From Gordonibacter urolithinfaciens (lineage in GTDB: Bacteria; Actinomycetota; Coriobacteriia; Coriobacteriales; Eggerthellaceae), in contig NZ_LT900217.1 in NCBI RefSeq assembly GCF_900199375.1, forward strand, positions 2,542,001 through 2,606,000: a stretch of 64,000 bases of DNA, written 5' to 3'. Made by a program: the position numbers and the translations under genes. Positions 1 to 64,000 of the stretch are shown here, in pieces (the first letter of the stretch is position 1; each line of letters starts with the position of its first letter). The notes under the pieces were generated by a model, which saw only the letters and a program-made list of their open reading frames with translations, made no database searches and had not been told where the DNA came from.

Positions 1-3000
1 CATCAGTGCAAAAGGAGTTTTCCACGTCCGGCACGACGGTGCTTGCGTGGGACGATACCTACTGCACGGCCTACCTCCCCTCGGAAAATAAGAACGACAA
101 AATTTCCGTGGATTACGATTGGGCGAGCTACAAAGACGGCAAACACGTCGCCCTGTACACGTGGCATCTCAGTACGGAGAAGTACGCCGAAACAGCGTAC
201 CAGAAGTTCTTCACCACGGAATCTGACACCGCGAGCTTCCCGGAGGACTTCCGGAAAGCCTATGACGAGAGCGCCCATCCGGAGACACTGTGCGATCCGA
301 TGGACGCGTGGTGGGTGTGGTTGGAGGCCGAGGTGTACAACCTTGACGAGAAGGGCAACCCGACGTATGGCATCACTGAAACCATCGCGCGTACATCGGC
401 CCTTCCCGTGGTGCACCGCACCTCCGAGACGCTGAGCCCGAGCACGAAGGATGTCGGGTCGCACAGCATGACGATATGCTGGGATGCGCCTGCGGAGGGC
501 CTGGTGCGCGAATACGAGGTTGAAGTGGACGACCGCATCTGGATCGTCCCGTCGGAGCAGGCAAAGGATGGCCATTTCGAGCTGAAGGTCGACGGCCTAC
601 CCAGCGATACCTGGTGTGATGCGGGTATCGGCACCACCGATTCGCGCATACCGACCTACACGGGCTCTTATACGTGGATCAAGAATGACACGACGCTGCC
701 CAGCCCCGAGGTGGGCACCTGGACGGCCACGGCCAACCCGAGCGACGCCAAGCAGGGCGACGAGATCACGCTTTCGGCCTCCTATGCGGCGAACAGCGGG
801 AAGTTCCCGAAGGCTGCCGAGCTGCAATGGTACTCTTGGCGCGAGGGCGACAAGGATTGGCGGCCTGAGGGCGACCCGGTTACGCTTGGCGATGCCAGTC
901 AGGATTACACGACGACCCTGAAGCACACGGTGGCCTCCGAAGATTACGGGCGGCAGTGGAAGCTGGGCGTGAAGGCGACCTCGCCCGACGAGTCGGTCAC
1001 GGACAGCTCGAACGTCGTGACGGTGGCCATCACGCCGCCCACGCCGACGGACGTCGCGTTCGGCACGTCGACGCCCACGAGCCTCCCGGTTTCGTGGACG
1101 CCGGTTGAGGCTGCGGAGGGGTACCAGATCAAGTGCGCGAAGCTGGATGCCGACGGCAATCCGGTGAGCGCGACCACGTATTCGGTGGCTGCGAGCAGCT
1201 TGACGCCGGACGCCGACGGCAAGCTGTGCTATGAGGTGCTGGGCCTTGAGCCGAGCACGCCCTACCAGGTGAGCGTTGCCGCGTTCACGCACGGCGTGAC
1301 CAGCGACTTCTCGACCGCGCTCGACGCGATGACGTTGGCAGAGCCCACCATCGAGACGCCCGCATTCTCGCAGGTGCCCAAGACGACCTGGGTGGAAGCT
1401 GGCGAGGCTGCGACGTTCACGGCGCAGGCCAGCGTGAGCGACGGCGGCACGATTGCGTACGCCTGGCAGCGCAAGGGCGCAGGCGAGCAGGACTTCGCCC
1501 CCCTTGCGGCGGGCGACAAGTACGTCATGAGCGAGAAAGACGGCGTGGCGACGCTCACGGTGAAGAACGTGGGCGCGGGCGACGTGGGTGCGGCGTTCCG
1601 CTGCGTGGCGACGAGCACCAAAGAGAACCAGACGGCGAACGCCGCCAGCGCGGCGGCCTACCTGACCGTGACTCCCGTTGCGCCCACGAACGCGGAAGCG
1701 CGGGCAACCAGCGCGACCGCGGGCGAGGTTACCTGGACGGCGAACGGCATCGTGCGTCGCTTCGTGGTGACGTGGCAGCAAACCGATGGGAACGGTTCCA
1801 AGGGGTCCGAATACTCCAGGATCGTTACCATCTCCGACGTCGCAGCGCAAGGCAGCTGTCAACTCGACGGGCTGCTGCCCGGGGCAAGCTACGGGGTGAC
1901 GGTGTACGCCGCGCCGCAAGCCGGCTTCCGGTCGGAGGCGGCTAACGCATCGCTCGATACGCCGCTTGCAAGCACGCTCGAAACGGCCACGGTGAACCCG
2001 GACAAGCAGCTGGTGGAACCCGGCGAAACGGTGACGTTCGAGGTTGCGACGAACGAGGTCGACTCGTCGGAGCAGCTGGAGTACCGGTGGCAGCGCAACG
2101 CGTTCGGCGAGTCTTGGTTCGACGTCGATGGCGAAGACGGTGCGAAGAAGACGCTTTCCGTCACGGCGCCCGAGGGCGGATCGGTCGACGGCTATCGCTG
2201 CGTCGTGACGTCCACCAGGACGACGCCTGGCGTAGGAACCGACACGAAGAGCGTGACCAGTTCCGTCGGCTTGCTGCTGACGAGCGTTCCCGTGGCGCCG
2301 CCCGTGCAGCTTGCGGCCGAGCTGGGCACTACCTCGGTGCACCTGACGTGGGCAAGCGACGACCCGCGCGACGTCACCTACCAGGTGCAGTACGCGGAGG
2401 GCCCCACGCCGAGCGACGACGCTTGGCAAACCGTCGACAACGTGGGTTCCAGCACGTCGTGCGACGTGGAAGGCTTGAAGGCGAACACGGTGTACTCGTG
2501 GCGCGTTCAGGCGGTGGTGCGCGACCAGCTGCAGTCCGAGTGGGCTTCGGCCGATACGTTCACCACGCTTGAAGAGCCCAGCGCGCTGGCCGCGGTGTCG
2601 GTGACGCCGCGCTGGGGAGTGGCCGTGGCGGGCAGCGACAAGGACATCGCGTACACGGCGACGACGAATATCGACAACGCCCTCAATGGCGAAACGCTGT
2701 CCTATCAGTGGCAGGAAAGCGCGACCGGTGACGAGTGGGGCGATGTGCCAGGCGCAACGGGCGCAACGTACGTAGCCGATACGGCGGATGCGGCACCGCG
2801 CTCGTGCCAGTACCGCTGTGCCGTGACGGCCAGCAAAAACGGCGAGGAGCTGAAAACCATAACCAGCGAGTCGGTCAGCTTCGAGACCACGGTAGAGCCC
2901 CCCACCTCGTTGCTGGCGCAGAACATCACGGCAGCCACCGCGGATCTGTCGTGGACGGGCTCCCTTGTTGAAGGGATGTCCTACCGCGTGTTCTGGCGCG

Positions 3001-6000
3001 CATCGGGAACCGATGAGTGGGCCAGCACATCCGACCTGGCGGAAGCTACGTACACGCTGAACAGCCTCATGCCCGCCACCACCTACGAGTGGTACGTGAA
3101 GGTGATGGACCACGGCGAGCCGTCGGTGCGCTCGGCCACGTCGCTGTTCGTGACGCAATCGTTGTCGCCGATCCCCCAGCTCACGCGCGTGGTGGTGGGC
3201 CCGGCTGACCAAACCTCCAGTGCGACCGGGCAGGCAAGATTCACGGCGTACACGAACGTGGACGACATGCCGGACGCGACAAGGGCTTACACGTGGGAGA
3301 AGCGGGATCTGGGATCGGATCCCGCCAACCCCGGTGCATGGACGACGCTCGCGGGCAAGACGACGCGCGAGATAGAGCTTGATCCGGGCGCGGCCGGCTA
3401 CGTGCGCTGCACGGTGACGTATACGCCGCCTGCCGGCGGGCTGGTGCCGCCGCTGGCCAATGCCACGGTTACCAGCACCAACGAAGGGCGCGTGCGCGTT
3501 ATGCCCGCAGCGCCCGCTGACCTGAAGGCCGCCGACTTCGGTCAAACGACCGCCAAAGTCAGCTGGACGGGCGACGCGAACGGGGCTGCATCCGACCTCG
3601 TGTATCGCGTGGTTGGTTCGAGCGAGTGGATCGTCCAATCAGGATTGAATTCGGCCTCCGCCAATTTGAACGACTTGAAGCCGGGCGCGACGTACGAGTG
3701 GAACGTGCGCTCCGTTGCCTACGGTACAAGCAGCGATCCGTTGTGCAGCGACTGGGTGGCGGGTCCTCTGTTCACCACGGATCCGGAAGAGATCGTGTTC
3801 TCGCGGGCCTGGGTCACGCCGAGCGCGACGAGCGTTCTGGCCGGCGCCGACCGTGCCGTCACGCTGACGGCGAATACCGACGCCGATGCCGACCACGAGC
3901 AGCTGACCTACCAGTGGCAGCGCTCCGACGGCTCCGAATGGAAGTCCGTGGAGGGTGCGAAGGCTGCCACGCTGCAGGTTTCCGCGAAGGACCTGTCGGT
4001 CGGCGGGCACGTCTACCGCTGCGAGGTCACGGCCACGCGCGGCAGCCTCGCAAAGACGTTCGACAGCAACGAGTCCGTCGTGACGGCGATGCCCGCTGCG
4101 CCGACCGATCTTACCGTCGATGATGATTTTCCGTATGTTGACCCTGATAAGCCTAGCGGCCAGGTGAAGGCCACGCTCAGCTGGACGTGGGGCAACGGCG
4201 CTTTGCCGGAGGGCGCTCGGTTCGAGGTGAGCTACCGAAAGCTCGCAGGAGCTGGTGCCATCAATGACGAGTGGCTGTCCGCGGGTCTTGCGATAGACAA
4301 CGCGACCAGGACGTGTCGGGCTGTGCTGGAAGCGAGGAATATCACGTACCAGTGGCGCGTACGGGTCGTGCAGAACGGCGTGACATCGCCGTGGTCGGAG
4401 ATCGACACGTTCATCACTGCGCAGGACGAGCCGTCCGGGGTGCTCAGCTCCGTTCAGGTTACGCCCTCTGACAGCTTGGTCAATGAGACGACTGCTGTCA
4501 CCCTCACGGCATCCACGAACGTGACTGATGACTCCGCTCTCACGTACACGTGGGAATGGTGCGAGCTTACAACGGAGGATCCGCGCAAAAGCGAAACCGT
4601 TTGGACGCCAATGGACGGCAAAGCATCGAAGGAGATAACGCTTTCCGGGGATGAAAGGAACCGCTACGTGCGCTGCACGGTGACGCAGACTGTTGACGGG
4701 ACGACCAAGACCGTGTCCAGCAACCCGGCACGCGTGCGCACCGAGCCCATGGCACCGAAGGACACTTCCGCGAAAGCGGCCCGTGTCGGCACTTACGACT
4801 CTACCTCGTGTGCCAGCCTGAGCTGGAAGTGTGATGACCCGCGTGCAAAAGACAATGCGCAGAAAACGGTCATCGGCTATGAGGTGAACTATCGCAAGGT
4901 CGGTGAAAGCGAGTGGTCTGAAAAGATTTGCAACGAAACGAACTGCCCTCTGACTTCCCAGGTTTTGGAGTTGGATGCAACGTACGAGTGGCGCGTGCGT
5001 ACGATATTGAGCAATAATATGAAAGGGGAGGGAGGTTATAATCCTACGGTGGATAAGGGCGGCCCGCATTCCGAGTGGGTGGACGGCCCCGTGTTCACCA
5101 TGCCGAAGGTCGAGGTCACCCCGACGAGGGCGGCGGCGGTTATCGGCAACGGCCGCACCCTGACGTTCACGGCCATGCCCAATGCCCCCATAACGAGCAG
5201 CACGCGCGAGAAGACGTACCAGTGGGAGCGTTATGAGGGCAAGGACTGGGTGTCTGTGCCGGGCGCAACGAGCGAGACGCTCAGCATCGAGGCGAACAAG
5301 GCGGCCACGGCTGGAGCGAGCAGGTATCGCTGCATGGTGACGTTGGGCGACGGTGAGTACAGTCGTGTCGATACGACAAGCAACGAGGTCACCTGCACGC
5401 TTGCGCCCGCCGCTCCGGCCAACTTGACGGCGTCGGATATCACGTCCGGCGAAGCCACGCTTTCCTGGACGTGGGAGAAGGGAGGCTTGCAGAAGGCCGA
5501 CGAGTTCAAGGTTCTCTATCGCGAAAGCGGTGCGAAGGAGTGGAAGACCGCCACGGCTGCAGGCGGTGCCTGCGAGCTTGTGCTCAAGGACTTGAAGCCC
5601 GAGACGATCTACGAGTGGCGCGTGCGGGCCGTGCAGAACGACGTGGAGTCGCTGCCGTCGTCCTCGAGTCTGTTCGTCACGGCGTCGGAGCATCCTGCCT
5701 TGAAGCTGGAGTCGGTGCTGGTGGATCCGAGCGACCAGACGGTGAAGCCGGAGGCGCAGGCCACGGTGACGGCGACCACGAACCTGGACGGGATGGTGGA
5801 TCCGGGCGAGCTTACGTATGCATGGGAGAAGCGTGCGCTCGATTCCAAACCCAACGATCCTAATGCGTGGGTGGAGATCACGGGCCAAACGGGCAGCAGC
5901 GTGACGTCTTCCGTTATAACGAGCGGCTACGTGCGTTGCACGGTGACGTATACAGTCAACGGCTCTGCCGTGGGCGACCCGGTTGTCAGCAACGAGGTGT

Positions 6001-8228
6001 CCGTGCGCGTGCAGCCTGGTGCCGATGCTGTTCCGACCGGCCTGGAAGTGAAGGATATCGGCGACACGGCGGCGACGCTCGCATGGGACGGCACGCTGCC
6101 AACCGGCGGCTCCTTCACGCTGCTGTACCGGCCGGCTGGCGAGGACGGATGGACCACGGTGTCGAAGCTCACCGCATCGCCCTATACCGTAGAAGGCCTT
6201 GCTCCCGGCACGACATACGAGTGGCGCATGTGCTCGGTGTCGGCCGACGGGGTGGCCTCCGAATGGGTTGACGGTCCTGCGTTCGCCACGACGTCGCCGG
6301 ACGGCGTGCTCGGCAGCGTAGTCGTGGCTCCCGAGCGTGCGGAAGCGGTGGCGGGCGATAGCGCGCTGGTCGAGGACTTCTTCGCCACGGTTACCGGTGC
6401 CGCCGAGGGCCAGTCGCTGGCGTACCAGTGGCAGGTCCTGCTGTCCGGCGGGTGGACAAACCTGCCCGGCGAGACGGGCGAGCGCACCCATCTGTCGGTT
6501 GCCACCTTGGAAGCGGGCGAGCACTCCGTGCGCTGCCTCGTGACGGCGACTGCGCCGGGCGGCAAGACGAAGACGGTCGAGAGCAACGCGGTGACGCTGG
6601 TGCTGTCGCCGGCAACGCCGAGCGGCCTTGACGTGCGAGAGGTGACGAGGGATGCGGCGACGCTTGCGTGGACGTGGACGGGGCCGGGTGCGGTCGAGTC
6701 GTTCAACGTCCAGTACCGCGAGGAAGGCGCTTCGGAGTGGCAGCTTGCCGATGCCGCCGCTATCGACGCCGTGAACATGACCTGCCCGCTGAGCGGTCTT
6801 GCGCCCGGCACGTCCTACGAGTGGCAGGTGCAAGCCGTGCAAGGCGGCCAGGCGAGCGAATGGGCCGGCAGCGGGTTCGTCACGCTGTCGGGCGGGTCGC
6901 TCAAGGTCGCGCGCATATGGCCGCCCGACGTGGTGCTTGGGAAGGGCGAGCAAGCGAAGTTCACGGTATTCACGAACCTCGGGGATGCCGAGGGCGTTTC
7001 GTACGAGTGGCAGCGCCGCGCGCTCGATTCCGATGATGCCGACGGTTCGTGGGAGACTATCCCGAACGCGACGGATAAGGTCTTGACGCTCGCCGCCAAC
7101 ACCACCGGCTACGTACGCTGCGTAGCCACGCAGACGGCTCCAAGCGCCGGGGCGGCCGAGGGTGCCGAGGTATCTGAAGTTGCCGAGGTTGCCGAGGCGG
7201 CTGAAACGCCTGAGACGCCCGAGGGAGCCGACGTGGCCGACGTGGCCGAGGCTGGCGCGTCGAACGAAACGCTTGGGGTGAACGACGGTCCCGAGGCAAG
7301 CGAGACGCCTGCAGTGAACGAGGCAGGCGAGGCGTCCGCGACATCTGAGGTGTCTGAGGTTGCCGAGACGTTCGCGGCGCCGGCGCCGGTCGCGATCAGC
7401 AACCAGGCGCGCGTGCGCGTGACGCCCAGCGTGCCGAGCGGGCTTGCGGTGGGCGCGGTCGGTTACACGAACGCCGCGCTTTCGTGGGCGGCCGCCGATG
7501 TGGACGGCGTCACGTTCACGCTGGCGTACCATGTTGCCGGCAGCCAGGATTGGACGGAGGTCGCGGGTTTGACCGAGCCTTCGTACGACCTGGGCGGCCT
7601 TGAGCCGGGGACGCTCTACGAGTGGCGCGTGCAGGCGGTCGTGGGAGAGGGCGACGACGCTTTGAAGACGGCGTGGGCGTACGGCGATTCCTTCACCACA
7701 CAAACGATGAAAACCTACCAGGTGACGGCCGGCGCCAATAGCACGTGGAAGCCGGGGCAGGCAGGTCTGGCGTTCACTATCAACGGCGACCTCGACAAGT
7801 TCGTGTCGCTGGCGGTCGATGGCGCGCAGCTCGTCCGCGGCAAGGACTACACGGCGGCTTCGGGCAGCACGATCCTCACGCTTTCGAGCGACTACCTGGC
7901 CACGCTTTCGGCGGGCACGCATACGCTGGTCGCGACGTACACCGACGGGACGGCAGAGACGACGTTCACCGTGGCCGCGGCCGACCCCGGCCCTGGCCCC
8001 GACGACCCGAAGCCCGACAAGCCGACGCCGACCCCGCCAAATGACGGCAACAACGGCAACAACGGCGGTAACGGTGGAACCGGCGCCACCGACGGCGCCG
8101 CGGGCGCCAAGCCGCTGGCTCCTACCGGCGACCCGCTGGGCAACGCCGTGGGCACCGCAGGCGTCCTCGGAGCCGTTTGCACGGCGTTTGCGGCGATTGC
8201 AGCGGTTCGCCTGCGCCGCCGCCGCTAA
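1..8228 (+). CDS. Giant Ig-like/fibronectin type III repeat surface protein with sortase-type C-terminus (5' partial)
   Basis: The frame is open to the left window edge, so the true start and any signal peptide probably lie upstream; the first in-window start codon is GTG at 6. At least 2740 residues are present. About eleven FN3-like units, each ending in a motif such as YEWRV(R/Q)AV...F(T/V)T, alternate with Ig-like units ending in YRC.VT. The repeat period is roughly 200 residues. Around residues 2379-2463 an Ala/Glu/Val-rich low-complexity stretch interrupts one Ig-like unit. Residues 2568-2660 resemble the X2-like beta-domain of Gram-positive surface proteins. A Pro/Gly/Asn linker follows, then LAPTGD at about 2704, a hydrophobic helix and a terminal RRRR. 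That is the layout of a sortase sorting signal, although position 2 is Ala rather than Pro. The likely role is a wall-anchored adhesin or stalk protein; the ligand is unknown. A terminator follows at 8299. Confidence 0.85.
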   Translation, partial: SVQKEFSTSGTTVLAWDDTYCTAYLPSENKNDKISVDYDWASYKDGKHVALYTWHLSTEKYAETAYQKFFTTESDTASFPEDFRKAYDESAHPETLCDPMDAWWVWLEAEVYNLDEKGNPTYGITETIARTSALPVVHRTSETLSPSTKDVGSHSMTICWDAPAEGLVREYEVEVDDRIWIVPSEQAKDGHFELKVDGLPSDTWCDAGIGTTDSRIPTYTGSYTWIKNDTTLPSPEVGTWTATANPSDAKQGDEITLSASYAANSGKFPKAAELQWYSWREGDKDWRPEGDPVTLGDASQDYTTTLKHTVASEDYGRQWKLGVKATSPDESVTDSSNVVTVAITPPTPTDVAFGTSTPTSLPVSWTPVEAAEGYQIKCAKLDADGNPVSATTYSVAASSLTPDADGKLCYEVLGLEPSTPYQVSVAAFTHGVTSDFSTALDAMTLAEPTIETPAFSQVPKTTWVEAGEAATFTAQASVSDGGTIAYAWQRKGAGEQDFAPLAAGDKYVMSEKDGVATLTVKNVGAGDVGAAFRCVATSTKENQTANAASAAAYLTVTPVAPTNAEARATSATAGEVTWTANGIVRRFVVTWQQTDGNGSKGSEYSRIVTISDVAAQGSCQLDGLLPGASYGVTVYAAPQAGFRSEAANASLDTPLASTLETATVNPDKQLVEPGETVTFEVATNEVDSSEQLEYRWQRNAFGESWFDVDGEDGAKKTLSVTAPEGGSVDGYRCVVTSTRTTPGVGTDTKSVTSSVGLLLTSVPVAPPVQLAAELGTTSVHLTWASDDPRDVTYQVQYAEGPTPSDDAWQTVDNVGSSTSCDVEGLKANTVYSWRVQAVVRDQLQSEWASADTFTTLEEPSALAAVSVTPRWGVAVAGSDKDIAYTATTNIDNALNGETLSYQWQESATGDEWGDVPGATGATYVADTADAAPRSCQYRCAVTASKNGEELKTITSESVSFETTVEPPTSLLAQNITAATADLSWTGSLVEGMSYRVFWRASGTDEWASTSDLAEATYTLNSLMPATTYEWYVKVMDHGEPSVRSATSLFVTQSLSPIPQLTRVVVGPADQTSSATGQARFTAYTNVDDMPDATRAYTWEKRDLGSDPANPGAWTTLAGKTTREIELDPGAAGYVRCTVTYTPPAGGLVPPLANATVTSTNEGRVRVMPAAPADLKAADFGQTTAKVSWTGDANGAASDLVYRVVGSSEWIVQSGLNSASANLNDLKPGATYEWNVRSVAYGTSSDPLCSDWVAGPLFTTDPEEIVFSRAWVTPSATSVLAGADRAVTLTANTDADADHEQLTYQWQRSDGSEWKSVEGAKAATLQVSAKDLSVGGHVYRCEVTATRGSLAKTFDSNESVVTAMPAAPTDLTVDDDFPYVDPDKPSGQVKATLSWTWGNGALPEGARFEVSYRKLAGAGAINDEWLSAGLAIDNATRTCRAVLEARNITYQWRVRVVQNGVTSPWSEIDTFITAQDEPSGVLSSVQVTPSDSLVNETTAVTLTASTNVTDDSALTYTWEWCELTTEDPRKSETVWTPMDGKASKEITLSGDERNRYVRCTVTQTVDGTTKTVSSNPARVRTEPMAPKDTSAKAARVGTYDSTSCASLSWKCDDPRAKDNAQKTVIGYEVNYRKVGESEWSEKICNETNCPLTSQVLELDATYEWRVRTILSNNMKGEGGYNPTVDKGGPHSEWVDGPVFTMPKVEVTPTRAAAVIGNGRTLTFTAMPNAPITSSTREKTYQWERYEGKDWVSVPGATSETLSIEANKAATAGASRYRCMVTLGDGEYSRVDTTSNEVTCTLAPAAPANLTASDITSGEATLSWTWEKGGLQKADEFKVLYRESGAKEWKTATAAGGACELVLKDLKPETIYEWRVRAVQNDVESLPSSSSLFVTASEHPALKLESVLVDPSDQTVKPEAQATVTATTNLDGMVDPGELTYAWEKRALDSKPNDPNAWVEITGQTGSSVTSSVITSGYVRCTVTYTVNGSAVGDPVVSNEVSVRVQPGADAVPTGLEVKDIGDTAATLAWDGTLPTGGSFTLLYRPAGEDGWTTVSKLTASPYTVEGLAPGTTYEWRMCSVSADGVASEWVDGPAFATTSPDGVLGSVVVAPERAEAVAGDSALVEDFFATVTGAAEGQSLAYQWQVLLSGGWTNLPGETGERTHLSVATLEAGEHSVRCLVTATAPGGKTKTVESNAVTLVLSPATPSGLDVREVTRDAATLAWTWTGPGAVESFNVQYREEGASEWQLADAAAIDAVNMTCPLSGLAPGTSYEWQVQAVQGGQASEWAGSGFVTLSGGSLKVARIWPPDVVLGKGEQAKFTVFTNLGDAEGVSYEWQRRALDSDDADGSWETIPNATDKVLTLAANTTGYVRCVATQTAPSAGAAEGAEVSEVAEVAEAAETPETPEGADVADVAEAGASNETLGVNDGPEASETPAVNEAGEASATSEVSEVAETFAAPAPVAISNQARVRVTPSVPSGLAVGAVGYTNAALSWAAADVDGVTFTLAYHVAGSQDWTEVAGLTEPSYDLGGLEPGTLYEWRVQAVVGEGDDALKTAWAYGDSFTTQTMKTYQVTAGANSTWKPGQAGLAFTINGDLDKFVSLAVDGAQLVRGKDYTAASGSTILTLSSDYLATLSAGTHTLVATYTDGTAETTFTVAAADPGPGPDDPKPDKPTPTPPNDGNNGNNGGNGGTGATDGAAGAKPLAPTGDPLGNAVGTAGVLGAVCTAFAAIAAVRLRRRR

Positions 8229-8298
8229 CCAGCACCACCCAAGGCCCGGTCGGCGCTCCGCGCCCCCGGGCCTCCCCGTGCCCAAAAAAGGTACAGTG

Positions 8299-8337
8299 AG
8301 CGCCCCCGCTTGTCCCGAACGACCAGGGGCGCTTTTT
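8299..8337 (+). terminator. Rho-independent terminator after the surface protein gene
   Basis: AGCGCCCC (8299-8306) pairs with GGGGCGCT (8326-8333) and is followed directly by TTTTT. The hairpin lies 70 bp after the stop codon, which suits termination of the giant surface protein transcript. Confidence 0.8.
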
Positions 8338-8481
8338 CCCACAGCACAGCAAGGCCGACCGCCCTCGCGCCCCCTGCCCGTGTCCTACGTACAACCGGGG
8401 CATCCGGTGCGTGCGAGAACCTGCGTAGGGCAGGCACCCTGTGCTTGCCGCAACCTGTGACCCGGCCCCGGTTGCACGGTG

Positions 8482-8503
8482 CCCCCCCCCCCCCCAAAAA
8501 AAA
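8482..8503. repeat. Poly-C(14)/poly-A(8) homopolymer tract
   Basis: Fourteen consecutive C residues (8482-8495) are followed by eight A residues (8496-8503), in a non-coding convergent gap. Tracts this long slip easily in replication and in sequencing, so the exact length is uncertain. No gene is read through it. Confidence 0.9.
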
Positions 8504-8542
8504 CGTCCCGCAATCGGCGCTCGTCGTGGGATCGTCCCGTAG

Positions 8543-8563
8543 GGCAAGGGCTCCGCCCTTGCC
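8543..8563. repeat. Perfect 9-bp-stem hairpin
   Basis: GGCAAGGGC pairs with GCCCTTGCC around a 3-nt loop. Neither side has a T-run, so it is more likely a REP-type or RNA-stabilising hairpin than a terminator. Confidence 0.55.
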
Positions 8564-8635
8564 GCCGACCCCCGGCCCGACCCGCGACGGCGCGGGCGTA
8601 GGGGTCTGCCCCCCTCTTCCGTCCGACAGCGAAAT

Positions 8636-8669
8636 GGGCCGAAGCCCTTCACGAGGCTTCGGCCCTTCT
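8636..8669. terminator. Possible bidirectional terminator
   Basis: GGGCCGAAGCC (8636-8646) pairs with GGCTTCGGCCC (8655-8665), followed by TTCT on the plus strand. It lies between the ends of two convergent units, just past the toxin stop codon at 8726 on the minus strand. The T-run is weak. Confidence 0.5.
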
Positions 8670-8725
8670 ACAGGAAGGCTTTTGATACAACCCCTTCGCT
8701 TAAGCGCAGACAGAGAATTTGCCGA

Positions 8726-9031
8726 TTACTCCTCAAGCCAGTGCGCGGCACGTGCCGACCGTGCGAAGTGAGGGTCGTGCAGCGTGATGATCTCGCCGTC
8801 GAAGGCGAAGATCACCGTGTAGGGGATGGAGCGGTACTCGAAGGTGAAGCGCCGCCGCGCCTTGCCCGTGCGTGGATATGCCTCGGGGAACAGCCGTACC
8901 GTGGCGAGGGCGGCCTGCAGCGCGTTGTCGAACTCTTCAAGTGCAGAATAGTCATCGTAGTGGAAAAAGAGATTTCTCGCGATGTCCACATGTGTTTCGT
9001 TGAACTCGGGTGCGTACTCTACTGGGAACAT
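8726..9031 (-). CDS. RelE/ParE-family toxin (toxin-antitoxin pair 1)
   Basis: A 101-residue basic protein. It has the pattern of the RelE/ParE fold: an N-terminal helical part, then RRRFTFEYRSIPYTVIFAF and EIITLHDPHFARS, i.e. the paired strands with basic residues seen in ribosome-dependent mRNA interferases and gyrase-poisoning ParE toxins. I place the start at the ATG at 9031, inside the end of the upstream antitoxin gene (13-bp overlap), which implies translational coupling. A longer frame upstream only reads through the antitoxin. The family call rests on size, pattern and operon context; which target it attacks cannot be told. Confidence 0.75.
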   Translation of the reverse strand: MFPVEYAPEFNETHVDIARNLFFHYDDYSALEEFDNALQAALATVRLFPEAYPRTGKARRRFTFEYRSIPYTVIFAFDGEIITLHDPHFARSARAAHWLEE

Positions 9032-9249
9032 GGCCGCCCCCAATCTTCGCGGGGGTATTCGCGCTTGAGGCGATCCCATTCCGCTTGGGCATTCGCTTGG
9101 ACTTCCTCCCAAGTATACGTAATCCCCGTGCGCGCGATCTCTGCCTCGGATGCGTCCACGACCGCGTCGCAGTACGCGTCGTAGGCGCGCTGCTCGTCGA
9201 TGGACAGGCCGAGGGAGGTCAGAAACGGGTCCGGCTGGAACTCTGCCAT
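9019..9249 (-). CDS. Antitoxin of toxin-antitoxin pair 1
   Basis: A 76-residue acidic protein, starting MAEFQPDPFLTSLG, encoded upstream of and overlapping the RelE/ParE-like toxin. The size, negative charge and position are those of a type II antitoxin; I do not recognise the DNA-binding fold. The start at 9249 has an excellent site, GGAGG seven bases upstream. An in-frame ATG at 9306 also has an AGGAGG only four bases upstream and would add 19 residues, so two translation starts are possible. By family analogy the protein would neutralise the toxin and autorepress the operon. Confidence 0.7.
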   Translation of the reverse strand: MAEFQPDPFLTSLGLSIDEQRAYDAYCDAVVDASEAEIARTGITYTWEEVQANAQAEWDRLKREYPREDWGRPCSQ

Positions 9250-9466
9250 GCTCTCACCTCCTTCGCTGGCAACGATGCGGGTGTGCTCGAATGCGATGTA
9301 GCCCATGCATCCTCCTACCATGCGGGCGCAACCCAACGCGGGCTACTCCCAATGTTCCCTGGTTTCGAGGATCCTGCAAGCGTTGCGTCAGGCAGAAGGG
9401 GAACGCCTTCGCCTCTTCGGACTGCGCATCAGCGCAGCGCGTGCATTGGCTCGTTTCGATGAGGCT

Positions 9467-9496
9467 ATCGTAGCATAGGGAACATATGTTTGTAAA
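9467..9496 (-). promoter_or_regulatory. Candidate promoter and operator for toxin-antitoxin pair 1
   Basis: On the minus strand TTTACA (9496-9491) lies 18 bp from TACGAT (9472-9467). The spacer contains the perfect 10-bp palindrome AACATATGTT (9481-9490), a plausible repressor site. The leader to the antitoxin would be about 210 nt, which is long, so the assignment is tentative. Confidence 0.35.
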
Positions 9497-9561
9497 GAGG
9501 GAATGGCGAATGTATGTCGCTTAAAGAGGGGCGGGGCGAAAGGAGGTCATCCCGCATGCAG

Positions 9562-9594
9562 AGGAGGCTGCCCCCGGTACGCAGGCAGCCCCCT
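9562..9594. terminator. Terminator-like hairpin after the hydrolase gene
   Basis: GGCTGCC (9566-9572) pairs with GGCAGCC (9584-9590), with partly paired AGGA/CCCT extensions. It begins 35 bp beyond the minus-strand stop codon at 9629. On the plus side it is followed by CTCTTTG; there is no clear U-run on the minus side. Confidence 0.4.
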
Positions 9595-9628
9595 CTTTGA
9601 CCAGGCAGGTTTCAACCCGCATGCGCCC

Positions 9629-10525
9629 TTACCGCTTGAAGCGCTCCTGCCCGGCCAGCTCGGCATACCAGCGGGCGTAGACATCGGGGCGGAAGTCCGG
9701 GTCCTCGTCGGCCCATTGCTTTGCCAGGAAGGGCTTGTCTACGTAGGACAGATCGACGGTGCCCAGGTGCAGCTCCTGCTCGTCGGATCCGGGGGCGCCG
9801 CAGGGCCCGCCGGCGTAGTAGTGCACGGCCGGCACGTTCTTGCCGGGGCCTATCACGCTGCTGCCGCCCACGAAGTCGTCGGTGAGGGCGCAGCCCGTGC
9901 AGTTCGCCGAGGCGATGTACACGTCGTTGTTCGCAGCCAGGTACTCCAGCGAGTCCTTGATGTTGCGGGCGGTCACGCCCGTGTTCACGGCGAACGGGTT
10001 CGCGATGAGGCGGCATCCGCTCGCGCGGTAGTAGCGCATGATCTCGGAGAACACGAACGTGTCGTAGCAGATGCTCACGCCCACCGGCCCCCAGGGGGTG
10101 CCGAACATGAACGGCTCGTCGCCCCGTCCCGCCCAGGTGGGCTCGGCGGCCGGCAGGTGCATCTTGCGGTAGCGGCCGAGCACTCCGTCGGGTCCGCAGG
10201 CCACCGCGGCGTTGTAGACGGTACCGTCCTCGGCGCGCTCGGCCAGTCCGAACACGGCGTACACGCCCAAGCGGTGCGTGACCTCGGCCACGGCCTCGGT
10301 CGACGGGCCGGGAATGGGTTCGGCCAGCCGATGGTGCATGCGCTCGTCGCCGGCGTGTTCGAGATCGGCGTCGTAGCCGGTGAGCGCCGTCTCGGGCAGC
10401 ACCACAAGGTTCGCCCCGCGCGCCGCCGCGCACTCGATATAGCCCGTGATGCGGTTCAGGTTCCGCTCCTTGTCGCCCCAGCGCGGCTCGTACGTGACCA
10501 CGGCGACGTTCATGATGTCCTTCAT
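9629..10525 (-). CDS. Nitrilase-superfamily carbon-nitrogen hydrolase
   Basis: A 298-residue cytoplasmic enzyme of the nitrilase/amidase superfamily, which hydrolyses non-peptide C-N bonds (amides, N-carbamoyl amines or nitriles). The catalytic triad is visible: Glu45 in VVLPETALTGYD, Lys121 in YRKMHLP and Cys153 in VSICYDTF. The length is normal for the family. The start at 10525 (MKDIMNVAVV) is chosen for its GGAAAGGAG site; an internal ATG at 10513 is the alternative. It lies 178 bp downstream of an MFS transporter gene on the same strand and probably shares its transcript. That suggests uptake of an amide or ureide substrate followed by hydrolysis, but the substrate cannot be read from the sequence. 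Confidence 0.85.
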   Translation of the reverse strand: MKDIMNVAVVTYEPRWGDKERNLNRITGYIECAAARGANLVVLPETALTGYDADLEHAGDERMHHRLAEPIPGPSTEAVAEVTHRLGVYAVFGLAERAEDGTVYNAAVACGPDGVLGRYRKMHLPAAEPTWAGRGDEPFMFGTPWGPVGVSICYDTFVFSEIMRYYRASGCRLIANPFAVNTGVTARNIKDSLEYLAANNDVYIASANCTGCALTDDFVGGSSVIGPGKNVPAVHYYAGGPCGAPGSDEQELHLGTVDLSYVDKPFLAKQWADEDPDFRPDVYARWYAELAGQERFKR

Positions 10526-10703
10526 GAAAAGCTCCTTTCCAGCAAGGCGCAGTGCCTTGCGCCATCCTCTCGTCTTGCGCTTTGCGCGCCCTCGCATCCG
10601 CCTGCTCGGTTTCCCCGAGGTGCGGCCGGGCCTGCGCAGTTCGCCCTCGGCCTGCCGTGCTGCCATGACGGTCCCGGCCGCTGCAGAGCGCTCTTCTCGT
10701 CCG

Positions 10704-11939
10704 TTAGCGCAGCTTCGGCGTGACGAACGTGCACACGGCGCCCACCACGGTGAGCGGCACCATGAGGTAGAACGCCATGTCCCAGCCCACCGCCTCGATG
10801 AGCAGGCCCACCAGGCTGGAGCTCAGGAAGATGCCCACCCACTGGAACGTGTTCAGCAGCGCTACGGCCATGTCGCCCTGCGCGGGCGGCACCAGCTCGG
10901 CCACGGCCGAGAAGCACAGGCCTACGATGCCCATGACCGCGATGCCGAACAGCACCACCAGCACGATGAACACGCCGGTGGGCCAGGTGGGCATGAGCGC
11001 GTAGGTCACGGCGCTGGCCAGCATGAGCACGCCGAGCGGCTTCTTGCGCGACCCCATCTTGTCCGACACCATGCCGGCCACGATGCCCACGGGGATGCCC
11101 ACGAGCGGCGCGATGCTCACGATGGAGCTGGCCGCCGCCGCGTCCATGCCGCGCACCTCGGCCAGGTACGTGGGCAGAAACGAGATCACGCCCTGCTCGG
11201 CAATCAGGTACACCATGAGCGTGATGCCGACGAGCCACACGCCCGGGTTCAGGAACACGTCCTTCGAGAACAGCCTCGTCGGCGCATTCGGCGCAGCCGG
11301 TGCGCCGTCAAGCGCCCCTGTGCCCGGCGCTTCCGCGGCCGGCGCGGCCGCCGCCGCGAGCGATGCGTCAAGGTTGCGCAGCGCGACGATCCATGCCACG
11401 AGGAACACGCCGGCGTAGACGGCCGTGAACCACCATACGTTCTCCCAAGCGCCGCCCTCGGCGATGCGCGGCGCCAGGTTGAACATGGCTATCTGGCCGA
11501 ACGCCATGAAGCACATGAGCAGGCCCATGGCGCTGCCGCGGCGCCGGTCGTCGAACGAGCTGGCCACGGCCGCCGGCCCCAGCGTCATGAGCATGATGAG
11601 CCCCACGCCTTCCACGATGCGGCTGCCCAGCATGACGGCGTAGCCCGCATCGAGCGCGCCCACGACCGAACCGGCCAAGATGGCCGCCAGGGCGATGATG
11701 CCCGTCTTGTAGTACCCCAGCTTCGCGATGATGACGCCGCTGGGAATGGCCAGGAATATGCCCGAGAACACGAACACCGAGATAAGCAGCCCGGCCTGCC
11801 CAGCCCCCGCAAGCCCCATGCTCTCCGTGAGCACCGGCACGATGGGCGCCACCTTGTTCAGGCACATGGCCCCCGCCGTCATGGACATGAGCATCATGAA
11901 CAGCACGAGCCCGGGAGAGATCCTTTTCCGCTCCATCAT
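10704..11939 (-). CDS. MFS transporter
   Basis: A 411-residue integral membrane protein with about twelve hydrophobic helices in two halves, the major facilitator layout. The loop after the second helix carries the degenerate family motif (SGVIIAKLGYYKTG), and the equivalent in the second half is GMVSDKMGSRKKP. The central cytoplasmic loop is rich in Ala and Pro (about residues 198-232) and looks like a lineage-specific expansion. Two ATGs stand in tandem (11939 and 11936), preceded by AAAGGGGTG. It is first in the minus-strand pair with the nitrilase-family hydrolase and divergent from a LysR regulator, so it probably imports the substrate of that enzyme. The true cargo is unknown. Confidence 0.85.
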   Translation of the reverse strand: MMERKRISPGLVLFMMLMSMTAGAMCLNKVAPIVPVLTESMGLAGAGQAGLLISVFVFSGIFLAIPSGVIIAKLGYYKTGIIALAAILAGSVVGALDAGYAVMLGSRIVEGVGLIMLMTLGPAAVASSFDDRRRGSAMGLLMCFMAFGQIAMFNLAPRIAEGGAWENVWWFTAVYAGVFLVAWIVALRNLDASLAAAAAPAAEAPGTGALDGAPAAPNAPTRLFSKDVFLNPGVWLVGITLMVYLIAEQGVISFLPTYLAEVRGMDAAAASSIVSIAPLVGIPVGIVAGMVSDKMGSRKKPLGVLMLASAVTYALMPTWPTGVFIVLVVLFGIAVMGIVGLCFSAVAELVPPAQGDMAVALLNTFQWVGIFLSSSLVGLLIEAVGWDMAFYLMVPLTVVGAVCTFVTPKLR

Positions 11940-12382
11940 GTTTTCACCCCTTTCGCGGCCGTCTGGCCGCCTCCGTGCGCACCACGGGCCCGTCCTGCCC
12001 CGAAACCGCAGGTGGGTGGTGGTCGCGCTCATACCTCCCGTACTGCTCCCAGCTTACGCGCGGGGTTTCCTATGGCGGAACGAACGATATGGAGAGGGGT
12101 ATCAATAGTCACGTGAGGCCGATTCAAAACGCGCGCCCCGCTGCGTAGAATGGAGGCGCGGAACCGAAGGCGGGCGCATGCGGGCCGGGCTGCGGAAGCG
12201 GGGCGCAGGCTTGGCCGCGGGGCGGGAGCGGGTGCGTGAGACGGCGGGACGCCCCCTGTCCAAGCATGGCGCGCACGGCAACGGGGGCGCGGTGCGCGCT
12301 TGCGCGCCGGAAAACGCGACCGGCGCGCCGGCGGAGGGAGGCGGCGCGCCGGGTGCAGACGAGGCGGGGAAGGGAGGCGGCC
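11940..12382. other. Divergent promoter region between MFS and LysR genes
   Basis: 443 bp without a supported gene. It contains a good plus-strand promoter for the LysR gene (12123-12151) and, just upstream of it, the 8-bp palindrome TCACGTGA (12109-12116) with ATC/GAT half-sites around it. That is a reasonable place for LysR binding between the two divergent units. I could not settle a promoter for the minus-strand operon. Confidence 0.45.
12123..12151 (+). promoter_or_regulatory. Promoter of the LysR gene
   Basis: TTCAAA (12123-12128), a 17-bp spacer and TAGAAT (12146-12151) match the vegetative sigma consensus well. The resulting leader to the ATG at 12383 would be about 225 nt. Confidence 0.5.
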
Positions 12383-13297
12383 ATGGACACACGCGACTTG
12401 AAGGTGTTCGTGGCCGTCTACGAGACGAAGAGCATCACCCGCGCAGCGAAGGACCAGTTCCTAAGCCCCCAGGGGTGCAGCAAGATCGTCCAGAAGATCG
12501 AGGCCGAGCTGGGCACGTCGCTCTTTGCCCGCAACCACTTCGGTGTGAAGCCCACGCCGCAGGGCGATGCGCTGTACCGTCGCGCTCAGATGGTCATCCG
12601 CCTGCTCGAAGGTGTGAAGGATGAGGTGGAGGCTGCCCGCGCGCTGAAGTACACGCTGACCATCGCCTCGACGCAGGGCGTGTCCGAGTACCTCTCGCTC
12701 GCGTTCATCCGCGACTTCGCCGAGAGCCATCCGCATATCAGCCCGCGCATCATGGAAAGCCCCGACGCCATCGCCAAGCAGCGCACGCTCGAAAACGTTG
12801 CCGAGGTCGGCGTGCTGGGAGGGCCGGTGGACCTGTCGGTGTTCCACGCCGTGCCGTTCACGAGCCATCGGCCATGCCTGGTCGTCAACGAGGCGAACCC
12901 GCTCGCGCGCAAGGCCGCCATCGACTACGCCGACCTGGACTGCCAGCCGCTCGCCATGGTCAGCCGCGAGTTCGCCTCGCACCACCTGGTGGTGAACCGC
13001 CTGGCGAACGCGGGCGTGCACGTGGACATCGTCATGGAGGCCACGGAGCTGGACCTATGCCACCGCCTGGCCGAGCAGGGCGACGCCATCGCTGTGTCGT
13101 TCGATTTCGCCGCCTGGGGCGGCAGACGCGCGCATACGGTCATCCGGCCCTTCGCCGACCGCTCGTTCGTCTGGGAGACGTTCATCGTCCGCAAGGCCGG
13201 CGCCGACCTGTCGCCCCAGGCCCAGGAGTTCTGCGACTTCGCCCTCGCCTGGGTGGCCGATCACCGCGCCGACCTCTTCCAGTGGCCGGGCGCGTGA
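12383..13297 (+). CDS. LysR-family transcriptional regulator
   Basis: A 304-residue regulator. Residues 1-60 form the winged helix-turn-helix typical of the family (MDTRDLKVFVAVYETKSITR, then SPQGCSKIVQKIE and LFARN). The rest is a periplasmic-binding-protein-like effector domain (start about residue 92, TLTIASTQGVSEYL). The start is chosen at 12383 because GGGAGGCGG lies just upstream; longer upstream frames are GC-rich read-through. It is divergent from the MFS/nitrilase pair, the usual arrangement for a LysR activator of that operon, with an effector likely related to the transported substrate. Confidence 0.9.
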   Translation: MDTRDLKVFVAVYETKSITRAAKDQFLSPQGCSKIVQKIEAELGTSLFARNHFGVKPTPQGDALYRRAQMVIRLLEGVKDEVEAARALKYTLTIASTQGVSEYLSLAFIRDFAESHPHISPRIMESPDAIAKQRTLENVAEVGVLGGPVDLSVFHAVPFTSHRPCLVVNEANPLARKAAIDYADLDCQPLAMVSREFASHHLVVNRLANAGVHVDIVMEATELDLCHRLAEQGDAIAVSFDFAAWGGRRAHTVIRPFADRSFVWETFIVRKAGADLSPQAQEFCDFALAWVADHRADLFQWPGA

Positions 13298-13710
13298 GGG
13301 CGCTTGGCGGCGAAGGAGGGGCTTTGCCCTGGAGGGGTTTTCCAGAAAAGGCCGGAGAATCCCGTTTTGGGCCGACGCGCCTCCTTGGAAGGGTCTTTCA
13401 CGCAACAAGAAGCGTTCCGGCAACTCCGCGGCGGGATCTTTCGACCCGCTCTGCTCGCCCGGGGTGGCAAAGCAGAGGCTGACCTGCGGAATGTCATCGG
13501 CGGTAACCTAGAGTGATCGGATGGCTGCGGCGCTGCAAGCGTGCAGGTGCCGATGGCCGCGGGTCGTCGGCGGCGGTTGCAGATGAAAGCCGATCTCGTG
13601 GAGGGGGAGGCGGCGGGCGGACGGGCACGGGCGCGGTATGCTATGCTGCTGGGATCAAACAGGGCCTTGCCGCGCAGGAGGGCGGGGCCGCGAGAGGTAA
13701 GGAGCTGCGC
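13298..13710. other. Intergenic region with no supported gene
   Basis: 413 bp between the LysR gene and the DUF1292-like gene. Small open frames here lack ribosome binding sites and change composition along their length. I see several short GC-rich inverted repeats but no clear terminator. TATGCT near 13637 is a candidate -10 for the next gene. Confidence 0.4.
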
Positions 13711-14034
13711 ATGCGCCAAGGGAGCGCCCCGAATTTCTGTCCGCCGGTCGAGGAGGGCGTGACGCTCGAATTCGTCGACGAGAGAGGCGATGCCGTGACG
13801 TTGGAGTTCCTCGGGCTCGTGCTGCACGGCGCGCGCCGCTACGGGTTCTTCTTTCCCGTGTCGGAGGACGAGCCGGCCGGCTCGTCGGGGGAGGTCGTGC
13901 TGTTGGAGGTGACGGAGCTGGACGAGGATGGCCAGCCCTCCGCCTTCGAGCTGGTGGAGGACGAGGGCGTGGCGGCCGAGGTGTATGCTGACTTTCGCCA
14001 GGCTACCAAGGATCTCTACGATTTCGCGGACTGA
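13711..14034 (+). CDS. DUF1292-family protein
   Basis: A 107-residue acidic protein resembling the DUF1292 (YrzB-like) family: LEFVDERGDAVTLEFLGLV, then a Tyr/Phe-rich strand, then EVVLLEVTELDEDGQPSAFE and a C-terminal DFRQATKDLYDF helix. Members are small cytoplasmic proteins of unknown function found across Gram-positive bacteria, often near Sua5/YrzL-type genes. The start at 13711 is preferred because GGTAAGGAG stands upstream and the longer frame (from 13513) has a Gly/Arg-rich, unstructured N-terminus. Confidence 0.7.
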   Translation: MRQGSAPNFCPPVEEGVTLEFVDERGDAVTLEFLGLVLHGARRYGFFFPVSEDEPAGSSGEVVLLEVTELDEDGQPSAFELVEDEGVAAEVYADFRQATKDLYDFAD

Positions 14035-14160
14035 CCGCGCGGCTGCTCGCGCGAGCTTACCGGCGCCCTTCCGGGCACGATGCGGCCTGCACGGCAATGG
14101 CACCCCCGAGTGCGGGGCCCAATCGTTCCGGGGCCGGTTCGCGGCCCTGTTCGCCGGACG

Positions 14161-14355
14161 TCAGCGCCCGAACGGATCCCAACCGCCCTCGGGCTTCACC
14201 AGCTCGGACTGGGCGATGGCCGCAAGGTACATGACCTCGTGGTTTATGGCCTTCTCAAGGCGGCAGACCTCCTCCTCGGTTTCGGCCATGGCGAATATGT
14301 GGGCAGTTGCGGCCTTGATCGCCTCCATCTGCCGTTCGTACTCTGCGTGCTCCAT
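14161..14355 (-). CDS. Small hypothetical protein
   Basis: A 64-residue protein that I do not recognise. It is mostly helical in appearance: charged N-terminal half (MEHAEYERQMEAIKAATAH), then a Glu-rich segment and a C-terminal EGGWDPFGR. No membrane segment or metal motif is visible. A GGGGA site lies upstream of the ATG at 14355. It is divergent from the short XRE regulator, with two palindromes between them, so that regulator may control both. Confidence 0.5.
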   Translation of the reverse strand: MEHAEYERQMEAIKAATAHIFAMAETEEEVCRLEKAINHEVMYLAAIAQSELVKPEGGWDPFGR

Positions 14356-14401
14356 CGTTGTCCCCGTATCTCGGCGTCCGGTCGCGACACTTACACCGGT
14401 G

Positions 14402-14413
14402 CTTATATATAAG
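14402..14413. promoter_or_regulatory. Perfect 12-bp palindrome (second operator candidate)
   Basis: CTTATATATAAG is a perfect palindrome lying 30 bp upstream of the 16-bp palindrome at 14443, in an unusually AT-rich gap between divergent genes. The pair could be two sites for the XRE protein or act on the minus-strand gene. Confidence 0.5.
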
Positions 14414-14424
14414 CGTGTGACCAG

Positions 14425-14458
14425 TTGTTTTATCCGTGTGCTGTAAACTATAGTTTAC
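14425..14458 (+). promoter_or_regulatory. Promoter with operator palindrome across the -10
   Basis: TTGTTT (14425-14430), an 18-bp spacer and TATAGT (14449-14454) form a promoter for the XRE gene. The perfect 16-bp palindrome GTAAACTATAGTTTAC (14443-14458) is centred on the -10 box. A bound dimer would block RNA polymerase, as in autoregulated controller proteins. Confidence 0.6.
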
Positions 14459-14493
14459 GACATTTCTCCGGCCCGATACTAGCCTTTTCGAGC

Positions 14494-14715
14494 ATGGGGA
14501 ATATTACACTGAAAGCCCAACTCGGTGCCAATATTGCGGAACTGCGAACGAGGGCCGGACTGTCCAAGACTACGTTCGCGCTCATGATCGGGGTGAGCAG
14601 GCTCTACCTGGGCAACATAGAGAGCGGTGCCGCAAACCCCACGGTTGACGTGCTGGAGCGCATCGCCGACGGCCTGGGCACGAGCGTGAGCGCGCTGTTC
14701 GGCGACGAAGGCTGA
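14494..14715 (+). CDS. Small XRE-family helix-turn-helix regulator
   Basis: A 73-residue protein that is almost entirely one XRE/Cro helix-turn-helix: LGANIAELRTRAGLSKTTFA, then ALMIGVSRLYLGNIESG, NPTVDVLERIADGLG and SALFGDE. Size and architecture match restriction-modification controller (C) proteins and phage Cro-like repressors. The start at 14494 (MGNITLKAQLG) leaves a leader of about 33 nt from the predicted promoter but has no clear Shine-Dalgarno site; an ATG at 14425 lies inside the promoter and is unlikely. No restriction or methylase gene is adjacent. The palindromic operator at 14443 suggests autoregulation. Confidence 0.75.
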   Translation: MGNITLKAQLGANIAELRTRAGLSKTTFALMIGVSRLYLGNIESGAANPTVDVLERIADGLGTSVSALFGDEG

Positions 14716-14764
14716 AAGCGGGGCTCCGAGCGACGGAAGGCTCACGAGGGCCGACCGGTGCCAA

Positions 14765-14785
14765 GCGGGCCTTGCGGCCCGCCCT
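14765..14785. terminator. Hairpin between convergent genes
   Basis: GCGGGCC (14765-14771) and GGCCCGC (14776-14782) surround a 4-nt loop. The hairpin lies between the ends of the convergent XRE and pyridoxamine-oxidase-like genes and could terminate both. T-runs are weak (CCTTCC). Confidence 0.45.
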
Positions 14786-14805
14786 TCCCGTTCGCGCCGA
14801 GGGGG

Positions 14806-15216
14806 CTAGAAAACCAGCGGCTTCCACTCGTCGTGGTTGCAGATCCAGGCCTGCGGGTCTTCCACCGAGAAGTACACGAGCGTGGGGTCGTGGGGCCCGT
14901 CGTAGTGCTCGCCCAGGCCGGTGAGGTGGTCGTAGCCCGCCTGGCGAATGTCATCGCCCACGCGGTCGTCAAGCCCTGCGATGCCGCGCAGGATGAGCCA
15001 GCCGTGGCCGGGCCACCACGACGTGGCCTCGAAGCGCTGGTTGGCCAGCAGCTCCTCCCACACGTCCTTGGTGGTGGCCGTGCAGAACCACAGCTTGCCG
15101 TCCTGCTCGGCGGCGAAGCTGAACGGGCGCACGTGCGGCTGGTCGTCCACGCTCGTGGCGAGGTACCACGCGGGCACGCTGGTGAGGTACTGGAGGACGG
15201 TCTCGTTTCCGGTCAT
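14806..15216 (-). CDS. Pyridoxamine 5'-phosphate oxidase-family flavin-binding protein
   Basis: A 136-residue protein of the split-barrel PNPOx-like superfamily. Residues run VLQYLTSVPAWYLATSVDDQ, PHVRPFSFA, GKLWFCTATTKDVWEELLAN, then ATSWWPGHGWLILRG, the usual pattern of short FMN- or F420-binding members. The start at 15216 (MTGNETV) is chosen because AAGGAG lies six bases upstream; an ATG at 15234 has none. It is last in the riboflavin-transporter operon, 146 bp after EcfT. The FMN riboswitch context fits a flavin-dependent or flavin-carrying role. It is not a vitamin B6 PdxH, which is longer. The reaction is unknown. Confidence 0.75.
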   Translation of the reverse strand: MTGNETVLQYLTSVPAWYLATSVDDQPHVRPFSFAAEQDGKLWFCTATTKDVWEELLANQRFEATSWWPGHGWLILRGIAGLDDRVGDDIRQAGYDHLTGLGEHYDGPHDPTLVYFSVEDPQAWICNHDEWKPLVF

Positions 15217-15362
15217 GGAGTGCTCCTTTTTCATGGTCGATGGTCGGTCTTTGCGTTCCGGGCTCGGTCGCCCGGCACGGTCTTCGGCATCGTGGTTGTT
15301 CGGTCGGTTGCGGGGGGTCTGGGGGCGATCAGGGAGGGGCCGCGCCGCGGACGCGGCGGCGG

Positions 15363-16160
15363 TCAGGGCAGCATGTTCGCCAAGCCCACGCACACGGCCA
15401 GCGCCGCCAGCATCCCGGCGGCCACGCCGTCGCGGGCGGACAGCTTGAGCGGGTGCAGGCGGGTTCGTCCCTCGCCGCCGTGGTAGCACCGTGCGTCCAT
15501 GGCGGCCGAGAGCGTTTCCGCATGGCGGAACGCGCTGGTGAGCAGGGGTATCATGAGCGAAGAGAGCATGCGCATGCCGCGCACGGGGCTGCTGTCCAGC
15601 CCGGCTCCGCGGCTGATCTGGGCGTGGTAGACGGTCACGAGCTCGGTGGCGAACTGCGGCAGGAACCGCAGGGCGATGCCCATGATCATGCCCAGCTCGT
15701 GAGCGGGAAGCCCGAAGCGGGCGAAGGGCGACAGCAACTTCTCCAGTGCCTCGGTCAAATCGAGGGTGGGGGTGGTCATGGTGATGAGGCTCATGCCCAG
15801 CAGGATGAGCACGAGACGCGCGGCGATGAACAGGCACGCGCCCACGCCTCCTGCGGTGATGCGGACGAACGCCCACTCCACGAGCACGGCGCCCTCCTGG
15901 TTTACGAACAGGTTCAGAAGGGACGCCACCACTACGATGAACAGTAGCGGCGCGAGCGACCGCGCCGCGTAGCCGAGCGGAATGCGCGAGGCCAGGTAGA
16001 GCGCCGCCACGAACACCGCTACCGCCCCGAGCGCGGCCACGTTGCGGGCGCAGAGCGCGATGACGATGAAGGCGCAGCCCAAAAGCAGCTTCGCGCGCGG
16101 GTCCAGGCGGTGCAGCGGGCTCTCGCCGGGGTAGTAGCTGCCGAAGGAGAACACGTTCAT
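15363..16160 (-). CDS. ecfT: ECF transporter transmembrane subunit EcfT (riboflavin system)
   Basis: A 265-residue membrane protein, the scaffold that couples the S subunit to the ATPases in energy-coupling factor importers. About five or six hydrophobic helices are followed by the coupling helices with the Ala-Arg-Gly signatures: VYHAQISRGAGLDSS and AAMDARCYHGG (second motif with Cys in place of Gly). The N-terminal SYYPGESPLHRLDPRAKLL is typical of EcfT. Its ATG shares the sequence ATGA with the stop of the fused EcfA gene (4-bp overlap), indicating translational coupling. Part of the FMN-riboswitch operon. Confidence 0.9.
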   Translation of the reverse strand: MNVFSFGSYYPGESPLHRLDPRAKLLLGCAFIVIALCARNVAALGAVAVFVAALYLASRIPLGYAARSLAPLLFIVVVASLLNLFVNQEGAVLVEWAFVRITAGGVGACLFIAARLVLILLGMSLITMTTPTLDLTEALEKLLSPFARFGLPAHELGMIMGIALRFLPQFATELVTVYHAQISRGAGLDSSPVRGMRMLSSLMIPLLTSAFRHAETLSAAMDARCYHGGEGRTRLHPLKLSARDGVAAGMLAALAVCVGLANMLP

Positions 16161-18205
16161 CGTGCGCCGCCCGCCCTGCCGGGGTGCGGCTGCGCCGCCC
16201 TGCCCTGCAGCCCGGCGCCCTCGTCGGACCGCCCGCCTGCGTTCCCGTCGGCGGATCCGCCGGACCGCATGCCGTCGTCGGCGCCCCCGCACGCGTCCTT
16301 GCCGGCGATCCCGGCCAGCGCGTCGGCCAGCGACGCACTGTCGAACAGGACGCCTGCCGGCAGGGGCAGGCCCCGCTCGCGCAGGGCGTTCGCCATGCGC
16401 TGGGCGGCGGGGACGCCGAGCCCGATGCCGTTGAGCTCGCCGGCGCGCAGGAACACGTCGCCGGGGGTGCCAACCTCGAACGTGCGGCCCTCGTTCAGCA
16501 CGAGCACGCGGTCGCAGAGCGCGGCCAAGTCGTCCATGCTGTGCGAGATCATTATCACGGTGCGGCCCTGGGCGCGCAGGCCGGCGATGAGCGCCAGGAA
16601 GTCGCGGCGCGCCGCCGGGTCCAGGCCGGCCACGGGCTCGTCGAGCACGAGGATGCGGGGGCGCATGGCCAGCACGCCCGCGAACGCCACGCGGCGCTGC
16701 TGGCCGCCCGACAACTCGAAGGGGCTCACGTCCCCGAACTCGTCGAAGTCCAGGTTCACGAGCGCGAGCGACTCGCGCACGCGGGCGTCCACCTCCTCGT
16801 CGGAGAGCTTCAGGTTGCGCGGCCCGAACGCCACGTCGTGGTAGACCGTGTCGGCGAACAGCTGGTGCTCGGGGTACTGGAACACCACGCCCACGTCGGC
16901 GCGCACGCGGGCGGCCTGCGCCTTGTCGGCCACGTCGCGGCCCTCCACCAGCACGCGCCCGCACGTGGGATGCAGGATGCCGTTCATGTGCTGGATGAGG
17001 GTGGACTTGCCGGAGCCCGTGTGCCCGGCGATGCCGAAGAACTCGCCCGGCGCGATGGCGAAGCTCACGTCGCGCAGCGCCCATACGGCGTCCGGGTCGT
17101 TGCCCCAGTCTGGATGCGGCCCCCGGGAGCCCTTCCCCTTGCCGGCGCGCTTGCGCTTGCCCTTGGCGGGGTTGTAGGTGAAAGAGACGTTCTCGAACGC
17201 TACGATGGCGCCCGCGCCCTTGCCGTTTCGGCCGGAGCGCTGCGGGCGCCCTTCTCCGTCGTCTTGGAGTGCGGCCCGGGGATGCTCTGCCCCGGGTTCT
17301 TCGGCGGCACCGAGGGCGTCGTCGTTCGGTGCCCCGTCCCCGCTCTCCGGGTCCGCCGCAGGGCCCGCGGGCCCTTCCGTTAGGAGACCCTCGCGCAGCG
17401 CGGCGGCGACGGCATCCACGAGCGGTGCCTCCTCCACGCACACGGGCACGTCCACGCCCGCTTCCCGCAGCTTGAGCGACAGGTTGCAGGCGAAGGGGAC
17501 CTCCAGGTTCAAGCCGGCCAGCACGTCGGTGCGCACGAGCACGTCGCGCGGGGCGCCGTTGCACGCCACCTTGCCGCGGTCGAGCACCACCACGCGGTCG
17601 GCCGCGGCGGCCTCCTCCATGAAGTGGGTGATCATGACCACGGTCATGCCGCGCCCGTTCAGCTCGCGGCACACGCGCATGAGGCCCTTGCGTCCCCGCG
17701 GGTCGAGCATAGCCGACGCCTCGTCCAGTATGAGGATCTTCGGCTGCATGCCGAGCACCCCCGCGATGGCCACGCGCTGCTTCTGGCCGCCGGACAGGGC
17801 GTTCGTCTCGTGCTTCTCGAAGCCCACGAGGCCCACCTGCTTGAGCGCGTCGCGCACGCGCCGGTGCAGCTCGGCCGTTTCAACGCCCAGGTTCTCGGGG
17901 CCGAACGCCACGTCGTCTTCCACGAGGGAGGCCACCAGCTGGTCGTCGGGGTTCTGGAACACCATGCCCGCTGTGGAGCGTATGCGGTAGACGTCGCGCG
18001 GCTCGGCCGTGTCGTAGCCATCGACGGTCACGGCGCCCCGGTCGGGCAGCAGGAGCGCGTTCAGGTGCTTCGCCAGGGTGCTCTTGCCGCTGCCGTTGCC
18101 GCCCAAGATGCAGACGAACTCGCCGGGCGCCACGTGCAGGTCGACCCCGGCCAGCGCCAAGCGCTCGCCGTCGTAGGTGAACTCGATGTCGGTGCAGTGA
18201 ATCAT
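16157..18205 (-). CDS. ecfA: Fused ECF ATPase (two EcfA domains) of the riboflavin system
   Basis: A 682-residue protein joining the two ATPases that are usually separate EcfA1 and EcfA2. Domain 1 (about 1-245) has Walker A GGNGSGKST (35-43), signature LSGGQ (137-141), Walker B with DE161-162 and switch His194. Domain 2 (about 335-610) has GHTGSGKST (394-402), LSGGQ (498-502), LDEP (521-524) and His555. They are joined by an acidic Gly/Ala/Pro linker (about 270-333), and the C-terminus has a disordered tail. Domain 1 has DEAS instead of DEPT after Walker B. The start at 18205 follows AAGGAAG. It energises riboflavin import with RibU and EcfT. Confidence 0.9.
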   Translation of the reverse strand: MIHCTDIEFTYDGERLALAGVDLHVAPGEFVCILGGNGSGKSTLAKHLNALLLPDRGAVTVDGYDTAEPRDVYRIRSTAGMVFQNPDDQLVASLVEDDVAFGPENLGVETAELHRRVRDALKQVGLVGFEKHETNALSGGQKQRVAIAGVLGMQPKILILDEASAMLDPRGRKGLMRVCRELNGRGMTVVMITHFMEEAAAADRVVVLDRGKVACNGAPRDVLVRTDVLAGLNLEVPFACNLSLKLREAGVDVPVCVEEAPLVDAVAAALREGLLTEGPAGPAADPESGDGAPNDDALGAAEEPGAEHPRAALQDDGEGRPQRSGRNGKGAGAIVAFENVSFTYNPAKGKRKRAGKGKGSRGPHPDWGNDPDAVWALRDVSFAIAPGEFFGIAGHTGSGKSTLIQHMNGILHPTCGRVLVEGRDVADKAQAARVRADVGVVFQYPEHQLFADTVYHDVAFGPRNLKLSDEEVDARVRESLALVNLDFDEFGDVSPFELSGGQQRRVAFAGVLAMRPRILVLDEPVAGLDPAARRDFLALIAGLRAQGRTVIMISHSMDDLAALCDRVLVLNEGRTFEVGTPGDVFLRAGELNGIGLGVPAAQRMANALRERGLPLPAGVLFDSASLADALAGIAGKDACGGADDGMRSGGSADGNAGGRSDEGAGLQGRAAQPHPGRAGGAR

Positions 18206-18270
18206 ATGCTTCCTTACTGCGACCCTACGGGCCGGTTGGGTGCCGTGGGGGGCCGGGTTGACGATGCGGC

Positions 18271-18867
18271 CTAATGTCCTTTGACCTGCGACTTCTTCGG
18301 CGTTATCAGGTTGGAGACGGCCTTGTACACGATGAGCGTGAGCACGGCGTTCACCGTGCCCTTCACCAGGTTGAACGGGACGATGGCGGGCAGCAGCATG
18401 GGCAGGATGACGTCCACGCTGCCGTACCAGAACAGCACGCCGATGGTCAGGTTCGCCGCGATGGCGCCCGCCGTGGCCGCCAGCACGCTCGCAGCCAGGC
18501 CGATCACGCCCCGCTTGAAGGTGCGCTTGCGGCGGTAGAGGGCGGCCGCCGGCCACACGAAGCACAGCGTGGCCACGATGTTCATGAGCGAGCCCACCCA
18601 CTCGCCCAGGATGAGCCCGTGGATGACGGCTGCCACGGCGCCCACGGCGATGCCCGCACCGGGCCCGAAGGCGAAGCCGCACACCATGGCCGGCATGAGC
18701 GAGGGGTCGTAGGTGAGGAACGTGACGCCGGGGATGAGCGGGATCTGGATGAACGACAGCAACGCCGCGATAGCGCACATGAGGGCCATCGTCACCAGCT
18801 GGCGGGTATCCCACTTGTTCGTGTTCGTGAATTCGAGGTTCTGCGCGCTGCGCGCCTTCTCGGCCAT
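18271..18867 (-). CDS. ribU: Riboflavin ECF transporter S subunit RibU
   Basis: A 198-residue membrane protein with about six helices, the substrate-binding S component. After a short polar N-terminus (TNTNKWDTRQLVTMALMCAI) it has IPLIPGVTFLTYDPSLMPAM, AFGPGAGIAVGAVAAVIHGL and GEWVGSLMNI, the pattern of the RibU family. An FMN riboswitch lies directly upstream, strong support for riboflavin as substrate. The start at 18867 has GGAAAGAAGG upstream. The operon runs ribU, ecfA (fused), ecfT, PNPOx-like gene. The longer open frame upstream of this start is the riboswitch leader and is not protein. Confidence 0.9.
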   Translation of the reverse strand: MAEKARSAQNLEFTNTNKWDTRQLVTMALMCAIAALLSFIQIPLIPGVTFLTYDPSLMPAMVCGFAFGPGAGIAVGAVAAVIHGLILGEWVGSLMNIVATLCFVWPAAALYRRKRTFKRGVIGLAASVLAATAGAIAANLTIGVLFWYGSVDVILPMLLPAIVPFNLVKGTVNAVLTLIVYKAVSNLITPKKSQVKGH

Positions 18868-18931
18868 GATCGACCTTCTTTCCGCGGGGCGTCGGCTGTT
18901 CGGGTCCGCCTCCCGCCTCGCAGAGAAGAAG

Positions 18932-18969
18932 CAAGCCCGTATGAATTCCACTCCTGCCATACGGGCTTG
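18932..18969 (-). terminator. Terminator hairpin in the FMN riboswitch leader
   Basis: On the minus strand CAAGCCCGTATG pairs perfectly with CATACGGGCTTG (12 bp, 14-nt loop), followed by CTTCTTCTC. It sits between the FMN aptamer and the ribU start, as expected for the terminator arm of a transcription-attenuating expression platform. The U-run is interrupted by C. Confidence 0.6.
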
Positions 18970-19029
18970 TGATTCGCAAGGACGCGGCCGGCCTTTACGG
19001 CAAAACGGTCGCAGCCGACGCGATATCTG

Positions 19030-19205
19030 CCTCTTCCATCCGGACTTTAACCGTTGGTCCCGGAATCTCACCGGTGTCAGCCTGCCCGGGCGCGCTCGGC
19101 TGGGGCCGGCGTGCGCCGTCGCAGGGTCGCGGACTCTCGGCTTGGCGCGGCTTGCGCTGGCTGTCCGATTACCGCCAGTGAGGAATTTCACCTCGCCCTG
19201 AAACA
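19030..19205 (-). ncRNA. FMN riboswitch (RFN element)
   Basis: Read on the minus strand, the conserved RFN blocks are all present in order: AGGGCGAGGTGAAATTCCTC, then ACTGGCGGTAATC, CCGAGAGTCCGCGA, a GC-rich variable arm, CCGGTGAGATTCCGGGACC and AACGGTTAAAGTCCGGATGG. It lies 160-340 nt upstream of ribU and should lower expression of the riboflavin transporter operon when FMN is abundant. Confidence 0.95.
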
Positions 19206-19221
19206 GAATCCATCGCGGCCC

Positions 19222-19250
19222 ATTGTAGCGGCCCCGACGGCCCTGCGCAA
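19222..19250 (-). promoter_or_regulatory. Promoter of the riboflavin transporter operon
   Basis: On the minus strand TTGCGC (19250-19245), a 17-bp spacer and TACAAT (19227-19222) form a good vegetative promoter. The predicted start point (about 19215) lies just before the first conserved block of the FMN riboswitch. Confidence 0.7.
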
Positions 19251-19371
19251 CCAGCGTGCCTGAAAGACCGGACAGAAACGTCGAAGTGGTCAGAAACGCG
19301 GGCACGCCGGCATGAGGCTTCCCATATGTGTGCGTCGGCTACAGTTTTGCGCTCGGTGCTCGCCGATCGGG

Positions 19372-19377
19372 TACAAT
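19372..19377 (+). promoter_or_regulatory. -10 element implying a near-leaderless symporter transcript
   Basis: TACAAT lies only 11 bp before the ATG of the symporter at 19388. Initiation six to eight bases downstream would give a leader of about 0-5 nt. No -35 at ideal spacing is obvious. Confidence 0.4.
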
Positions 19378-19387
19378 ACCGCGCCGT

Positions 19388-20809
19388 ATGCTTGAAATAC
19401 TGAACAGTATCGACGCGTTCGTCTGGGGGCCGGCCATGATCGTGCTCCTTCTGGGCACGCATGTCTTCCTCACCTTCAAGACCGGCTTCATCCAGCGCAA
19501 GCTGCCGCAGGCCATCCGCCTGTCGTTCCGCAAGGACCCCCAGGGCAAGGGCGACATCTCCAACTTCGGCGCGCTGGCCACGGCGCTGGCGGCCACCATC
19601 GGCACGGGCTCCATCGTGGGCGTGGCCACCGCCATCCTGGCGGGCGGGCCGGGTGCGGTGTTCTGGATGTGGATCACCGGCGTGTTCGGCATCGCCACGA
19701 AGTACGTGGAGGTGTACGCCTCGGTGAAGTACCGCGTGCGCGACCATGCCGGCAACATGCTCGGCGGCGCCATGTACGTGTGGGAGCGCGCGTTCAAGAA
19801 GGAGGACGGCCGCACCCCCTGGTGGGCGAAGCTGGGCGCCGTGGCGTTCGCCGCGTTCGCCACCGTGGCCACCATCGGCACGGGGTCGGCCGTGCAGGCG
19901 TCCGCCATGACGGGCATCATCGCGTCGAGCGTGCCGGTGCCCGCCTGGGCCATCGGCATCGGCATCGTCGTGCTGGTGTCGGTGGTGATCTTCGGCGGCG
20001 TGCGCACCATCTCGAACGTGTGCGAGAAGCTGGTGCCCGTCATGGCCGTGGCGTACGCGGGCGGCTGCCTGGTCATCCTGGCGCTCAACGCCCCGGTGGT
20101 GGGGGAGGCCGTGGCGCTCATCTTCCAGTGCGCGTTCACGGGCAAGGCGGCCTTCGGGGGCGCGGTGGGCAGCGGCATCATGATGGCGCTGCAGTTCGGC
20201 TGCGCGCGCGGCCTGTTCTCCAACGAGTCGGGCCTGGGCTCGGCGCCCATCATCGCGGCCGCCGCGAAGACGCGCAACCCGGCCGAGCAGGCGCTCATCG
20301 CCATGACCGGCACGTTCTGGTCCACCGTGGTCATCTGCGCGCTCACGGGCATCGTGCTCGTGTCCACCATGATAGCGAACCCCGGCATCCAGGCCGACGT
20401 CCTGGCGAACCCCACGCTGTTCTCGGGCGCCGAGCTGGCCAGCGCCGCGTTCTCGAAGATCCCCTACATCGGCACGCCCATCCTGGTGCTGGGCATGGTG
20501 GCGTTCTCGTACTCCACGATCCTGGGCTGGTCGTACTACGGCAACCGCTGCGTCACGTACCTGTTCGGCAAGCGCGCCATCAGGCCGTACCAGGTGCTGT
20601 ACGTGGCCGTGGCGTTCTTGGGGGCCATCGGCGTGGGCGATGTCATGTGGACGGTCTCGGACATCGGCAACGCGCTCATGGCCATCCCGAACATCGTGGC
20701 CATCCTGCTGCTGTCGGGCCTCGTGGCCCGCGGTACCCGCCACTACGTCTACGACGGCTGCCTCGACGAGGTGGACGAGGACCCCATCCCCGTCGTGGAG
20801 AGCAAGTAG
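19388..20809 (+). CDS. Sodium:alanine/glycine symporter family protein (AGCS), copy 1
   Basis: A 473-residue inner-membrane transporter with about 11 helices, of the alanine/glycine:cation symporter family, which couples amino-acid uptake to sodium. Family hallmarks visible include DAFVWGPAMIVLLLGTHVFL, the TGFIQRKLP loop, IGTGSIVGVATAILAGGPG, the GCARGLFSNESGLGSAPI signature and STILGWSYYGNRC. The ATG at 19388 is chosen because homologous sequence begins there. No Shine-Dalgarno site is visible and a -10 box is only 11 bp away, so translation may be leaderless. A close paralogue lies at 22266 in the same orientation. The substrate (Ala, Gly or D-Ala) is not resolved. Confidence 0.9.
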   Translation: MLEILNSIDAFVWGPAMIVLLLGTHVFLTFKTGFIQRKLPQAIRLSFRKDPQGKGDISNFGALATALAATIGTGSIVGVATAILAGGPGAVFWMWITGVFGIATKYVEVYASVKYRVRDHAGNMLGGAMYVWERAFKKEDGRTPWWAKLGAVAFAAFATVATIGTGSAVQASAMTGIIASSVPVPAWAIGIGIVVLVSVVIFGGVRTISNVCEKLVPVMAVAYAGGCLVILALNAPVVGEAVALIFQCAFTGKAAFGGAVGSGIMMALQFGCARGLFSNESGLGSAPIIAAAAKTRNPAEQALIAMTGTFWSTVVICALTGIVLVSTMIANPGIQADVLANPTLFSGAELASAAFSKIPYIGTPILVLGMVAFSYSTILGWSYYGNRCVTYLFGKRAIRPYQVLYVAVAFLGAIGVGDVMWTVSDIGNALMAIPNIVAILLLSGLVARGTRHYVYDGCLDEVDEDPIPVVESK

Positions 20810-20834
20810 CGGCACCCGCCCCGCATGCCGGCGG

Positions 20835-21164
20835 TTATGCGCGCTTCGATGCCGGGGCGTCCTCCACGGCTGCCTCGGCAAGGGGGGCGGGGGCCGGGAC
20901 GAAGCTGAACTTAAACTCCACGCCGAGCGCCAGCTCGAACTTCGCGATGGTCTCCAGCGTCATGTTCGGCTGGGTGTTCAGCAGGTTGGACAGGTGCGAC
21001 TTCGATATGCCCATACGGCGCGCCAGCTCGGTCTTCGAGAGCCCCTGCTCCTGCATGAGCTCCCAGATCATGACGCTGATGTCGAGCGCATGGTCATAGG
21101 CGCGCGTGCCCGGCGTGTGGAAGTCCCGCATGAAGGCGCGATCGTCGCGTTCCTCAATCGCCAT
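20835..21164 (-). CDS. XRE-family antitoxin (HigA-like, toxin-antitoxin pair 2)
   Basis: A 109-residue protein with a helix-turn-helix at about residues 33-85: SVMIWELMQEQGLSKTELAR, MGISKSHLSNLLN, then NMTLETIAKFELALGVEFKF. An Ala/Pro tail follows. The start at 21164 has AACAGGAGGAAT upstream. It overlaps the end of the preceding toxin-like gene by 11 bp, and the toxin comes first, the reversed order typical of higBA systems. It would bind the toxin and repress the operon promoter. Confidence 0.8.
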   Translation of the reverse strand: MAIEERDDRAFMRDFHTPGTRAYDHALDISVMIWELMQEQGLSKTELARRMGISKSHLSNLLNTQPNMTLETIAKFELALGVEFKFSFVPAPAPLAEAAVEDAPASKRA

Positions 21165-21600
21165 CGTATTCCTCCTGTTCAAGCAACTCGACGACAAGGC
21201 GCTGTTGCCGGGTTGCGCTTGCAATAAGAGTGGCCGGAACGCTCCCGGTTCCACTGTGCCCTTGAAACGGCCGGAGTATCACGATTGCCTCAACCGTGCG
21301 GATATGCGCCATAACCCTGGCCGCTCCGGAAAAGTTCTTGATCTCGTACAGCTCCGGCGAGATGCGGCGGATGCGCCTGGCGGCCGTTGCCCATTCGAGC
21401 CCGTTTGTCGTGATTTTCTGCACCGTCGAGAGGAGGCGCTTCGCCTTGCCCCTCGATCGTGGGTCGTTCAGCCAATCGTCAAGAAAGCTGCTCGTGCCGC
21501 TTCCGTCGGATAGGACATAATAGAATACGCCGTCATCCAGTCGACGCTTGATGAGCCTCCTTCCCGATCCATTCTTTAGTTCATTTTTAAGTGAACTCAT
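21154..21600 (-). CDS. HigB/RelE-like toxin (toxin-antitoxin pair 2)
   Basis: A 148-residue basic protein: FYYVLSDGSGTSSFLDDWLN, then RSRGKAKRLLSTVQKI, ISPELYEIKNFSGAARVMAH and EAIVILRPFQG. This resembles the longer HigB/Gp49-like branch of RelE-superfamily toxins. The start at 21600 (MSSLKNELKN) is chosen over upstream in-frame starts because AAAGGGCG lies nearby and the extension is Trp/Lys-rich read-through. It is first in the operon and overlaps the XRE antitoxin. The promoter region upstream carries TTGCA-type inverted repeats. Confidence 0.7.
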   Translation of the reverse strand: MSSLKNELKNGSGRRLIKRRLDDGVFYYVLSDGSGTSSFLDDWLNDPRSRGKAKRLLSTVQKITTNGLEWATAARRIRRISPELYEIKNFSGAARVMAHIRTVEAIVILRPFQGHSGTGSVPATLIASATRQQRLVVELLEQEEYDGD

Positions 21601-21636
21601 ACTATCACGCCCTTTTCCCCATGGCAAGCGCCAAAG

Positions 21637-21687
21637 TTGCACTATAATGCAAAAATGATACTAACACGTATTCGCACGATAGTGCAA
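21637..21687. promoter_or_regulatory. Inverted-repeat operator between divergent toxin and XRE-like genes
   Basis: TTGCACTAT (21637-21645) is mirrored by ATAGTGCAA (21679-21687), a 9-bp inverted repeat with a 33-bp spacer. Inside the left site TTGCA-N6-TGCAA (21637-21652) forms a second palindrome and includes TATAAT (21643-21648). The spacing puts repressor sites over promoters of both divergent genes. Confidence 0.55.
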
Positions 21688-21703
21688 TGGAAGGGCGGAG
21701 AAG

Positions 21704-21994
21704 ATGCCTCGGGAAGACGGCGTGATCGATTGGGAGGCGTACGGGGTGCTGCTGAAGGCGGCCCGGTTGGCGAACGGATACACGCGGGGGCGGGCGCTCT
21801 CCGACGCGGTGGAGGAGAAGACGGGGATGCGGATATCGGAGCGGGCCATCTACACGCTCGAGGATGCGAGCCGCGCGCCCTCGGCCGATGTGTTCTTCGC
21901 GTTGCAGCAGGTGCTGCCCGAGCTGCGCGACCCGGAATACATGAAGCCGCTGTTCAAGCGCAACGGCATCGAGGTCATGCTCGTGGCCTTCTGA
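21704..21994 (+). CDS. Small XRE-like DNA-binding protein
   Basis: A 96-residue protein with a probable helix-turn-helix: YGVLLKAARLANGYTRGRAL, then MRISERAIYTLEDASRAPSA and FFALQQVLPEL. The C-terminal part (MKPLFKRNGIEVMLVAF) is not recognised. GGCGGAG lies upstream of the ATG. It is divergent from the HigB-like toxin gene and shares its inverted-repeat operator region, so it may add a third regulator to that locus. Fold assignment is by pattern only. Confidence 0.6.
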   Translation: MPREDGVIDWEAYGVLLKAARLANGYTRGRALSDAVEEKTGMRISERAIYTLEDASRAPSADVFFALQQVLPELRDPEYMKPLFKRNGIEVMLVAF

Positions 21995-22127
21995 ACGCCG
22001 TGGTGCCGGGCGTGTCCGCGAGGGGCTTTGCCGCTCCCCGCACCCGCGCGTCGGCCGCGGCCGGGCGGCGGGGCTCCGCTCGCTGGGAATTTCGCGGTTT
22101 ACGGCGCGTTCTGCCGGATCCTGCACC

Positions 22128-22220
22128 TATAATCCAACCACTTTAGTGCGCGAAAGCGCCCGTGCCGAAACGGCTTCATCGAATTGCCAGGGCTTCCCGG
22201 AGACGGAATCTGTTTCGGCA
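22128..22220 (+). promoter_or_regulatory. -10 box and structured leader of symporter copy 2
   Basis: A consensus TATAAT (22128-22133), without a clear -35, starts a leader of about 125 nt. The leader folds into GCGC-GAAA-GCGC (22148-22159, a GNRA-type tetraloop) and a longer stem of TGCCGAAAC (22163-22171) with GTTTCGGCA (22212-22220). I do not recognise it as a known riboswitch. Confidence 0.4.
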
Positions 22221-22265
22221 ACGGCACTGCGCGAGGGGGATTCACCAGCAGAAAAGAGGTTGCCA

Positions 22266-23681
22266 ATGGACATCGTCCAGCTCATCACCGACATCGACGC
22301 GTTCGTGTGGGGTCCGCCGATGATCGTGATCCTTCTGGGGTCGCACCTGTTCCTGACGTTCCGCACGGGCTTCATCCAGCGCAAGCTGCCCACGGCCATC
22401 AAGCTGTCGGTGACGAAGGACCCGGACGCCCCGGGCGACATCAGCCAGTTCGGCGCGCTGTGCACGGCGCTGTCGGCCACCATCGGCACGGGCAACATCG
22501 TGGGCGTGGCCACCGCCATCCTGGCGGGCGGGCCCGGCGCCGTGCTGTGGATGTGGCTAACCGGCGTGTTCGGCATGGCCACGAAGTACTCCGAGACGTT
22601 CGCCGCGGTGAAGTACCGCGTGAAGGACCACAACGGCAACATGCTCGGCGGCGCGATGTACGCGTGGCGCCGCGCCTTCGAGAAGGACGGCAAGACGCCG
22701 TGGTGGGGCCTGCTGGGCGCCGGCGCGTTCGCGCTGTTCGCCACCGTCGCGTCGTTCGGCATCGGCTCGGCCGTGCAGTCCAGCGCCATGACGGGCATCA
22801 TCACGTCGAACTTCCCGGGCATTCCCGCATGGGGCATCGGCCTGGCCATCGTCATCATGGTGTCCATCGTCATCTTCGGCGGCGTGAAGGTCATCTCGAA
22901 GGTGTGCGAGAAGCTCGTGCCTTTCATGGCCATCGCCTACGCGTGGGGTTGCATCGTCATCATCGGCATGAACTGGGAGTACGTATGGCCCGCCATCTGC
23001 CTCATCTTCGAGTGCGCCTTCACGCCGAAGGCGGCGTTCGGGGGCGCGGTGGGCAGCGGCATCATGATGGCCCTGCAGTTCGGCTGCGCGCGCGGCCTGT
23101 TCTCCAACGAGTCGGGCCTGGGCTCGGCGCCCATCGTGGCCTCGGCGGCATCCACGCGCAACCCGGCGCGCCAGGCGCTCGTGTCCATGACCGGCACGTT
23201 CTGGGACACCGTGGTCATCTGCGCGCTCACGGGCATCGTGCTGGTGTCCACGCTCATCGCGAATCCCGGCATCCTGGAGTCCGGGCAGATCAAAGCCGGC
23301 GCCGACCTGACGAGCGCCGCCTTCGCGTCCATTCCCTACGTGGGCACGCCCATCCTGGTCATCGGCATGATCCTGTTCGCGTACTCCACGATCCTCGGCT
23401 GGTCGTACTACGGCAACCGTTGCGCCGCGTACCTGTTCGGCAAGCATGCCGTGCGCCCCTACCAGGTGCTCTATGTCATCGTGGCGTTCCTGGGCGCCAT
23501 CGGCATCGGCGACTTGGTGTGGACCATCTCGGACATCACGAACGCGCTCATGGCAGTGCCTAACATCATCGTGGTGCTCATGCTGTCGGGCCTGATCGCC
23601 CGGGAGACGAAGCATTACGTGTGGGACAAGAACCTGGACGAGGTGGACGAGACGCCCATCCCCGTGCTGGAATCGAAGTAG
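22266..23681 (+). CDS. Sodium:alanine/glycine symporter family protein (AGCS), copy 2
   Basis: A 471-residue paralogue of the gene at 19388, with the same hallmarks: DAFVWGPPMIVILLGSHLFL, IGTGNIVGVATAILAGGPG, GCARGLFSNESGLGSAP, STILGWSYYGNRC and a nearly identical C-terminus (LDEVDE.PIPV.ESK). It lacks a 4-residue segment near position 345 seen in copy 1. The start at 22266 (MDIVQLITD) follows AAGAGG; earlier in-frame codons lie in the structured leader. The two copies lie in direct orientation with the toxin-antitoxin cluster between them. Sodium-driven Ala/Gly uptake is the family role; specificity may differ between the copies. Confidence 0.9.
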   Translation: MDIVQLITDIDAFVWGPPMIVILLGSHLFLTFRTGFIQRKLPTAIKLSVTKDPDAPGDISQFGALCTALSATIGTGNIVGVATAILAGGPGAVLWMWLTGVFGMATKYSETFAAVKYRVKDHNGNMLGGAMYAWRRAFEKDGKTPWWGLLGAGAFALFATVASFGIGSAVQSSAMTGIITSNFPGIPAWGIGLAIVIMVSIVIFGGVKVISKVCEKLVPFMAIAYAWGCIVIIGMNWEYVWPAICLIFECAFTPKAAFGGAVGSGIMMALQFGCARGLFSNESGLGSAPIVASAASTRNPARQALVSMTGTFWDTVVICALTGIVLVSTLIANPGILESGQIKAGADLTSAAFASIPYVGTPILVIGMILFAYSTILGWSYYGNRCAAYLFGKHAVRPYQVLYVIVAFLGAIGIGDLVWTISDITNALMAVPNIIVVLMLSGLIARETKHYVWDKNLDEVDETPIPVLESK

Positions 23682-23739
23682 CCTGCGGCGCAGGTCGCGG
23701 GCCGTCGGGCCGGCACGTTCAATGATATGCTGAATCACG

Positions 23740-23777
23740 GAGGGAGGGCGAGCGGTCGTCCTCCCTCATCTTATAAT
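23740..23777 (+). promoter_or_regulatory. Hairpin followed by TATAAT
   Basis: GAGGGAGG (23740-23747) pairs with CCTCCCTC (23760-23767), directly followed by ATCTTATAATCG. The hairpin may end the symporter transcript weakly, and TATAAT (23772-23777) may be the -10 of the next gene. Confidence 0.4.
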
Positions 23778-23894
23778 CGAAGCGCTTTGCAGCGCGCCGG
23801 CCGAGAGGGGACGTCGCGCGCCCTGCCCCCCGGCCGACCGTCGCGCCATTCCGGGACAGGGAACCCTACTCGCGTTTCGGAAAGGAAGTCCAGC

Positions 23895-24308
23895 ATGTCC
23901 GGTTCTCAGAAGGCCTTGAAGGTCGTTTCCGTCCTCCTTATCATCTATGCCGTGGCCATGGCGGCCTTCGGCATCTTCATGGTGGCGGGCGGCTCGTTTC
24001 TGGTCGGCGAGACCGTCGATGTGGACGGCACCGCGCAGGCGGCCAACGTCATGGCCGCGGCGCTGGGCGCCGGCACCATCGCCGGCGGCGTCATCGACTT
24101 GATCATCGGCTTGCTGGGCCTGCGCGGCGCCAAGAACCCGCGCAAGGTGGGGCCGTTCTTCGTGCTGTGCATCATAGGGCTCGTGCTGGGGCTCGTGAGC
24201 CTGGGCATGTCCATCGCGCAGGGCTCGTTCAACCCGTGGTCGCTCGTCAGCCTGGTGATCATCGCCGTCTGCCTGTACCTGTCTGCGCAGGTGAAGAAGC
24301 AGGCATAG
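23895..24308 (+). CDS. Small four-helix membrane protein of unknown function
   Basis: A 137-residue hydrophobic protein that I do not recognise. Four membrane helices are visible, roughly residues 9-32, 50-75, 85-107 and 112-132, with short loops (SFLVGETVDVDGTAQ outside the first pair, RGAKNPRKVGP between helices 2 and 3) and a KKQA tail. The pattern resembles small DUF-type tetraspan proteins common in Actinobacteria. GGAAAGGAAG precedes the ATG at 23895. It stands alone between the symporter and the P-type ATPase. Confidence 0.65.
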   Translation: MSGSQKALKVVSVLLIIYAVAMAAFGIFMVAGGSFLVGETVDVDGTAQAANVMAAALGAGTIAGGVIDLIIGLLGLRGAKNPRKVGPFFVLCIIGLVLGLVSLGMSIAQGSFNPWSLVSLVIIAVCLYLSAQVKKQA

Positions 24309-24635
24309 GCGGCGCGCGACGCGGCGGGGGCTCGGGGCTGCTGCGCCTGCGGGGCGTGGGAGCCCGGTGCCCGAGAGCGCGGCAGCCGGCCAGCCTCGTC
24401 GGCGAGGGCGGTTGCCGGCCCACGGCGCAGCGTGCGCCCCTGCCGGTCGGGCGCATCTGCGGGCGCCCCTGCTTCCGGCAGGCGCCGCAGGCGTTTGAGG
24501 GTTTCGCATGAACGGCCTCCCTTCCCAGCGAAGCGGAGGCCGTTTCGCGTGGAGGTGCCGTAGAATGGGCGCAAGCAGGCGGGCGGCTTCCCGAACGGGC
24601 CGTCTGCTGGACGAGCAAGAAAGCAGGAGCAGAAC
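24309..24635. other. Intergenic region before the P-type ATPase
   Basis: 327 bp of very GC-rich sequence with no supported gene. It ends the small membrane protein unit with a hairpin at 24511 and carries a possible -10 (TAGAAT, 24561-24566) for the ATPase gene. Confidence 0.4.
24511..24546 (+). terminator. Terminator-like hairpin
   Basis: AACGGCCTCC (24511-24520) pairs perfectly with GGAGGCCGTT (24535-24544), followed by TC. It lies upstream of the P-type ATPase promoter region and probably insulates that gene from the preceding unit. Confidence 0.5.
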
Positions 24636-27122
24636 ATGGCCGACGAACCCTGGGGACTGACCGCCGCGGAGGTGGCCGAGCGCATGGCGCGCGGCGACGT
24701 GAACGCCGACGTGGACGTGAAGACGCGCTCCGTGGGCCAGATCGTGCGGGAGAACGTCTGCACGCTGTTCAACGCCATCAACGTGATCTTAGCGGCGTTC
24801 GTGCTGCTCACCGGTTCGTACAAGAACATGCTGTTCATGATCGTCATCGTGTGCAATGTCGTGATAGGCATCGTGCAGGAGATCCGCTCGAAGATCACCA
24901 CCGACCGTTTGAGCATCGTGGCGGGCTCGCACGCCACGGTCATCCGCGACGGCGCGCGCACCCAGGTGGCGTTGCATGACATCGTGCGCGACGACGTGGT
25001 GGTGCTCGGCCGCGGTGACCAGGTGCCGGCCGACGCCGTGGTGGTATCCGGCGAGGCCGACGTGAACGAGAGCCTGCTCACCGGCGAGAGCAACCTCATA
25101 AAGAAGGCTTCCGGCGCCGAGCTCATGAGCGGTTCGTTCGTGAATGCCGGCACCGTGTGCGCCCGGGTGGTGCACGTGGGCCACGAGAACTACGCGGCGA
25201 AGATCAGCGCCGAGGCCAAGCAGCACAAGAAGGTCAACTCCGAGATCATGAACAGCTTGAACGGCATCATCAAGTTCGTGAGCTGCGTCATCTTCCCCGT
25301 GGGAGCGTTGCTGTTCGCGCGCATGTTCTTCAGCGGCGAGGAGGTGGCGCTGAACCAGGCCATCCTGTCAACGGCGGCGGCGCTCGTGGGCATGATCCCC
25401 GAGGGGCTCATCCTGCTCACGTCCACGGTGCTGGCGGTGGCCGTGGTGCGCCTGGCCAAGAGCAAGGTGCTGGTGCAGCAGCTCTACTGCATCGAGACGC
25501 TTGCGCGCGTGGACACGCTCTGCCTGGACAAGACGGGCACCATCACCACGGGGGCCATGGAGGTGGCGGCCGTGGTGCCGGTTGCAGGCGCGGGTGCGGC
25601 GGATGCTGGCGTGAAGAGGGCGGGCGCGGACGGTGCTCCGGGCGATGGCGCGTCCGGGGGTGCCGCGGCGGACATGGCGGCGTCGGGGGGCGGCGGCGTG
25701 GGGGCGGTTCCCGCCTCGCCGCGGAGTGCCGGATACGCGGCCGAACTCGACGTGGCGCTGGCCTCGCTCGCCGCGGCGGACGACGACCCGAACGAGACGG
25801 CGCAGGCCGTCGCCGCGTACTATGCTGCGCGCCCCGCCGTGCGCCCGCTCGCGCCCATGCGCACGGTGCCGTTCTCCTCCGATAAGAAGTGGTCGGGCGC
25901 GGCCTTCGAAGGCCGCGCCTACGTCATGGGTGCCGGCAGGTTCGTGATGGGAGACGCGTTCGACGCGTTCGAGGAGCAGGCGGGCGAGCTGGCCGCCACG
26001 GCGCGCGTGCTCGCCGTGGCGCGCGTGGAGGGCTTCGACCCCGACGGCGCCATCGTGGGCGCGCCGGCGCTGCTCGGGTTCGTGTGCATCCACGACCAGA
26101 TACGCGCCACGGCCGCCCAGACGATCGGCTATTTCAAGGACCAGGGCGTTTCCGTGAACGTCATCTCCGGCGACGACCCGCGCACGGTGGCGGGCATTGC
26201 GGCCCAGGTGGGCGTCGAGGGCGCGGAAGAGTACGTGGACGCCACGACGCTCGAGACTCCCGAGCAGGTGGCCGACGCCTTGCGTCGCTACCACGTTTTC
26301 GGCCGCGTGAAGCCCGAGCAGAAGAAGCAGTTCGTCGTGGCGTTGCAGGAGCAGGGCCATGTGGTGGCCATGACCGGCGACGGCGTGAACGACACGCTGG
26401 CCCTCAAGCAGGCCGACTGCTCGGTCGCCATGGCGGCCGGCTCGGACGCGGCGCGCAACGTGGCCCAGCTCGTGCTCGTGGACAACGACTTCGCCAGCAT
26501 GCCCAAGGTGGTGGCCGAGGGGCGGCGCTCCATCAACAACCTCCAGCGCTCGGCGTCGCTGTTCTTGGTGAAGACGCTTTTGTCCATGACGCTGGCGGTG
26601 CTGTTCGTGCTGCTGCCGTGGCAGTACCCGTTCCAGCCCATCCAGATGACGCTCATCAGCGCGTTCACCATCGGCATCCCGTCGTTCGTGCTGGCGCTCG
26701 AGCCCAACAAGGAGCGCATACGCGGCCGCTTCCTGGAGAACGTCATCGTGAAGTCCATCCCCGGCGCCGTGTGCGCGGTGCTGGGCGTGCTGGCCGTGAA
26801 CGCGGTGGGCCGCCTGGCGCTGGGGCTGGACTACGGCCAGGTGTCAACGCTGTGCGTGCTGCTCACGGCCTGGGTGGGCGTCATGCTCATCATCCGGCTG
26901 TCCGTGCCGTTCACGCCCATCCGCACCGCGCTTCTGGTCGTGGTGGTGGGTGGCACCGTGCTGGGCGCCACGCTGCTGCACGGGCTGTTCGGCATCGAGC
27001 CGTTCACCGTGCCTATGGCCGTGCTGCTCGCCGTCTGCGCCGTTGCGGCGTCGGCGCTGTTCCACTGGCTGTACGGCGTGTTCGGCCGCTGGCACGAGGC
27101 CAGGCTCGCCCGCTGGGCGTAA
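24636..27122 (+). CDS. P-type cation-transporting ATPase
   Basis: An 828-residue membrane pump. The order is a short N-terminus, two helices (about 40-80), the actuator domain with LTGES, a helix pair with the ion-site motif MIPEGLILLTS, the phosphorylated Asp298 in DKTGT, the nucleotide domain, GDGVND near residue 581 and six C-terminal helices. The subgroup resembles the CtpE/calcium-magnesium type of Gram-positive bacteria: no N-terminal heavy-metal domain and no CPC motif. A Gly/Ala-rich insertion of about 55 residues (roughly 310-365) follows the phosphorylation site. AGGAG precedes the ATG. Calcium or magnesium transport is the best guess. Confidence 0.85.
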   Translation: MADEPWGLTAAEVAERMARGDVNADVDVKTRSVGQIVRENVCTLFNAINVILAAFVLLTGSYKNMLFMIVIVCNVVIGIVQEIRSKITTDRLSIVAGSHATVIRDGARTQVALHDIVRDDVVVLGRGDQVPADAVVVSGEADVNESLLTGESNLIKKASGAELMSGSFVNAGTVCARVVHVGHENYAAKISAEAKQHKKVNSEIMNSLNGIIKFVSCVIFPVGALLFARMFFSGEEVALNQAILSTAAALVGMIPEGLILLTSTVLAVAVVRLAKSKVLVQQLYCIETLARVDTLCLDKTGTITTGAMEVAAVVPVAGAGAADAGVKRAGADGAPGDGASGGAAADMAASGGGGVGAVPASPRSAGYAAELDVALASLAAADDDPNETAQAVAAYYAARPAVRPLAPMRTVPFSSDKKWSGAAFEGRAYVMGAGRFVMGDAFDAFEEQAGELAATARVLAVARVEGFDPDGAIVGAPALLGFVCIHDQIRATAAQTIGYFKDQGVSVNVISGDDPRTVAGIAAQVGVEGAEEYVDATTLETPEQVADALRRYHVFGRVKPEQKKQFVVALQEQGHVVAMTGDGVNDTLALKQADCSVAMAAGSDAARNVAQLVLVDNDFASMPKVVAEGRRSINNLQRSASLFLVKTLLSMTLAVLFVLLPWQYPFQPIQMTLISAFTIGIPSFVLALEPNKERIRGRFLENVIVKSIPGAVCAVLGVLAVNAVGRLALGLDYGQVSTLCVLLTAWVGVMLIIRLSVPFTPIRTALLVVVVGGTVLGATLLHGLFGIEPFTVPMAVLLAVCAVAASALFHWLYGVFGRWHEARLARWA

Positions 27123-27299
27123 ACGGTGCCCTGCTGGGCGGAACGGCGCAGACCGGTGCTCCGACGGCCGGAAACGCCGAGGCCCTGCGCTGCTTCCTGC
27201 CGGCGCCTCATGTGGCGACGGCGTGAGCGGCGTTCTTCCTGCTGCGGCGTTGCGGTATGATGGCGGGCGAAGGAAGCGAGGAAGGGAGGCGGTGGGCTC

Positions 27300-28550
27300 A
27301 TGGGCCGGTTGGCGATCATTGGCGGCGGGGCGGCGGGGCTGGCGGCGGCCGTGACGGCTGCCTGCGAGCTGCGCATGCTCGGCGTTCCCGGCGACGTGGC
27401 GGTGTACGAGGCCGACGAGCGGGTGGGGCGCTCCATCCTGGCCACGGGCAATGGGCGGTGCAACTTCTCGAACGCGCGCATCGATGCAGGAGCCTACCGC
27501 AACGCGGCGTTCGTGGGCTCGGCGCTCGGTGCGTTGACGGCCGGCTCGGACCCGGTGCATGCGTTCTTCGCCGACCTGGGGCTCGTGTGGCGCGAGGAGG
27601 GCGAAGGGAGGCTCTACCCGCTGGCCAACAAGGCGACGAGCGTGCTCGACGTGCTGCGGGCGGCTGCGGCGGACTTCGGCGTGCGGGAGGCGTGCGGGCG
27701 GCGCGCCGTGCGGCTTGACGTGCCCGATCGTCCGGGCGGTCGCTTTCACATCCGCTTCGCCGACGGGACGGTGGGGCATGCCGACGCCGTGGTGCTCGCC
27801 ACCGGCGGCCGGACGGCGCGCGAGCTGCTGCCGGAGGGCATCGGCTTTGCCGCCGCGCGCCCGGTGCTCGGCCCGCTGCGCACCGCCACCGACGTGGTGA
27901 GGCACCTGAACAACCTGCGCGTGCGCTGCGCCGTGACGCTTGCGGGGCCCGACGGCGCGCCCAAGGCGCGCGAGGCGGGCGAGCTGCTGTTCCGCGACTA
28001 CGGCGTGTCGGGCATCGCGGTGTTCAACCTGTCGCGCTTTGCCGAGCCGGGCGACCGGCTGCTCGTGGACCTGCTGCCGCAGATGCCCGAAGGAGACTGC
28101 GCGGGTTTCCTGCATGCGCGCCGCAGGCGCCTTTCGGCCGACGGCCGCCCGCTTTCGCGCGAGGCGTTCCTGCGCGGCATGCTGCTGTCGGCGGTGGCGC
28201 GCGCCGTGCTGGAGGAAGCAGGGCTTGCGCCCGGGGCGCCCCTCGCCAAGCGCGATGTGCCGGCGCTGGCCGCCGCGCTCAAGGCGTTCCCGCTGGAGGT
28301 GCGCGGCATAGGCGACGAGCGCCAATGCCAGGTGCGGCGCGGCGGCGCGGACGTGGCCGCGTTCGACCCGCGCACGCTGGAGGCCCGCGCCGTGCCCGGG
28401 CTGCACGTGGTCGGCGAGGCGCTGGACGTCGATGCCCCCTGCGGCGGCTACAACCTGCACTGGGCCTGGGCGAGCGGCATCCTGGCAGGGCGCGCTGCCG
28501 CCGCGCGGCTGATGGGCTCCGATGACGTGGCGCAGGGCGAGGGACGATAG
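27300..28550 (+). CDS. HI0933/BaiN-like NAD(P)/FAD-dependent flavoprotein
   Basis: A 416-residue flavoprotein. The N-terminal dinucleotide fold is clear (LAIIGGGAAGLAAAV, residues 4-18), then ATGNGRCNFSN, the hallmark of the HI0933/YhiN family. ATGGR appears before the central domain, and the C-terminus has GLHVVGEALDVDAPCGGYNL with WAWASGILAG, the second FAD contact. The family includes BaiN of bile-acid-dehydroxylating clostridia, but most members have unknown substrates. It lies 11 bp upstream of a second flavoprotein gene and probably forms an operon with it. Confidence 0.85.
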   Translation: MGRLAIIGGGAAGLAAAVTAACELRMLGVPGDVAVYEADERVGRSILATGNGRCNFSNARIDAGAYRNAAFVGSALGALTAGSDPVHAFFADLGLVWREEGEGRLYPLANKATSVLDVLRAAAADFGVREACGRRAVRLDVPDRPGGRFHIRFADGTVGHADAVVLATGGRTARELLPEGIGFAAARPVLGPLRTATDVVRHLNNLRVRCAVTLAGPDGAPKAREAGELLFRDYGVSGIAVFNLSRFAEPGDRLLVDLLPQMPEGDCAGFLHARRRRLSADGRPLSREAFLRGMLLSAVARAVLEEAGLAPGAPLAKRDVPALAAALKAFPLEVRGIGDERQCQVRRGGADVAAFDPRTLEARAVPGLHVVGEALDVDAPCGGYNLHWAWASGILAGRAAAARLMGSDDVAQGEGR

Positions 28551-28561
28551 GGGGGTAGCGC

Positions 28562-30424
28562 ATGCTCGAGGTGTCCAACATGAGGCTGCCGCTCGACGCA
28601 GGGCTGCCGGGTGCGGCGGGCGAACGGCTCGTGCGCGAGGCGGCAGCCCAGGCGCTGGGCGTGCCGGCGGCCGAGGTGGCGGCAGTGCGCGTGCTCAAGC
28701 GCAGCGTGGACGCGCGCAAGAAGCGCGACGTGCGCTTCGTGGCCGCCCTTGGCGTGGAGCTGGCGGACGCGGCGGCCGAGGACCGTGCGCTCGCGGCGGC
28801 GCAGGCCCGCGGTGGGGCGGGCGCCGCGAAGGGCACGCACGTCAAGCGCCGCGTCCCCTACGAGCCGCTCGCGGTGCCGCGCGCGGGGGCCGCCGCCGGG
28901 GCGGAGCCGCGCCCGGTGGTGGTGGGAGCGGGGCCGGCGGGGCTGTTCTGCGCGCTCTACCTGGCGCGGGCCGGGCTGCGACCGCTCGTGCTGGAGCGCG
29001 GCAGCGACGTGGACGAGCGCTTGGCCGCCGTGGCCGCGTTCGATGCGGGCGGCGACCTGGACCCGCACACGAACATCCAGTTCGGCGAGGGCGGGGCCGG
29101 CACGTTCTCGGACGGCAAGCTCACCACGAACATCAAGAACCCGCTCGCGCCGCACGTGCTGCGGTGGTTCGTGGACGCAGGCGCGCCCGAGGAGATACTC
29201 TGGCAGGCAAAGCCCCACATCGGGACCGACCTGCTGGTTGACGTGGTGCGGCGGCTGCGCGGCCAGATAATCGCGGCGGGCGGCGAGGTGCGGTTCAACG
29301 CGCAGCTCGCGGGCCTGCGGTTCGAGGACGGCGCGCTTGTCGAGGCGGAGGCGCGGGACGTGCGCACGGGCCGCACAGAGCGCATGCCGGCGCGGCGCGT
29401 CGTGCTGGCATGCGGGCACTCCGCGCGCGACACGTTCGAGCTCGTGCACGAGGCGGGCTTGGCGCTGGAGCAGAAGCCGTTCTCGGTGGGCGTGCGCATC
29501 GAGCACCTCCAGCGCTCCGTGGACGAGGCCCAGTACGGAGCGGCCGCCGCGCACCCGGCGCTCGGCGCGGCCGACTACAAGCTGGCGGTGCACCTGCCCG
29601 CGCGAGGGGGCGAGGACGCAGGGTCCGACGGCGGCTTCGGCAGGAGCCGCGGCGGCGGCGCAGGCGGCGAGGGCCGCGGCGTGTACACGTTCTGCATGTG
29701 CCCGGGCGGGCAGGTGGTGTGCGCGGCCAGCGAGGCGGGCGGCGTGGTGGTGAACGGCATGAGCCGCTTCGCGCGCGACGGCGAGAACGCGAACAGCGCG
29801 CTGCTGGTGGGCGTGGGGCCGGAGGACTTCGGGAGCGACCACCCGCTGGCGGGCGTGGAGCTGCAGCGCCGCATGGAGCGGGCGGCCTACGAGGCGGCCG
29901 TGGCGGCCGGCGGCGCGCCGTACCAGGCCCCCGCGCAGACGGTGGGCGACTTCCTGGCCGGCCGTGCGGGCGGTCCGAGCGCCGCGGTGCGCCCCACGTA
30001 CGCGCGTGGCGTGGCGTGGTGCGACCTGCGGGACTGCCTGCCGCCGTTCGTGGCCGACGCGCTGGCCGAGGCGCTGCCGCTTCTCGACGCAAGGATGCAC
30101 GGCTTCGCCGATGCCGACGCCGTCATGACCGGCGTGGAGACGCGTAGCTCCAGCCCCGTGCGCATCGTGCGCGACGAGGGTCTGCAGGCCGTGATGGCGG
30201 GCAGCGGGGCCGCGGCTGCGCAACGCGGCGGCGTCGGGGCTGCAAGCGCCCGGCGCACGGCCGGCGATGCGGCTTCCGGTTCGCGCCCGTCCGTCGCCGG
30301 CGAGCCCTGCGGCAGCGGCCTCTACCCCTGCGGCGAGGGTGCCGGCTATGCCGGCGGCATCATGAGCGCCGCCTGCGACGGCCTGCGCGTGGCCCAGGCG
30401 GTGGCGGGCGACGTCGCCTGCTAG
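28562..30424 (+). CDS. FAD-dependent dehydrogenase of the COG2509 type
   Basis: A 620-residue flavoprotein. An N-terminal domain with VLKRSVDARKKRDVRFV precedes the FAD fold (PVVVGAGPAGLFCALYLARA). Then come HTNIQFGEGGAGTFSDGKLT, FSVGVRIEHLQ, TFCMCPGGQVVCAASE and a C-terminal YPCGEGAGYAGGIMSAACDG, all markers of this large FAD-dehydrogenase family of unknown substrate. Two Gly/Ala-rich insertions interrupt it (about 350-372 and 555-582). GGGGGG precedes the ATG. Its stop TAG lies in CTAG (30421-30424), shared with the stop of the opposite-strand cobO gene. Confidence 0.85.
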   Translation: MLEVSNMRLPLDAGLPGAAGERLVREAAAQALGVPAAEVAAVRVLKRSVDARKKRDVRFVAALGVELADAAAEDRALAAAQARGGAGAAKGTHVKRRVPYEPLAVPRAGAAAGAEPRPVVVGAGPAGLFCALYLARAGLRPLVLERGSDVDERLAAVAAFDAGGDLDPHTNIQFGEGGAGTFSDGKLTTNIKNPLAPHVLRWFVDAGAPEEILWQAKPHIGTDLLVDVVRRLRGQIIAAGGEVRFNAQLAGLRFEDGALVEAEARDVRTGRTERMPARRVVLACGHSARDTFELVHEAGLALEQKPFSVGVRIEHLQRSVDEAQYGAAAAHPALGAADYKLAVHLPARGGEDAGSDGGFGRSRGGGAGGEGRGVYTFCMCPGGQVVCAASEAGGVVVNGMSRFARDGENANSALLVGVGPEDFGSDHPLAGVELQRRMERAAYEAAVAAGGAPYQAPAQTVGDFLAGRAGGPSAAVRPTYARGVAWCDLRDCLPPFVADALAEALPLLDARMHGFADADAVMTGVETRSSSPVRIVRDEGLQAVMAGSGAAAAQRGGVGAASARRTAGDAASGSRPSVAGEPCGSGLYPCGEGAGYAGGIMSAACDGLRVAQAVAGDVAC

Positions 30425-30948
30425 AACTCGATGCCGCGCCGCGCGGGAACGCCGTCATGGTAATAGTGCTTCACCTCGCGCATCTCGGTCACGAGGTCGG
30501 CTGCGGCCATGACCTCGTCGCTGGCGCCGCGGCCCGTGACGACGAGCTCGACCCCCTCGGGCTTCTCGCGGATGGCGTCCAGCAGGGCGCCCGGTTCGAA
30601 GTAGCCGAGCGAATCGGCCACGTTCGCCTCGTCGAGAACCACGACATCGTAGTTTCCGCTGTTCATGGCCTTGATTGTGCGGGCTAGGCCGTCGCAGGCC
30701 GCCTGCGCGTCGCGCAGCGGGTCGGGGGCGGACAGCTCGTCGCCCGTGCCGAACTGCTCGGTCGTCACCGGCGCGCCCGGCAGGGGCATCGCCCTGAACG
30801 CGCTGACCTCGCCGGTCTCGCCGTGCTTCATGAACTGCCCGAAGTACACGCGCAGGCCCTCGCCCGCCGCGCGCAGGGCCAGCCCGGCGGCGGCCGTGGT
30901 CTTGCCCTTGCCGTCGCCCGTGTACACCTGCACCTTGCCCTGCTCCAT
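30421..30948 (-). CDS. cobO: Cob(I)yrinic acid a,c-diamide adenosyltransferase CobO
   Basis: A 175-residue P-loop enzyme of the CobA/CobO/BtuR family. It transfers the adenosyl group of ATP to the cobalt of cob(I)alamin or its precursors, making adenosylcobalamin. The N-terminus MEQGKVQVYTGDGKGKTTAA carries the modified Walker A GDGKGKTT (11-18). VVLDEANVADSLGY is the Walker B region and LVVTGRGASDEVMAAADLVT the family C-terminal signature. AAAGGAG precedes the ATG. It is convergent with the flavoprotein gene. It is not adjacent to the B12 riboswitch operon at 36.2 kb but fits its product: imported corrinoid would be adenosylated here. Confidence 0.9.
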   Translation of the reverse strand: MEQGKVQVYTGDGKGKTTAAAGLALRAAGEGLRVYFGQFMKHGETGEVSAFRAMPLPGAPVTTEQFGTGDELSAPDPLRDAQAACDGLARTIKAMNSGNYDVVVLDEANVADSLGYFEPGALLDAIREKPEGVELVVTGRGASDEVMAAADLVTEMREVKHYYHDGVPARRGIEF

Positions 30949-31090
30949 GCCGCTCCTTTCGCGGAGCGTCCGTTCCGGGCGCTCCCGTTCGCCTGCCGCG
31001 CTCGAGGGCGCGCGTCGCGCGTTCCCGCCCGCGTGCCGTCGACGCCCGCGCGTCACGCTGACGGGCCCAATCGGCGCGGTGCCTGCTCCG

Positions 31091-31492
31091 TCAGTCGCCC
31101 AGCTCGCGTTCCCAGTCGAAGTCGGGGGGAGGCGCCAGCGGCACGTTCCCATCGCCTCCGTCGGAGTCCAGCCGGCCGTCCCATTGGCAGGCGCCCATGT
31201 CCACGTGCTCGTCATCGGAGAACGTGACGCCCTCCTCTTCCAGCATCTCGCGCTGCACGTCGGGGCCGCCGAAGGCGTAGCCGCGGCACAGGCCTCCGTC
31301 CTTGAACACGATGCGATGGCAGGGGATGTGGTTCACCTCGGCGCCCGGGTCGGTGTTCGCGTGCAGCGCGTAGCCCACGTAGCGGGCCGACCGCGGAGCG
31401 CCTATCAGGCGCGCCACCTGCCCGTACGATGCCACTTTGCCGTGCGGCACCTGCCGCACCACCGCGAACACCCGCTCCGAGAAATCGCCCAT
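31091..31492 (-). CDS. Methylated-DNA-protein cysteine methyltransferase-like protein (MGMT C-domain only)
   Basis: A 133-residue protein consisting of the DNA-binding/active-site domain of O6-alkylguanine-DNA alkyltransferase without the N-terminal domain. VPHGKVASYGQVARLIG is the helix-turn-helix with its Arg/Tyr region and HIPCHRIV carries the alkyl-acceptor Cys58. Alkyltransferase-like (ATL) proteins have Trp at that position, so this may be a catalytic short MGMT. The C-terminus has an extra acidic tail (DSDGGDGN...PDFDWERELGD). The start at 31492 is chosen for its AAGGATGG site. It lies 142 bp upstream of cobO on the same strand. Confidence 0.85.
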   Translation of the reverse strand: MGDFSERVFAVVRQVPHGKVASYGQVARLIGAPRSARYVGYALHANTDPGAEVNHIPCHRIVFKDGGLCRGYAFGGPDVQREMLEEEGVTFSDDEHVDMGACQWDGRLDSDGGDGNVPLAPPPDFDWERELGD

Positions 31493-31580
31493 GACACCAT
31501 CCTTCCGCCCGCGCCCCGCGCCTTTCCCTGCTAGGGTATCGCATTGCCCGCGGCCGCGCAAAGGGTAGCCCGCCCGCTCG

Positions 31581-31599
31581 CCTCAACCGCAGTTTGAGG
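31581..31599. promoter_or_regulatory. Short inverted repeat in divergent region
   Basis: CCTCAA (31581-31586) and TTGAGG (31594-31599) form a small inverted repeat between the divergent alkyltransferase and export-system genes, followed by an AT-rich patch. It is a possible regulator site; support is weak. Confidence 0.25.
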
Positions 31600-31736
31600 A
31601 ATATGTGGTTTCGACGGCTCGGTGCATACCCGCCCAATTCGGCTTCCCTTTTCCTCTTCCGCACCCTATGCTGAAACGGAGAGGCTTATGCTCGATGCCT
31701 TGGGGACTGATCGCTTCTTCACACGGGAGGTTCATG

Positions 31737-33383
31737 ATGGCACTGCGACGCAACCGGCGGGGAGACGGCGCGGACGAGCGCGCATCCTGGAGCGACGGCG
31801 GGGCGACGGCGCCGGTGTCTGCGCATCCCATCGGTGCAGCGGCGGGCGAGGACGCCTCCGCGCGCATCGTTCCTGCGGCGCCCGCCGCCCCCGCGATGCC
31901 CGCCGCCGAGCCCGCGCCGCAGGCGGCCCCCGGCGCGACCGCCGCGCTCGCCGGCATCCCGCATGCTAACGTCCCCGGCTCAACCGACCCGTTGGGTCCC
32001 GCGGACCTGGTCGACGCCGAGGCGCTCGCCGACATGCGGGCGTTCAACGACCTCAAGGCGAAGCGCAAGAAGCAGCGCAAGCGCAAGATCATCATCGGCG
32101 TCGCATCGACCGTGGCGGTGCTCGCCGTCGCGGGCGGCGCGTTCGCATGGTACACGGCCGACCAGGCGGCCAAGGCGTTGCAGAACATGGCCCCGCAGAC
32201 CGGCTTCGTGGAGCAGGGCACCTTCGTCGAGACGGTGTCGGCCTCCGACAACCTGCAACCCGTCGCGTCGGTGAGCGCCACGCCCGAGGTGGACGGCATC
32301 GTGGGCGAGGTGCTCGTGGCCGAAGGCGATGCGGTGGAAGAGGGCCAGACACTGTTCACCGTGGTCAACGACGAATTGGACAAAGCGGTGAACCAGGCGG
32401 CCCAGGGGATCGAGGAGGCAAAGAACGGCGTGGCCCAAGCCCAGAACGCCGTGAACGACGCCTACCACGCCAAGTCCGCCGGCCAGCAGGCGGCCGCGAC
32501 CGCGCAAGCCCAAGCGCAAGCCGCCGCGGCGGCAGCCAAGGAGGCCGGGGGAGCTGCGGTCGAATCGTTCGCCGGCGAGCAGGCGTCCTTCGACGAGTCC
32601 AGCGCGGATTCCGCCATCAGGTCGGCCGAACTCGCCTTGAGCAACGCGAACCTCGCGCTGCAGAACGCGCAGAGCGCTTACGACGAGGCCGTCGCGCGCG
32701 CCGCCAAGCGCACGGTGACCGCCTCCATCGCCGGCAGCGTCGTCGCGGTGAACATCGAGCCCGGCAAGGCGCTCGGGGCCACGGCGAGCGCCGCGACCTC
32801 GCCCGTGCAGATCGCCGACCTGTCGCAGATGACCGTCTCCATCAACGTGAACGAGATCGACATCCTCAAGATCAGCGCCGACCAGACCGCCGAAGTCACG
32901 TTCACCGCCGCCCCCGACCTCACGCTGCCCGCCACCGTGGTGAGCATCGCCACCACGTCGGCCGGCTCCGGCGACCCGTCGGGCGGCGCCATGTACGGCG
33001 GCATGGGCGGCGCCGTCACGTACGCGGTGAAACTGCTCATCGCCGAGCCCGACCCGCGCCTCAAGCCCGGCATGACCGCCAAGGCCACCATCACCACGAC
33101 CACCATCGACAACGCGCTCATGGTGCCCATCTCGGCCGTGCAGTCCGACGGCGCGGGCGGCAGCTTCGTGATGGTGCTCACCGACCCCGAGACGCAGGAG
33201 ATGGACATGCGCGAGGTGGAGGTCGTCGCGTCGGACGGTCTCACGTCTGTCGTGAAGGGCCAGGTGAAGGCCGGCGACGAGGTGGTTGTGAGCGGAGGCG
33301 CGGGCGGCGCGCCGGGCGACATGGGCATGGAGGCCGGCGGCATGGCCGCGGCCGACTCCGCCGGCAGCGTCATGGTGGGGTAG
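31737..33383 (+). CDS. HlyD/MacA-like efflux adaptor (membrane fusion protein)
   Basis: A 548-residue protein. Residues 1-116 are a cytoplasmic Ala/Pro-rich region ending in a Lys/Arg cluster, followed by one membrane helix (117-139). The outside part has a biotinyl/lipoyl-like half (TPEVDGIVGEVLVAEGDAVE), a long Ala/Gln-rich coiled coil (about 215-315), the return half (IAGSVVAVNIEPGK) and a beta-barrel region. Near the end is a Gly/Met-rich tail. Two ATGs (31734 and 31737) follow GGGAGG; the second has the better spacing. It is first in an operon with a MacB-like ATPase and permease, so it is the extracytoplasmic adaptor of that export system. Confidence 0.85.
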   Translation: MALRRNRRGDGADERASWSDGGATAPVSAHPIGAAAGEDASARIVPAAPAAPAMPAAEPAPQAAPGATAALAGIPHANVPGSTDPLGPADLVDAEALADMRAFNDLKAKRKKQRKRKIIIGVASTVAVLAVAGGAFAWYTADQAAKALQNMAPQTGFVEQGTFVETVSASDNLQPVASVSATPEVDGIVGEVLVAEGDAVEEGQTLFTVVNDELDKAVNQAAQGIEEAKNGVAQAQNAVNDAYHAKSAGQQAAATAQAQAQAAAAAAKEAGGAAVESFAGEQASFDESSADSAIRSAELALSNANLALQNAQSAYDEAVARAAKRTVTASIAGSVVAVNIEPGKALGATASAATSPVQIADLSQMTVSINVNEIDILKISADQTAEVTFTAAPDLTLPATVVSIATTSAGSGDPSGGAMYGGMGGAVTYAVKLLIAEPDPRLKPGMTAKATITTTTIDNALMVPISAVQSDGAGGSFVMVLTDPETQEMDMREVEVVASDGLTSVVKGQVKAGDEVVVSGGAGGAPGDMGMEAGGMAAADSAGSVMVG

Positions 33384-33387
33384 CGTC

Positions 33388-34070
<683 letters not shown>

Positions 34071-34074
<4 letters not shown>

Positions 34075-35264
34075 GGATCGGAGACCTGTTCTACGAAACC
34101 TGGCACGCGCTGTCCGCGAACAAGGGCCGCTCGCTGCTCACCATCCTCGGCATCGTCATCGGCATCGCGGCCGTCATCGCCATGACCTCGCTCATCGCGG
34201 GCGTGCAGAACATGCTCATGGGCGAGATGGGGCTTTCCCAGGCGCGCCAGGTGTCCATCAGCGCCTACTCGCCGCAGGGCATCACGTTCGACGACCTGGA
34301 CAAGCTCGCGCAGGGCATGCCGGAGTACGAGGTCATCACCGGCGCGTCGTACGCATCGGCCGAGGTCTCGACGGCCGACGGGCAGAAGAACTACACGAGC
34401 ATCATCGGTGCCCGCCCCGAGTACTTCACGGCGAACGGGACGAAGCTCAAGGAGGGCCGCTTCTTCACCGAGAGCGAAGAGCAGAACGCCGCGCGGCTCG
34501 TGGTGATGGGCGGCTGCGAGATGGCCGTGCAGATGCTCGGCGTTCCCGACACCGAGGCGGTGGGCAAGACGGTGCGCCTCGGCAACGACGACTACACGGT
34601 GATCGGCGTGCTGGAGACATCGACGTTCATGGGCGGGGGCGGGACGTTCTACGCGCCCTACACCACGGTGGAGACGCGCATCGGCAATACCGGGGGCATC
34701 CAGCAGATCGTCGGCTTCGCGCGCGAGGGCACCGACATGGATCGTCTCGTCGAGACGACTCAAACCTTCGTGGCGCAATACTTCAACCTGGAGCCCGAAA
34801 ACGTGTACGTGTCGTCGCTCGATGCCGTCATCAAGCAGATGGAGACGATGATGACGTCGTTTTCGCTGCTCATGGGATCGGTAGCGTCGATCTCGCTGTT
34901 CGTGGGCGGCATCGGCATCATGAACATGATGCTGACGAACGTCACCGAGCGCATACGCGAGATAGGTCTGCGCAAGTCGCTCGGCGCGCGTCGTCGCGAC
35001 ATCACGAAGCAGTTCTTGCTCGAGGCCATCATGCTGTGCGTGGCCGGCGGCGCGTTCGGCATCGTGTTCGGCTTCTTGGCCGCGTGGGGCTTGGGCCAGG
35101 TGATCGGGGCGGTGCAGGCGGGCATGACCGTCACGCCGGTGCTCGCGCCGGGCGTGGTGTTCGGCGCCGTGGCCGTGTGCGTGCTCATCGGCGTCGTGTT
35201 CGGCTACTACCCGGCCCGCCGCGCCGCCAAGCTCGACCCGGTGGAGTCGCTGCGCTACCAGTAG
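34071..35264 (+). CDS. MacB-type ABC transporter permease (FtsX family)
   Basis: A 397-residue membrane protein with the four-helix FtsX/MacB arrangement. The first helix is at about residues 20-45 ([20 protein letters not shown]). A large extracytoplasmic MacB-PCD-like domain (about 45-260) follows, then three helices. The FtsX-domain signature is clear: [20 protein letters not shown] then [17 protein letters not shown]. It overlaps the ATPase gene by 4 bp. With the adaptor it forms a Gram-positive MacAB-like exporter; the substrate is unknown. I see no adjacent regulator or two-component system. Confidence 0.9.
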
Positions 35265-35357
35265 CGGAAGGAAAAGCTCGACCCGTTGCGTTCGGCAACG
35301 CGCGCCGCACCCCGGTGCGCCGCAAACGCAGGGCTGGAAGGCTTGGAAAGGGAGCAT

Positions 35358-36095
35358 ATGGAAAACGACGATCCGCGCAGCTGCGCCAACTGCGCCGTGC
35401 GGGCTTGCGACGACCGTAGCGCCGAGGGGGCCGCGCGGGCCTATCCCTCGTTCTGCCTGACGCAGCGCACGCCCGACGAGGAGTTCGAAGACGCGGCCGC
35501 CCTCTATCGGGACGACCCCGAGACGGCGCGCATCTTCCAAGCAGCCGCCGAGGTGGAGGGCCTCTTCTACAGCCAGCTCACGCGCGTGGAGGAGGTCATG
35601 GTGTTCGCCCGGCGCATAGGCGCGCGCAAGATCGGCATCGCCACGTGCATGGGGCTCATCGACGAGGCCCAGGCGTTCGCCCGCATCCTGCGCGCCAAGG
35701 GATTCGAAGACGTGTGCGCCGTGGCCTGCAAGGTAGGTGCCGTGGCGAAGGAGCGTGCGGGCATCGCCGACGACGTGAAGGTGCATCCCGGCTGCTTCGA
35801 ACCCACGTGCAACCCTATCATGCAGGCGCGCATCTTGAACGAAGCCGGCTGCGACCTGAACGTGATCGTGGGCCTGTGCGTGGGCCACGACACGCTGTTC
35901 ATGAAGCATGCGGAAGCTCCCGTGACCTACCTGGTGGTGAAGGACCGCGTGCTCGCCCACAACCCCGCAGCCGCGCTCTACACGAAGGGCTCGTACTACA
36001 AGCGCCTCCTGTCGCCCGACCTTCCCGAGCCGCGCCCGCGTGCAGGGAAGGAAGGCGGTACTCCGACGCCGGGGGACGCCGCCCAGGTCGAGTAG
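35358..36095 (+). CDS. DUF1847-family cysteine-rich protein
   Basis: A 245-residue protein with the DUF1847 pattern. The N-terminal [12 protein letters not shown] resembles a metal or iron-sulfur site. Then come [60 protein letters not shown] and [20 protein letters not shown]. Many conserved Cys residues suggest a metal-binding or redox enzyme; the family has no established function. The start at 35358 follows GAAAGGGAG; an upstream extension is hairpin-rich leader. It stands between the exporter and the cobalamin riboswitch and appears to be its own unit. Confidence 0.8.
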
Positions 36096-36225
36096 CCGGC
36101 GCGCGGGAAGCCGCCGTCCGTGAGGGGGCGTCTGCGCCGCTGCGCTCGCTGCCCGGGGCGTAACCCGCCAGACCTTATTTGTCCGCGAGTCTTTCCGCGC
36201 CGTCCCCGCGGCGTCGGTTTGGTGC

Positions 36226-36231
36226 TAGAAT
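36226..36231 (+). promoter_or_regulatory. Extended -10 promoter of the cobalamin operon
   Basis: TGCTAGAAT (36223-36231) is an extended -10 (TGN plus TAGAAT) without an obvious -35. A start point near 36238 places the whole cobalamin aptamer in the leader. Confidence 0.5.
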
Positions 36232-36237
36232 GCGTCA

Positions 36238-36450
36238 GCAATAGAAATTGGCTAGGATGGAGCGCGCCGGGCGCGGCGCCGGGCCGCCGACGAGGCTGCC
36301 CGAGGGGAATGCGGGTGAGAATCCCGCGCTATACCAGTAACCGTAAACGCCGATGAGCGGAACCCGCGATGCCCCGCAGCATCGCCCGTCTCAGATGAGG
36401 CAAAGTCGGACTACCTGTCCATCACACCTCGAAGCCCTGGAAAGTGAGGT
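36238..36450 (+). ncRNA. Cobalamin riboswitch (divergent)
   Basis: The recognisable blocks are GGGGAATGCGGGTGAGAATC followed by CCGC, then ACCAGTAACCGTAAACGCC and AAAGTCGGACTACCTG, matching the B12-element core (GGGAA...GGTGAAAATCC, the CTGTAA block and AAGTCAGGA-ACCTG). The middle block departs from consensus (CTATACCAGTAACC), so it is a variant. Downstream, ACCTC (36426-36430) can pair with GAGGT (36446-36450), which overlaps the ribosome binding site of the next gene. That suggests control of translation by Shine-Dalgarno sequestration. It precedes a B12-uptake operon. Confidence 0.85.
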
Positions 36451-36454
36451 TCCG

Positions 36455-39400
36455 ATGACCATCGGTTCTCAATCTGCGCGCTCCGGTTCGGACGGTGCGG
36501 AACTACCCAAGAAACTACTCTCCCTGCTCATGGCTATGGTGCTGGCGTTCTCGCTCGTGCCGAGCGCCGCCTGGGCGGCGGACGCGGCCTCCGAGCCCTC
36601 CGCACCTGCCGGAGTCGCCGGGCGGGACGAAGCGCTCGAAGAGGAGCCGGCCGCCGTTCCAACGGAGGAGCCGGCGAATATCGCCCTGCCAGATGCGACC
36701 ACTCCCGATGAGGACGCCGAACCGGGCGCCCCCAGCGAGGGTGCCGAACCGGGCGCCTCTACCGAGCAGGCACTTGAGGAGGAGGCTGGCCGGCAGCAGC
36801 TCGACGAGGAGTCTGCCGGCACCCCGATTGGCGCGGAGGTCACTTCCGTTCCCGGGGCGTCGCCGTCCCTGCTCGCAGCCCCGGCTTCCCTCGATGGTGT
36901 GCGTATCAAGGCATCGGCGACAGCTGACCTGCCGAGCAAGATCGGCGTGGGACAATCGCTCTATGCTTGGGCGTTCATCGAAGAAGAGGACGACTGGGGC
37001 TGGGATACCGAAGAGGTGGAGATAGACGACTACACCGGTGCGACGTTCCAGTGGTATCGAGGTGCGAAGAAGGTAACCTATGCCTCCGGCACTTCTAGCT
37101 ATCGCGACTACGTCCTCATCGACGGAGCGACGTTCCAAACCTACCAGGCAAGTGAACCCGACCAGGGCTCTTACCTCGCAGTTAAAGTGACGCTGCCGGG
37201 AGGAAGCGAGTTCTGGTCGAAGGCCTCGACATCCCAGGTGACGGACGGCAAGACGAAGCTGGCATCGGTTGGGGTGGCCGGTAAGGCGAAGACGGGCCAG
37301 ACGCTCGTTGCCACGGCCTACGGCGAGCCGCAGTACAGTTGGCAAGACCCCGAACCGGTCACGGCTGGGGTGACATACCAGTGGCTGCGCAGCGCGGCCG
37401 AAGACGGCGAGTTCACCCTCATCGAGGACGCGACGGGTGCAGTTTACGAAGTGACGGCAGAGGATGCGGGCAGCTACCTGAAGGTGGTTGCCACCTCCTC
37501 GAATGCGGTTGAGGCTGCAGTCGGGCCCGTTGTTGCGGCAGGATCGCCGGAAAACGAGGCGCGCCTCGCCGCGGCCGTCGAGGCGCTGAAAAACGACGGC
37601 TTCAGCGGCTGGTGTCCCAACCCCGTGTACGGAAGCGATACCAACCTCAACGTCGTGATGGAGGCGGAGCTCGCAAAGCTTGGATTCTCCGATGTAACCT
37701 CGCAGGTTTCCTCGGCCACGTTCGAGAGTCCTGACCCCAAGCAGACCGGCGGTATCGATACGTCGAGCGGCTCCTCCAACGGCGACATCACGTACTTCTA
37801 TGTCTCCCCCGACGAGAAGGGCGCACTCGACTACAGCGTCATCCGCCGCCTCGACCTGGAGTTCTCGCTCGCCTGCGGCGATGCGTCCAATACCTACGCG
37901 CCGAGCAAGCCCACGGCGCTCGCATGGGACGAGGGCCGGGTCGAGCGCATGCTGGGGGAGAAGGCTGCATCCCTTGTGGTGGGCTTCGCCTTGGATGATG
38001 AGACCGACGCCGTCACGCAGAATCTGACGCTGCCGAACAAGCTGGAGGGGAAACCGTGGTCCGAGGTGTCGTGGACGTCGTCCGACCCCTCGGTGGTGAA
38101 AGTCAGCGGATACAGCTGGTCAAACTACACGGGCACGGTAGTGCGCAGCGCTGCCGACCGCACAGTGCAGCTGACAGCCGCCGTTGGTATCGTAACGTCC
38201 GGCGGCCCGGAGACGACTATCGAGAAGACGTTCGAAGTCACCGTGAAGGGCGACCCGGACAAGGTGGCGGCGGAGAGGGCGGCGCTCGAGCAGAAGGTGG
38301 GGGAGAACTTCACCTGCGACAGCATCACGCTGGCCGAGACGGGGGAGCCTGTCGGCGCGAGCGCGCTGACGGGCGACGTGAGCCTGCCGAAGCCGGCTAC
38401 GATCGGCGTAGACGGCAAGTACTACGAGGTGAAGTACACGGCCTCGACCGACGCGGTGGTGCCGAACGGGTGGGCCGGCAAGGTGTACCGCCCGCTGCCC
38501 GGCGAGGCTCCGGCGCAGGTGGATATCACGCTTACCGTGACCGACAAGGCGAACGCCGAGATCAGCGCCTCCAAGACGCTCTCGTTCACGGTTTCCCCCA
38601 TGGATCAGGCCGACCTCGACCGCGAGGCCGCGCTCATGGAGCAGGCCGTGGTCGGCTATGCCGCCGCGCTTGCGAAAGGCCAGGACGCCGGCGCGGTCAC
38701 GGGCGACCTGCACGCGTTCCAGAAGGCGTACCTCGACGCGGACGGCAATCTGGCCTGGGCGTACGACCATGAGGCGGCCGACGCTGCGGGCAGCGGCATC
38801 GTGCCGGTGGACCTCGAGGGCTACGATCCCCTGGGCTCGGCCGGCTGGCGCCTGTTCAAGTCGAGCAACCCCTCTGTCGTGTCCCATGAGAACCTGCTGG
38901 TGACCCAGCCCGCATACAGCGCGAAAGTCACCGTCGAGTCGCGCCTGGCCAGCGAGAAGTACGCGCGCTATGCGGAGCGCTATCCGGACGACCCCGTCTT
39001 CCAGAAGCTGGCCGGACGCACCGTGGCCGCCGAGTTCACGGTCGAGGGCACGAGCGGGCAGGAGGACCCCTACGTCACGGCCACGTGCTCGGTGATCGGC
39101 ATGGACAAGGACGGCGCGGCGCAGACCTGGGCGGCGGCCGAGCCGTACACGCTCGACGCGGGAGCCACGGTGGCCGATCTGGCCGAGGCGCTGTTCGCGA
39201 GAACCGGGATGACGGCTGACTTCGGCATCGGCGCATGGGGATGGTCGCTCAACTCCATCACCTCGCCTTTCGACGCCGGGCTGACGCTCAAGTGGGGCAC
39301 GTTCCAGGGCTTGGGCTGGATGTTCTACGTGAACGGCCAGGACCTCGGCGAGGGAGCGGACAAGTGCGTGCTCCAGCCGGGCGACCGCGTCATCTGGCGT

Positions 39401-41998
39401 TACGGCGCCTGGGATGACCCGGCTCCCACCGACAAGCTGTCGGTGACGTGCGAGGTCATCGGCGCGGACGCCGACGGGGCCGCGCAGACGTGGGCCTCCG
39501 CGACGTCGTTCGCCCTGGACGAGGGCGCGACGGCCGCCGACCTCTCCGAGGCGCTGTTCGAGCAGGCGGGTCTGTCCGCCCAGACGGGTGTGGGCCAATA
39601 CGGCTGGTTCCTCGATTCCATCGCCTCACCGTACACCGGCGAGCAATTGGGAAGCGTCGAGACGTCCCCGGGCGTGTGGTCGTACTGGCAGCTGTTCGTG
39701 AACGGGGAGCTGGCGAAGGTAGGCGCCGGAGGCCACGTGCTCGAGGCGGGAGACGAGGTTGTCTGGTGCTATGGCTCTGACGGCACGCTGCCTGGCCAGG
39801 TGGCGGCCTCCTGCGAGATCGTCGGCCTCGACGCGAACGGCAACGCGCAGCGGTGGGCCGCCCCCGCAACCTATACGATGGTGGAAGGCGCCACGGCGGC
39901 CGATCTCACGGAGCAGGTGTTCGCAGCACAGCGCATCGAGGCGGACTACGATCCCAACGGTACGTACGGCTGGTTCCTCGACTCCATCACCTCGCCTTTC
40001 GATCCGTCGCTCACGCTGGCGATGGAATCCGCACCCCCGTACCGTTACTGGCAGCTCTTCGTGAACGGCAAGCCCACGGATTTTGGCGCTGGCTTGATCG
40101 TGCTGCAACCGGGCGACGAGGTATCGTGGTTCTACTCCGAATACGGTGCGAGCCTTCCCGACCTGGACGCCGTCGTCACCGACCCCGATGCCCCGCGTCC
40201 AAGCTACGATGCCGCCTGGCCCGGCTTCGGCGGGGACGGCGCGGTGGAAGCGCCCACGCCCACGCAATCGGCGGAGCAGGCGTGGTCCTACGATTTCCGC
40301 GAGGGCGCGAGCGGCGACGTGGGCGTGTCGGAGCCGCTTATCGTGAACGGTGACGTGTACCTCGTGGTGAACGGGGAGCTGCGGGTGATCGACGCGGCCA
40401 CCGGGACGGTCAAGAAGAACCGCGACGGGAGGGAGCTGCGCGCGAACGTCGGGGGAAGGAGCGCCTACTGCAACCGTCCGGTCTACACGGAGGGCGTGGT
40501 CATCGTTCCGTCCGATGACGGGAGCCTCGCCGCCTTCACGGCCGACGAGCTAGTGTGCGTGTGGAAGACGAAGCCGCTCGAGGCGGACGGCGCGCAGGGC
40601 TACCAGTCGCTCTCGTCGCTGACGGTGAATGGATCGTACGTGTTTGCCGCCTTCACGACGGTCGGCGCCGGCAGCGTGGGCACGGGCGGCGTGCGCCTGT
40701 GCGTGGACGTGCGCGACGGATCGGTGAGGTGGCTGCAGCGGGACGAGCCGGCCGAGCAGGGCGGCGCGGCCGGCTACTACTGGGCCGGCGCCGCCGTGTC
40801 GGGGGCCGACCTCGTCGTGGGCAACGACGCGGGGCTCGTGCAGCTGGTGGACGGCGAGACGGGCGCGGTGAAGGCGACGGTCGACGTGGGCGCCCCGATC
40901 CGCGCGGGCGTCGTCGCCCTTCCCGAGACGGCGCGGGCCGGCGCGGGCGACCGGTTCGCCGTGGTGTCGAGCGACGGCGTGCTGCATCTCGTCGCCCGCG
41001 AGGGCGACCATCTGGCCGAGGCGGGTTCCGTGAGGTTCGCCGGCAAGTCCACCTCCACGCCGGCCGTGTCGGGTGGCAAGGCGTTCGTATGCGGTGCCGA
41101 CGACCAGGGGTACGGCACGCTCTCGGTCATCGACCTGGCGTCGCTTTCCGTGGAGCGCACGGTGCGCGGCGGAAAGGGCGAGGCGCAGTCGTCACCGCTC
41201 GTGTCGGTGCAGGGCGACGGCACGTACGCGTACTTCACCTGCAACGGGTTGCCCGGCGGGGTGTACGGCTACCGGCTGGGCGATGAGGCGGCCTACACGC
41301 TGTTCACGCCTGACGCCGGCGAGCAGAACTACTGCTTCGCTTCCGTCGTGGCCGACGGCGCTGGCAACCTGTACTATACGAACGACGCGGGCCGGCTGTT
41401 CGCCCTGAAGGGGCTGGACGGCGTGCGGGTGACGTTCGACGCGCAGGGCGGCTCGTTCGTGCCGTCGGTCTTCGTGGCGCTGGGCAAGCCGGTGCTGCGC
41501 CCGTCCGATCCGGTGCGCAGCGGTTACACGTTCGCGGGCTGGTTCTCCGACGAGGCGTGCACGGCGGCGTGGGACTTCGCGACGCCGGTCGGGTCGGCTC
41601 TCACGCTGTACGCCAAGTGGGAGAAGCAATCGGGCCAGCAGGAAGGTTCGACGGATGGCGAGACCTCGTCGGGCGGGGCACCCGGCCAACGCACGCCGCT
41701 CGGCGGTGCGCCGGCGGCCGCGCATGCCCCGCTTGTGCAGGAGGCCACCGCCAAGGCGGAGGAGAAGGCAGACGCGGGAGCGGCGAAGGCGTCGACGCGC
41801 GCCGGGGCCTCGTCGGCTGCGGGAGGCTTCGCTGCCGACGACGGACCCTCGACGCCCGGCGTGCCCGGCGGCGTGAACCCGTGGGCCGTCGGGGGCATCG
41901 CCGTGGGCGCCGCCGGCTTGGCGGGCGCCGTCGCGTACGCCGTGCTGGGACGCCGGAGGGTGAGCGCTTCCGCGCCGCAGGGGAAGGGAAGGAGCTAG
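36455..41998 (+). CDS. Large cell-surface protein with three transcobalamin-like DUF4430 domains and a beta-propeller
   Basis: An 1847-residue exported protein. It has a signal peptide (1-41, ending PSAAWA), an acidic Ala/Pro/Glu linker, Ig-like units (about 150-375) and atrophied bacterial Ig-like units (to about 870). Three tandem DUF4430 (transcobalamin C-terminal-like) domains follow at about 872-990, 993-1110 and 1115-1235. Each has the pattern AQ.W, YGWFLDSI.SP, YWQLFVNG and L..GDEV.W.Y. Next come PQQ-like propeller repeats (about 1275-1660), one Listeria-Bacteroides repeat (1658-1723, YTFAGWFSDEACT...LYAKWEK), an Ala-rich stalk, a membrane helix (about 1808-1834) and a basic tail. No LPxTG is present, so it is membrane-anchored. 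Under a cobalamin riboswitch and followed by an ECF importer, it most likely captures cobalamin. The start follows GTGAGGT. Confidence 0.85.
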   Translation: MTIGSQSARSGSDGAELPKKLLSLLMAMVLAFSLVPSAAWAADAASEPSAPAGVAGRDEALEEEPAAVPTEEPANIALPDATTPDEDAEPGAPSEGAEPGASTEQALEEEAGRQQLDEESAGTPIGAEVTSVPGASPSLLAAPASLDGVRIKASATADLPSKIGVGQSLYAWAFIEEEDDWGWDTEEVEIDDYTGATFQWYRGAKKVTYASGTSSYRDYVLIDGATFQTYQASEPDQGSYLAVKVTLPGGSEFWSKASTSQVTDGKTKLASVGVAGKAKTGQTLVATAYGEPQYSWQDPEPVTAGVTYQWLRSAAEDGEFTLIEDATGAVYEVTAEDAGSYLKVVATSSNAVEAAVGPVVAAGSPENEARLAAAVEALKNDGFSGWCPNPVYGSDTNLNVVMEAELAKLGFSDVTSQVSSATFESPDPKQTGGIDTSSGSSNGDITYFYVSPDEKGALDYSVIRRLDLEFSLACGDASNTYAPSKPTALAWDEGRVERMLGEKAASLVVGFALDDETDAVTQNLTLPNKLEGKPWSEVSWTSSDPSVVKVSGYSWSNYTGTVVRSAADRTVQLTAAVGIVTSGGPETTIEKTFEVTVKGDPDKVAAERAALEQKVGENFTCDSITLAETGEPVGASALTGDVSLPKPATIGVDGKYYEVKYTASTDAVVPNGWAGKVYRPLPGEAPAQVDITLTVTDKANAEISASKTLSFTVSPMDQADLDREAALMEQAVVGYAAALAKGQDAGAVTGDLHAFQKAYLDADGNLAWAYDHEAADAAGSGIVPVDLEGYDPLGSAGWRLFKSSNPSVVSHENLLVTQPAYSAKVTVESRLASEKYARYAERYPDDPVFQKLAGRTVAAEFTVEGTSGQEDPYVTATCSVIGMDKDGAAQTWAAAEPYTLDAGATVADLAEALFARTGMTADFGIGAWGWSLNSITSPFDAGLTLKWGTFQGLGWMFYVNGQDLGEGADKCVLQPGDRVIWRYGAWDDPAPTDKLSVTCEVIGADADGAAQTWASATSFALDEGATAADLSEALFEQAGLSAQTGVGQYGWFLDSIASPYTGEQLGSVETSPGVWSYWQLFVNGELAKVGAGGHVLEAGDEVVWCYGSDGTLPGQVAASCEIVGLDANGNAQRWAAPATYTMVEGATAADLTEQVFAAQRIEADYDPNGTYGWFLDSITSPFDPSLTLAMESAPPYRYWQLFVNGKPTDFGAGLIVLQPGDEVSWFYSEYGASLPDLDAVVTDPDAPRPSYDAAWPGFGGDGAVEAPTPTQSAEQAWSYDFREGASGDVGVSEPLIVNGDVYLVVNGELRVIDAATGTVKKNRDGRELRANVGGRSAYCNRPVYTEGVVIVPSDDGSLAAFTADELVCVWKTKPLEADGAQGYQSLSSLTVNGSYVFAAFTTVGAGSVGTGGVRLCVDVRDGSVRWLQRDEPAEQGGAAGYYWAGAAVSGADLVVGNDAGLVQLVDGETGAVKATVDVGAPIRAGVVALPETARAGAGDRFAVVSSDGVLHLVAREGDHLAEAGSVRFAGKSTSTPAVSGGKAFVCGADDQGYGTLSVIDLASLSVERTVRGGKGEAQSSPLVSVQGDGTYAYFTCNGLPGGVYGYRLGDEAAYTLFTPDAGEQNYCFASVVADGAGNLYYTNDAGRLFALKGLDGVRVTFDAQGGSFVPSVFVALGKPVLRPSDPVRSGYTFAGWFSDEACTAAWDFATPVGSALTLYAKWEKQSGQQEGSTDGETSSGGAPGQRTPLGGAPAAAHAPLVQEATAKAEEKADAGAAKASTRAGASSAAGGFAADDGPSTPGVPGGVNPWAVGGIAVGAAGLAGAVAYAVLGRRRVSASAPQGKGRS

Positions 41999-42000
41999 CC

Positions 42001-42894
42001 ATGGCCGAAGACAGGAAGCCGGACGACCGCATTGCCCCGCGAGCCCCGCGCACGGCGGGCGAGGCGGCTGCGCCCCTTGAGGTGCGGGACGATAAGCCCC
42101 TCGCCCATAGCGGCGAAGCGGAGGAGGCGGCTCCTCCGCGCGAGGATGAGGCTGTGCGCCCCTGCCTCGATGGCGCCGGCGAGCACGCTGCCGAGGCCCC
42201 GCGGGCGAAGCGCGCCCCGCTGAGCGCTGCGCAGAAGGTGGGCGTCGGCGTGGCGGCCGCGCTCTCCGTCGCCCTCATCGCCGTGTCGGCGTACTTCGTC
42301 GCCGCTCCGGCGGTCGAGGGGTCCCAGGCCGGCGACCTGCTCGCCACCACGCAGGAGGCTGGCCTTGCGGACCAGGCGGACGAGCCTGCCGCTGCGGACG
42401 AGCAGCAGCAGGCGGAGGAGCAGGATGGGGCGGACGGAGCAGACGGGGCAACGGCCGGAGACTCCGCAGGTGCGGACGCGTCGGCACCTGCAGCCGGTGC
42501 GCCCGCGCCGCTGCCCAACGGCGCGGCGGGCGACGGAGCGGCGTCGGAAGGCTCCGCATCCGCCTCGTCGAGCGCATCCGCGCGGCCGGCCACCGTAACC
42601 GTGAGCGTGACCGTGGACTCGTCGGCCGCCGACGGGCGCGTGTCGGGCGGCGCCAACCCCACGTTCGAGCAGGGCGCCACCGTCTACGATGCGCTCATGG
42701 CATGCGGCCTATCCGTCAATGCGTCCAGCACGCCGCTCGGTATCTACGTCAACGCCATCGGAGGTTTGGCGGAGAAGGAGTACCCCGGCGAGAGCGGGTG
42801 GAAGTATTCCGTCAACGGCGAGGTTATCATGAGGTCCTGCGACAGCGTCGTTTTGCAGGACGGCGACGTCGTGCTCTGGTTCTACGCTCGATAG
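42001..42894 (+). CDS. Membrane-tethered DUF4430 (transcobalamin-like) protein
   Basis: A 297-residue protein with a cytoplasmic N-terminus (1-78, charged), one membrane helix (about 79-102), an acidic Gln/Ala/Ser linker (103-195) and a single DUF4430 domain (about 196-297). The domain shows TVTVSVTVDSS, TVYDALMACGLSVNASST, GIYVNAIGGL, GWKYSVNGEV and LQDGDVVLWFYAR. There is no cleavable signal or lipobox, so it is a type II membrane protein with its domain outside. AAGGAG precedes the ATG, 2 bp after the large surface protein. It precedes EcfT, so it could pass cobalamin from the large protein to the ECF S subunit. Confidence 0.85.
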   Translation: MAEDRKPDDRIAPRAPRTAGEAAAPLEVRDDKPLAHSGEAEEAAPPREDEAVRPCLDGAGEHAAEAPRAKRAPLSAAQKVGVGVAAALSVALIAVSAYFVAAPAVEGSQAGDLLATTQEAGLADQADEPAAADEQQQAEEQDGADGADGATAGDSAGADASAPAAGAPAPLPNGAAGDGAASEGSASASSSASARPATVTVSVTVDSSAADGRVSGGANPTFEQGATVYDALMACGLSVNASSTPLGIYVNAIGGLAEKEYPGESGWKYSVNGEVIMRSCDSVVLQDGDVVLWFYAR

Positions 42895-42909
42895 GAAGGG
42901 GGTGCGGCG

Positions 42910-43791
42910 ATGCTCGGCAGCGGGGGCGCGAAGCCCACGGCGTTCGACCGGTACCACCCGGCAGTGGCGTTTGGCTACTTCGCCTGCGTGCTCGCGTTCG
43001 GCATGGCGGCGATGCAGCCGGTCTACCTCGCCCTCTCGCTCGCGGCGGCGCTCTCGTACAGCATCGTTTTGCGGGGCGTGCGCGCCACGCTGCGCACGGC
43101 GCTGTGGCAGATGCCGCTCATCCTGGTGATGGCGGTGGCGAACCCGCTGTTCTCGGCCATGGGCTCCACGGAGCTCTTCCGCATCGGCCTGCGGGCGTTC
43201 TACCTGGAGAGCCTGGTGTTCGGCGCCTGCATGGGCGCCATGTTGGTGTGCGTGCTGCTGTGGTTCTCGAACGCCTCGCGCGTGCTCTCGTCGGACAAAG
43301 TAATGGCGCTGTTCGGCAACGCGGCCCCCACGATCGGCCTCATGCTGTCCATGGCGATGCGCCTCGTGCCCCAGTTCATGCGCCGGGGCGCCACGGTGGG
43401 CGATGTGCAGCGGGCTTGCACGTCCGCACGCGCCACGGGGCTGCGCGAGGGTGCGCGCTCGCAGCTGCGCCTGACGTCCGTGCTGATGGGATGGGGAATG
43501 GAAGATTCGCTCGAAACGGCCGACGCCATGCGCGCGCGCGGGTGGGGCGCCCGCGCGCGTCGCACGACCTACCGTCGCTGCCGCTTCCGCGCCCGCGACG
43601 GCGCGGCGCTCGGCGTGCTGGCGGCGCTCGCGGCGCTGAACGCCGCGCTCGCGTACGCCGCCTGCACGCAGTTCCACTTCTACCCCACGTTGAGCGCGCT
43701 CACGGTGTGGTGGGGCTACGTTCCCTTTGCCGTGCTGGCGTTCGCGCCGCTCGCGCTCGAGGCGAGGGAGCGTGCGCGATGGACGCGGTGA
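42910..43791 (+). CDS. ecfT: ECF transporter transmembrane subunit EcfT (cobalamin system)
   Basis: A 293-residue membrane protein with about six helices. The coupling-helix signatures are recognisable: QRACTSARATGLREGARSQL and ADAMRARGWGARARR, the Ala-Arg-Gly motifs that contact the ATPases. The N-terminal FDRYHPAVAF is typical of EcfT in group I systems. It starts 15 bp after the DUF4430 gene and overlaps the fused ATPase gene by 13 bp. Sequence is quite different from the riboflavin-system EcfT in this window, so the two ECF systems are separate sets, not a shared module. Confidence 0.88.
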   Translation: MLGSGGAKPTAFDRYHPAVAFGYFACVLAFGMAAMQPVYLALSLAAALSYSIVLRGVRATLRTALWQMPLILVMAVANPLFSAMGSTELFRIGLRAFYLESLVFGACMGAMLVCVLLWFSNASRVLSSDKVMALFGNAAPTIGLMLSMAMRLVPQFMRRGATVGDVQRACTSARATGLREGARSQLRLTSVLMGWGMEDSLETADAMRARGWGARARRTTYRRCRFRARDGAALGVLAALAALNAALAYAACTQFHFYPTLSALTVWWGYVPFAVLAFAPLALEARERARWTR

Positions 43792-45533
43792 GGGCGCAGG
43801 GCTTCGCGTTCACCTACCCCGATGCGCCGGCGCGCACGTTCGGCCCGCTCGACTGGCGGGTTGCGCAGGGGTCGTTCACGTTGCTCGTGGGTGCCACCGG
43901 CTGCGGCAAGACCACGCTTCTGCGCTGCCTCAAGCCCGCGCTCGCGCCGACGGGCGCCCAGGAGGGCCGCTTGGAGGTGCTGGGCCGCGAGCCGGCCGCG
44001 TTCGACGCCGCCGACGGCGCCGCGCAGGTGGGCTATGTCGCCCAGAACCCGGAGAACCAGCTGGTGTGCGACACGGTGTGGCACGAGCTGGCGTTCGCGC
44101 TGGAGAACATCGGCCTCGACCAGAACGCCATGCGCCGGCGCGTCGCCGAGGTCGCGCACTTCTTCGGCATCGAGCCGTGGTTCCGCGCGTCCGTGGCCGA
44201 CCTGTCGGGCGGCCAGCAGCAGATGGTGAACCTGGCGGCCGTGCTGGCGTGCCAACCGCGGCTGCTCGTGCTCGACGAGCCCACGGCGCAGCTCGACCCG
44301 GTGGCCGAGAAGAACTTCCTGCATGCGCTCTTCCGCGTGAACCGCGAGCTGGGCATCACCGTCGTCATGGCAACCCACGCCCCCGAGGCCACCGCCCCCT
44401 ACGCCACCGACCTCGTGGAGCTGGCGAACGGCCAGGTGCGCCCGGTTGCCGTTCCCTGCGCGACGGCAGATGCACCCGCACCCGGCCCCGCGTCCGCCTT
44501 CGGCCCTGCATCCGCGATCCCCTCCCCACGCGTCGAGGGCGCGTCAGGTGGGTCCGAGAATCCTCTTCTCGACGTGGAGGCGGCGCCCCGCCCGATCCGC
44601 GAGGTGTCCTCCGCCCGCCCGATCCGCGAGGTGTCTCCCGCCGCAACTCGCGAGGCGCCTCCCGTCCTCTCCTTCCGCGACGCGCACTTCCGCTACTCCC
44701 GCGAGGCCGGTTGGGTGGTGCGCGGCCTGGACCTGGACGTGCGTATGGGCGATGTCCACGCCGTCGTGGGAGGCAACGGCTGCGGCAAGTCAACGTTGCT
44801 GCGCCTTGCGGCCGGCGTTCTCCGCCCCGAGCGCGGGCGCGTGGCCAATCGTCTGGCCGCCCGCCAAGCGCTGCTGCCGCAGAACCCGAAGGCGCTGTTC
44901 GTGTGCGATACGGTGGCCGAGGAGCTGCGCGAGTGGCAGCGCGGCTGCGGCTACGGAGACGATGCGGTGGATGCGGCGCTCGGGCGCTTCTCGCTCGCGG
45001 CGCATGCCGCGCGGCATCCCTACGACCTGTCGGGCGGCCAGCAGCAGCTGCTCGCCTTCGCGAAGATCCTGCTCACCGACCCCGACCTGCTGCTGCTCGA
45101 CGAGCCCACCAAGGGCCTCGACACGCCCACGAAACGCGCGCTGGCCGATGCGGTGCGTTCCTGCGCCCGCTCCGGGGCCACCGTCGTGCTCGTGACCCAC
45201 GACCTGGCGTTCGCCGCCCGCGTGGCCGACCGCGCCACCATGCTGTTCGACGGCGAGGCCGCCTGCACGGAACCTGCCGAGGAGTTCTTCGCGGGCAACC
45301 TGTTCTACCGCCCGGTACCTGATGCGTTCTTCCGCACCTGGCGCGCCGGGGCGGGGGAGCCGCGGGCCGACGACGGCCCGGACGGCGGGAGCAGCGCTCC
45401 TTCCCGCCCCGGCCCCCTTGTCTCTTCGGGCGGAGGCCTGCGCACCTCCTTGGAGGGCGAACCTCTGCCCGCTGCGGGGGCGGGCGCGTCGGGGGCTCAC
45501 ACGCTCGATCCCAATGACGGGACGGCCCGATGA
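43779..45533 (+). CDS. ecfA: Fused ECF ATPase (two EcfA domains) of the cobalamin system
   Basis: A 584-residue two-domain ATPase. Domain 1 has Walker A GATGCGKTT (38-46), signature LSGGQQQ (from 142), LDEPTAQLDP (165-174) and His200. Domain 2 has GGNGCGKST (331-339), LSGGQQQ (from 417) and DEPTKGLD (441-448). The linker (about 222-295) is Ala/Pro-rich and contains a short tandem repeat of (R)PIREVS. The C-terminus is a disordered Gly/Ala/Pro tail. The ATG at 43779 lies inside the end of ecfT and the stop overlaps the next start as ATGA, so T, A and S are tightly coupled. Confidence 0.9.
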   Translation: MDAVRAQGFAFTYPDAPARTFGPLDWRVAQGSFTLLVGATGCGKTTLLRCLKPALAPTGAQEGRLEVLGREPAAFDAADGAAQVGYVAQNPENQLVCDTVWHELAFALENIGLDQNAMRRRVAEVAHFFGIEPWFRASVADLSGGQQQMVNLAAVLACQPRLLVLDEPTAQLDPVAEKNFLHALFRVNRELGITVVMATHAPEATAPYATDLVELANGQVRPVAVPCATADAPAPGPASAFGPASAIPSPRVEGASGGSENPLLDVEAAPRPIREVSSARPIREVSPAATREAPPVLSFRDAHFRYSREAGWVVRGLDLDVRMGDVHAVVGGNGCGKSTLLRLAAGVLRPERGRVANRLAARQALLPQNPKALFVCDTVAEELREWQRGCGYGDDAVDAALGRFSLAAHAARHPYDLSGGQQQLLAFAKILLTDPDLLLLDEPTKGLDTPTKRALADAVRSCARSGATVVLVTHDLAFAARVADRATMLFDGEAACTEPAEEFFAGNLFYRPVPDAFFRTWRAGAGEPRADDGPDGGSSAPSRPGPLVSSGGGLRTSLEGEPLPAAGAGASGAHTLDPNDGTAR

Positions 45534-46237
45534 GCGCCGCCAAGGTGCTGCGCGCGTTGGAGGTGCCCGCGCTCTTGGCAGTGCCGCTCGTGCTGGCCGC
45601 GTGCGCCTATCTCAACCTCGACCAGAGCGCGCTGCTCACCGTGGCCACGGCGCTTACGGCAGTGGGGGTGTTCTTCGCCGCCTTCGAGACCTCGCGTCCC
45701 TCCTTGCGGCAGGTCATGCCCACGGTGGTGCTCGCCGCCCTCGCGGCGGCCGGCCGCATGCTGTTCGCGCCCATCCCCGACTTCAAGCCGGTGTCGGCTA
45801 TCTGCATCCTGGCGGGCGCGGTGTTCGGGCGGAGCAGCGGCTTCATGGTGGGCGCGCTCGCCGCGCTCGTGTCGAACTTCTTCTTCGGGCAGGGGCCGTG
45901 GACGCCCTGGCAGATGTACGCCTGGGGGCTCGTCGGCTACCTGGCCGGCGTGCTGGCCGACCGCGGCTGGCTCGACCGCACGCCGGCGCTGCTCGCGTTC
46001 GGCTTCTCGTCGGCGCTTTTGTACGGCCTGCTGCTGAACGGCTGGAACGCCATCGGCTTCGTCCACCCGCTCACGCTACCCGCCGTCCTCGTGTCCTTCG
46101 GCGCCGCGCTGCCGTTCGACCTCATGCACGGTGCGGCAACGGTGGCGTTCCTCGCCGCCCTGTACCTGCCTTGGAAGAAGAAGCTCGAGCGCATCAAGAA
46201 GAAGTACGCGCTGGTGCCCGACGGCGGCGCGCAGTGA
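45530..46237 (+). CDS. ECF transporter S subunit, probable cobalamin-specific (CbrT-like)
   Basis: A 235-residue membrane protein with about six helices: an N-terminal helix pair, then VLAALAAAGRMLFAPIPDFK, PVSAICILAGAVFGRSSGFM, NFFFGQGPWTPWQMYAWGLV and LLLNGWNAIGF. GRMLFAPIPDFKPV and the GxGPWTPWQM loop are typical of ECF S components annotated as cobalamin transporters (CbrT-like). Specificity is inferred mainly from the upstream B12 riboswitch and the DUF4430 proteins in the operon. It ends with a Lys-rich cytoplasmic tail. Last gene of the five-gene operon, 4-bp overlap with the ATPase. Confidence 0.82.
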   Translation: MSAAKVLRALEVPALLAVPLVLAACAYLNLDQSALLTVATALTAVGVFFAAFETSRPSLRQVMPTVVLAALAAAGRMLFAPIPDFKPVSAICILAGAVFGRSSGFMVGALAALVSNFFFGQGPWTPWQMYAWGLVGYLAGVLADRGWLDRTPALLAFGFSSALLYGLLLNGWNAIGFVHPLTLPAVLVSFGAALPFDLMHGAATVAFLAALYLPWKKKLERIKKKYALVPDGGAQ

Positions 46238-46280
46238 GTTCCCGTCAGCCGGCCGGCTGCGCGGCGCTCGGCGACGCATG

Positions 46281-46311
46281 TTGCGGTGCGCACGAGGCGA
46301 CGTGCTACAAT
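46281..46311 (+). promoter_or_regulatory. Promoter of the sua5 gene
   Basis: TTGCGG (46281-46286), a 19-bp spacer and TACAAT (46306-46311) preceded by TGC (extended -10). The ATG at 46360 would have a leader of about 40 nt. Confidence 0.5.
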
Positions 46312-46359
46312 GGCGGCTCCCCGCATGGTGCAGGGAGGGCGGCAGAAGGCGAGAACCCC

Positions 46360-46962
46360 ATGCGAACCAGTACGATCGACCAGGCGGCCCGCGCCCTCAG
46401 GCAGGGCGAGGCGGTCATCTTCCCGACCGAGACGGTGTACGGCTTGGGGGTCTCCGTGCGCGCTGCGACAGGCCCCGACGTGCTTTACGACCTGAAGGAG
46501 CGCGACCGCGGCAAGCCCATCTCCTGGCTGGTGGGAGGCGCGGACGACCTCGACCGCTACGGCGCGCGCGTTCCCGCGCTCGCGCGCAAGCTGGCGGGCG
46601 CGTACTGGCCCGGCCCGCTCACCCTCGTCGTGCATGCCTCCGACGAGGTGCCCGAGTCGTTCCGCTCGGACGCGGGCACCATCGGCCTGCGCATGCCCGA
46701 CAACGCCACGGCGCTCGCGCTCGTCCGCGCCGCCGGATGCCCTCTGGCCACCACGTCGGCGAACCTCTCGGGCCGTGCGGCCGCCGGCGCCCTCGATGCC
46801 CTCGACCCCGAACTTGCCGCACGCGTCGGCACGATCGTGCCCGACGAGGCCGACGGCGCCTCGAGCGGCGTGGCCTCCACCGTGCTCGACTGCACGCAGG
46901 ACCCCCTTGCAATCGTGCGCGAGGGCGCCGTGACCCTCGCAGATATCCTCGCCCTCGCCTAG
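46360..46962 (+). CDS. Threonylcarbamoyl-AMP synthase (Sua5/YrdC/TsaC family)
   Basis: A 200-residue YrdC-domain enzyme that makes L-threonylcarbamoyl-AMP from threonine, bicarbonate and ATP for the t6A37 modification of ANN-decoding tRNAs. Seen motifs are AVIFPTETVYGLGVSV, DLKERDRGKPISWLV (the Lys/Arg-rich ATP site), YWPGPLTLVV, IGLRMPDNATAL and LATTSANLSG. There is no C-terminal Sua5 domain, so it is the short TsaC/YrdC type. In Bacillus-type synteny the equivalent gene (ywlC) lies near rpiB, glyA, upp and the atp operon, as it does here. Confidence 0.9.
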   Translation: MRTSTIDQAARALRQGEAVIFPTETVYGLGVSVRAATGPDVLYDLKERDRGKPISWLVGGADDLDRYGARVPALARKLAGAYWPGPLTLVVHASDEVPESFRSDAGTIGLRMPDNATALALVRAAGCPLATTSANLSGRAAAGALDALDPELAARVGTIVPDEADGASSGVASTVLDCTQDPLAIVREGAVTLADILALA

Positions 46963-46980
46963 GGCGCTGCTCCCCATTCT

Positions 46981-47140
46981 GCACAGTAATCACCGAATTT
47001 CGACGTTTTTGCGCGGGAAAGCTTCGTTTCCCCTGCCTCCCGGTGCGAACGGCTCCCGTTTCGCCTGGTCGCGTGGCTTCGAAGAAGCGCAAGCTCTGTC
47101 GAGGTGGATGCAGGGCGTACAAAATCGGTGATTACTGTGC
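46981..47140. mobile_element. MITE-like element: 160 bp bounded by 16-bp perfect inverted repeats
   Basis: GCACAGTAATCACCGA (46981-46996) is mirrored exactly by TCGGTGATTACTGTGC (47125-47140). The similarity continues imperfectly inwards (ATTTCGACG against TTTTGTACG in the reverse complement) and outwards after a 4-bp gap (GCTCCC). Inside are two smaller hairpins (GGGAAA/TTTCCC and GCGAA/TTCGC). It encodes nothing. It looks like a miniature inverted-repeat transposable element or a large folded RNA; no clear target duplication is visible. Only one copy is present in this window. Confidence 0.55.
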
Positions 47141-47309
47141 TGGGAGCTCGACCAGCCGGACAGGGGGCCGTCCGCCCGACCCGCCAGCATCTGGCCGCCA
47201 GTCCGCCGACATCCGCCCGTCCAGCCCGCCGACGGCCGGCCGCCCTGCTCGCCGACATCCAGTCATCGCGCCCATCCGCCCATCCGCCCGCCGCTCGCGG
47301 CTTCTCGGG

Positions 47310-47315
47310 TATAAT
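47310..47315 (+). promoter_or_regulatory. -10 element for the lipase-glpK operon
   Basis: A consensus TATAAT, 35 bp before the lipase ATG. No recognisable -35 stands at the normal distance. Confidence 0.4.
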
Positions 47316-47349
47316 GAAGCCTCCAGACGAATTCCCGGGGAGGGCGCGC

Positions 47350-48330
47350 ATGGCTGCTACGGTTTCCACTGCTCCGATCGGTTTCCTGTCCCACGACGGC
47401 ACATCCCAGATCAGGGGCCTCATCTGGGCGCCCGAGCGCCCGGCGGGCACCCGTGCGCCCGCGCCGCGCGGCGTCGTGCAGATCGTGCACGGCATGTCCG
47501 AGCACCTGGGGCGCTACGACGAGTTCGCCCGCTTCCTCGTGGGCTGCGGCTTCGTGGTGTGCGCGAGCGACCACGTGGGCCACGGCAAGAGCGTACCCGA
47601 CCCCGCCAAGCTGGGGTGCCTGCCCGCGCACGGCGGCAAGGACGTGCTCGTCGAGGACGTCCACGAGCTGCGCCGCACGGTGGCGGCCCGCTACTCCCGC
47701 CAGACGCCCTACATCCTGTTCGGCCATTCCATGGGCAGCTTCGTCGTGCGCGCCTACCTGGCCCGCCACGCCGAGGGCCTGGCCGCGGCCGTCATCTGCG
47801 GCACGGGCACCCAGCCGCTCGTGCTGTCGAAGGCGGGCAACTTCGTCGCGCGCCGCATAGCGGCGTCGAAGGGGGAGGACTACCGGAGCGCCTTCCTCGA
47901 CGGTTTGGGTGCCGGCGCCTTCGCCAAGCAGATCGAGAACGCCCGCACGCCGTTCGACTGGCTGTCCACCGACCCGGCCGTCGTGGACGCCTACATTGCC
48001 GACGAGATGTGCGGCGCCATGTTCTCCGCGGGCGGCTACGCCACGCTCACCGACCTCACGGGCGAGGTGGTCACGCGTGCCTGCGCGGCGAAGGTGCCCC
48101 GCGGCCTGCCCGTGCTGTTCGTGGGCGGCGCCGAGGACCCGGTGGGCAGCTGCGGCAAGGGCGTGCACGCCGCCGCCGAGCTCCTGCGCGGCGCGGGGGT
48201 CGAGCGTGTGGACGAGGTCCTCTACTCGGGCATGCGCCACGAGATACTCAACGAGCCCGGCCGCGCCCAGGTCTATACTGACATCGCACAGTGGATAGAG
48301 GAGCACGCATGCGAAAAGCCTACGTCGTAG
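47350..48330 (+). CDS. Alpha/beta hydrolase, monoacylglycerol lipase-like
   Basis: A 326-residue serine hydrolase. It shows the lysophospholipase/monoacylglycerol lipase pattern: VQIVHGMSEHLGRYDEFARF near the oxyanion hole, ASDHVGHGKS, the nucleophile elbow FGHSMGS with Ser127, LFVGGAEDPVG for the acid and GMRHEIL for the catalytic His. No signal peptide is seen, so it is cytoplasmic. It overlaps the glycerol kinase gene by 22 bp, which fits release of glycerol from a monoglyceride or lysolipid followed by phosphorylation. GGGGAGG precedes the ATG. The substrate is inferred from context. Confidence 0.85.
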   Translation: MAATVSTAPIGFLSHDGTSQIRGLIWAPERPAGTRAPAPRGVVQIVHGMSEHLGRYDEFARFLVGCGFVVCASDHVGHGKSVPDPAKLGCLPAHGGKDVLVEDVHELRRTVAARYSRQTPYILFGHSMGSFVVRAYLARHAEGLAAAVICGTGTQPLVLSKAGNFVARRIAASKGEDYRSAFLDGLGAGAFAKQIENARTPFDWLSTDPAVVDAYIADEMCGAMFSAGGYATLTDLTGEVVTRACAAKVPRGLPVLFVGGAEDPVGSCGKGVHAAAELLRGAGVERVDEVLYSGMRHEILNEPGRAQVYTDIAQWIEEHACEKPTS

Positions 48331-49805
48331 CGCTCGACCAGGGAACCACCTCGTCGCGCGCCATGCTCGTCGACGCGGACGGGCGCGTCGTCGACGCGGT
48401 GCAGAACCCGTTCCCGCAGCATTACCCCCGCCCGGGATGGGTGGAGCACGACCCGCTGGACATCCTGTCGTCCCAGCTGGGAGCCCTCGCCGAGCTCACG
48501 GTGTCGCACGGCCTGGGGCCTGCCGACCTGGACAGCATCGGCATCACGAACCAGCGCGAGACCACGGTCTTGTGGAACCGCGAGACGGGCCGGCCCGTGG
48601 GCAATGCCATCGTGTGGCAGTGCCGCCGCACGGCACCCATTATCGAGGAATTGTGCGGCGACCCGGACGTCGCCCGCCGCATCGCGGACACGACGGGCCT
48701 CGTGCCCGACGCCTACTTCTCAGCCAGCAAGATCAAGTGGCTGCTCGACAACGTGCCCGGCGCCCGCGCCGACGCCGAGGCCGGCAAGCTGGCGTTCGGC
48801 ACCGTGGACAGCTGGCTCGTGTGGTCGCTCACGGACGGGCAGGTGCACGCCACCGACGTCACGAACGCCAGCCGCACCATGCTCTACGACATCCACGGAA
48901 TGCGCTGGGACCCGTGGCTGCTTGACCTGTTCGGCATTCCCGCGTCCCTGCTGCCAGACGTGCGCCCCTCGTCGGCCGACTACGGCGTGACGGCGAACCC
49001 CGGCGTGGTGCGCGGCGTGCCCATCCGCGGCGTGGCGGGCGACCAGCAGGCCGCGCTCTTCGGCCAGTGCTGCTTCGAGGCGGGGCAGGCGAAGAACACG
49101 TACGGCACCGGCTGCTTCCTGCTCATGCACACGGGGTGCGAGGCGTGCCGTTCCACGAACCGCCTGGTCACGACGCTGGCCGCCTCCGCGCCGGGCACGC
49201 CCGGGCCCGAGTACGCGCTCGAGGGCAGCGTGTTCATGGCCGGCGCGCTGCTGCAGTGGCTTCGCGACGAGCTGGGCCTCATCGACGACGTGGCCGAGAC
49301 GTGCGCCATCGCGCGCAGCGTGCCCGACACGGGGGGCGTGTACGTGGTGCCCGCCTTCACCGGGCTCGGTGCGCCGTACTGGGACGCCGAGGCGCGCGGT
49401 GCCATCTACGGCCTCACGCGCGGGACGAACCGCGCCCATATCGTGCGCGCCGCGCTGGAGTCGCTGGCCTACCAGGTGCACGACCTGGCCGTGGCCATGG
49501 AGGCGGACGCGGGCCTGCCGCTGAAGGTGCTCAAGGTGGACGGCGGTGCGTCGGCGAACGATTTTCTCATGCAGTTCCAAAGCGACCTCTTGCGCACGCC
49601 GCTGCACCGTCCCCAGAATACGGAGACGACGGCGCTCGGCGCGGCCTACCTGGCCGGTTTGGGAACCGGCTTCTGGAAGGACACCGCGCGCCTGTGCGAC
49701 CTGCGCTCGTCGGACACGGTCTACGTGCCGGGCATGGAGGACGCCCGCCACGCCAAGCTGCTGGAAGGCTGGGCCGAGGCCGTGAAGCGCACGATGGCAA
49801 GATAA
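48309..49805 (+). CDS. glpK: Glycerol kinase
   Basis: A 498-residue FGGY-family sugar kinase that phosphorylates glycerol to sn-glycerol 3-phosphate with ATP. It begins MRKAYVVALDQGTTSSRAML, the phosphate-binding DQGTTSSR motif. GITNQRETTVLWNRETGRPV, IVWQCRRTA and GVPIRGVAGDQQAALFGQ are glycerol-kinase hallmarks. The FGGY signature near the end appears as KVLKVDGGASANDFLMQFQ. Length is normal. The ATG at 48309 lies within the end of the lipase gene and follows AGAGGAG. The pair could salvage glycerol from host or dietary lipid for phospholipid synthesis or dissimilation. Confidence 0.93.
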   Translation: MRKAYVVALDQGTTSSRAMLVDADGRVVDAVQNPFPQHYPRPGWVEHDPLDILSSQLGALAELTVSHGLGPADLDSIGITNQRETTVLWNRETGRPVGNAIVWQCRRTAPIIEELCGDPDVARRIADTTGLVPDAYFSASKIKWLLDNVPGARADAEAGKLAFGTVDSWLVWSLTDGQVHATDVTNASRTMLYDIHGMRWDPWLLDLFGIPASLLPDVRPSSADYGVTANPGVVRGVPIRGVAGDQQAALFGQCCFEAGQAKNTYGTGCFLLMHTGCEACRSTNRLVTTLAASAPGTPGPEYALEGSVFMAGALLQWLRDELGLIDDVAETCAIARSVPDTGGVYVVPAFTGLGAPYWDAEARGAIYGLTRGTNRAHIVRAALESLAYQVHDLAVAMEADAGLPLKVLKVDGGASANDFLMQFQSDLLRTPLHRPQNTETTALGAAYLAGLGTGFWKDTARLCDLRSSDTVYVPGMEDARHAKLLEGWAEAVKRTMAR

Positions 49806-49893
49806 GCGCCCCGGTCGCCCCAAGGACGGCCTGCCGCCCGCCCGGCGTGGCGGGAACCGAGAGCAGCGAGAGACGAATGGAAAGGAACCGCCC

Positions 49894-50334
49894 ATGAACA
49901 TCAGCATCGCCAGCGACCACGCGGGCTTCGAGCAGAAGCAGGCGCTCGCGGCGTACCTGCGCGACCAAGGCCACGAGGTCATCGACCGCGGCCCCGGCAA
50001 CGACGACCGCGTGGACTACCCGGACTTCGCCGAGCTCGTCGCGCGCGACGTGGCGGGCGGCGCGGCCGAGCGCGGTGTGCTCGTGTGCGGCACGGGCATC
50101 GGCATGGCCGTGGCCGCGAACAAGGTGGACGGCATCCGCGCCGTGAACGTCATTAACCCGCAGTTCGCCGAGCTGTCGCGCGAGCACAACGACGCGAACG
50201 TCGTCACGCTCTCCGGCCGCTTCGTGGACGAGGGGACGAACCGTGCCATCCTCGACGCGTTTCTCGCCACCCCCTTCGGGGAGGGCCGCCACGCCGGCCG
50301 CGTGGCGAAGATCATGGCTCTCGAAGCCAAGTGA
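49894..50334 (+). CDS. rpiB: Ribose 5-phosphate isomerase B
   Basis: A 146-residue LacAB/RpiB-family enzyme that interconverts ribose 5-phosphate and ribulose 5-phosphate in the pentose phosphate pathway. The N-terminus MNISIASDHAGFEQKQALAA, GVLVCGTGIGMAVAANKVDG (with the catalytic Cys), RAVNVINPQFAELSREHNDA and NVVTLSGR are family markers. GAAAGGAAC precedes the ATG. It begins the conserved rpiB-glyA-upp-dCMP deaminase-atp gene order. A strong terminator separates it from glyA. Confidence 0.92.
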   Translation: MNISIASDHAGFEQKQALAAYLRDQGHEVIDRGPGNDDRVDYPDFAELVARDVAGGAAERGVLVCGTGIGMAVAANKVDGIRAVNVINPQFAELSREHNDANVVTLSGRFVDEGTNRAILDAFLATPFGEGRHAGRVAKIMALEAK

Positions 50335-50344
50335 GGTCGAACCG

Positions 50345-50380
50345 ACGGCCCGCGCCCGCTCAACCGGCGCGGGCCGTTGT
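50345..50380 (+). terminator. Terminator between rpiB and glyA
   Basis: ACGGCCCGCGCC (50345-50356) pairs perfectly with GGCGCGGGCCGT (50366-50377), followed by TGT. The 12-bp stem is very stable, though the T-run is short. Confidence 0.7.
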
Positions 50381-50448
50381 GCTAGCATAAGTCGCGACAT
50401 CGGCGACCCCGCTTTCGCGAACCGCACCCGTATCCGAAAGGAACCGCC

Positions 50449-51705
50449 ATGCCCTTGACCTACCTGCCCGAGCAAGACCCCGCCGTCGCCGACGCCCTGC
50501 GCCAGGAGCTCGCCCGCGAGCGCGACTCCGTGGAGCTCATCGCCTCGGAGAACTTCACGTCTCCCGCCGTCCTCGAGGCCGTGGGCAGCGTGCTCACGAA
50601 CAAGTACGCCGAGGGCTATCCCCGCAAGCGCTACTACGGCGGCTGCGAGAAGGTCGACATCGTGGAGGACCTCGCCCGCGACCGCGCCTGCGCGCTGTTC
50701 GGCGCGAACTTCGCGAACGTCCAGCCCCACTGCGGCGCGAACGCGAACCTGGGCGCGTACGAGGCGCTCATCGAGCTGGGCGACACGGTGCTCGGCATGA
50801 GCCTGGCCGAGGGCGGCCACCTCACGCACGGCTCGCCCGTGAACTTCTCCGGCCGCCACTATAACTTCGCCAGCTACGGCGTGGACCCCGAGACCGAGAC
50901 GATCGACTACGACGAGGTGGAGCGCATCGCCAAGGAGGTCCGCCCGAAGCTCATCGTGGGCGGCGCGAGCGCGTACCCGCGCATCATCGACTTCGAGCGC
51001 ATGGCCGCCATCGCGCGCGAGGTGGGCGCGTACTTCATGGTGGACATGGCCCACATCGCCGGCCTCGTGGCCGCCGGCGCGCACCCGAGCCCCGTGCCGC
51101 ACGCCGACGTGGTCACGTCCACCAGCCACAAAACGCTGCGCGGCCCGCGCGGCGGCTTCATCCTGTCCAACGACGAGGACATCGCCAAGCGCGTGGACAA
51201 GGCCGTGTTCCCGGGCTCCCAGGGCGGCCCGCTCATGCACGTCATCGCCGGCAAGGCCGTCGCGTTCGGCGAGGCCGCGCAGCCTTCCTACAAAGAGTAC
51301 ATCGGCCAGGTGGTGGAGAACGCCGCGCGCCTCGGCCAGGGCATGATGGACGGTGGCCTGCGCCTCGTGTCCGGCGGCACCGACAACCACCTGTGCCTCG
51401 TGGACCTCACGCCCGCCGACGTCACCGGCAAGGATGCCGAGAAGCTGCTCGAGGGCGTGGGCCTCACGGTGAACAAGAACTCCATCCCCAACGAGCCGCG
51501 CAGCCCGTTCGTCACGAGCGGCATCCGCGTGGGAAGCGCCGCTGCCACCACCCGCGGCTTCACGGCCGACGACTTCTACGAGGTGGGCCAGCTCATCGCC
51601 GCCACGGTGTTCAACGCCGAAAGCGCTGCCTTGCTCGCCGACATCCGCGCCAAGGTGGACGCGCTCCTGGCCGCCCACCCGCTCTACCCCGAACTCGACT
51701 ACTAG
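50449..51705 (+). CDS. glyA: Serine hydroxymethyltransferase
   Basis: A 418-residue PLP enzyme that converts serine and tetrahydrofolate to glycine and 5,10-methylene-THF. Seen are [36 protein letters not shown], the PLP-lysine site [14 protein letters not shown] (Lys228) and [12 protein letters not shown]. Length and motifs are normal for the family. GAAAGGAAC precedes the ATG. It is followed 19 bp later by upp. With the dCMP deaminase it links one-carbon and pyrimidine supply (methylene-THF and dUMP for thymidylate synthesis). Confidence 0.95.
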
Positions 51706-51724
51706 GAACGAGGAGCGCATCCCT

Positions 51725-52366
51725 ATGACGAAAGAGTACGACCGCGTCACCGTCGTCGACCATCCCATGGTGCAGCACAAGCTGTCGAAGCTGCGCAACA
51801 AGGACACCTCGTCCAAGGACTTCCGCGCCCTCGTGCGCGAGCTGGCCATGTTCGAGGGCTACGAGGCCACGCGCGACCTGGCCCTCGAGGACGTGGAGGT
51901 GGAGACCCCCATCTGCAAGACCACGTGCAAGCAGGTTGCCGGCAAGAAGATGGTGATCGTGCCCATCCTGCGCGCCGGCCTCGGCATGGTGGAGGGCCTC
52001 CAGGAGCTCATGCCCTCCACGTTCGTCGGCCATCTGGGCATGTACCGCGACCCCGACACCCACGAGCCGCACGAGTACTACGCGAAGCTCCCCGATAGCA
52101 TCGCCCAGCGCGATGTGCTCGTGGTGGATCCCATGCTCGCCACCGGCGGCTCCGCCACCGCGGCCATCCACTACCTGCGCGAGCGGGGCGTGAAGAACAT
52201 CAAGCTCGTCGTCCTCGTGGCGGCGCCCGTGGGCATCGAGACCGTCCTCTCCGCCGACCCGGACGTGCAGATCTACACCTGCGCCGTCGACGAGTGCCTG
52301 AACGACCACGCCTACATCGTCCCCGGCCTGGGCGACGCCGGCGACCGCATCTTCGGCACGAAGTAG
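51725..52366 (+). CDS. upp: Uracil phosphoribosyltransferase
   Basis: A 213-residue salvage enzyme making UMP from uracil and PRPP. Seen are [20 protein letters not shown], the region [18 protein letters not shown], the PRPP loop [15 protein letters not shown] and the C-terminal uracil site ending [17 protein letters not shown]. Length is exactly typical. GAGGAG lies upstream of the ATG. Its place after glyA and before the ATP synthase region matches Gram-positive gene order. Confidence 0.95.
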
Positions 52367-52473
52367 GAGAACCCCGCAGGCCGAACCCCTCCCAAACGGG
52401 AGAGCAGATCCATGAACCCCCCGAGCCGGAGAGCGCTCTGCGCGACTCCGGCCCGGTCCGCGGCAACGGAGAA

Positions 52474-52588
52474 GGCGGAAGGGCGGCGCGGCGCTCACCA
52501 AGCGAGTTCCGCACGAGCCGAAACGTCCAGTGGACGTTTCGTGCGAGCAGGACTGCCGAGCGACTGGGCGTCGCGCCGCCCTTCCGCC
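52474..52588. repeat. Nested inverted repeat between upp and the dCMP deaminase gene
   Basis: Outer arms GGCGGAAGGGCGGCGCG (52474-52490) and its exact complement (52572-52588) are 17 bp and perfect. At the centre GAAACGTCCA-G-TGGACGTTTC (52520-52540) is a 10-bp inverted repeat with a single central base, extended by GCAC/GTGC. It is non-coding and would fold into one long cruciform or RNA hairpin. The centre lacks a T-run, so it is not a plain terminator. It may be a repeated intergenic element of this genome. Confidence 0.65.
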
Positions 52589-52615
52589 GCCCCGCAGGTT
52601 GAAAGGAAGCGCGAC

Positions 52616-53077
52616 ATGACCGAGACGATCGACCACCGCCCCAGCTGGGACGAGTACTTCATGAAGCTGGCGAACGAAGTTGCCACCCGCACCACCTGCA
52701 TGCGCCGCGGGGTGGGGGCCGTCATCGTGAAGGACCGCCGCATCCTGGCCACCGGCTACAACGGCGTGCCCACCGGCATGCGCCACTGCGCCGAGACCGG
52801 CTGCCTGCGCCAGCAGCTCGGCGTGCCCAGCGGGCAGCGCCACGAGATCTGCCGCGGCCTGCACGCCGAGCAGAACGCCATCATCCAGGCGGCGCGCTAC
52901 GGCATCAACATCACGGGCGCGTCCATCTACGTGAACACGCAGCCCTGCGTCGTGTGCGCCAAGATGCTCATCAACGCCGGCATCGAGGAGATCGTCTACC
53001 AGAACCCGTACCCCGACGAGCTGGCCATGTCCATGCTCGAGGAAGCCGGCATGAAGCTGCGCGTGTTCGAGGGGTAG
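52616..53077 (+). CDS. dCMP deaminase (ComEB-like)
   Basis: A 153-residue zinc deaminase of the cytidine/deoxycytidylate family, which converts dCMP to dUMP for thymidylate synthesis. The zinc and proton-shuttle motif is GLHAEQNAI and the second is [24 protein letters not shown] and the extra Cys-containing segment ([20 protein letters not shown]) are typical of the ComEB/dCMP deaminase branch. The start at 52616 follows GAAAGGAAG, with GC-rich non-coding sequence upstream. It precedes the ATP synthase operon. Confidence 0.9.
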
Positions 53078-53345
53078 GATGCGGAGAGGGCGGAGAGAGG
53101 ACGGTGTCCGGTCCTGAAATGGGGTTATTCACCTATCAATTAGTTCCCCCTCCGCTTCTCTCCGAATATACAGTTTCGCCCTTCCGCACCGCAGGGTTTA
53201 TTCAGTTTTCTGCCGGATTTATCCACCACTCACCCGAAAATCGGATGTTTTTGTTACCTTCTCGTAGAATAAATCGAACGTTCCGTTATCATACGTACCG
53301 GTTTAATAGGGTGCGTCTGCGAGCGCATGGATTTGAAAGCAGGCT
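53078..53345 (+). promoter_or_regulatory. AT-rich promoter region of the ATP synthase operon
   Basis: 268 bp without a gene and clearly more AT-rich than the surroundings (for example 53230-53320). Candidate -10 boxes include TAGAAT (TCGTAGAATAAATC) and TAATAG (TTTAATAGGG), but none has a convincing -35 at the right spacing. The operon promoter is very likely here; I cannot choose the exact site. Confidence 0.5.
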
Positions 53346-53627
53346 ATGGTACTAGCGATCGTTTTGGGGGCGTTGTCCGGGGTGCTCGGCGTTTTGCCGC
53401 TGTTTCTCGGATTGCGAATGACGAGGCGGGTGACCGACACCAGCAACTTGGGCCATGCAGGCGCCCTGATGCTCGGTGTGCTGTTGTCGTTCGTCATCCT
53501 TTTCCTCGGAGCCATCGCCTGCGTCGTCCTTGCTCGCGACATAGCGGTGCCCTTCGTCTTGGCGGAAGCGGCGGTGCTCGTTGCCTGCGCAATCGGCTAC
53601 GGCGTATATACATTTGTACGGAAGTAG
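53346..53627 (+). CDS. atpI: Small membrane protein at the head of the atp operon (AtpI/AtpZ-like)
   Basis: A 93-residue protein with three hydrophobic segments (about 3-22, 40-62 and 67-88), including FLGLRMTRRVTDTSNLGHAG between the first two. Its position directly before atpB, and its small polytopic nature, fit the AtpI/AtpZ accessory proteins that assist c-ring assembly or magnesium supply. Sequence similarity to those families is not clear to me, so the assignment is mainly positional. It ends 18 bp before atpB. Confidence 0.6.
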   Translation: MVLAIVLGALSGVLGVLPLFLGLRMTRRVTDTSNLGHAGALMLGVLLSFVILFLGAIACVVLARDIAVPFVLAEAAVLVACAIGYGVYTFVRK

Positions 53628-53645
53628 GATGGGAAGGTAAGACAC

Positions 53646-54431
53646 GTGAATCCACTTGATCAACTAGCGGCCGAGGTGCCCCATCTGCAGCATTCGTTCG
53701 ACCCGGCCTTTGTGTTCGGCTCGGGCTCGTTCGGCATGACCCAGTACGTGCTGTGGATGATCATCTGCTTCGTCATCACGCTCATCGTCGTGCTGACGGC
53801 GGGGAAGCGCCTCACGCTCATCCCCACGAACAAGTTCACGAACATGGTCGAGTACGGCTACGAGTTCGTGAAGAAGGACATGGGCGAGAGCGCCATCGGC
53901 CACGGCTACAAGAAGCACATCCCGTTCCTGGCCACGCTGTTCTTCTTCATCCTCATCAGCAACTTCGTCGGGTTGATCCCCGGCTGCAAGACGCCCACCG
54001 GCTCCATCTCCATCACGTGGGCCCTCGCCGCCATCTCGTTCGTGTACTTCATCTTCTACGGCATCAAGGTCAAGGGCCTGGGCGGCTACCTCAAGTCGTT
54101 CGCGCCGGCCGGCCTGCCCGTGGTCATGGTGCCCATCGTGTGGTTCCTGGAGCTCTTCTCCACGGTGCTGCGCGTGCTCACGCTCGCCGTGCGACTCTAT
54201 GGCAACATGTTCGCCGGCCACATGGTGCTCGGCATCTTCGCCTTGCTCACCAGCGTGTTCATCGGCTCCGCCATCCAGGGCGCGGGCGTTGCGGTGGGCG
54301 GCATATCCATCGCCTGGATGCTGTTCCTGTTCGCCATGTACGCGCTCGAGGTGCTGGTCGCGTTCCTGCAGGCCTACGTGTTCACCATCCTGAGCGCGGT
54401 GTACATCGGCCTGGCGACCTCCGACCACTAG
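53646..54431 (+). CDS. atpB: ATP synthase F0 subunit a
   Basis: A 261-residue membrane subunit forming the half-channels next to the c ring. LTLAVRLYGNMFAGHMVLG carries the essential Arg. NFVGLIPGCKTPTGSISITW, the GGYLKSFAPAGLPVVMVPIV region and the C-terminal EVLVAFLQAYVFTILSAVYI are family markers. GTG is the start codon, with GGAAGG upstream. Part of the conserved operon I-B-E-F-H-A-G-D-C. Confidence 0.95.
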   Translation: MNPLDQLAAEVPHLQHSFDPAFVFGSGSFGMTQYVLWMIICFVITLIVVLTAGKRLTLIPTNKFTNMVEYGYEFVKKDMGESAIGHGYKKHIPFLATLFFFILISNFVGLIPGCKTPTGSISITWALAAISFVYFIFYGIKVKGLGGYLKSFAPAGLPVVMVPIVWFLELFSTVLRVLTLAVRLYGNMFAGHMVLGIFALLTSVFIGSAIQGAGVAVGGISIAWMLFLFAMYALEVLVAFLQAYVFTILSAVYIGLATSDH

Positions 54432-54578
54432 GAGATCGTCCCCGCTGGCCGCGCGAGCGGGCGGCATCGCGCCGAGGGCGCGGAACCACGGTTCATACCG
54501 GCACTCCACGGCCGGTTGACATAAACAGGTTGTCCAAAGTCTCCGAGGTTGGCTCGGAAACGGTAAAAGGAGGAAATT

Positions 54579-54797
54579 GTGGAAACTACCATCGTTCTTG
54601 CGGCTCTGAAGCTCGTGGGCTACGGCCTGTCGACCATCGGCCCCGGCGTCGGCATCGGCATCGCCTGCTATGGCTGCTGCGTCGCGACCGCCCGCCAGCC
54701 CGAACTGCAGGGTCGTCTGTTCACGAACTTCATCATCGGCGCCGCCCTCGCCGAGGCCCTCGGCCTCATCGGCTTCGTTCTGACCTTCATCGTGTAA
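54579..54797 (+). CDS. atpE: ATP synthase F0 subunit c
   Basis: A 72-residue hairpin of two helices that forms the rotor ring. Helix 1 has the Gly-rich GPGVGIGIACYG and the loop ARQPEL; helix 2 holds the ion-binding Glu in AALAEALGLIGF. The residue that is Gln in sodium-type rings is Ile here (GVGIG) and the position after the Glu is Ala rather than Ser or Thr. The ring is therefore predicted to be proton-driven. GTG is the start, after AAAAGGAGG. A 147-bp gap separates it from atpB. Confidence 0.95.
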   Translation: METTIVLAALKLVGYGLSTIGPGVGIGIACYGCCVATARQPELQGRLFTNFIIGAALAEALGLIGFVLTFIV

Positions 54798-54849
54798 CTC
54801 GGCCTTATTCGGACATATTTGCCGCAAGAAGGCTAAAGGAGGTTACAAC

Positions 54850-55467
54850 GTGAAAGACAGAGCGAAAAAAGCATCGACTCGCATGGGGGTTGCCGCAGTT
54901 GCCGGCGCCGGCATGACGTTTGCTTTTCCCGCGCTCGCGTTCGCCAGTGAGGAGGAGGCAGGCGGCATCAGCGCCATCCTGCCCGACATGGCGGAGTTCA
55001 TCCCCATGCTCGTCATCTTCATCTTGCTGTGGATCGTCCTCGCGAAGCTCGGCTGGCCCAAGTTCGAGGCCATGCTGTCCAAGCGCGAGACGATGATCAA
55101 AGATGCCCTCGAGAAGTCCGAAGAGGCCCGCATCGAGAGCGAGCGGGTGCTCGAGGAGTACCGGGTGCAGCTGGCCGATGCCAAGGCCCAGGCGGCCCAG
55201 ATCGTGGCCGACGCCAAGCAGACCGGCGAAGCCGCCAAGGCCGACATCACGGCCAAGGCCCAGTCCGAGGCGACCGACATGATCGCCAAGGCGCGCACGG
55301 CCATCGAGGCGGAGAAGAAGGCTGCCATCGCCGAGCTCCAGAGCTCCGTCGCCGACACGTCCGTCGCGGTTGCGGCGCGCCTCATCGGCGAGGACCTCTC
55401 GGAGAGCGAGCATCGCAAGATGATCGAGCGCTACGTGAACGAGGCGGGCAGTTTCGATGCCAACTAA
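54850..55467 (+). CDS. atpF: ATP synthase F0 subunit b with N-terminal signal-like extension
   Basis: A 205-residue peripheral stalk subunit. A membrane helix (about 50-70, FIPMLVIFILLWIVLAKLGW) is followed by a long charged coiled coil, as usual. Unusually, residues 1-33 form a second hydrophobic segment that looks like a cleavable signal peptide (basic start MKDRAKKASTR, hydrophobic core, then FPALAFASEEE). The b subunit of most bacteria begins directly at the membrane helix. GTG is the start and a near-perfect AAAGGAGG stands upstream, so the extension is probably translated. It overlaps atpH by 11 bp. Confidence 0.92.
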   Translation: MKDRAKKASTRMGVAAVAGAGMTFAFPALAFASEEEAGGISAILPDMAEFIPMLVIFILLWIVLAKLGWPKFEAMLSKRETMIKDALEKSEEARIESERVLEEYRVQLADAKAQAAQIVADAKQTGEAAKADITAKAQSEATDMIAKARTAIEAEKKAAIAELQSSVADTSVAVAARLIGEDLSESEHRKMIERYVNEAGSFDAN

Positions 55468-56034
55468 TCGTCTTATCGTCAAAGAGGAAGTGGCAGTCTA
55501 TGCCGCCGTCCTGTTCGATGGGGCGTTCGAGGCGGGCGGCCAGGAGGCGGTCCTCGAGGTGCGCGACCAGATGGTCCGCGTCGCCGAGGCCATGCGAACG
55601 AACATGGAGCTGTCCGTTGCCTTGTCAGACCCGGGCTACACGCCCGAGCAGCGGGGCGAGCTTGCCAGGAACGTGTTCGCTGGCTGCAACCCGGTCCTGC
55701 TCGACGTGCTGGCGGTTCTGGCCGAACGGGGCGACGCCGCGCTGCTGCCCCGCGTGCTCGAGAACTACGCAGAGCAGCTGCAGAGCAAGTTGAACCTGTG
55801 CGTGGTGGACGTTACGACGGCGGTTCCGCTGGACGACGCCCTGCGACGCATCATTACGGAAAAAGCCGAAGCCGATCTGGACACGAACGTCGTCCTGCGC
55901 GAGAGCGTCGACAAGTCCATATTGGGCGGCATCATCATGAGCACGAACGGGAAGCGCATCGACGCCAGCGTGGCGTCCCAGCTCGACCATGCCCGCAACG
56001 TGCTCAAAACGACTACAGATGGAGGTGAATGCTA

Positions 56035-56035
<1 letters not shown>
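55457..56035 (+). CDS. atpH: ATP synthase F1 subunit delta
   Basis: A 192-residue stator subunit that joins the b stalk to the alpha subunits. The N-terminal domain is helical and the C-terminal part has the family motif seen as [20 protein letters not shown], followed by [13 protein letters not shown]. Its start lies inside atpF. Its stop TAG (56033-56035) overlaps the GTG start of atpA by one base. Confidence 0.9.
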
Positions 56036-57600
<1,565 letters not shown>

Positions 57601-57612
57601 GGCAGGTAGACC

Positions 57613-58542
57613 ATGCCCAACCTTCACGACATAGAACGGCGCATCAACTCCGTCTCCTCGACGAAGCAGATCACGCGTACCATGGAAATGGTTGCGGCCG
57701 CCAAGATCCGCCGCGCCTCGGAGCGGGTGTACAACGCCCTTCCGTGGGCGAGCGCCATCTCGGAGATGCTCATTTCCACGGCGAAGTACGCACCGCTCGA
57801 CTCCGAGCCGCTGCTCGCCACGCATGACGAGGTCAAGCGCGCTCTGATCGTGGTCATCGCGTCCGATCGCGGGCTTGCCGGCGGGTTCAACAGCAACGTG
57901 CTTCGCCATGCCGAGAAGCTCATCAAGGAGAAGGAGCGCCAGGGCATCGAGGTCGAGATCGTCGCCTGCGGCAAGAAGGCCATCGGGTACTTCAGCTATC
58001 GCAACATCGTGCCGATTTTCGAGTTCCGCGACCTCTCGGCCGACCCGACGTACGAGGAGGCGGCCGAGATCTCGCAGTTCGCCGGCGACAGCTACCGCGA
58101 GGGCAAGCTCGACGAGGTCATCATCGTGTTCAACCATGCGAAGAACGCGGCCGAGCAGCGGTTGATCGAGCAGCAGGTGCTGCCCATCAACACCACGAGC
58201 TATGCCGAGCTTCTGGGCCTGGCTCCCAAGGAGAAGGACTACTTCGAGCATTTCCGCGAGAAGGACCTCGACCACCTGCCCGGCGACATCGACTTCGAGC
58301 CCGATGCCGAATCGGTCATGCACTATCTGATGCGCGCCTACCTGCGCAACACGTTCTACTACGCGCTCATCGACTCGGCGGCTGCCGAGCAGGGCGCGCG
58401 CCGCACCGCAATGAAGTCGGCGACCGACAACGCCAACGAGATGGTCAACACCCTGACCCGCGTGTACAACCGCGTGCGCCAGGGCGCTATCACGACCGAG
58501 ATCTCGGAGATCGTTGGCGGCGCCGCAGCTTTGGAGGAATAA
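57613..58542 (+). CDS. atpG: ATP synthase F1 subunit gamma
   Basis: A 309-residue central shaft. The N-terminal coiled-coil helix is RRINSVSSTKQITRTMEMVA AAK and the C-terminal one includes RRTAMKSATDNANEMVNTLT with the family motif ending QGAITTEISEIVGGAAAL. SDRGLAGGFNSNV is the characteristic Rossmann-like core motif. It lies 12 bp after atpA and is immediately followed by atpD with no gap. Confidence 0.94.
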   Translation: MPNLHDIERRINSVSSTKQITRTMEMVAAAKIRRASERVYNALPWASAISEMLISTAKYAPLDSEPLLATHDEVKRALIVVIASDRGLAGGFNSNVLRHAEKLIKEKERQGIEVEIVACGKKAIGYFSYRNIVPIFEFRDLSADPTYEEAAEISQFAGDSYREGKLDEVIIVFNHAKNAAEQRLIEQQVLPINTTSYAELLGLAPKEKDYFEHFREKDLDHLPGDIDFEPDAESVMHYLMRAYLRNTFYYALIDSAAAEQGARRTAMKSATDNANEMVNTLTRVYNRVRQGAITTEISEIVGGAAALEE

Positions 58543-60436
<1,894 letters not shown>

Positions 60437-60466
60437 CGCGCCGCCGCATCACAAGGGTACCAACCG

Positions 60467-60500
60467 AGGAGGGGGACAGCTTGGCTGTCCCCCTCCTTTC
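60467..60500 (+). terminator. Terminator of the ATP synthase operon
   Basis: AGGAGGGGGACAGC (60467-60480) pairs perfectly with GCTGTCCCCCTCCT (60484-60497) around TTG, followed by TTC. The 14-bp stem lies 30 bp after atpC and also faces the minus-strand toxin gene, so it may act in both directions. Confidence 0.85.
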
Positions 60501-60513
60501 ATGTTCGCTGTTG

Positions 60514-60783
60514 CTAGTGCACTCTCCGCTGATGGATCAAAGCTGCAACATACACGGTGTCTTCTACCTTGTCGTATCGGTAGAGAATATCGAACGGTGC
60601 GATAACAATTTTTCGGCAGTCCTTCCCGAAGCGCTTCTTGATGGCGTAGGGAAGTTCGGTTGAGCCGAGTTCGGGAAGAGCTTCCAGCATTTCCACCAAT
60701 CGGTAGAGATCGTTGAACATGCGCTCGGAATAGACCTCGGCTGTCGCCTCGACGAATTCTTCCGAGATGATGACCTTAGGCAT
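60514..60783 (-). CDS. RelE/ParE-family toxin (toxin-antitoxin pair 3)
   Basis: An 89-residue basic protein with the RelE/ParE pattern: helix pair (FVEATAEVYSERMFNDLYRL and VEMLEALPELG), then KKRFGKDCRKIVIAPFDILY, RYDKVEDTVYVAALIHQRR, the closing beta strands with the Arg/His residues of the active region. It overlaps the upstream antitoxin gene by 8 bp. By family it would cleave ribosome-bound mRNA or poison gyrase; the target is not resolved. Confidence 0.8.
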   Translation of the reverse strand: MPKVIISEEFVEATAEVYSERMFNDLYRLVEMLEALPELGSTELPYAIKKRFGKDCRKIVIAPFDILYRYDKVEDTVYVAALIHQRRVH

Positions 60784-61066
60784 GCTTTCTCCTCAGCTTG
60801 AGCGCTGCCTCGCGCGCCACCTCTGCACCCTCGTAACATCGTCCGGCCTCTATGTCGGCGAAACCGCGTTCCAAAGCGGCGGCCACAAGGGCCTCGTAGG
60901 CGGCCTGATCCGCTACCTCCTTCATCTTCTGCTCGTACACCTCCTCCGAGCAGAACACGAACGCGCCGGCGCCGTTCTCGGTGATGCGCACGATTCCCTT
61001 GCGCGCGGCTTCCTTGACCTCGCCCTGCTTCTTCTGGAGGGCGGTGACGGGATAGATGGGTTCCAT
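60776..61066 (-). CDS. Phd/YefM-like antitoxin (toxin-antitoxin pair 3)
   Basis: A 96-residue protein with the Phd/YefM N-terminal pattern: MEPIYPVTALQKKQGEVKEA followed by RITENGAGAFVFCSEEVYEQ, the dimeric DNA-binding half, and an acidic-to-basic helical C-terminus that would wrap the toxin. AAAAGGAGG lies upstream of the ATG at 61066. The operator-promoter at 61112-61141 is just upstream. Confidence 0.8.
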   Translation of the reverse strand: MEPIYPVTALQKKQGEVKEAARKGIVRITENGAGAFVFCSEEVYEQKMKEVADQAAYEALVAAALERGFADIEAGRCYEGAEVAREAALKLRRKHA

Positions 61067-61111
61067 GGCAAGCCTCCTTTTCGCTTGCGAGGAGCATAGC
61101 AGGATAGAGGA

Positions 61112-61141
61112 TTATTGTATATACCGTTCGCTATACAATAA
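61112..61141 (-). promoter_or_regulatory. Operator-promoter of toxin-antitoxin pair 3
   Basis: TTATTGTATA (61112-61121) and TATACAATAA (61132-61141) form a perfect 10-bp inverted repeat with a 10-bp spacer. On the minus strand a TTGCTT ... TATACA promoter (18-bp spacer) overlaps it. This is the expected autoregulation site for the antitoxin-toxin complex. Confidence 0.7.
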
Positions 61142-61165
61142 GCAACCTTTTATCCGGTTGCACCC

Positions 61166-62626
61166 CTATGCGTCGTCGGGGTTCGCGGCCTCGATGGCGT
61201 CGAGGAGCTCCTCGCGGGAGTTGATGCCCATCTTCTTGTAGATGTTGTACGTGTGCGACTTCACGGTGTGGCTGGAGATGCACAGCTTGTTCTGGATGTG
61301 CTCGATGCCGCGGCCCTTCGCCATGAGGAAGAACACCTCGGTCTCGCGCGCGGAGAGCTTGGCCTCGCGCGCCATCACGGTGCAGCGGGCCTTCCAGCGG
61401 CCCTGCTCGTGCTCATGCTCGGGAGCCTCGGCGGCATCGTCGTCGTCGGCAGGACGGCGGCTCGGGGCGAACGTGATGAACGCGGCCAGCACCACCACCA
61501 GCCCCAGCGCGACGCCCGAGAGCACGGCGTAGTTCGTGGCGCCGGTGGCCGCCGGCAGCAAACCCAGCGCGAAGCCCGCCGCCATCCCGGCGCCGAGCAC
61601 GCCCTGGCTCATTCCCACGAAGTACAGGGGCGCCGCATGCCGGTTGTGCGCCGTGTGCACCTCGAAGGCCATGCTCACCACCACCAGGAACACGTAAACG
61701 GCCAAAAGCAGCAGGTTCGACAGCGCGTACACCGGCCCGGTGAACAGCGTCATGGACACGAGCGACACCACGAGGAACGGGAACACCATGCGCAGCACGT
61801 CGATCTGGCGCATGCGCCCGGCGAAGCGGTGCATGAACGCGAGCACCGCCAGCGCGCCGGCCAACGCGAACCCGGCGATGCCGGCGAACAGCAGCGGATC
61901 GCCGGCCAATTGCGTGATAGAACCGGCTCCGAGGCCGAACACGATGCCGTACACGAGGTAGATGACGCCGAACGCCCACGAGAGGCCCGCCTTCTCCTGG
62001 GAGACGGCCAGCGGTATGCGCAGGCCCTCGTCCGGCCCCGCCTCGTGCGCCACCACGCGCTCGACGCCCAGGCTTACCAGAGGGCACACCACGAGCATGA
62101 CGATGCTGAAGTAGGACGGCAGCAGGTTGATGATGAGGTAGAGGAAGCCGCCGCAGGCGGTGGAGAGCGCCATGCAGCGCGCCACCGACCGCTCGTCGAG
62201 GCGCGATACCGCGGGCATCCAGCTGAACAGAAGGCATCCCAGGCCGGCCCCCGAAAGCCCCCATGCCGCGAGGTCGAAGGCGAGCGGCAACGGCATGCCG
62301 AGCGCCGCATAGGCCGTGGGCGACACGGCGGCGATGACGCAGAACGCCGCCACGAACCCCGTCATGGCCCGCCGTGCACGGGGCGACGGCAGCCCTTCGG
62401 GGGCACGCGACATCGTGAGGCAGCAGGCCCCGAAACCGATGAAGAACGCGATGCGCAGGGCCAAGTGGTACCACAGCCGGTCGATGCCGGGATCCAAGAA
62501 CGAGTTGCGCATGAGCATGGCGAAGAAGCAGGTCCAGAAGAGCGCCATGCCTCCCACCATGGTGAGAAGCATGGTGGGAGATACGCTCTGACGTGGTGTT
62601 TCGCAGCTATTCAGACTTTTTTCCAT
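61166..62626 (-). CDS. LuxR-type regulator with multi-helix membrane domain
   Basis: A 486-residue protein. The N-terminal 400 residues hold about ten to twelve membrane helices in an MFS-like arrangement. An acidic linker (DDDDAAEAPEHEHEQ) follows. The C-terminal LuxR/FixJ helix-turn-helix is KLSARETEVFFLMAKGRGIE, HIQNKLCISSHTVKSHTYNI and YKKMGINSREELL. Such membrane LuxR proteins are greatly expanded in Eggerthella and relatives, where some (for example DadR) control adjacent molybdenum enzymes for catechol dehydroxylation. It is divergent from a molybdopterin oxidoreductase. The start at 62626 is uncertain: an ATG at 62653 in the same frame is similarly likely, and neither has ideal Shine-Dalgarno spacing. 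Confidence 0.85.
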   Translation of the reverse strand: MEKSLNSCETPRQSVSPTMLLTMVGGMALFWTCFFAMLMRNSFLDPGIDRLWYHLALRIAFFIGFGACCLTMSRAPEGLPSPRARRAMTGFVAAFCVIAAVSPTAYAALGMPLPLAFDLAAWGLSGAGLGCLLFSWMPAVSRLDERSVARCMALSTACGGFLYLIINLLPSYFSIVMLVVCPLVSLGVERVVAHEAGPDEGLRIPLAVSQEKAGLSWAFGVIYLVYGIVFGLGAGSITQLAGDPLLFAGIAGFALAGALAVLAFMHRFAGRMRQIDVLRMVFPFLVVSLVSMTLFTGPVYALSNLLLLAVYVFLVVVSMAFEVHTAHNRHAAPLYFVGMSQGVLGAGMAAGFALGLLPAATGATNYAVLSGVALGLVVVLAAFITFAPSRRPADDDDAAEAPEHEHEQGRWKARCTVMAREAKLSARETEVFFLMAKGRGIEHIQNKLCISSHTVKSHTYNIYKKMGINSREELLDAIEAANPDDA

Positions 62627-62779
62627 AGGCGTTCGCGCGGCCCCCTCCCGCATATCGCCGAGGCCCCTCCGAAGAAACCAGACGATTTGTCGATGGCGCC
62701 CATGATAAACGGTCTCTAGGATCGTGGCAAGGAAAGGCACCGCCGCCGCCCGGGGACCCGAAACCGGGGAACAGGACGG

Positions 62780-62804
62780 GGAGGCCCCTCGGGGCCACCT
62801 CCCG
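62780..62804 (+). promoter_or_regulatory. GC-rich hairpin in the leader of the molybdopterin enzyme gene
   Basis: GGGAGGCCCC (62780-62789) pairs with GGGGCC-A-CCTCCC (62792-62804) around TC, one bulged base. It ends 49 bp before the ATG at 62854. It may stabilise or regulate the mRNA; no T-run follows. Confidence 0.35.
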
Positions 62805-62853
62805 CAGAGAGCGGGGCGGGTGCATCCGAGACGAAAGGACGAGGAGGCAAGGT

Positions 62854-64000
62854 ATGGCTGAGGAGTATCGAACCGTGCAGCACGACAAGCCGTTCCAGTA
62901 CGAGGAAGGCGGCTACCAGGTCACGCGCGGCTGCGCATGGACGGGCCCGGGCTGCCACCTGGGCTGCGGCGTCATCATGTACCAGGATGCCGAGGGCAAG
63001 CTGGCCAAGTGCGAGGGCGACCCGGAGGACCCATGGACGAACGGCCGCCTGTGCATGCGCTGCCTTGACGTGCCCGAGGTGACGCACCACAAGGAGCGCC
63101 TGCAGTATCCCATGAAGCGCGCCCGCGAGGACCGCGGCCTCGACAAGTGGGAGCGCATCTCCTGGGACGAGGCCTACGACCTCATCACCGACGAGTTCAT
63201 GGCCATGAAGGAGAAGTACGGCGCCGAGTCCGTCATCTTCGCGCAGGGCACCGGCCGCGACATCGCCGCGTACATCACGCGCCTGTCCTGGTCGTTCGGC
63301 AGCCCGAACTACACGGGCCTGCTTTCGGGCCAGGCGTGCTACCTGCCGCGCATCGCCGGCATGGCCGCCACGACGGGCGCGCCGTGGATCCCCGACGCCG
63401 CCCAGCAGTTCCCCGAGCGCTACGACCACCCCGACTACGAGGTGCCCGAGGTCATGTTCGTGTGGGGCAACTACCCGCTGAAGTCGAACATCGAGGGCTT
63501 CTACGGCCACTGGGTCATCGACCTCATGAAGCGCGGCATGAAGCTGGTCACGGTGGACCCGAAGGTTACGTGGCTGGCTTCGAAGTCCGAGCTGCACCTG
63601 CGCGTGCGCCCCGGCACCGACGCGGCGCTGGCGCTGGGCATGATGAAGGTCATCATCGAGGAGGACCTCTACGACCACGAGTTCGTCGACAACTGGTGCT
63701 ACGGCTTCGACGAGCTGGCCGAGCGCGCCAAGGAGTTCGACGTGAAGCGCGTGAGCGAGATCACGTGGGTGCCCGAGGAGAAGATCATCGCCGCCGCCCG
63801 CATGCTGGGCAACGCGAAGAACTCCACGCTGCAGTGGGGCGTGGCCGTTGACATGACCCGCGAGGCCATGCCGGCCGGTCAGGCCATCCTCGCCCTCTGG
63901 GAGATCACGGGCAACATGGAGCGTCCCGGCGGCATGATCGTGGCGCCGGAGATCCTGTCGGTGGCCGGCGGCTGGGGCCGCGAGATCCTGGGCCCGGAGC
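62854..64000 (+). CDS. Molybdopterin-dependent oxidoreductase, catalytic subunit (3' partial)
   Basis: At least 382 residues of a DMSO-reductase-superfamily enzyme; it runs off the right edge. Cys27-x6-Cys34-x3-Cys38-x28-Cys67 (GCAWTGPGCHLGCG ... GRLCMRC) would bind a [4Fe-4S] cluster. WERISWDEAYDLI and EVMFVWGNYPLKSNIEGF are typical of the family. LLSGQACYLPR places Cys162 where the molybdenum ligand normally lies. There is no twin-arginine signal, so the enzyme is cytoplasmic or exported by a partner. GAGGAGGCAAGG precedes the ATG. Its divergent membrane LuxR regulator suggests a substrate-inducible enzyme of the Eggerthellaceae catechol dehydroxylase or acetylene hydratase-like type; the exact reaction is unknown. 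Confidence 0.85.
   Translation, partial: MAEEYRTVQHDKPFQYEEGGYQVTRGCAWTGPGCHLGCGVIMYQDAEGKLAKCEGDPEDPWTNGRLCMRCLDVPEVTHHKERLQYPMKRAREDRGLDKWERISWDEAYDLITDEFMAMKEKYGAESVIFAQGTGRDIAAYITRLSWSFGSPNYTGLLSGQACYLPRIAGMAATTGAPWIPDAAQQFPERYDHPDYEVPEVMFVWGNYPLKSNIEGFYGHWVIDLMKRGMKLVTVDPKVTWLASKSELHLRVRPGTDAALALGMMKVIIEEDLYDHEFVDNWCYGFDELAERAKEFDVKRVSEITWVPEEKIIAAARMLGNAKNSTLQWGVAVDMTREAMPAGQAILALWEITGNMERPGGMIVAPEILSVAGGWGREILGPE

Follow-up and report, generated by a model that had tools for sequence, protein, structure and literature searches.

The window, a 64,000-nucleotide stretch of the Gordonibacter urolithinfaciens genome, carries one packed unit on the plus strand: a cobalamin riboswitch followed by the genes for a large (1847 aa) and a small (297 aa) surface protein, EcfT, a fused EcfA-A′ ATPase and an S subunit. 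A preliminary description had placed the internal gaps and overlaps at 2–16 bp, and the distances agree. The 1847-aa and 297-aa genes are 2 b apart, and a further 15 b separate the latter from the EcfT gene; EcfT and EcfA-A′ overlap by 13 b, and EcfA-A′ and S by 4 b. The features are as follows.

36293..36382, +, AdoCbl-II (RF01689) cobalamin riboswitch aptamer (cmscan 36.8 bits, gathering score 36.5)
36455..41998, +, 1847-aa surface protein (ORF from the ATG at 36455; Pfam, NCBIfam)
37961..38248, +, best of two aBig_2 (atrophied Ig) stretches in that protein (Pfam PF20578)
39161..39406, +, DUF4430 domain 1 (HMM; AF2 model)
39524..39775, +, DUF4430 domain 2, YWQLFVN motif (HMM; AF2 model)
39887..40138, +, DUF4430 domain 3, YWQLFVN motif (HMM; AF2 model)
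40178..41422, +, BamB/YxaL-type (PQQ-like) beta-propeller (AF2 pLDDT 94.1; Foldseek, VIA-align)
41429..41617, +, Listeria-Bacteroides (InlB B-type) repeat (Pfam PF09479, TIGR02543)
41870..41995, +, C-terminal hydrophobic anchor with basic tail (by eye from the translation)
42001..42894, +, 297-aa membrane-anchored protein with DUF4430 at its C terminus (Pfam)
42238..42306, +, hydrophobic (signal-anchor) stretch of the 297-aa protein (by eye)
42673..42888, +, DUF4430 domain 4, SGW-type motif (Pfam, HMM)
42910..43791, +, EcfT transmembrane coupling subunit (phmmer to 4hzu_T, E 7.7e-5)
43779..45533, +, fused EcfA-A′ double ATPase, 584 aa (Pfam ABC_tran, two stretches)
45530..46237, +, CbrT-like S subunit, 235 aa (phmmer to 6fnp_A, E 1.8e-8)

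Riboswitch, surface proteins and importer

The riboswitch passes the RF01689 gathering score by a narrow margin, so that the assignment is borderline on the Rfam score alone; a high-confidence AdoCbl-II call on this basis was rejected because the margin is too thin. We therefore surveyed RF01689 across the family and found matches in 86 of 138 genomes, above cut-off in 35 of them. This conservation backs the window riboswitch, and with it the earlier claim that a cobalamin riboswitch precedes the operon. Just 3′ of the Rfam match, at ~36403–36417, lies the segment AAGTCGGACTACCTG, which resembles the typical 3′ segment of cobalamin aptamers; the aptamer therefore probably extends beyond the match, to ~36417. 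It is the sole cobalamin-type riboswitch match in the genome, with one hit to RF01689 and none to RF00174 genome-wide. The leader RNA folds with a z of −1.29, an uninformative value, a promoter scan found none, and a terminator scan returned two terminator-like sites against a mean of 4.1 in shuffled sequence. Another ATG, at 36353, falls within the riboswitch, 5′ of the start of the 1847-aa ORF. An FMN riboswitch also occurs in the window, distant from the B12-type operon.

By eye, the 1847-aa protein has a signal peptide and a C-terminal hydrophobic anchor, at which no LPxTG motif was seen. Pfam finds three DUF4430 domains, aBig_2, the InlB-type repeat (Flg_new) and, below cut-off, a beta-propeller family. 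The ORF and Pfam thus bear out the three DUF4430 domains given in the preliminary description, which had overlooked the BamB-like beta-propeller. The 297-aa protein has a single, N-terminal hydrophobic stretch (by eye) and a C-terminal DUF4430 domain, as expected of the membrane-tethered protein described before. All four DUF4430 matches in the genome profile search fall within this operon. Proteins with a B12-binding domain are present in the genome (two matches), and a genome-wide search for the corrin-ring protein CbiL found none above cut-off, which together fit a need for B12 import. A search for BtuF-type proteins (Peripla_BP_2) gave four matches in the genome.

The importer genes encode a CbrT homologue as S subunit, together with EcfT and both halves of the EcfA ATPase, in keeping with the genes first reported. 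EcfT, which matches 4hzu_T, shows no Pfam match at E 0.1. Each ABC half of EcfA-A′ contains a P-loop and LSGGQ (by eye), and the protein matches the ECF ATPase family TIGR04520 at E 2.8e-79, under the whole-protein cut-off. Compared with solved chains, the S-family profile (A1) finds CbrT (6fnp_A) at E 4.1e-18, the next chain at 4.3e-5 and the riboflavin S chain 3p5n at 0.61. These profile comparisons place the S subunit with CbrT and not with another S family, consistent with the B12-type S proposed earlier. PMC5997447 demonstrates cobalamin transport by ECF-CbrT of Lactobacillus delbrueckii, with cbrT in an nrdJ-cbrS-cbrT-pduO cluster. The window S is homologous over ~170 residues and is likewise accompanied by EcfT and two ATPase halves; it differs in that T, A-A′ and S are co-encoded, apparently as a dedicated set, with surface DUF4430/propeller proteins and a cobalamin riboswitch upstream.

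Pfam nevertheless places S in ECF-ribofla_trS (43.3 bits, cut-off 26.7), and NCBIfam returns weak riboflavin and folate S-component matches below cut-off. These could mean that the operon imports another compound, for example riboflavin, and that the B12 riboswitch regulates it indirectly. We regard this as very improbable: no other solved chain comes close to CbrT as a relative, homologous operons follow two riboswitch families that share a clan and a ligand type, and the FMN riboswitch lies away from this operon. The profile match to CbrT and the cobalamin riboswitches were the grounds for rejecting riboflavin or another vitamin as substrate.

Folds of the DUF4430 domains and the beta-propeller

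Searched against PDB sequences, the DUF4430 profile ranks transcobalamin-1 first (E 6.9e-5). In the VIA comparison of an AF2 model of the three-DUF4430 region (pLDDT 89.7), rows 1–14 are all haptocorrin, intrinsic factor or transcobalamin (Z 12.0–14.4), the next row is a gut DUF4430 structure (Z 11.4) and other beta-grasp folds reach at most 8.6; within the model it is domain 2 onto which the carrier beta domains align. The modelled domains thus have the transcobalamin/intrinsic-factor C-terminal beta-domain fold, and the structure-prediction check suggested in the preliminary description upholds the kinship that it had claimed. The likeness to the animal carriers (PDB 5np4, 4kki, 2pmv) covers ~100 residues at Z 12–14, and the [YF]W[QE]L motif of transcobalamin and haptocorrin is found in two of the window domains. 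The isolated human transcobalamin beta domain has been crystallised with bound cyanocobalamin (PMC5599065). Ruminococcus gnavus RUMGNA_00854 (3u7z) contains the same domain (profile E 0.0017, Z 11.4), but its entry is titled "putative metal binding protein". Two control genomes, those of Lactococcus lactis and Methanosarcina acetivorans, likewise give DUF4430 matches, so that the domain by itself is no proof of B12.

Animal carriers also possess an alpha/alpha-toroid, whereas neither window surface protein gives a Pfam match to one up to E 0.1. Some clostridial operons do join a toroid to DUF4430 (L159–L162 and L170 above the Pfam cut-off, L158 below), and by their domain content these proteins resemble whole transcobalamin. 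Full-length sequence homology to transcobalamin was rejected, as the profile of these proteins finds squalene cyclases and prenyltransferases and not transcobalamin; the term transcobalamin architecture is therefore used solely at the level of Pfam fold families.

For the window propeller, the best Foldseek and VIA rows are YxaL, BamB and designed eight-bladed propellers, the closest natural folds being YxaL (Z 40.2) and BamB (Z ~35); BtuG is absent among the best 50 rows of either search. Bacillus YxaL and E. coli BamB share the propeller fold, but their entry titles give other roles, plant growth promotion and outer-membrane assembly.

Conservation of the locus across genomes

DUF4430 occurs in 103 of 138 family genomes. 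When the best DUF4430 match of each genome is considered, 76 have an S gene and 69 a riboswitch on the same strand within 15 kb; one or both are nearby in 92, and neither in 11. Within this distance S is opposite in strand to the best DUF4430 in no genome, and it lies 2.25–3.07 kb downstream in 72 of the 76 linked genomes. These counts draw on 140 of the 150 DUF4430 matches in an incomplete listing (10 matches to further domains were omitted, and the best match in each of the 103 genomes was retained) and on 111 of 120 listed S matches in 109 of 110 genomes, the omissions being second fragments of split matches, one weak match and a lone contig-edge fragment (G071). In the clostridial order of Ca. 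Soleaferrea, 33 of 56 listed RF00174 riboswitches are followed on their own strand by a DUF4430 no more than 8 kb away, 3 have one upstream and none has one on the opposite strand; no riboswitch occurs within 8 kb upstream of 16 of 52 listed DUF4430 matches. These figures draw on 150 listed matches per search out of a larger number; a riboswitch was counted if its genome had a listed DUF4430, and vice versa.

An Rfam scan of seven further loci covered three clostridial and four non-clostridial ones. The clostridial loci, arranged propeller-DUF4430-T-AA-S, have RF00174 at 77–82 bits; no cobalamin riboswitch was found at those of Olsenella (L096), Tractidigestivibacter (L111), Enorma (L099) and Collinsella (L103). 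We also examined 80 loci anchored on the S gene, several of them truncated by contig ends, drawn from at least 533 relatives. A riboswitch model trained on the window's family (R1), limited to eight pairs because MAFFT aligned the 3′ part poorly, finds a riboswitch in 18 of them, none titled Olsenella, Atopobiaceae or Collinsella. DUF4430 is present in 49 of the 80; the Collinsella S loci are without it, and all four Collinsella genomes searched carry it elsewhere. Among the matches listed, relatives occur in Gordonibacter, Eggerthella, Slackia, Olsenella and Clostridia. B12 riboswitches and CbrT-like genes are thus linked with DUF4430 in two phyla, as a genome-wide search proposed in the preliminary description should find if its reading holds. 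A consistent combination of a different riboswitch with a non-B12 S subunit, named there as evidence to the contrary, was not found at the loci examined, several of which have no riboswitch.

The propeller is found in 35 of the 80 S loci, including three weak cases (L099, L103, L127). The Gordonibacter and clostridial propellers can be aligned from end to end, at 36–37% identity (L120, L137, L153), and 42 of 44 family matches lie close to DUF4430, a riboswitch or S. The three weak cases are Collinsella and Enorma loci that retain a distant propeller-like protein (46–72 bits) with DUF4430 absent locally. Such a near-confined profile could suggest that the propeller alone binds B12, with DUF4430 as coupling or spacer modules. 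This we consider improbable, given that the propeller is detectable in just 43 of the 138 genomes against 103 for DUF4430, and that the entry titles of its nearest folds do not name B12 binding.

Ig-like and InlB-type repeats are typical of adhesins, and their presence in the 1847-aa protein fits a different division of labour, in which the ECF transporter imports cobamides and the large protein grabs a B12-carrier complex of host or microbial origin (haptocorrin- or intrinsic factor-bound B12) or acts as an adhesin, its transcobalamin-like fold serving protein contacts and not corrin gripping. At locus L166, moreover, DUF4430 sits inside a 1664-aa S-layer-domain protein, though its gene likewise follows RF00174 riboswitches, and DUF4430 is part of a broad beta-grasp group. 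However, the fold likeness to B12-holding domains far exceeds that to other beta-grasp folds, and at three loci (L061, L064, L066) a small DUF4430 protein stands between the riboswitch and T-AA-S with no large partner. We therefore judge this explanation unlikely.

Probable surface capture of cobamides

The reading that we favour, and consider probable, is surface capture of cobamides feeding a dedicated CbrT-type ECF importer. Low intracellular AdoCbl would allow expression of the operon through the riboswitch, with B12 presumably repressing it. The C-terminally anchored 1847-aa protein would display its three DUF4430 domains and propeller outside the cell and capture cobamides by either or both. 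The 297-aa protein may then pass them, in this order of hand-over, to the CbrT-type S subunit, which would import them with its own EcfT/EcfA-A′ motor.

Parts of this arrangement have precedents. RtpR is a B12-dependent reductase. In Lacticaseibacillus rhamnosus, the DUF4430 protein LGG_02295 adjoins rtpR, and an "additional lipoprotein component of putative cobalamin ECF transporter" is annotated (PMC9963975, accessible text). Annotations in lactobacilli thus already include a lipoprotein that partners a cobalamin ECF transporter, and the likeness lies in a small surface protein partnering such a transporter and in DUF4430 beside rtpR. The two may nevertheless be separate genes, and the same portion of that source does not mention a three-DUF4430 and propeller protein. 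Bacteroides BtuB/BtuG/BtuH/BtuJ similarly set surface proteins beside a B12 transporter (PMC10404256, PMC6143338, PMC8941943, PMC12751083), and riboswitch regulation is mentioned for B. thetaiotaomicron; the Btu systems, however, are Gram-negative and TonB-dependent and use other binding folds.

Compared with the Btu systems, surface capture of cobamides in Gram-positive gut bacteria is apparently little described, and this operon makes it testable by naming candidate domains for binding, a propeller partner overlooked so far, an importer and a switch. We also put forward, tentatively, the idea of "bacterial transcobalamins", a family of surface proteins from two phyla whose DUF4430, a beta domain of transcobalamin type, might close over a cobamide gripped by a second domain and feed the CbrT-type importer. 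That second domain would be an alpha/alpha-toroid in some Clostridia, like that of the animal proteins, and a BamB-like propeller in Coriobacteriia and other Clostridia. Were this true, it would constitute a bacterial counterpart of the animal intrinsic factor/transcobalamin architecture, whether inherited from a shared ancestor or assembled more than once. If surface capture is borne out, DUF4430 would gain a function and a link to the animal B12 carriers.

Gene order, riboswitch and importer

The genome that carries the window is a single contig of 3.29 Mb, and the operon within it consists of a riboswitch and five genes:

36293-36382, + strand, AdoCbl-II riboswitch
36455-41998, + strand, large surface protein
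42001-42894, + strand, small anchored protein
42910-43791, + strand, EcfT
43779-45533, + strand, fused ATPase (EcfA-A')
45530-46237, + strand, S subunit

The junctions between the genes, computed from the coordinates, are 2, 15, -13 and -4 bases in gene order, where negative values denote overlaps. The gene 3' of S, which starts near 46360 and, judging by its sequence, probably encodes a YrdC/Sua5 protein, was left outside the operon. Directly upstream, 31605-36095 holds HlyD/MacB-like ABC genes (assigned by eye) and a DUF1847 gene, with no sign that these belong to the operon. A strong FMN riboswitch (88.3 bits; 19024-19209, - strand) marks a separate flavin-regulated locus.

The riboswitch scores 36.8 against a cut-off of 36.5 with the AdoCbl-II model RF01689 and is the sole match to this model genome-wide; the other cobalamin riboswitch, RF00174, has zero matches in the genome. 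Across the family, RF01689 is found in 86 of 138 genomes (36 of 48 genera), and in 35 of the 138 it scores above the cut-off.

Searched as a single sequence against solved chains, the S subunit matches CbrT (6fnp_A) best, at E 1.8e-8, while another S chain reaches 0.048; with a profile of 29 sequences the values become 4.1e-18 for CbrT, 4.3e-5 for the second chain and 0.61 for a riboflavin S chain. The subunit is 92% identical to its counterpart in the same-genus genome G067. EcfT is, as judged from its sequence, divergent: there is no Pfam match at 0.1, and the EcfT of 4hzu is matched at E 7.7e-5. The ATPase comprises two fused ABC halves, each with a P-loop and LSGGQ. Transport of cobalamin and cobinamide is reported as demonstrated for ECF-CbrT (PMC5997447), and the passage of that eLife paper that names cbrS does so once, as an undescribed neighbour of cbrT.

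DUF4430 domains and a beta-propeller in the surface proteins

All four DUF4430 domains found in the genome lie in this operon. Fifty domains, taken from the window and from 35 other loci, were built into a profile and compared with every PDB sequence (E <=10). The best of the 11 matches is transcobalamin-1 (6.9e-5); the gut protein 3u7z ranks second (0.0017), and below it come the beta domain of transcobalamin-2 (TC-2; 0.014), a ThiS protein (0.026), TC-2 at full length (0.18) and intrinsic factor (0.24). The three tandem domains were modeled with AlphaFold2 from 13 sequences (pLDDT 89.7, pTM 0.64). Foldseek places transcobalamin first for this model (E 1.7e-4), with a TM of 0.76 by target length for the CNCbl-bound beta domain; USP7 ubiquitin-like domains have similar E-values and low TM. 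With VIA, the first 14 among the matches listed are haptocorrin, intrinsic factor and transcobalamin (Z 12.0-14.4), aligned over 100-107 residues of the middle domain at an rmsd of 1.8-2.5; 3u7z follows at Z 11.4, and unrelated beta-grasp proteins appear from 8.6 down.

The 50 domains divide into 14 with a [YF]W motif (type YWQLFVN), 29 with SGW and seven with neither. The first type is comparable to FWQLL and YWELL of transcobalamin and haptocorrin; it occurs in two of the three domains of the large protein, while the small protein carries SGW. The isolated human transcobalamin beta domain is described in PMC5599065 as crystallizing with cyanocobalamin and requiring extensive washing to strip the Cbl, which argues that a lone beta domain is able to hold a corrin.

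A paper on animal binders describes short teleost Tcn-like sequences as made of the DUF4430 domain. For L. rhamnosus, PMC9963975 names a DUF4430 protein beside rtpR, and a table there has the entry "Additional lipoprotein component of putative cobalamin ECF transporter". Our search of openly available literature found no bacterial or ECF-linked transcobalamin-like system in the titles and starts of abstracts of the papers listed.

The third DUF4430 domain is followed by a beta-propeller (model pLDDT 94.1, pTM 0.93), a part of the large protein that the preliminary description had missed. Among the matches listed, its fold comes closest to those of YxaL (338 residues aligned with Z 40.2 and rmsd 2.1) and BamB (at a Z of about 35), and the Gordonibacter propeller is 36-37% identical to those of three clostridial loci (L120, L137, L153). 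A propeller profile seeded from S-linked loci was searched genome-wide through the 138 family genomes and gave 44 matches in 43 genomes at E <=1e-10. Of these, 42 lie within 15 kb, on the same strand, of DUF4430, the riboswitch or S (40, 37 and 34, respectively; all three in 29).

Linkage within the family and beyond it

DUF4430 is present in 103 of the 138 family genomes and the S subunit in 110. Around the best DUF4430 match of each genome (n = 103; 15 kb, same strand), S is found in 76, the riboswitch in 69 and either in 92; S within 15 kb on the opposite strand is seen in none of the 103. For 72 of the 76 genomes with S nearby, the downstream distance to S falls between 2.25 and 3.07 kb, a range that a single S gene in ~2.4 Mb would, by simple arithmetic, hit by chance in <1% of genomes. 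Four of the 11 genomes without a neighbour have the DUF4430 match within 1.1 kb of the contig's first base. Family genome G005 has its two DUF4430 genes, large and small, apart from S and from one another, each behind its own AdoCbl-II match at 3 kb and 0.3 kb, respectively, which provides an independent sign of B12 control. Among the matches typed, neither DUF4430 nor S comes within 15 kb (same strand) of 23 of the family's 105 AdoCbl-II matches, those of G088, G090, G091, G092 and others.

The order of Ca. Soleaferrea (245 genomes) has DUF4430 in 176 genomes and RF00174 in 155. Pairing used 150 listed matches of each. Of the 56 listed riboswitches in genomes with a listed DUF4430, 33 are followed by DUF4430 on their own strand within 8 kb, three have it upstream and none has it on the opposite strand; conversely, a listed riboswitch precedes 36 of 52 DUF4430 matches by no more than 8 kb, and the other 16 lack one in that range. 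A GTDB scan with the S profile, from which the best 80 of at least 533 loci were kept, shows DUF4430 in 49 of these 80; its strand is always that of S, and at 48 of these loci it ends <600 bases before EcfT. The propeller is found in 35 of the same best 80, and R1, a riboswitch model trained on the window's family, matches in 18. L120, L137 and L153 each have RF00174 (77-82 bits), then a propeller protein, a DUF4430 protein, T, AA' and S.

An Rfam scan found no cobalamin riboswitch at the Olsenella, Tractidigestivibacter, Enorma and Collinsella loci, and DUF4430 is absent from the Collinsella S loci; both count against a uniform picture. DUF4430 occurs elsewhere in all four Collinsella genomes searched (those of L103, L117, L127 and L131). 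At three such places (L155-L157), a large DUF4430-propeller protein is present in two and an S homologue in none. The Collinsella/Enorma S loci encode a distant propeller-like protein without a local DUF4430 (L103:6180-7277, L099:5676-6404, L127:5964-6689).

Sixteen clostridial-order loci, a chosen rather than random set, were fetched for DUF4430 or riboswitch matches, and 11 contain an S homologue. Five of these (L159-L162, L170) encode a frame (554-632 aa) in which an N-terminal alpha/alpha-toroid is joined to a C-terminal DUF4430, and T-AA-S genes come after it. Each toroid matches one family of prenyltransferase/squalene-cyclase type above the cut-off, and two hydrophobic stretches (by eye) separate toroid and DUF4430. 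The alpha domain of transcobalamin is an alpha/alpha-toroid of this same type, and the five proteins have a transcobalamin-like domain make-up; by sequence, the clostridial toroids match squalene cyclases and not transcobalamin. L158:2940-4976 (- strand) has the reversed order, DUF4430 and then a toroid whose match is below the cut-off; a strong RF00174 match precedes the start of its DUF4430 by about 0.3 kb, and the 6 kb fetched there contain no S. Short DUF4430 frames of 152-261 aa occur at L167, L172 and L173, with the domain starting about 0.25-0.32 kb behind RF00174 and no S homologue in the stretches fetched. Another surface anchor for DUF4430 is seen in L166:9046-14037 (- strand), where a single DUF4430 and Big_2 belong to an S-layer-domain protein of 1664 aa, encoded between RF00174 riboswitches and small DUF4430-T-AA-S genes.

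A possible cobalamin need and a proposed uptake route

The genome encodes proteins with B12-binding domains, and CbiL is not found in it above the cut-off (best 44 bits versus 163). Together these fit a dependence on import, one marker being no proof of auxotrophy. The short anchored DUF4430 gene directly precedes T in nearly all loci having both. We propose that cobamides would be taken up by the DUF4430 domains at the surface, with the propeller perhaps forming the second face of the site, that the short anchored protein would hand them to S, and that the ECF motor would power import, with AdoCbl turning the operon off.
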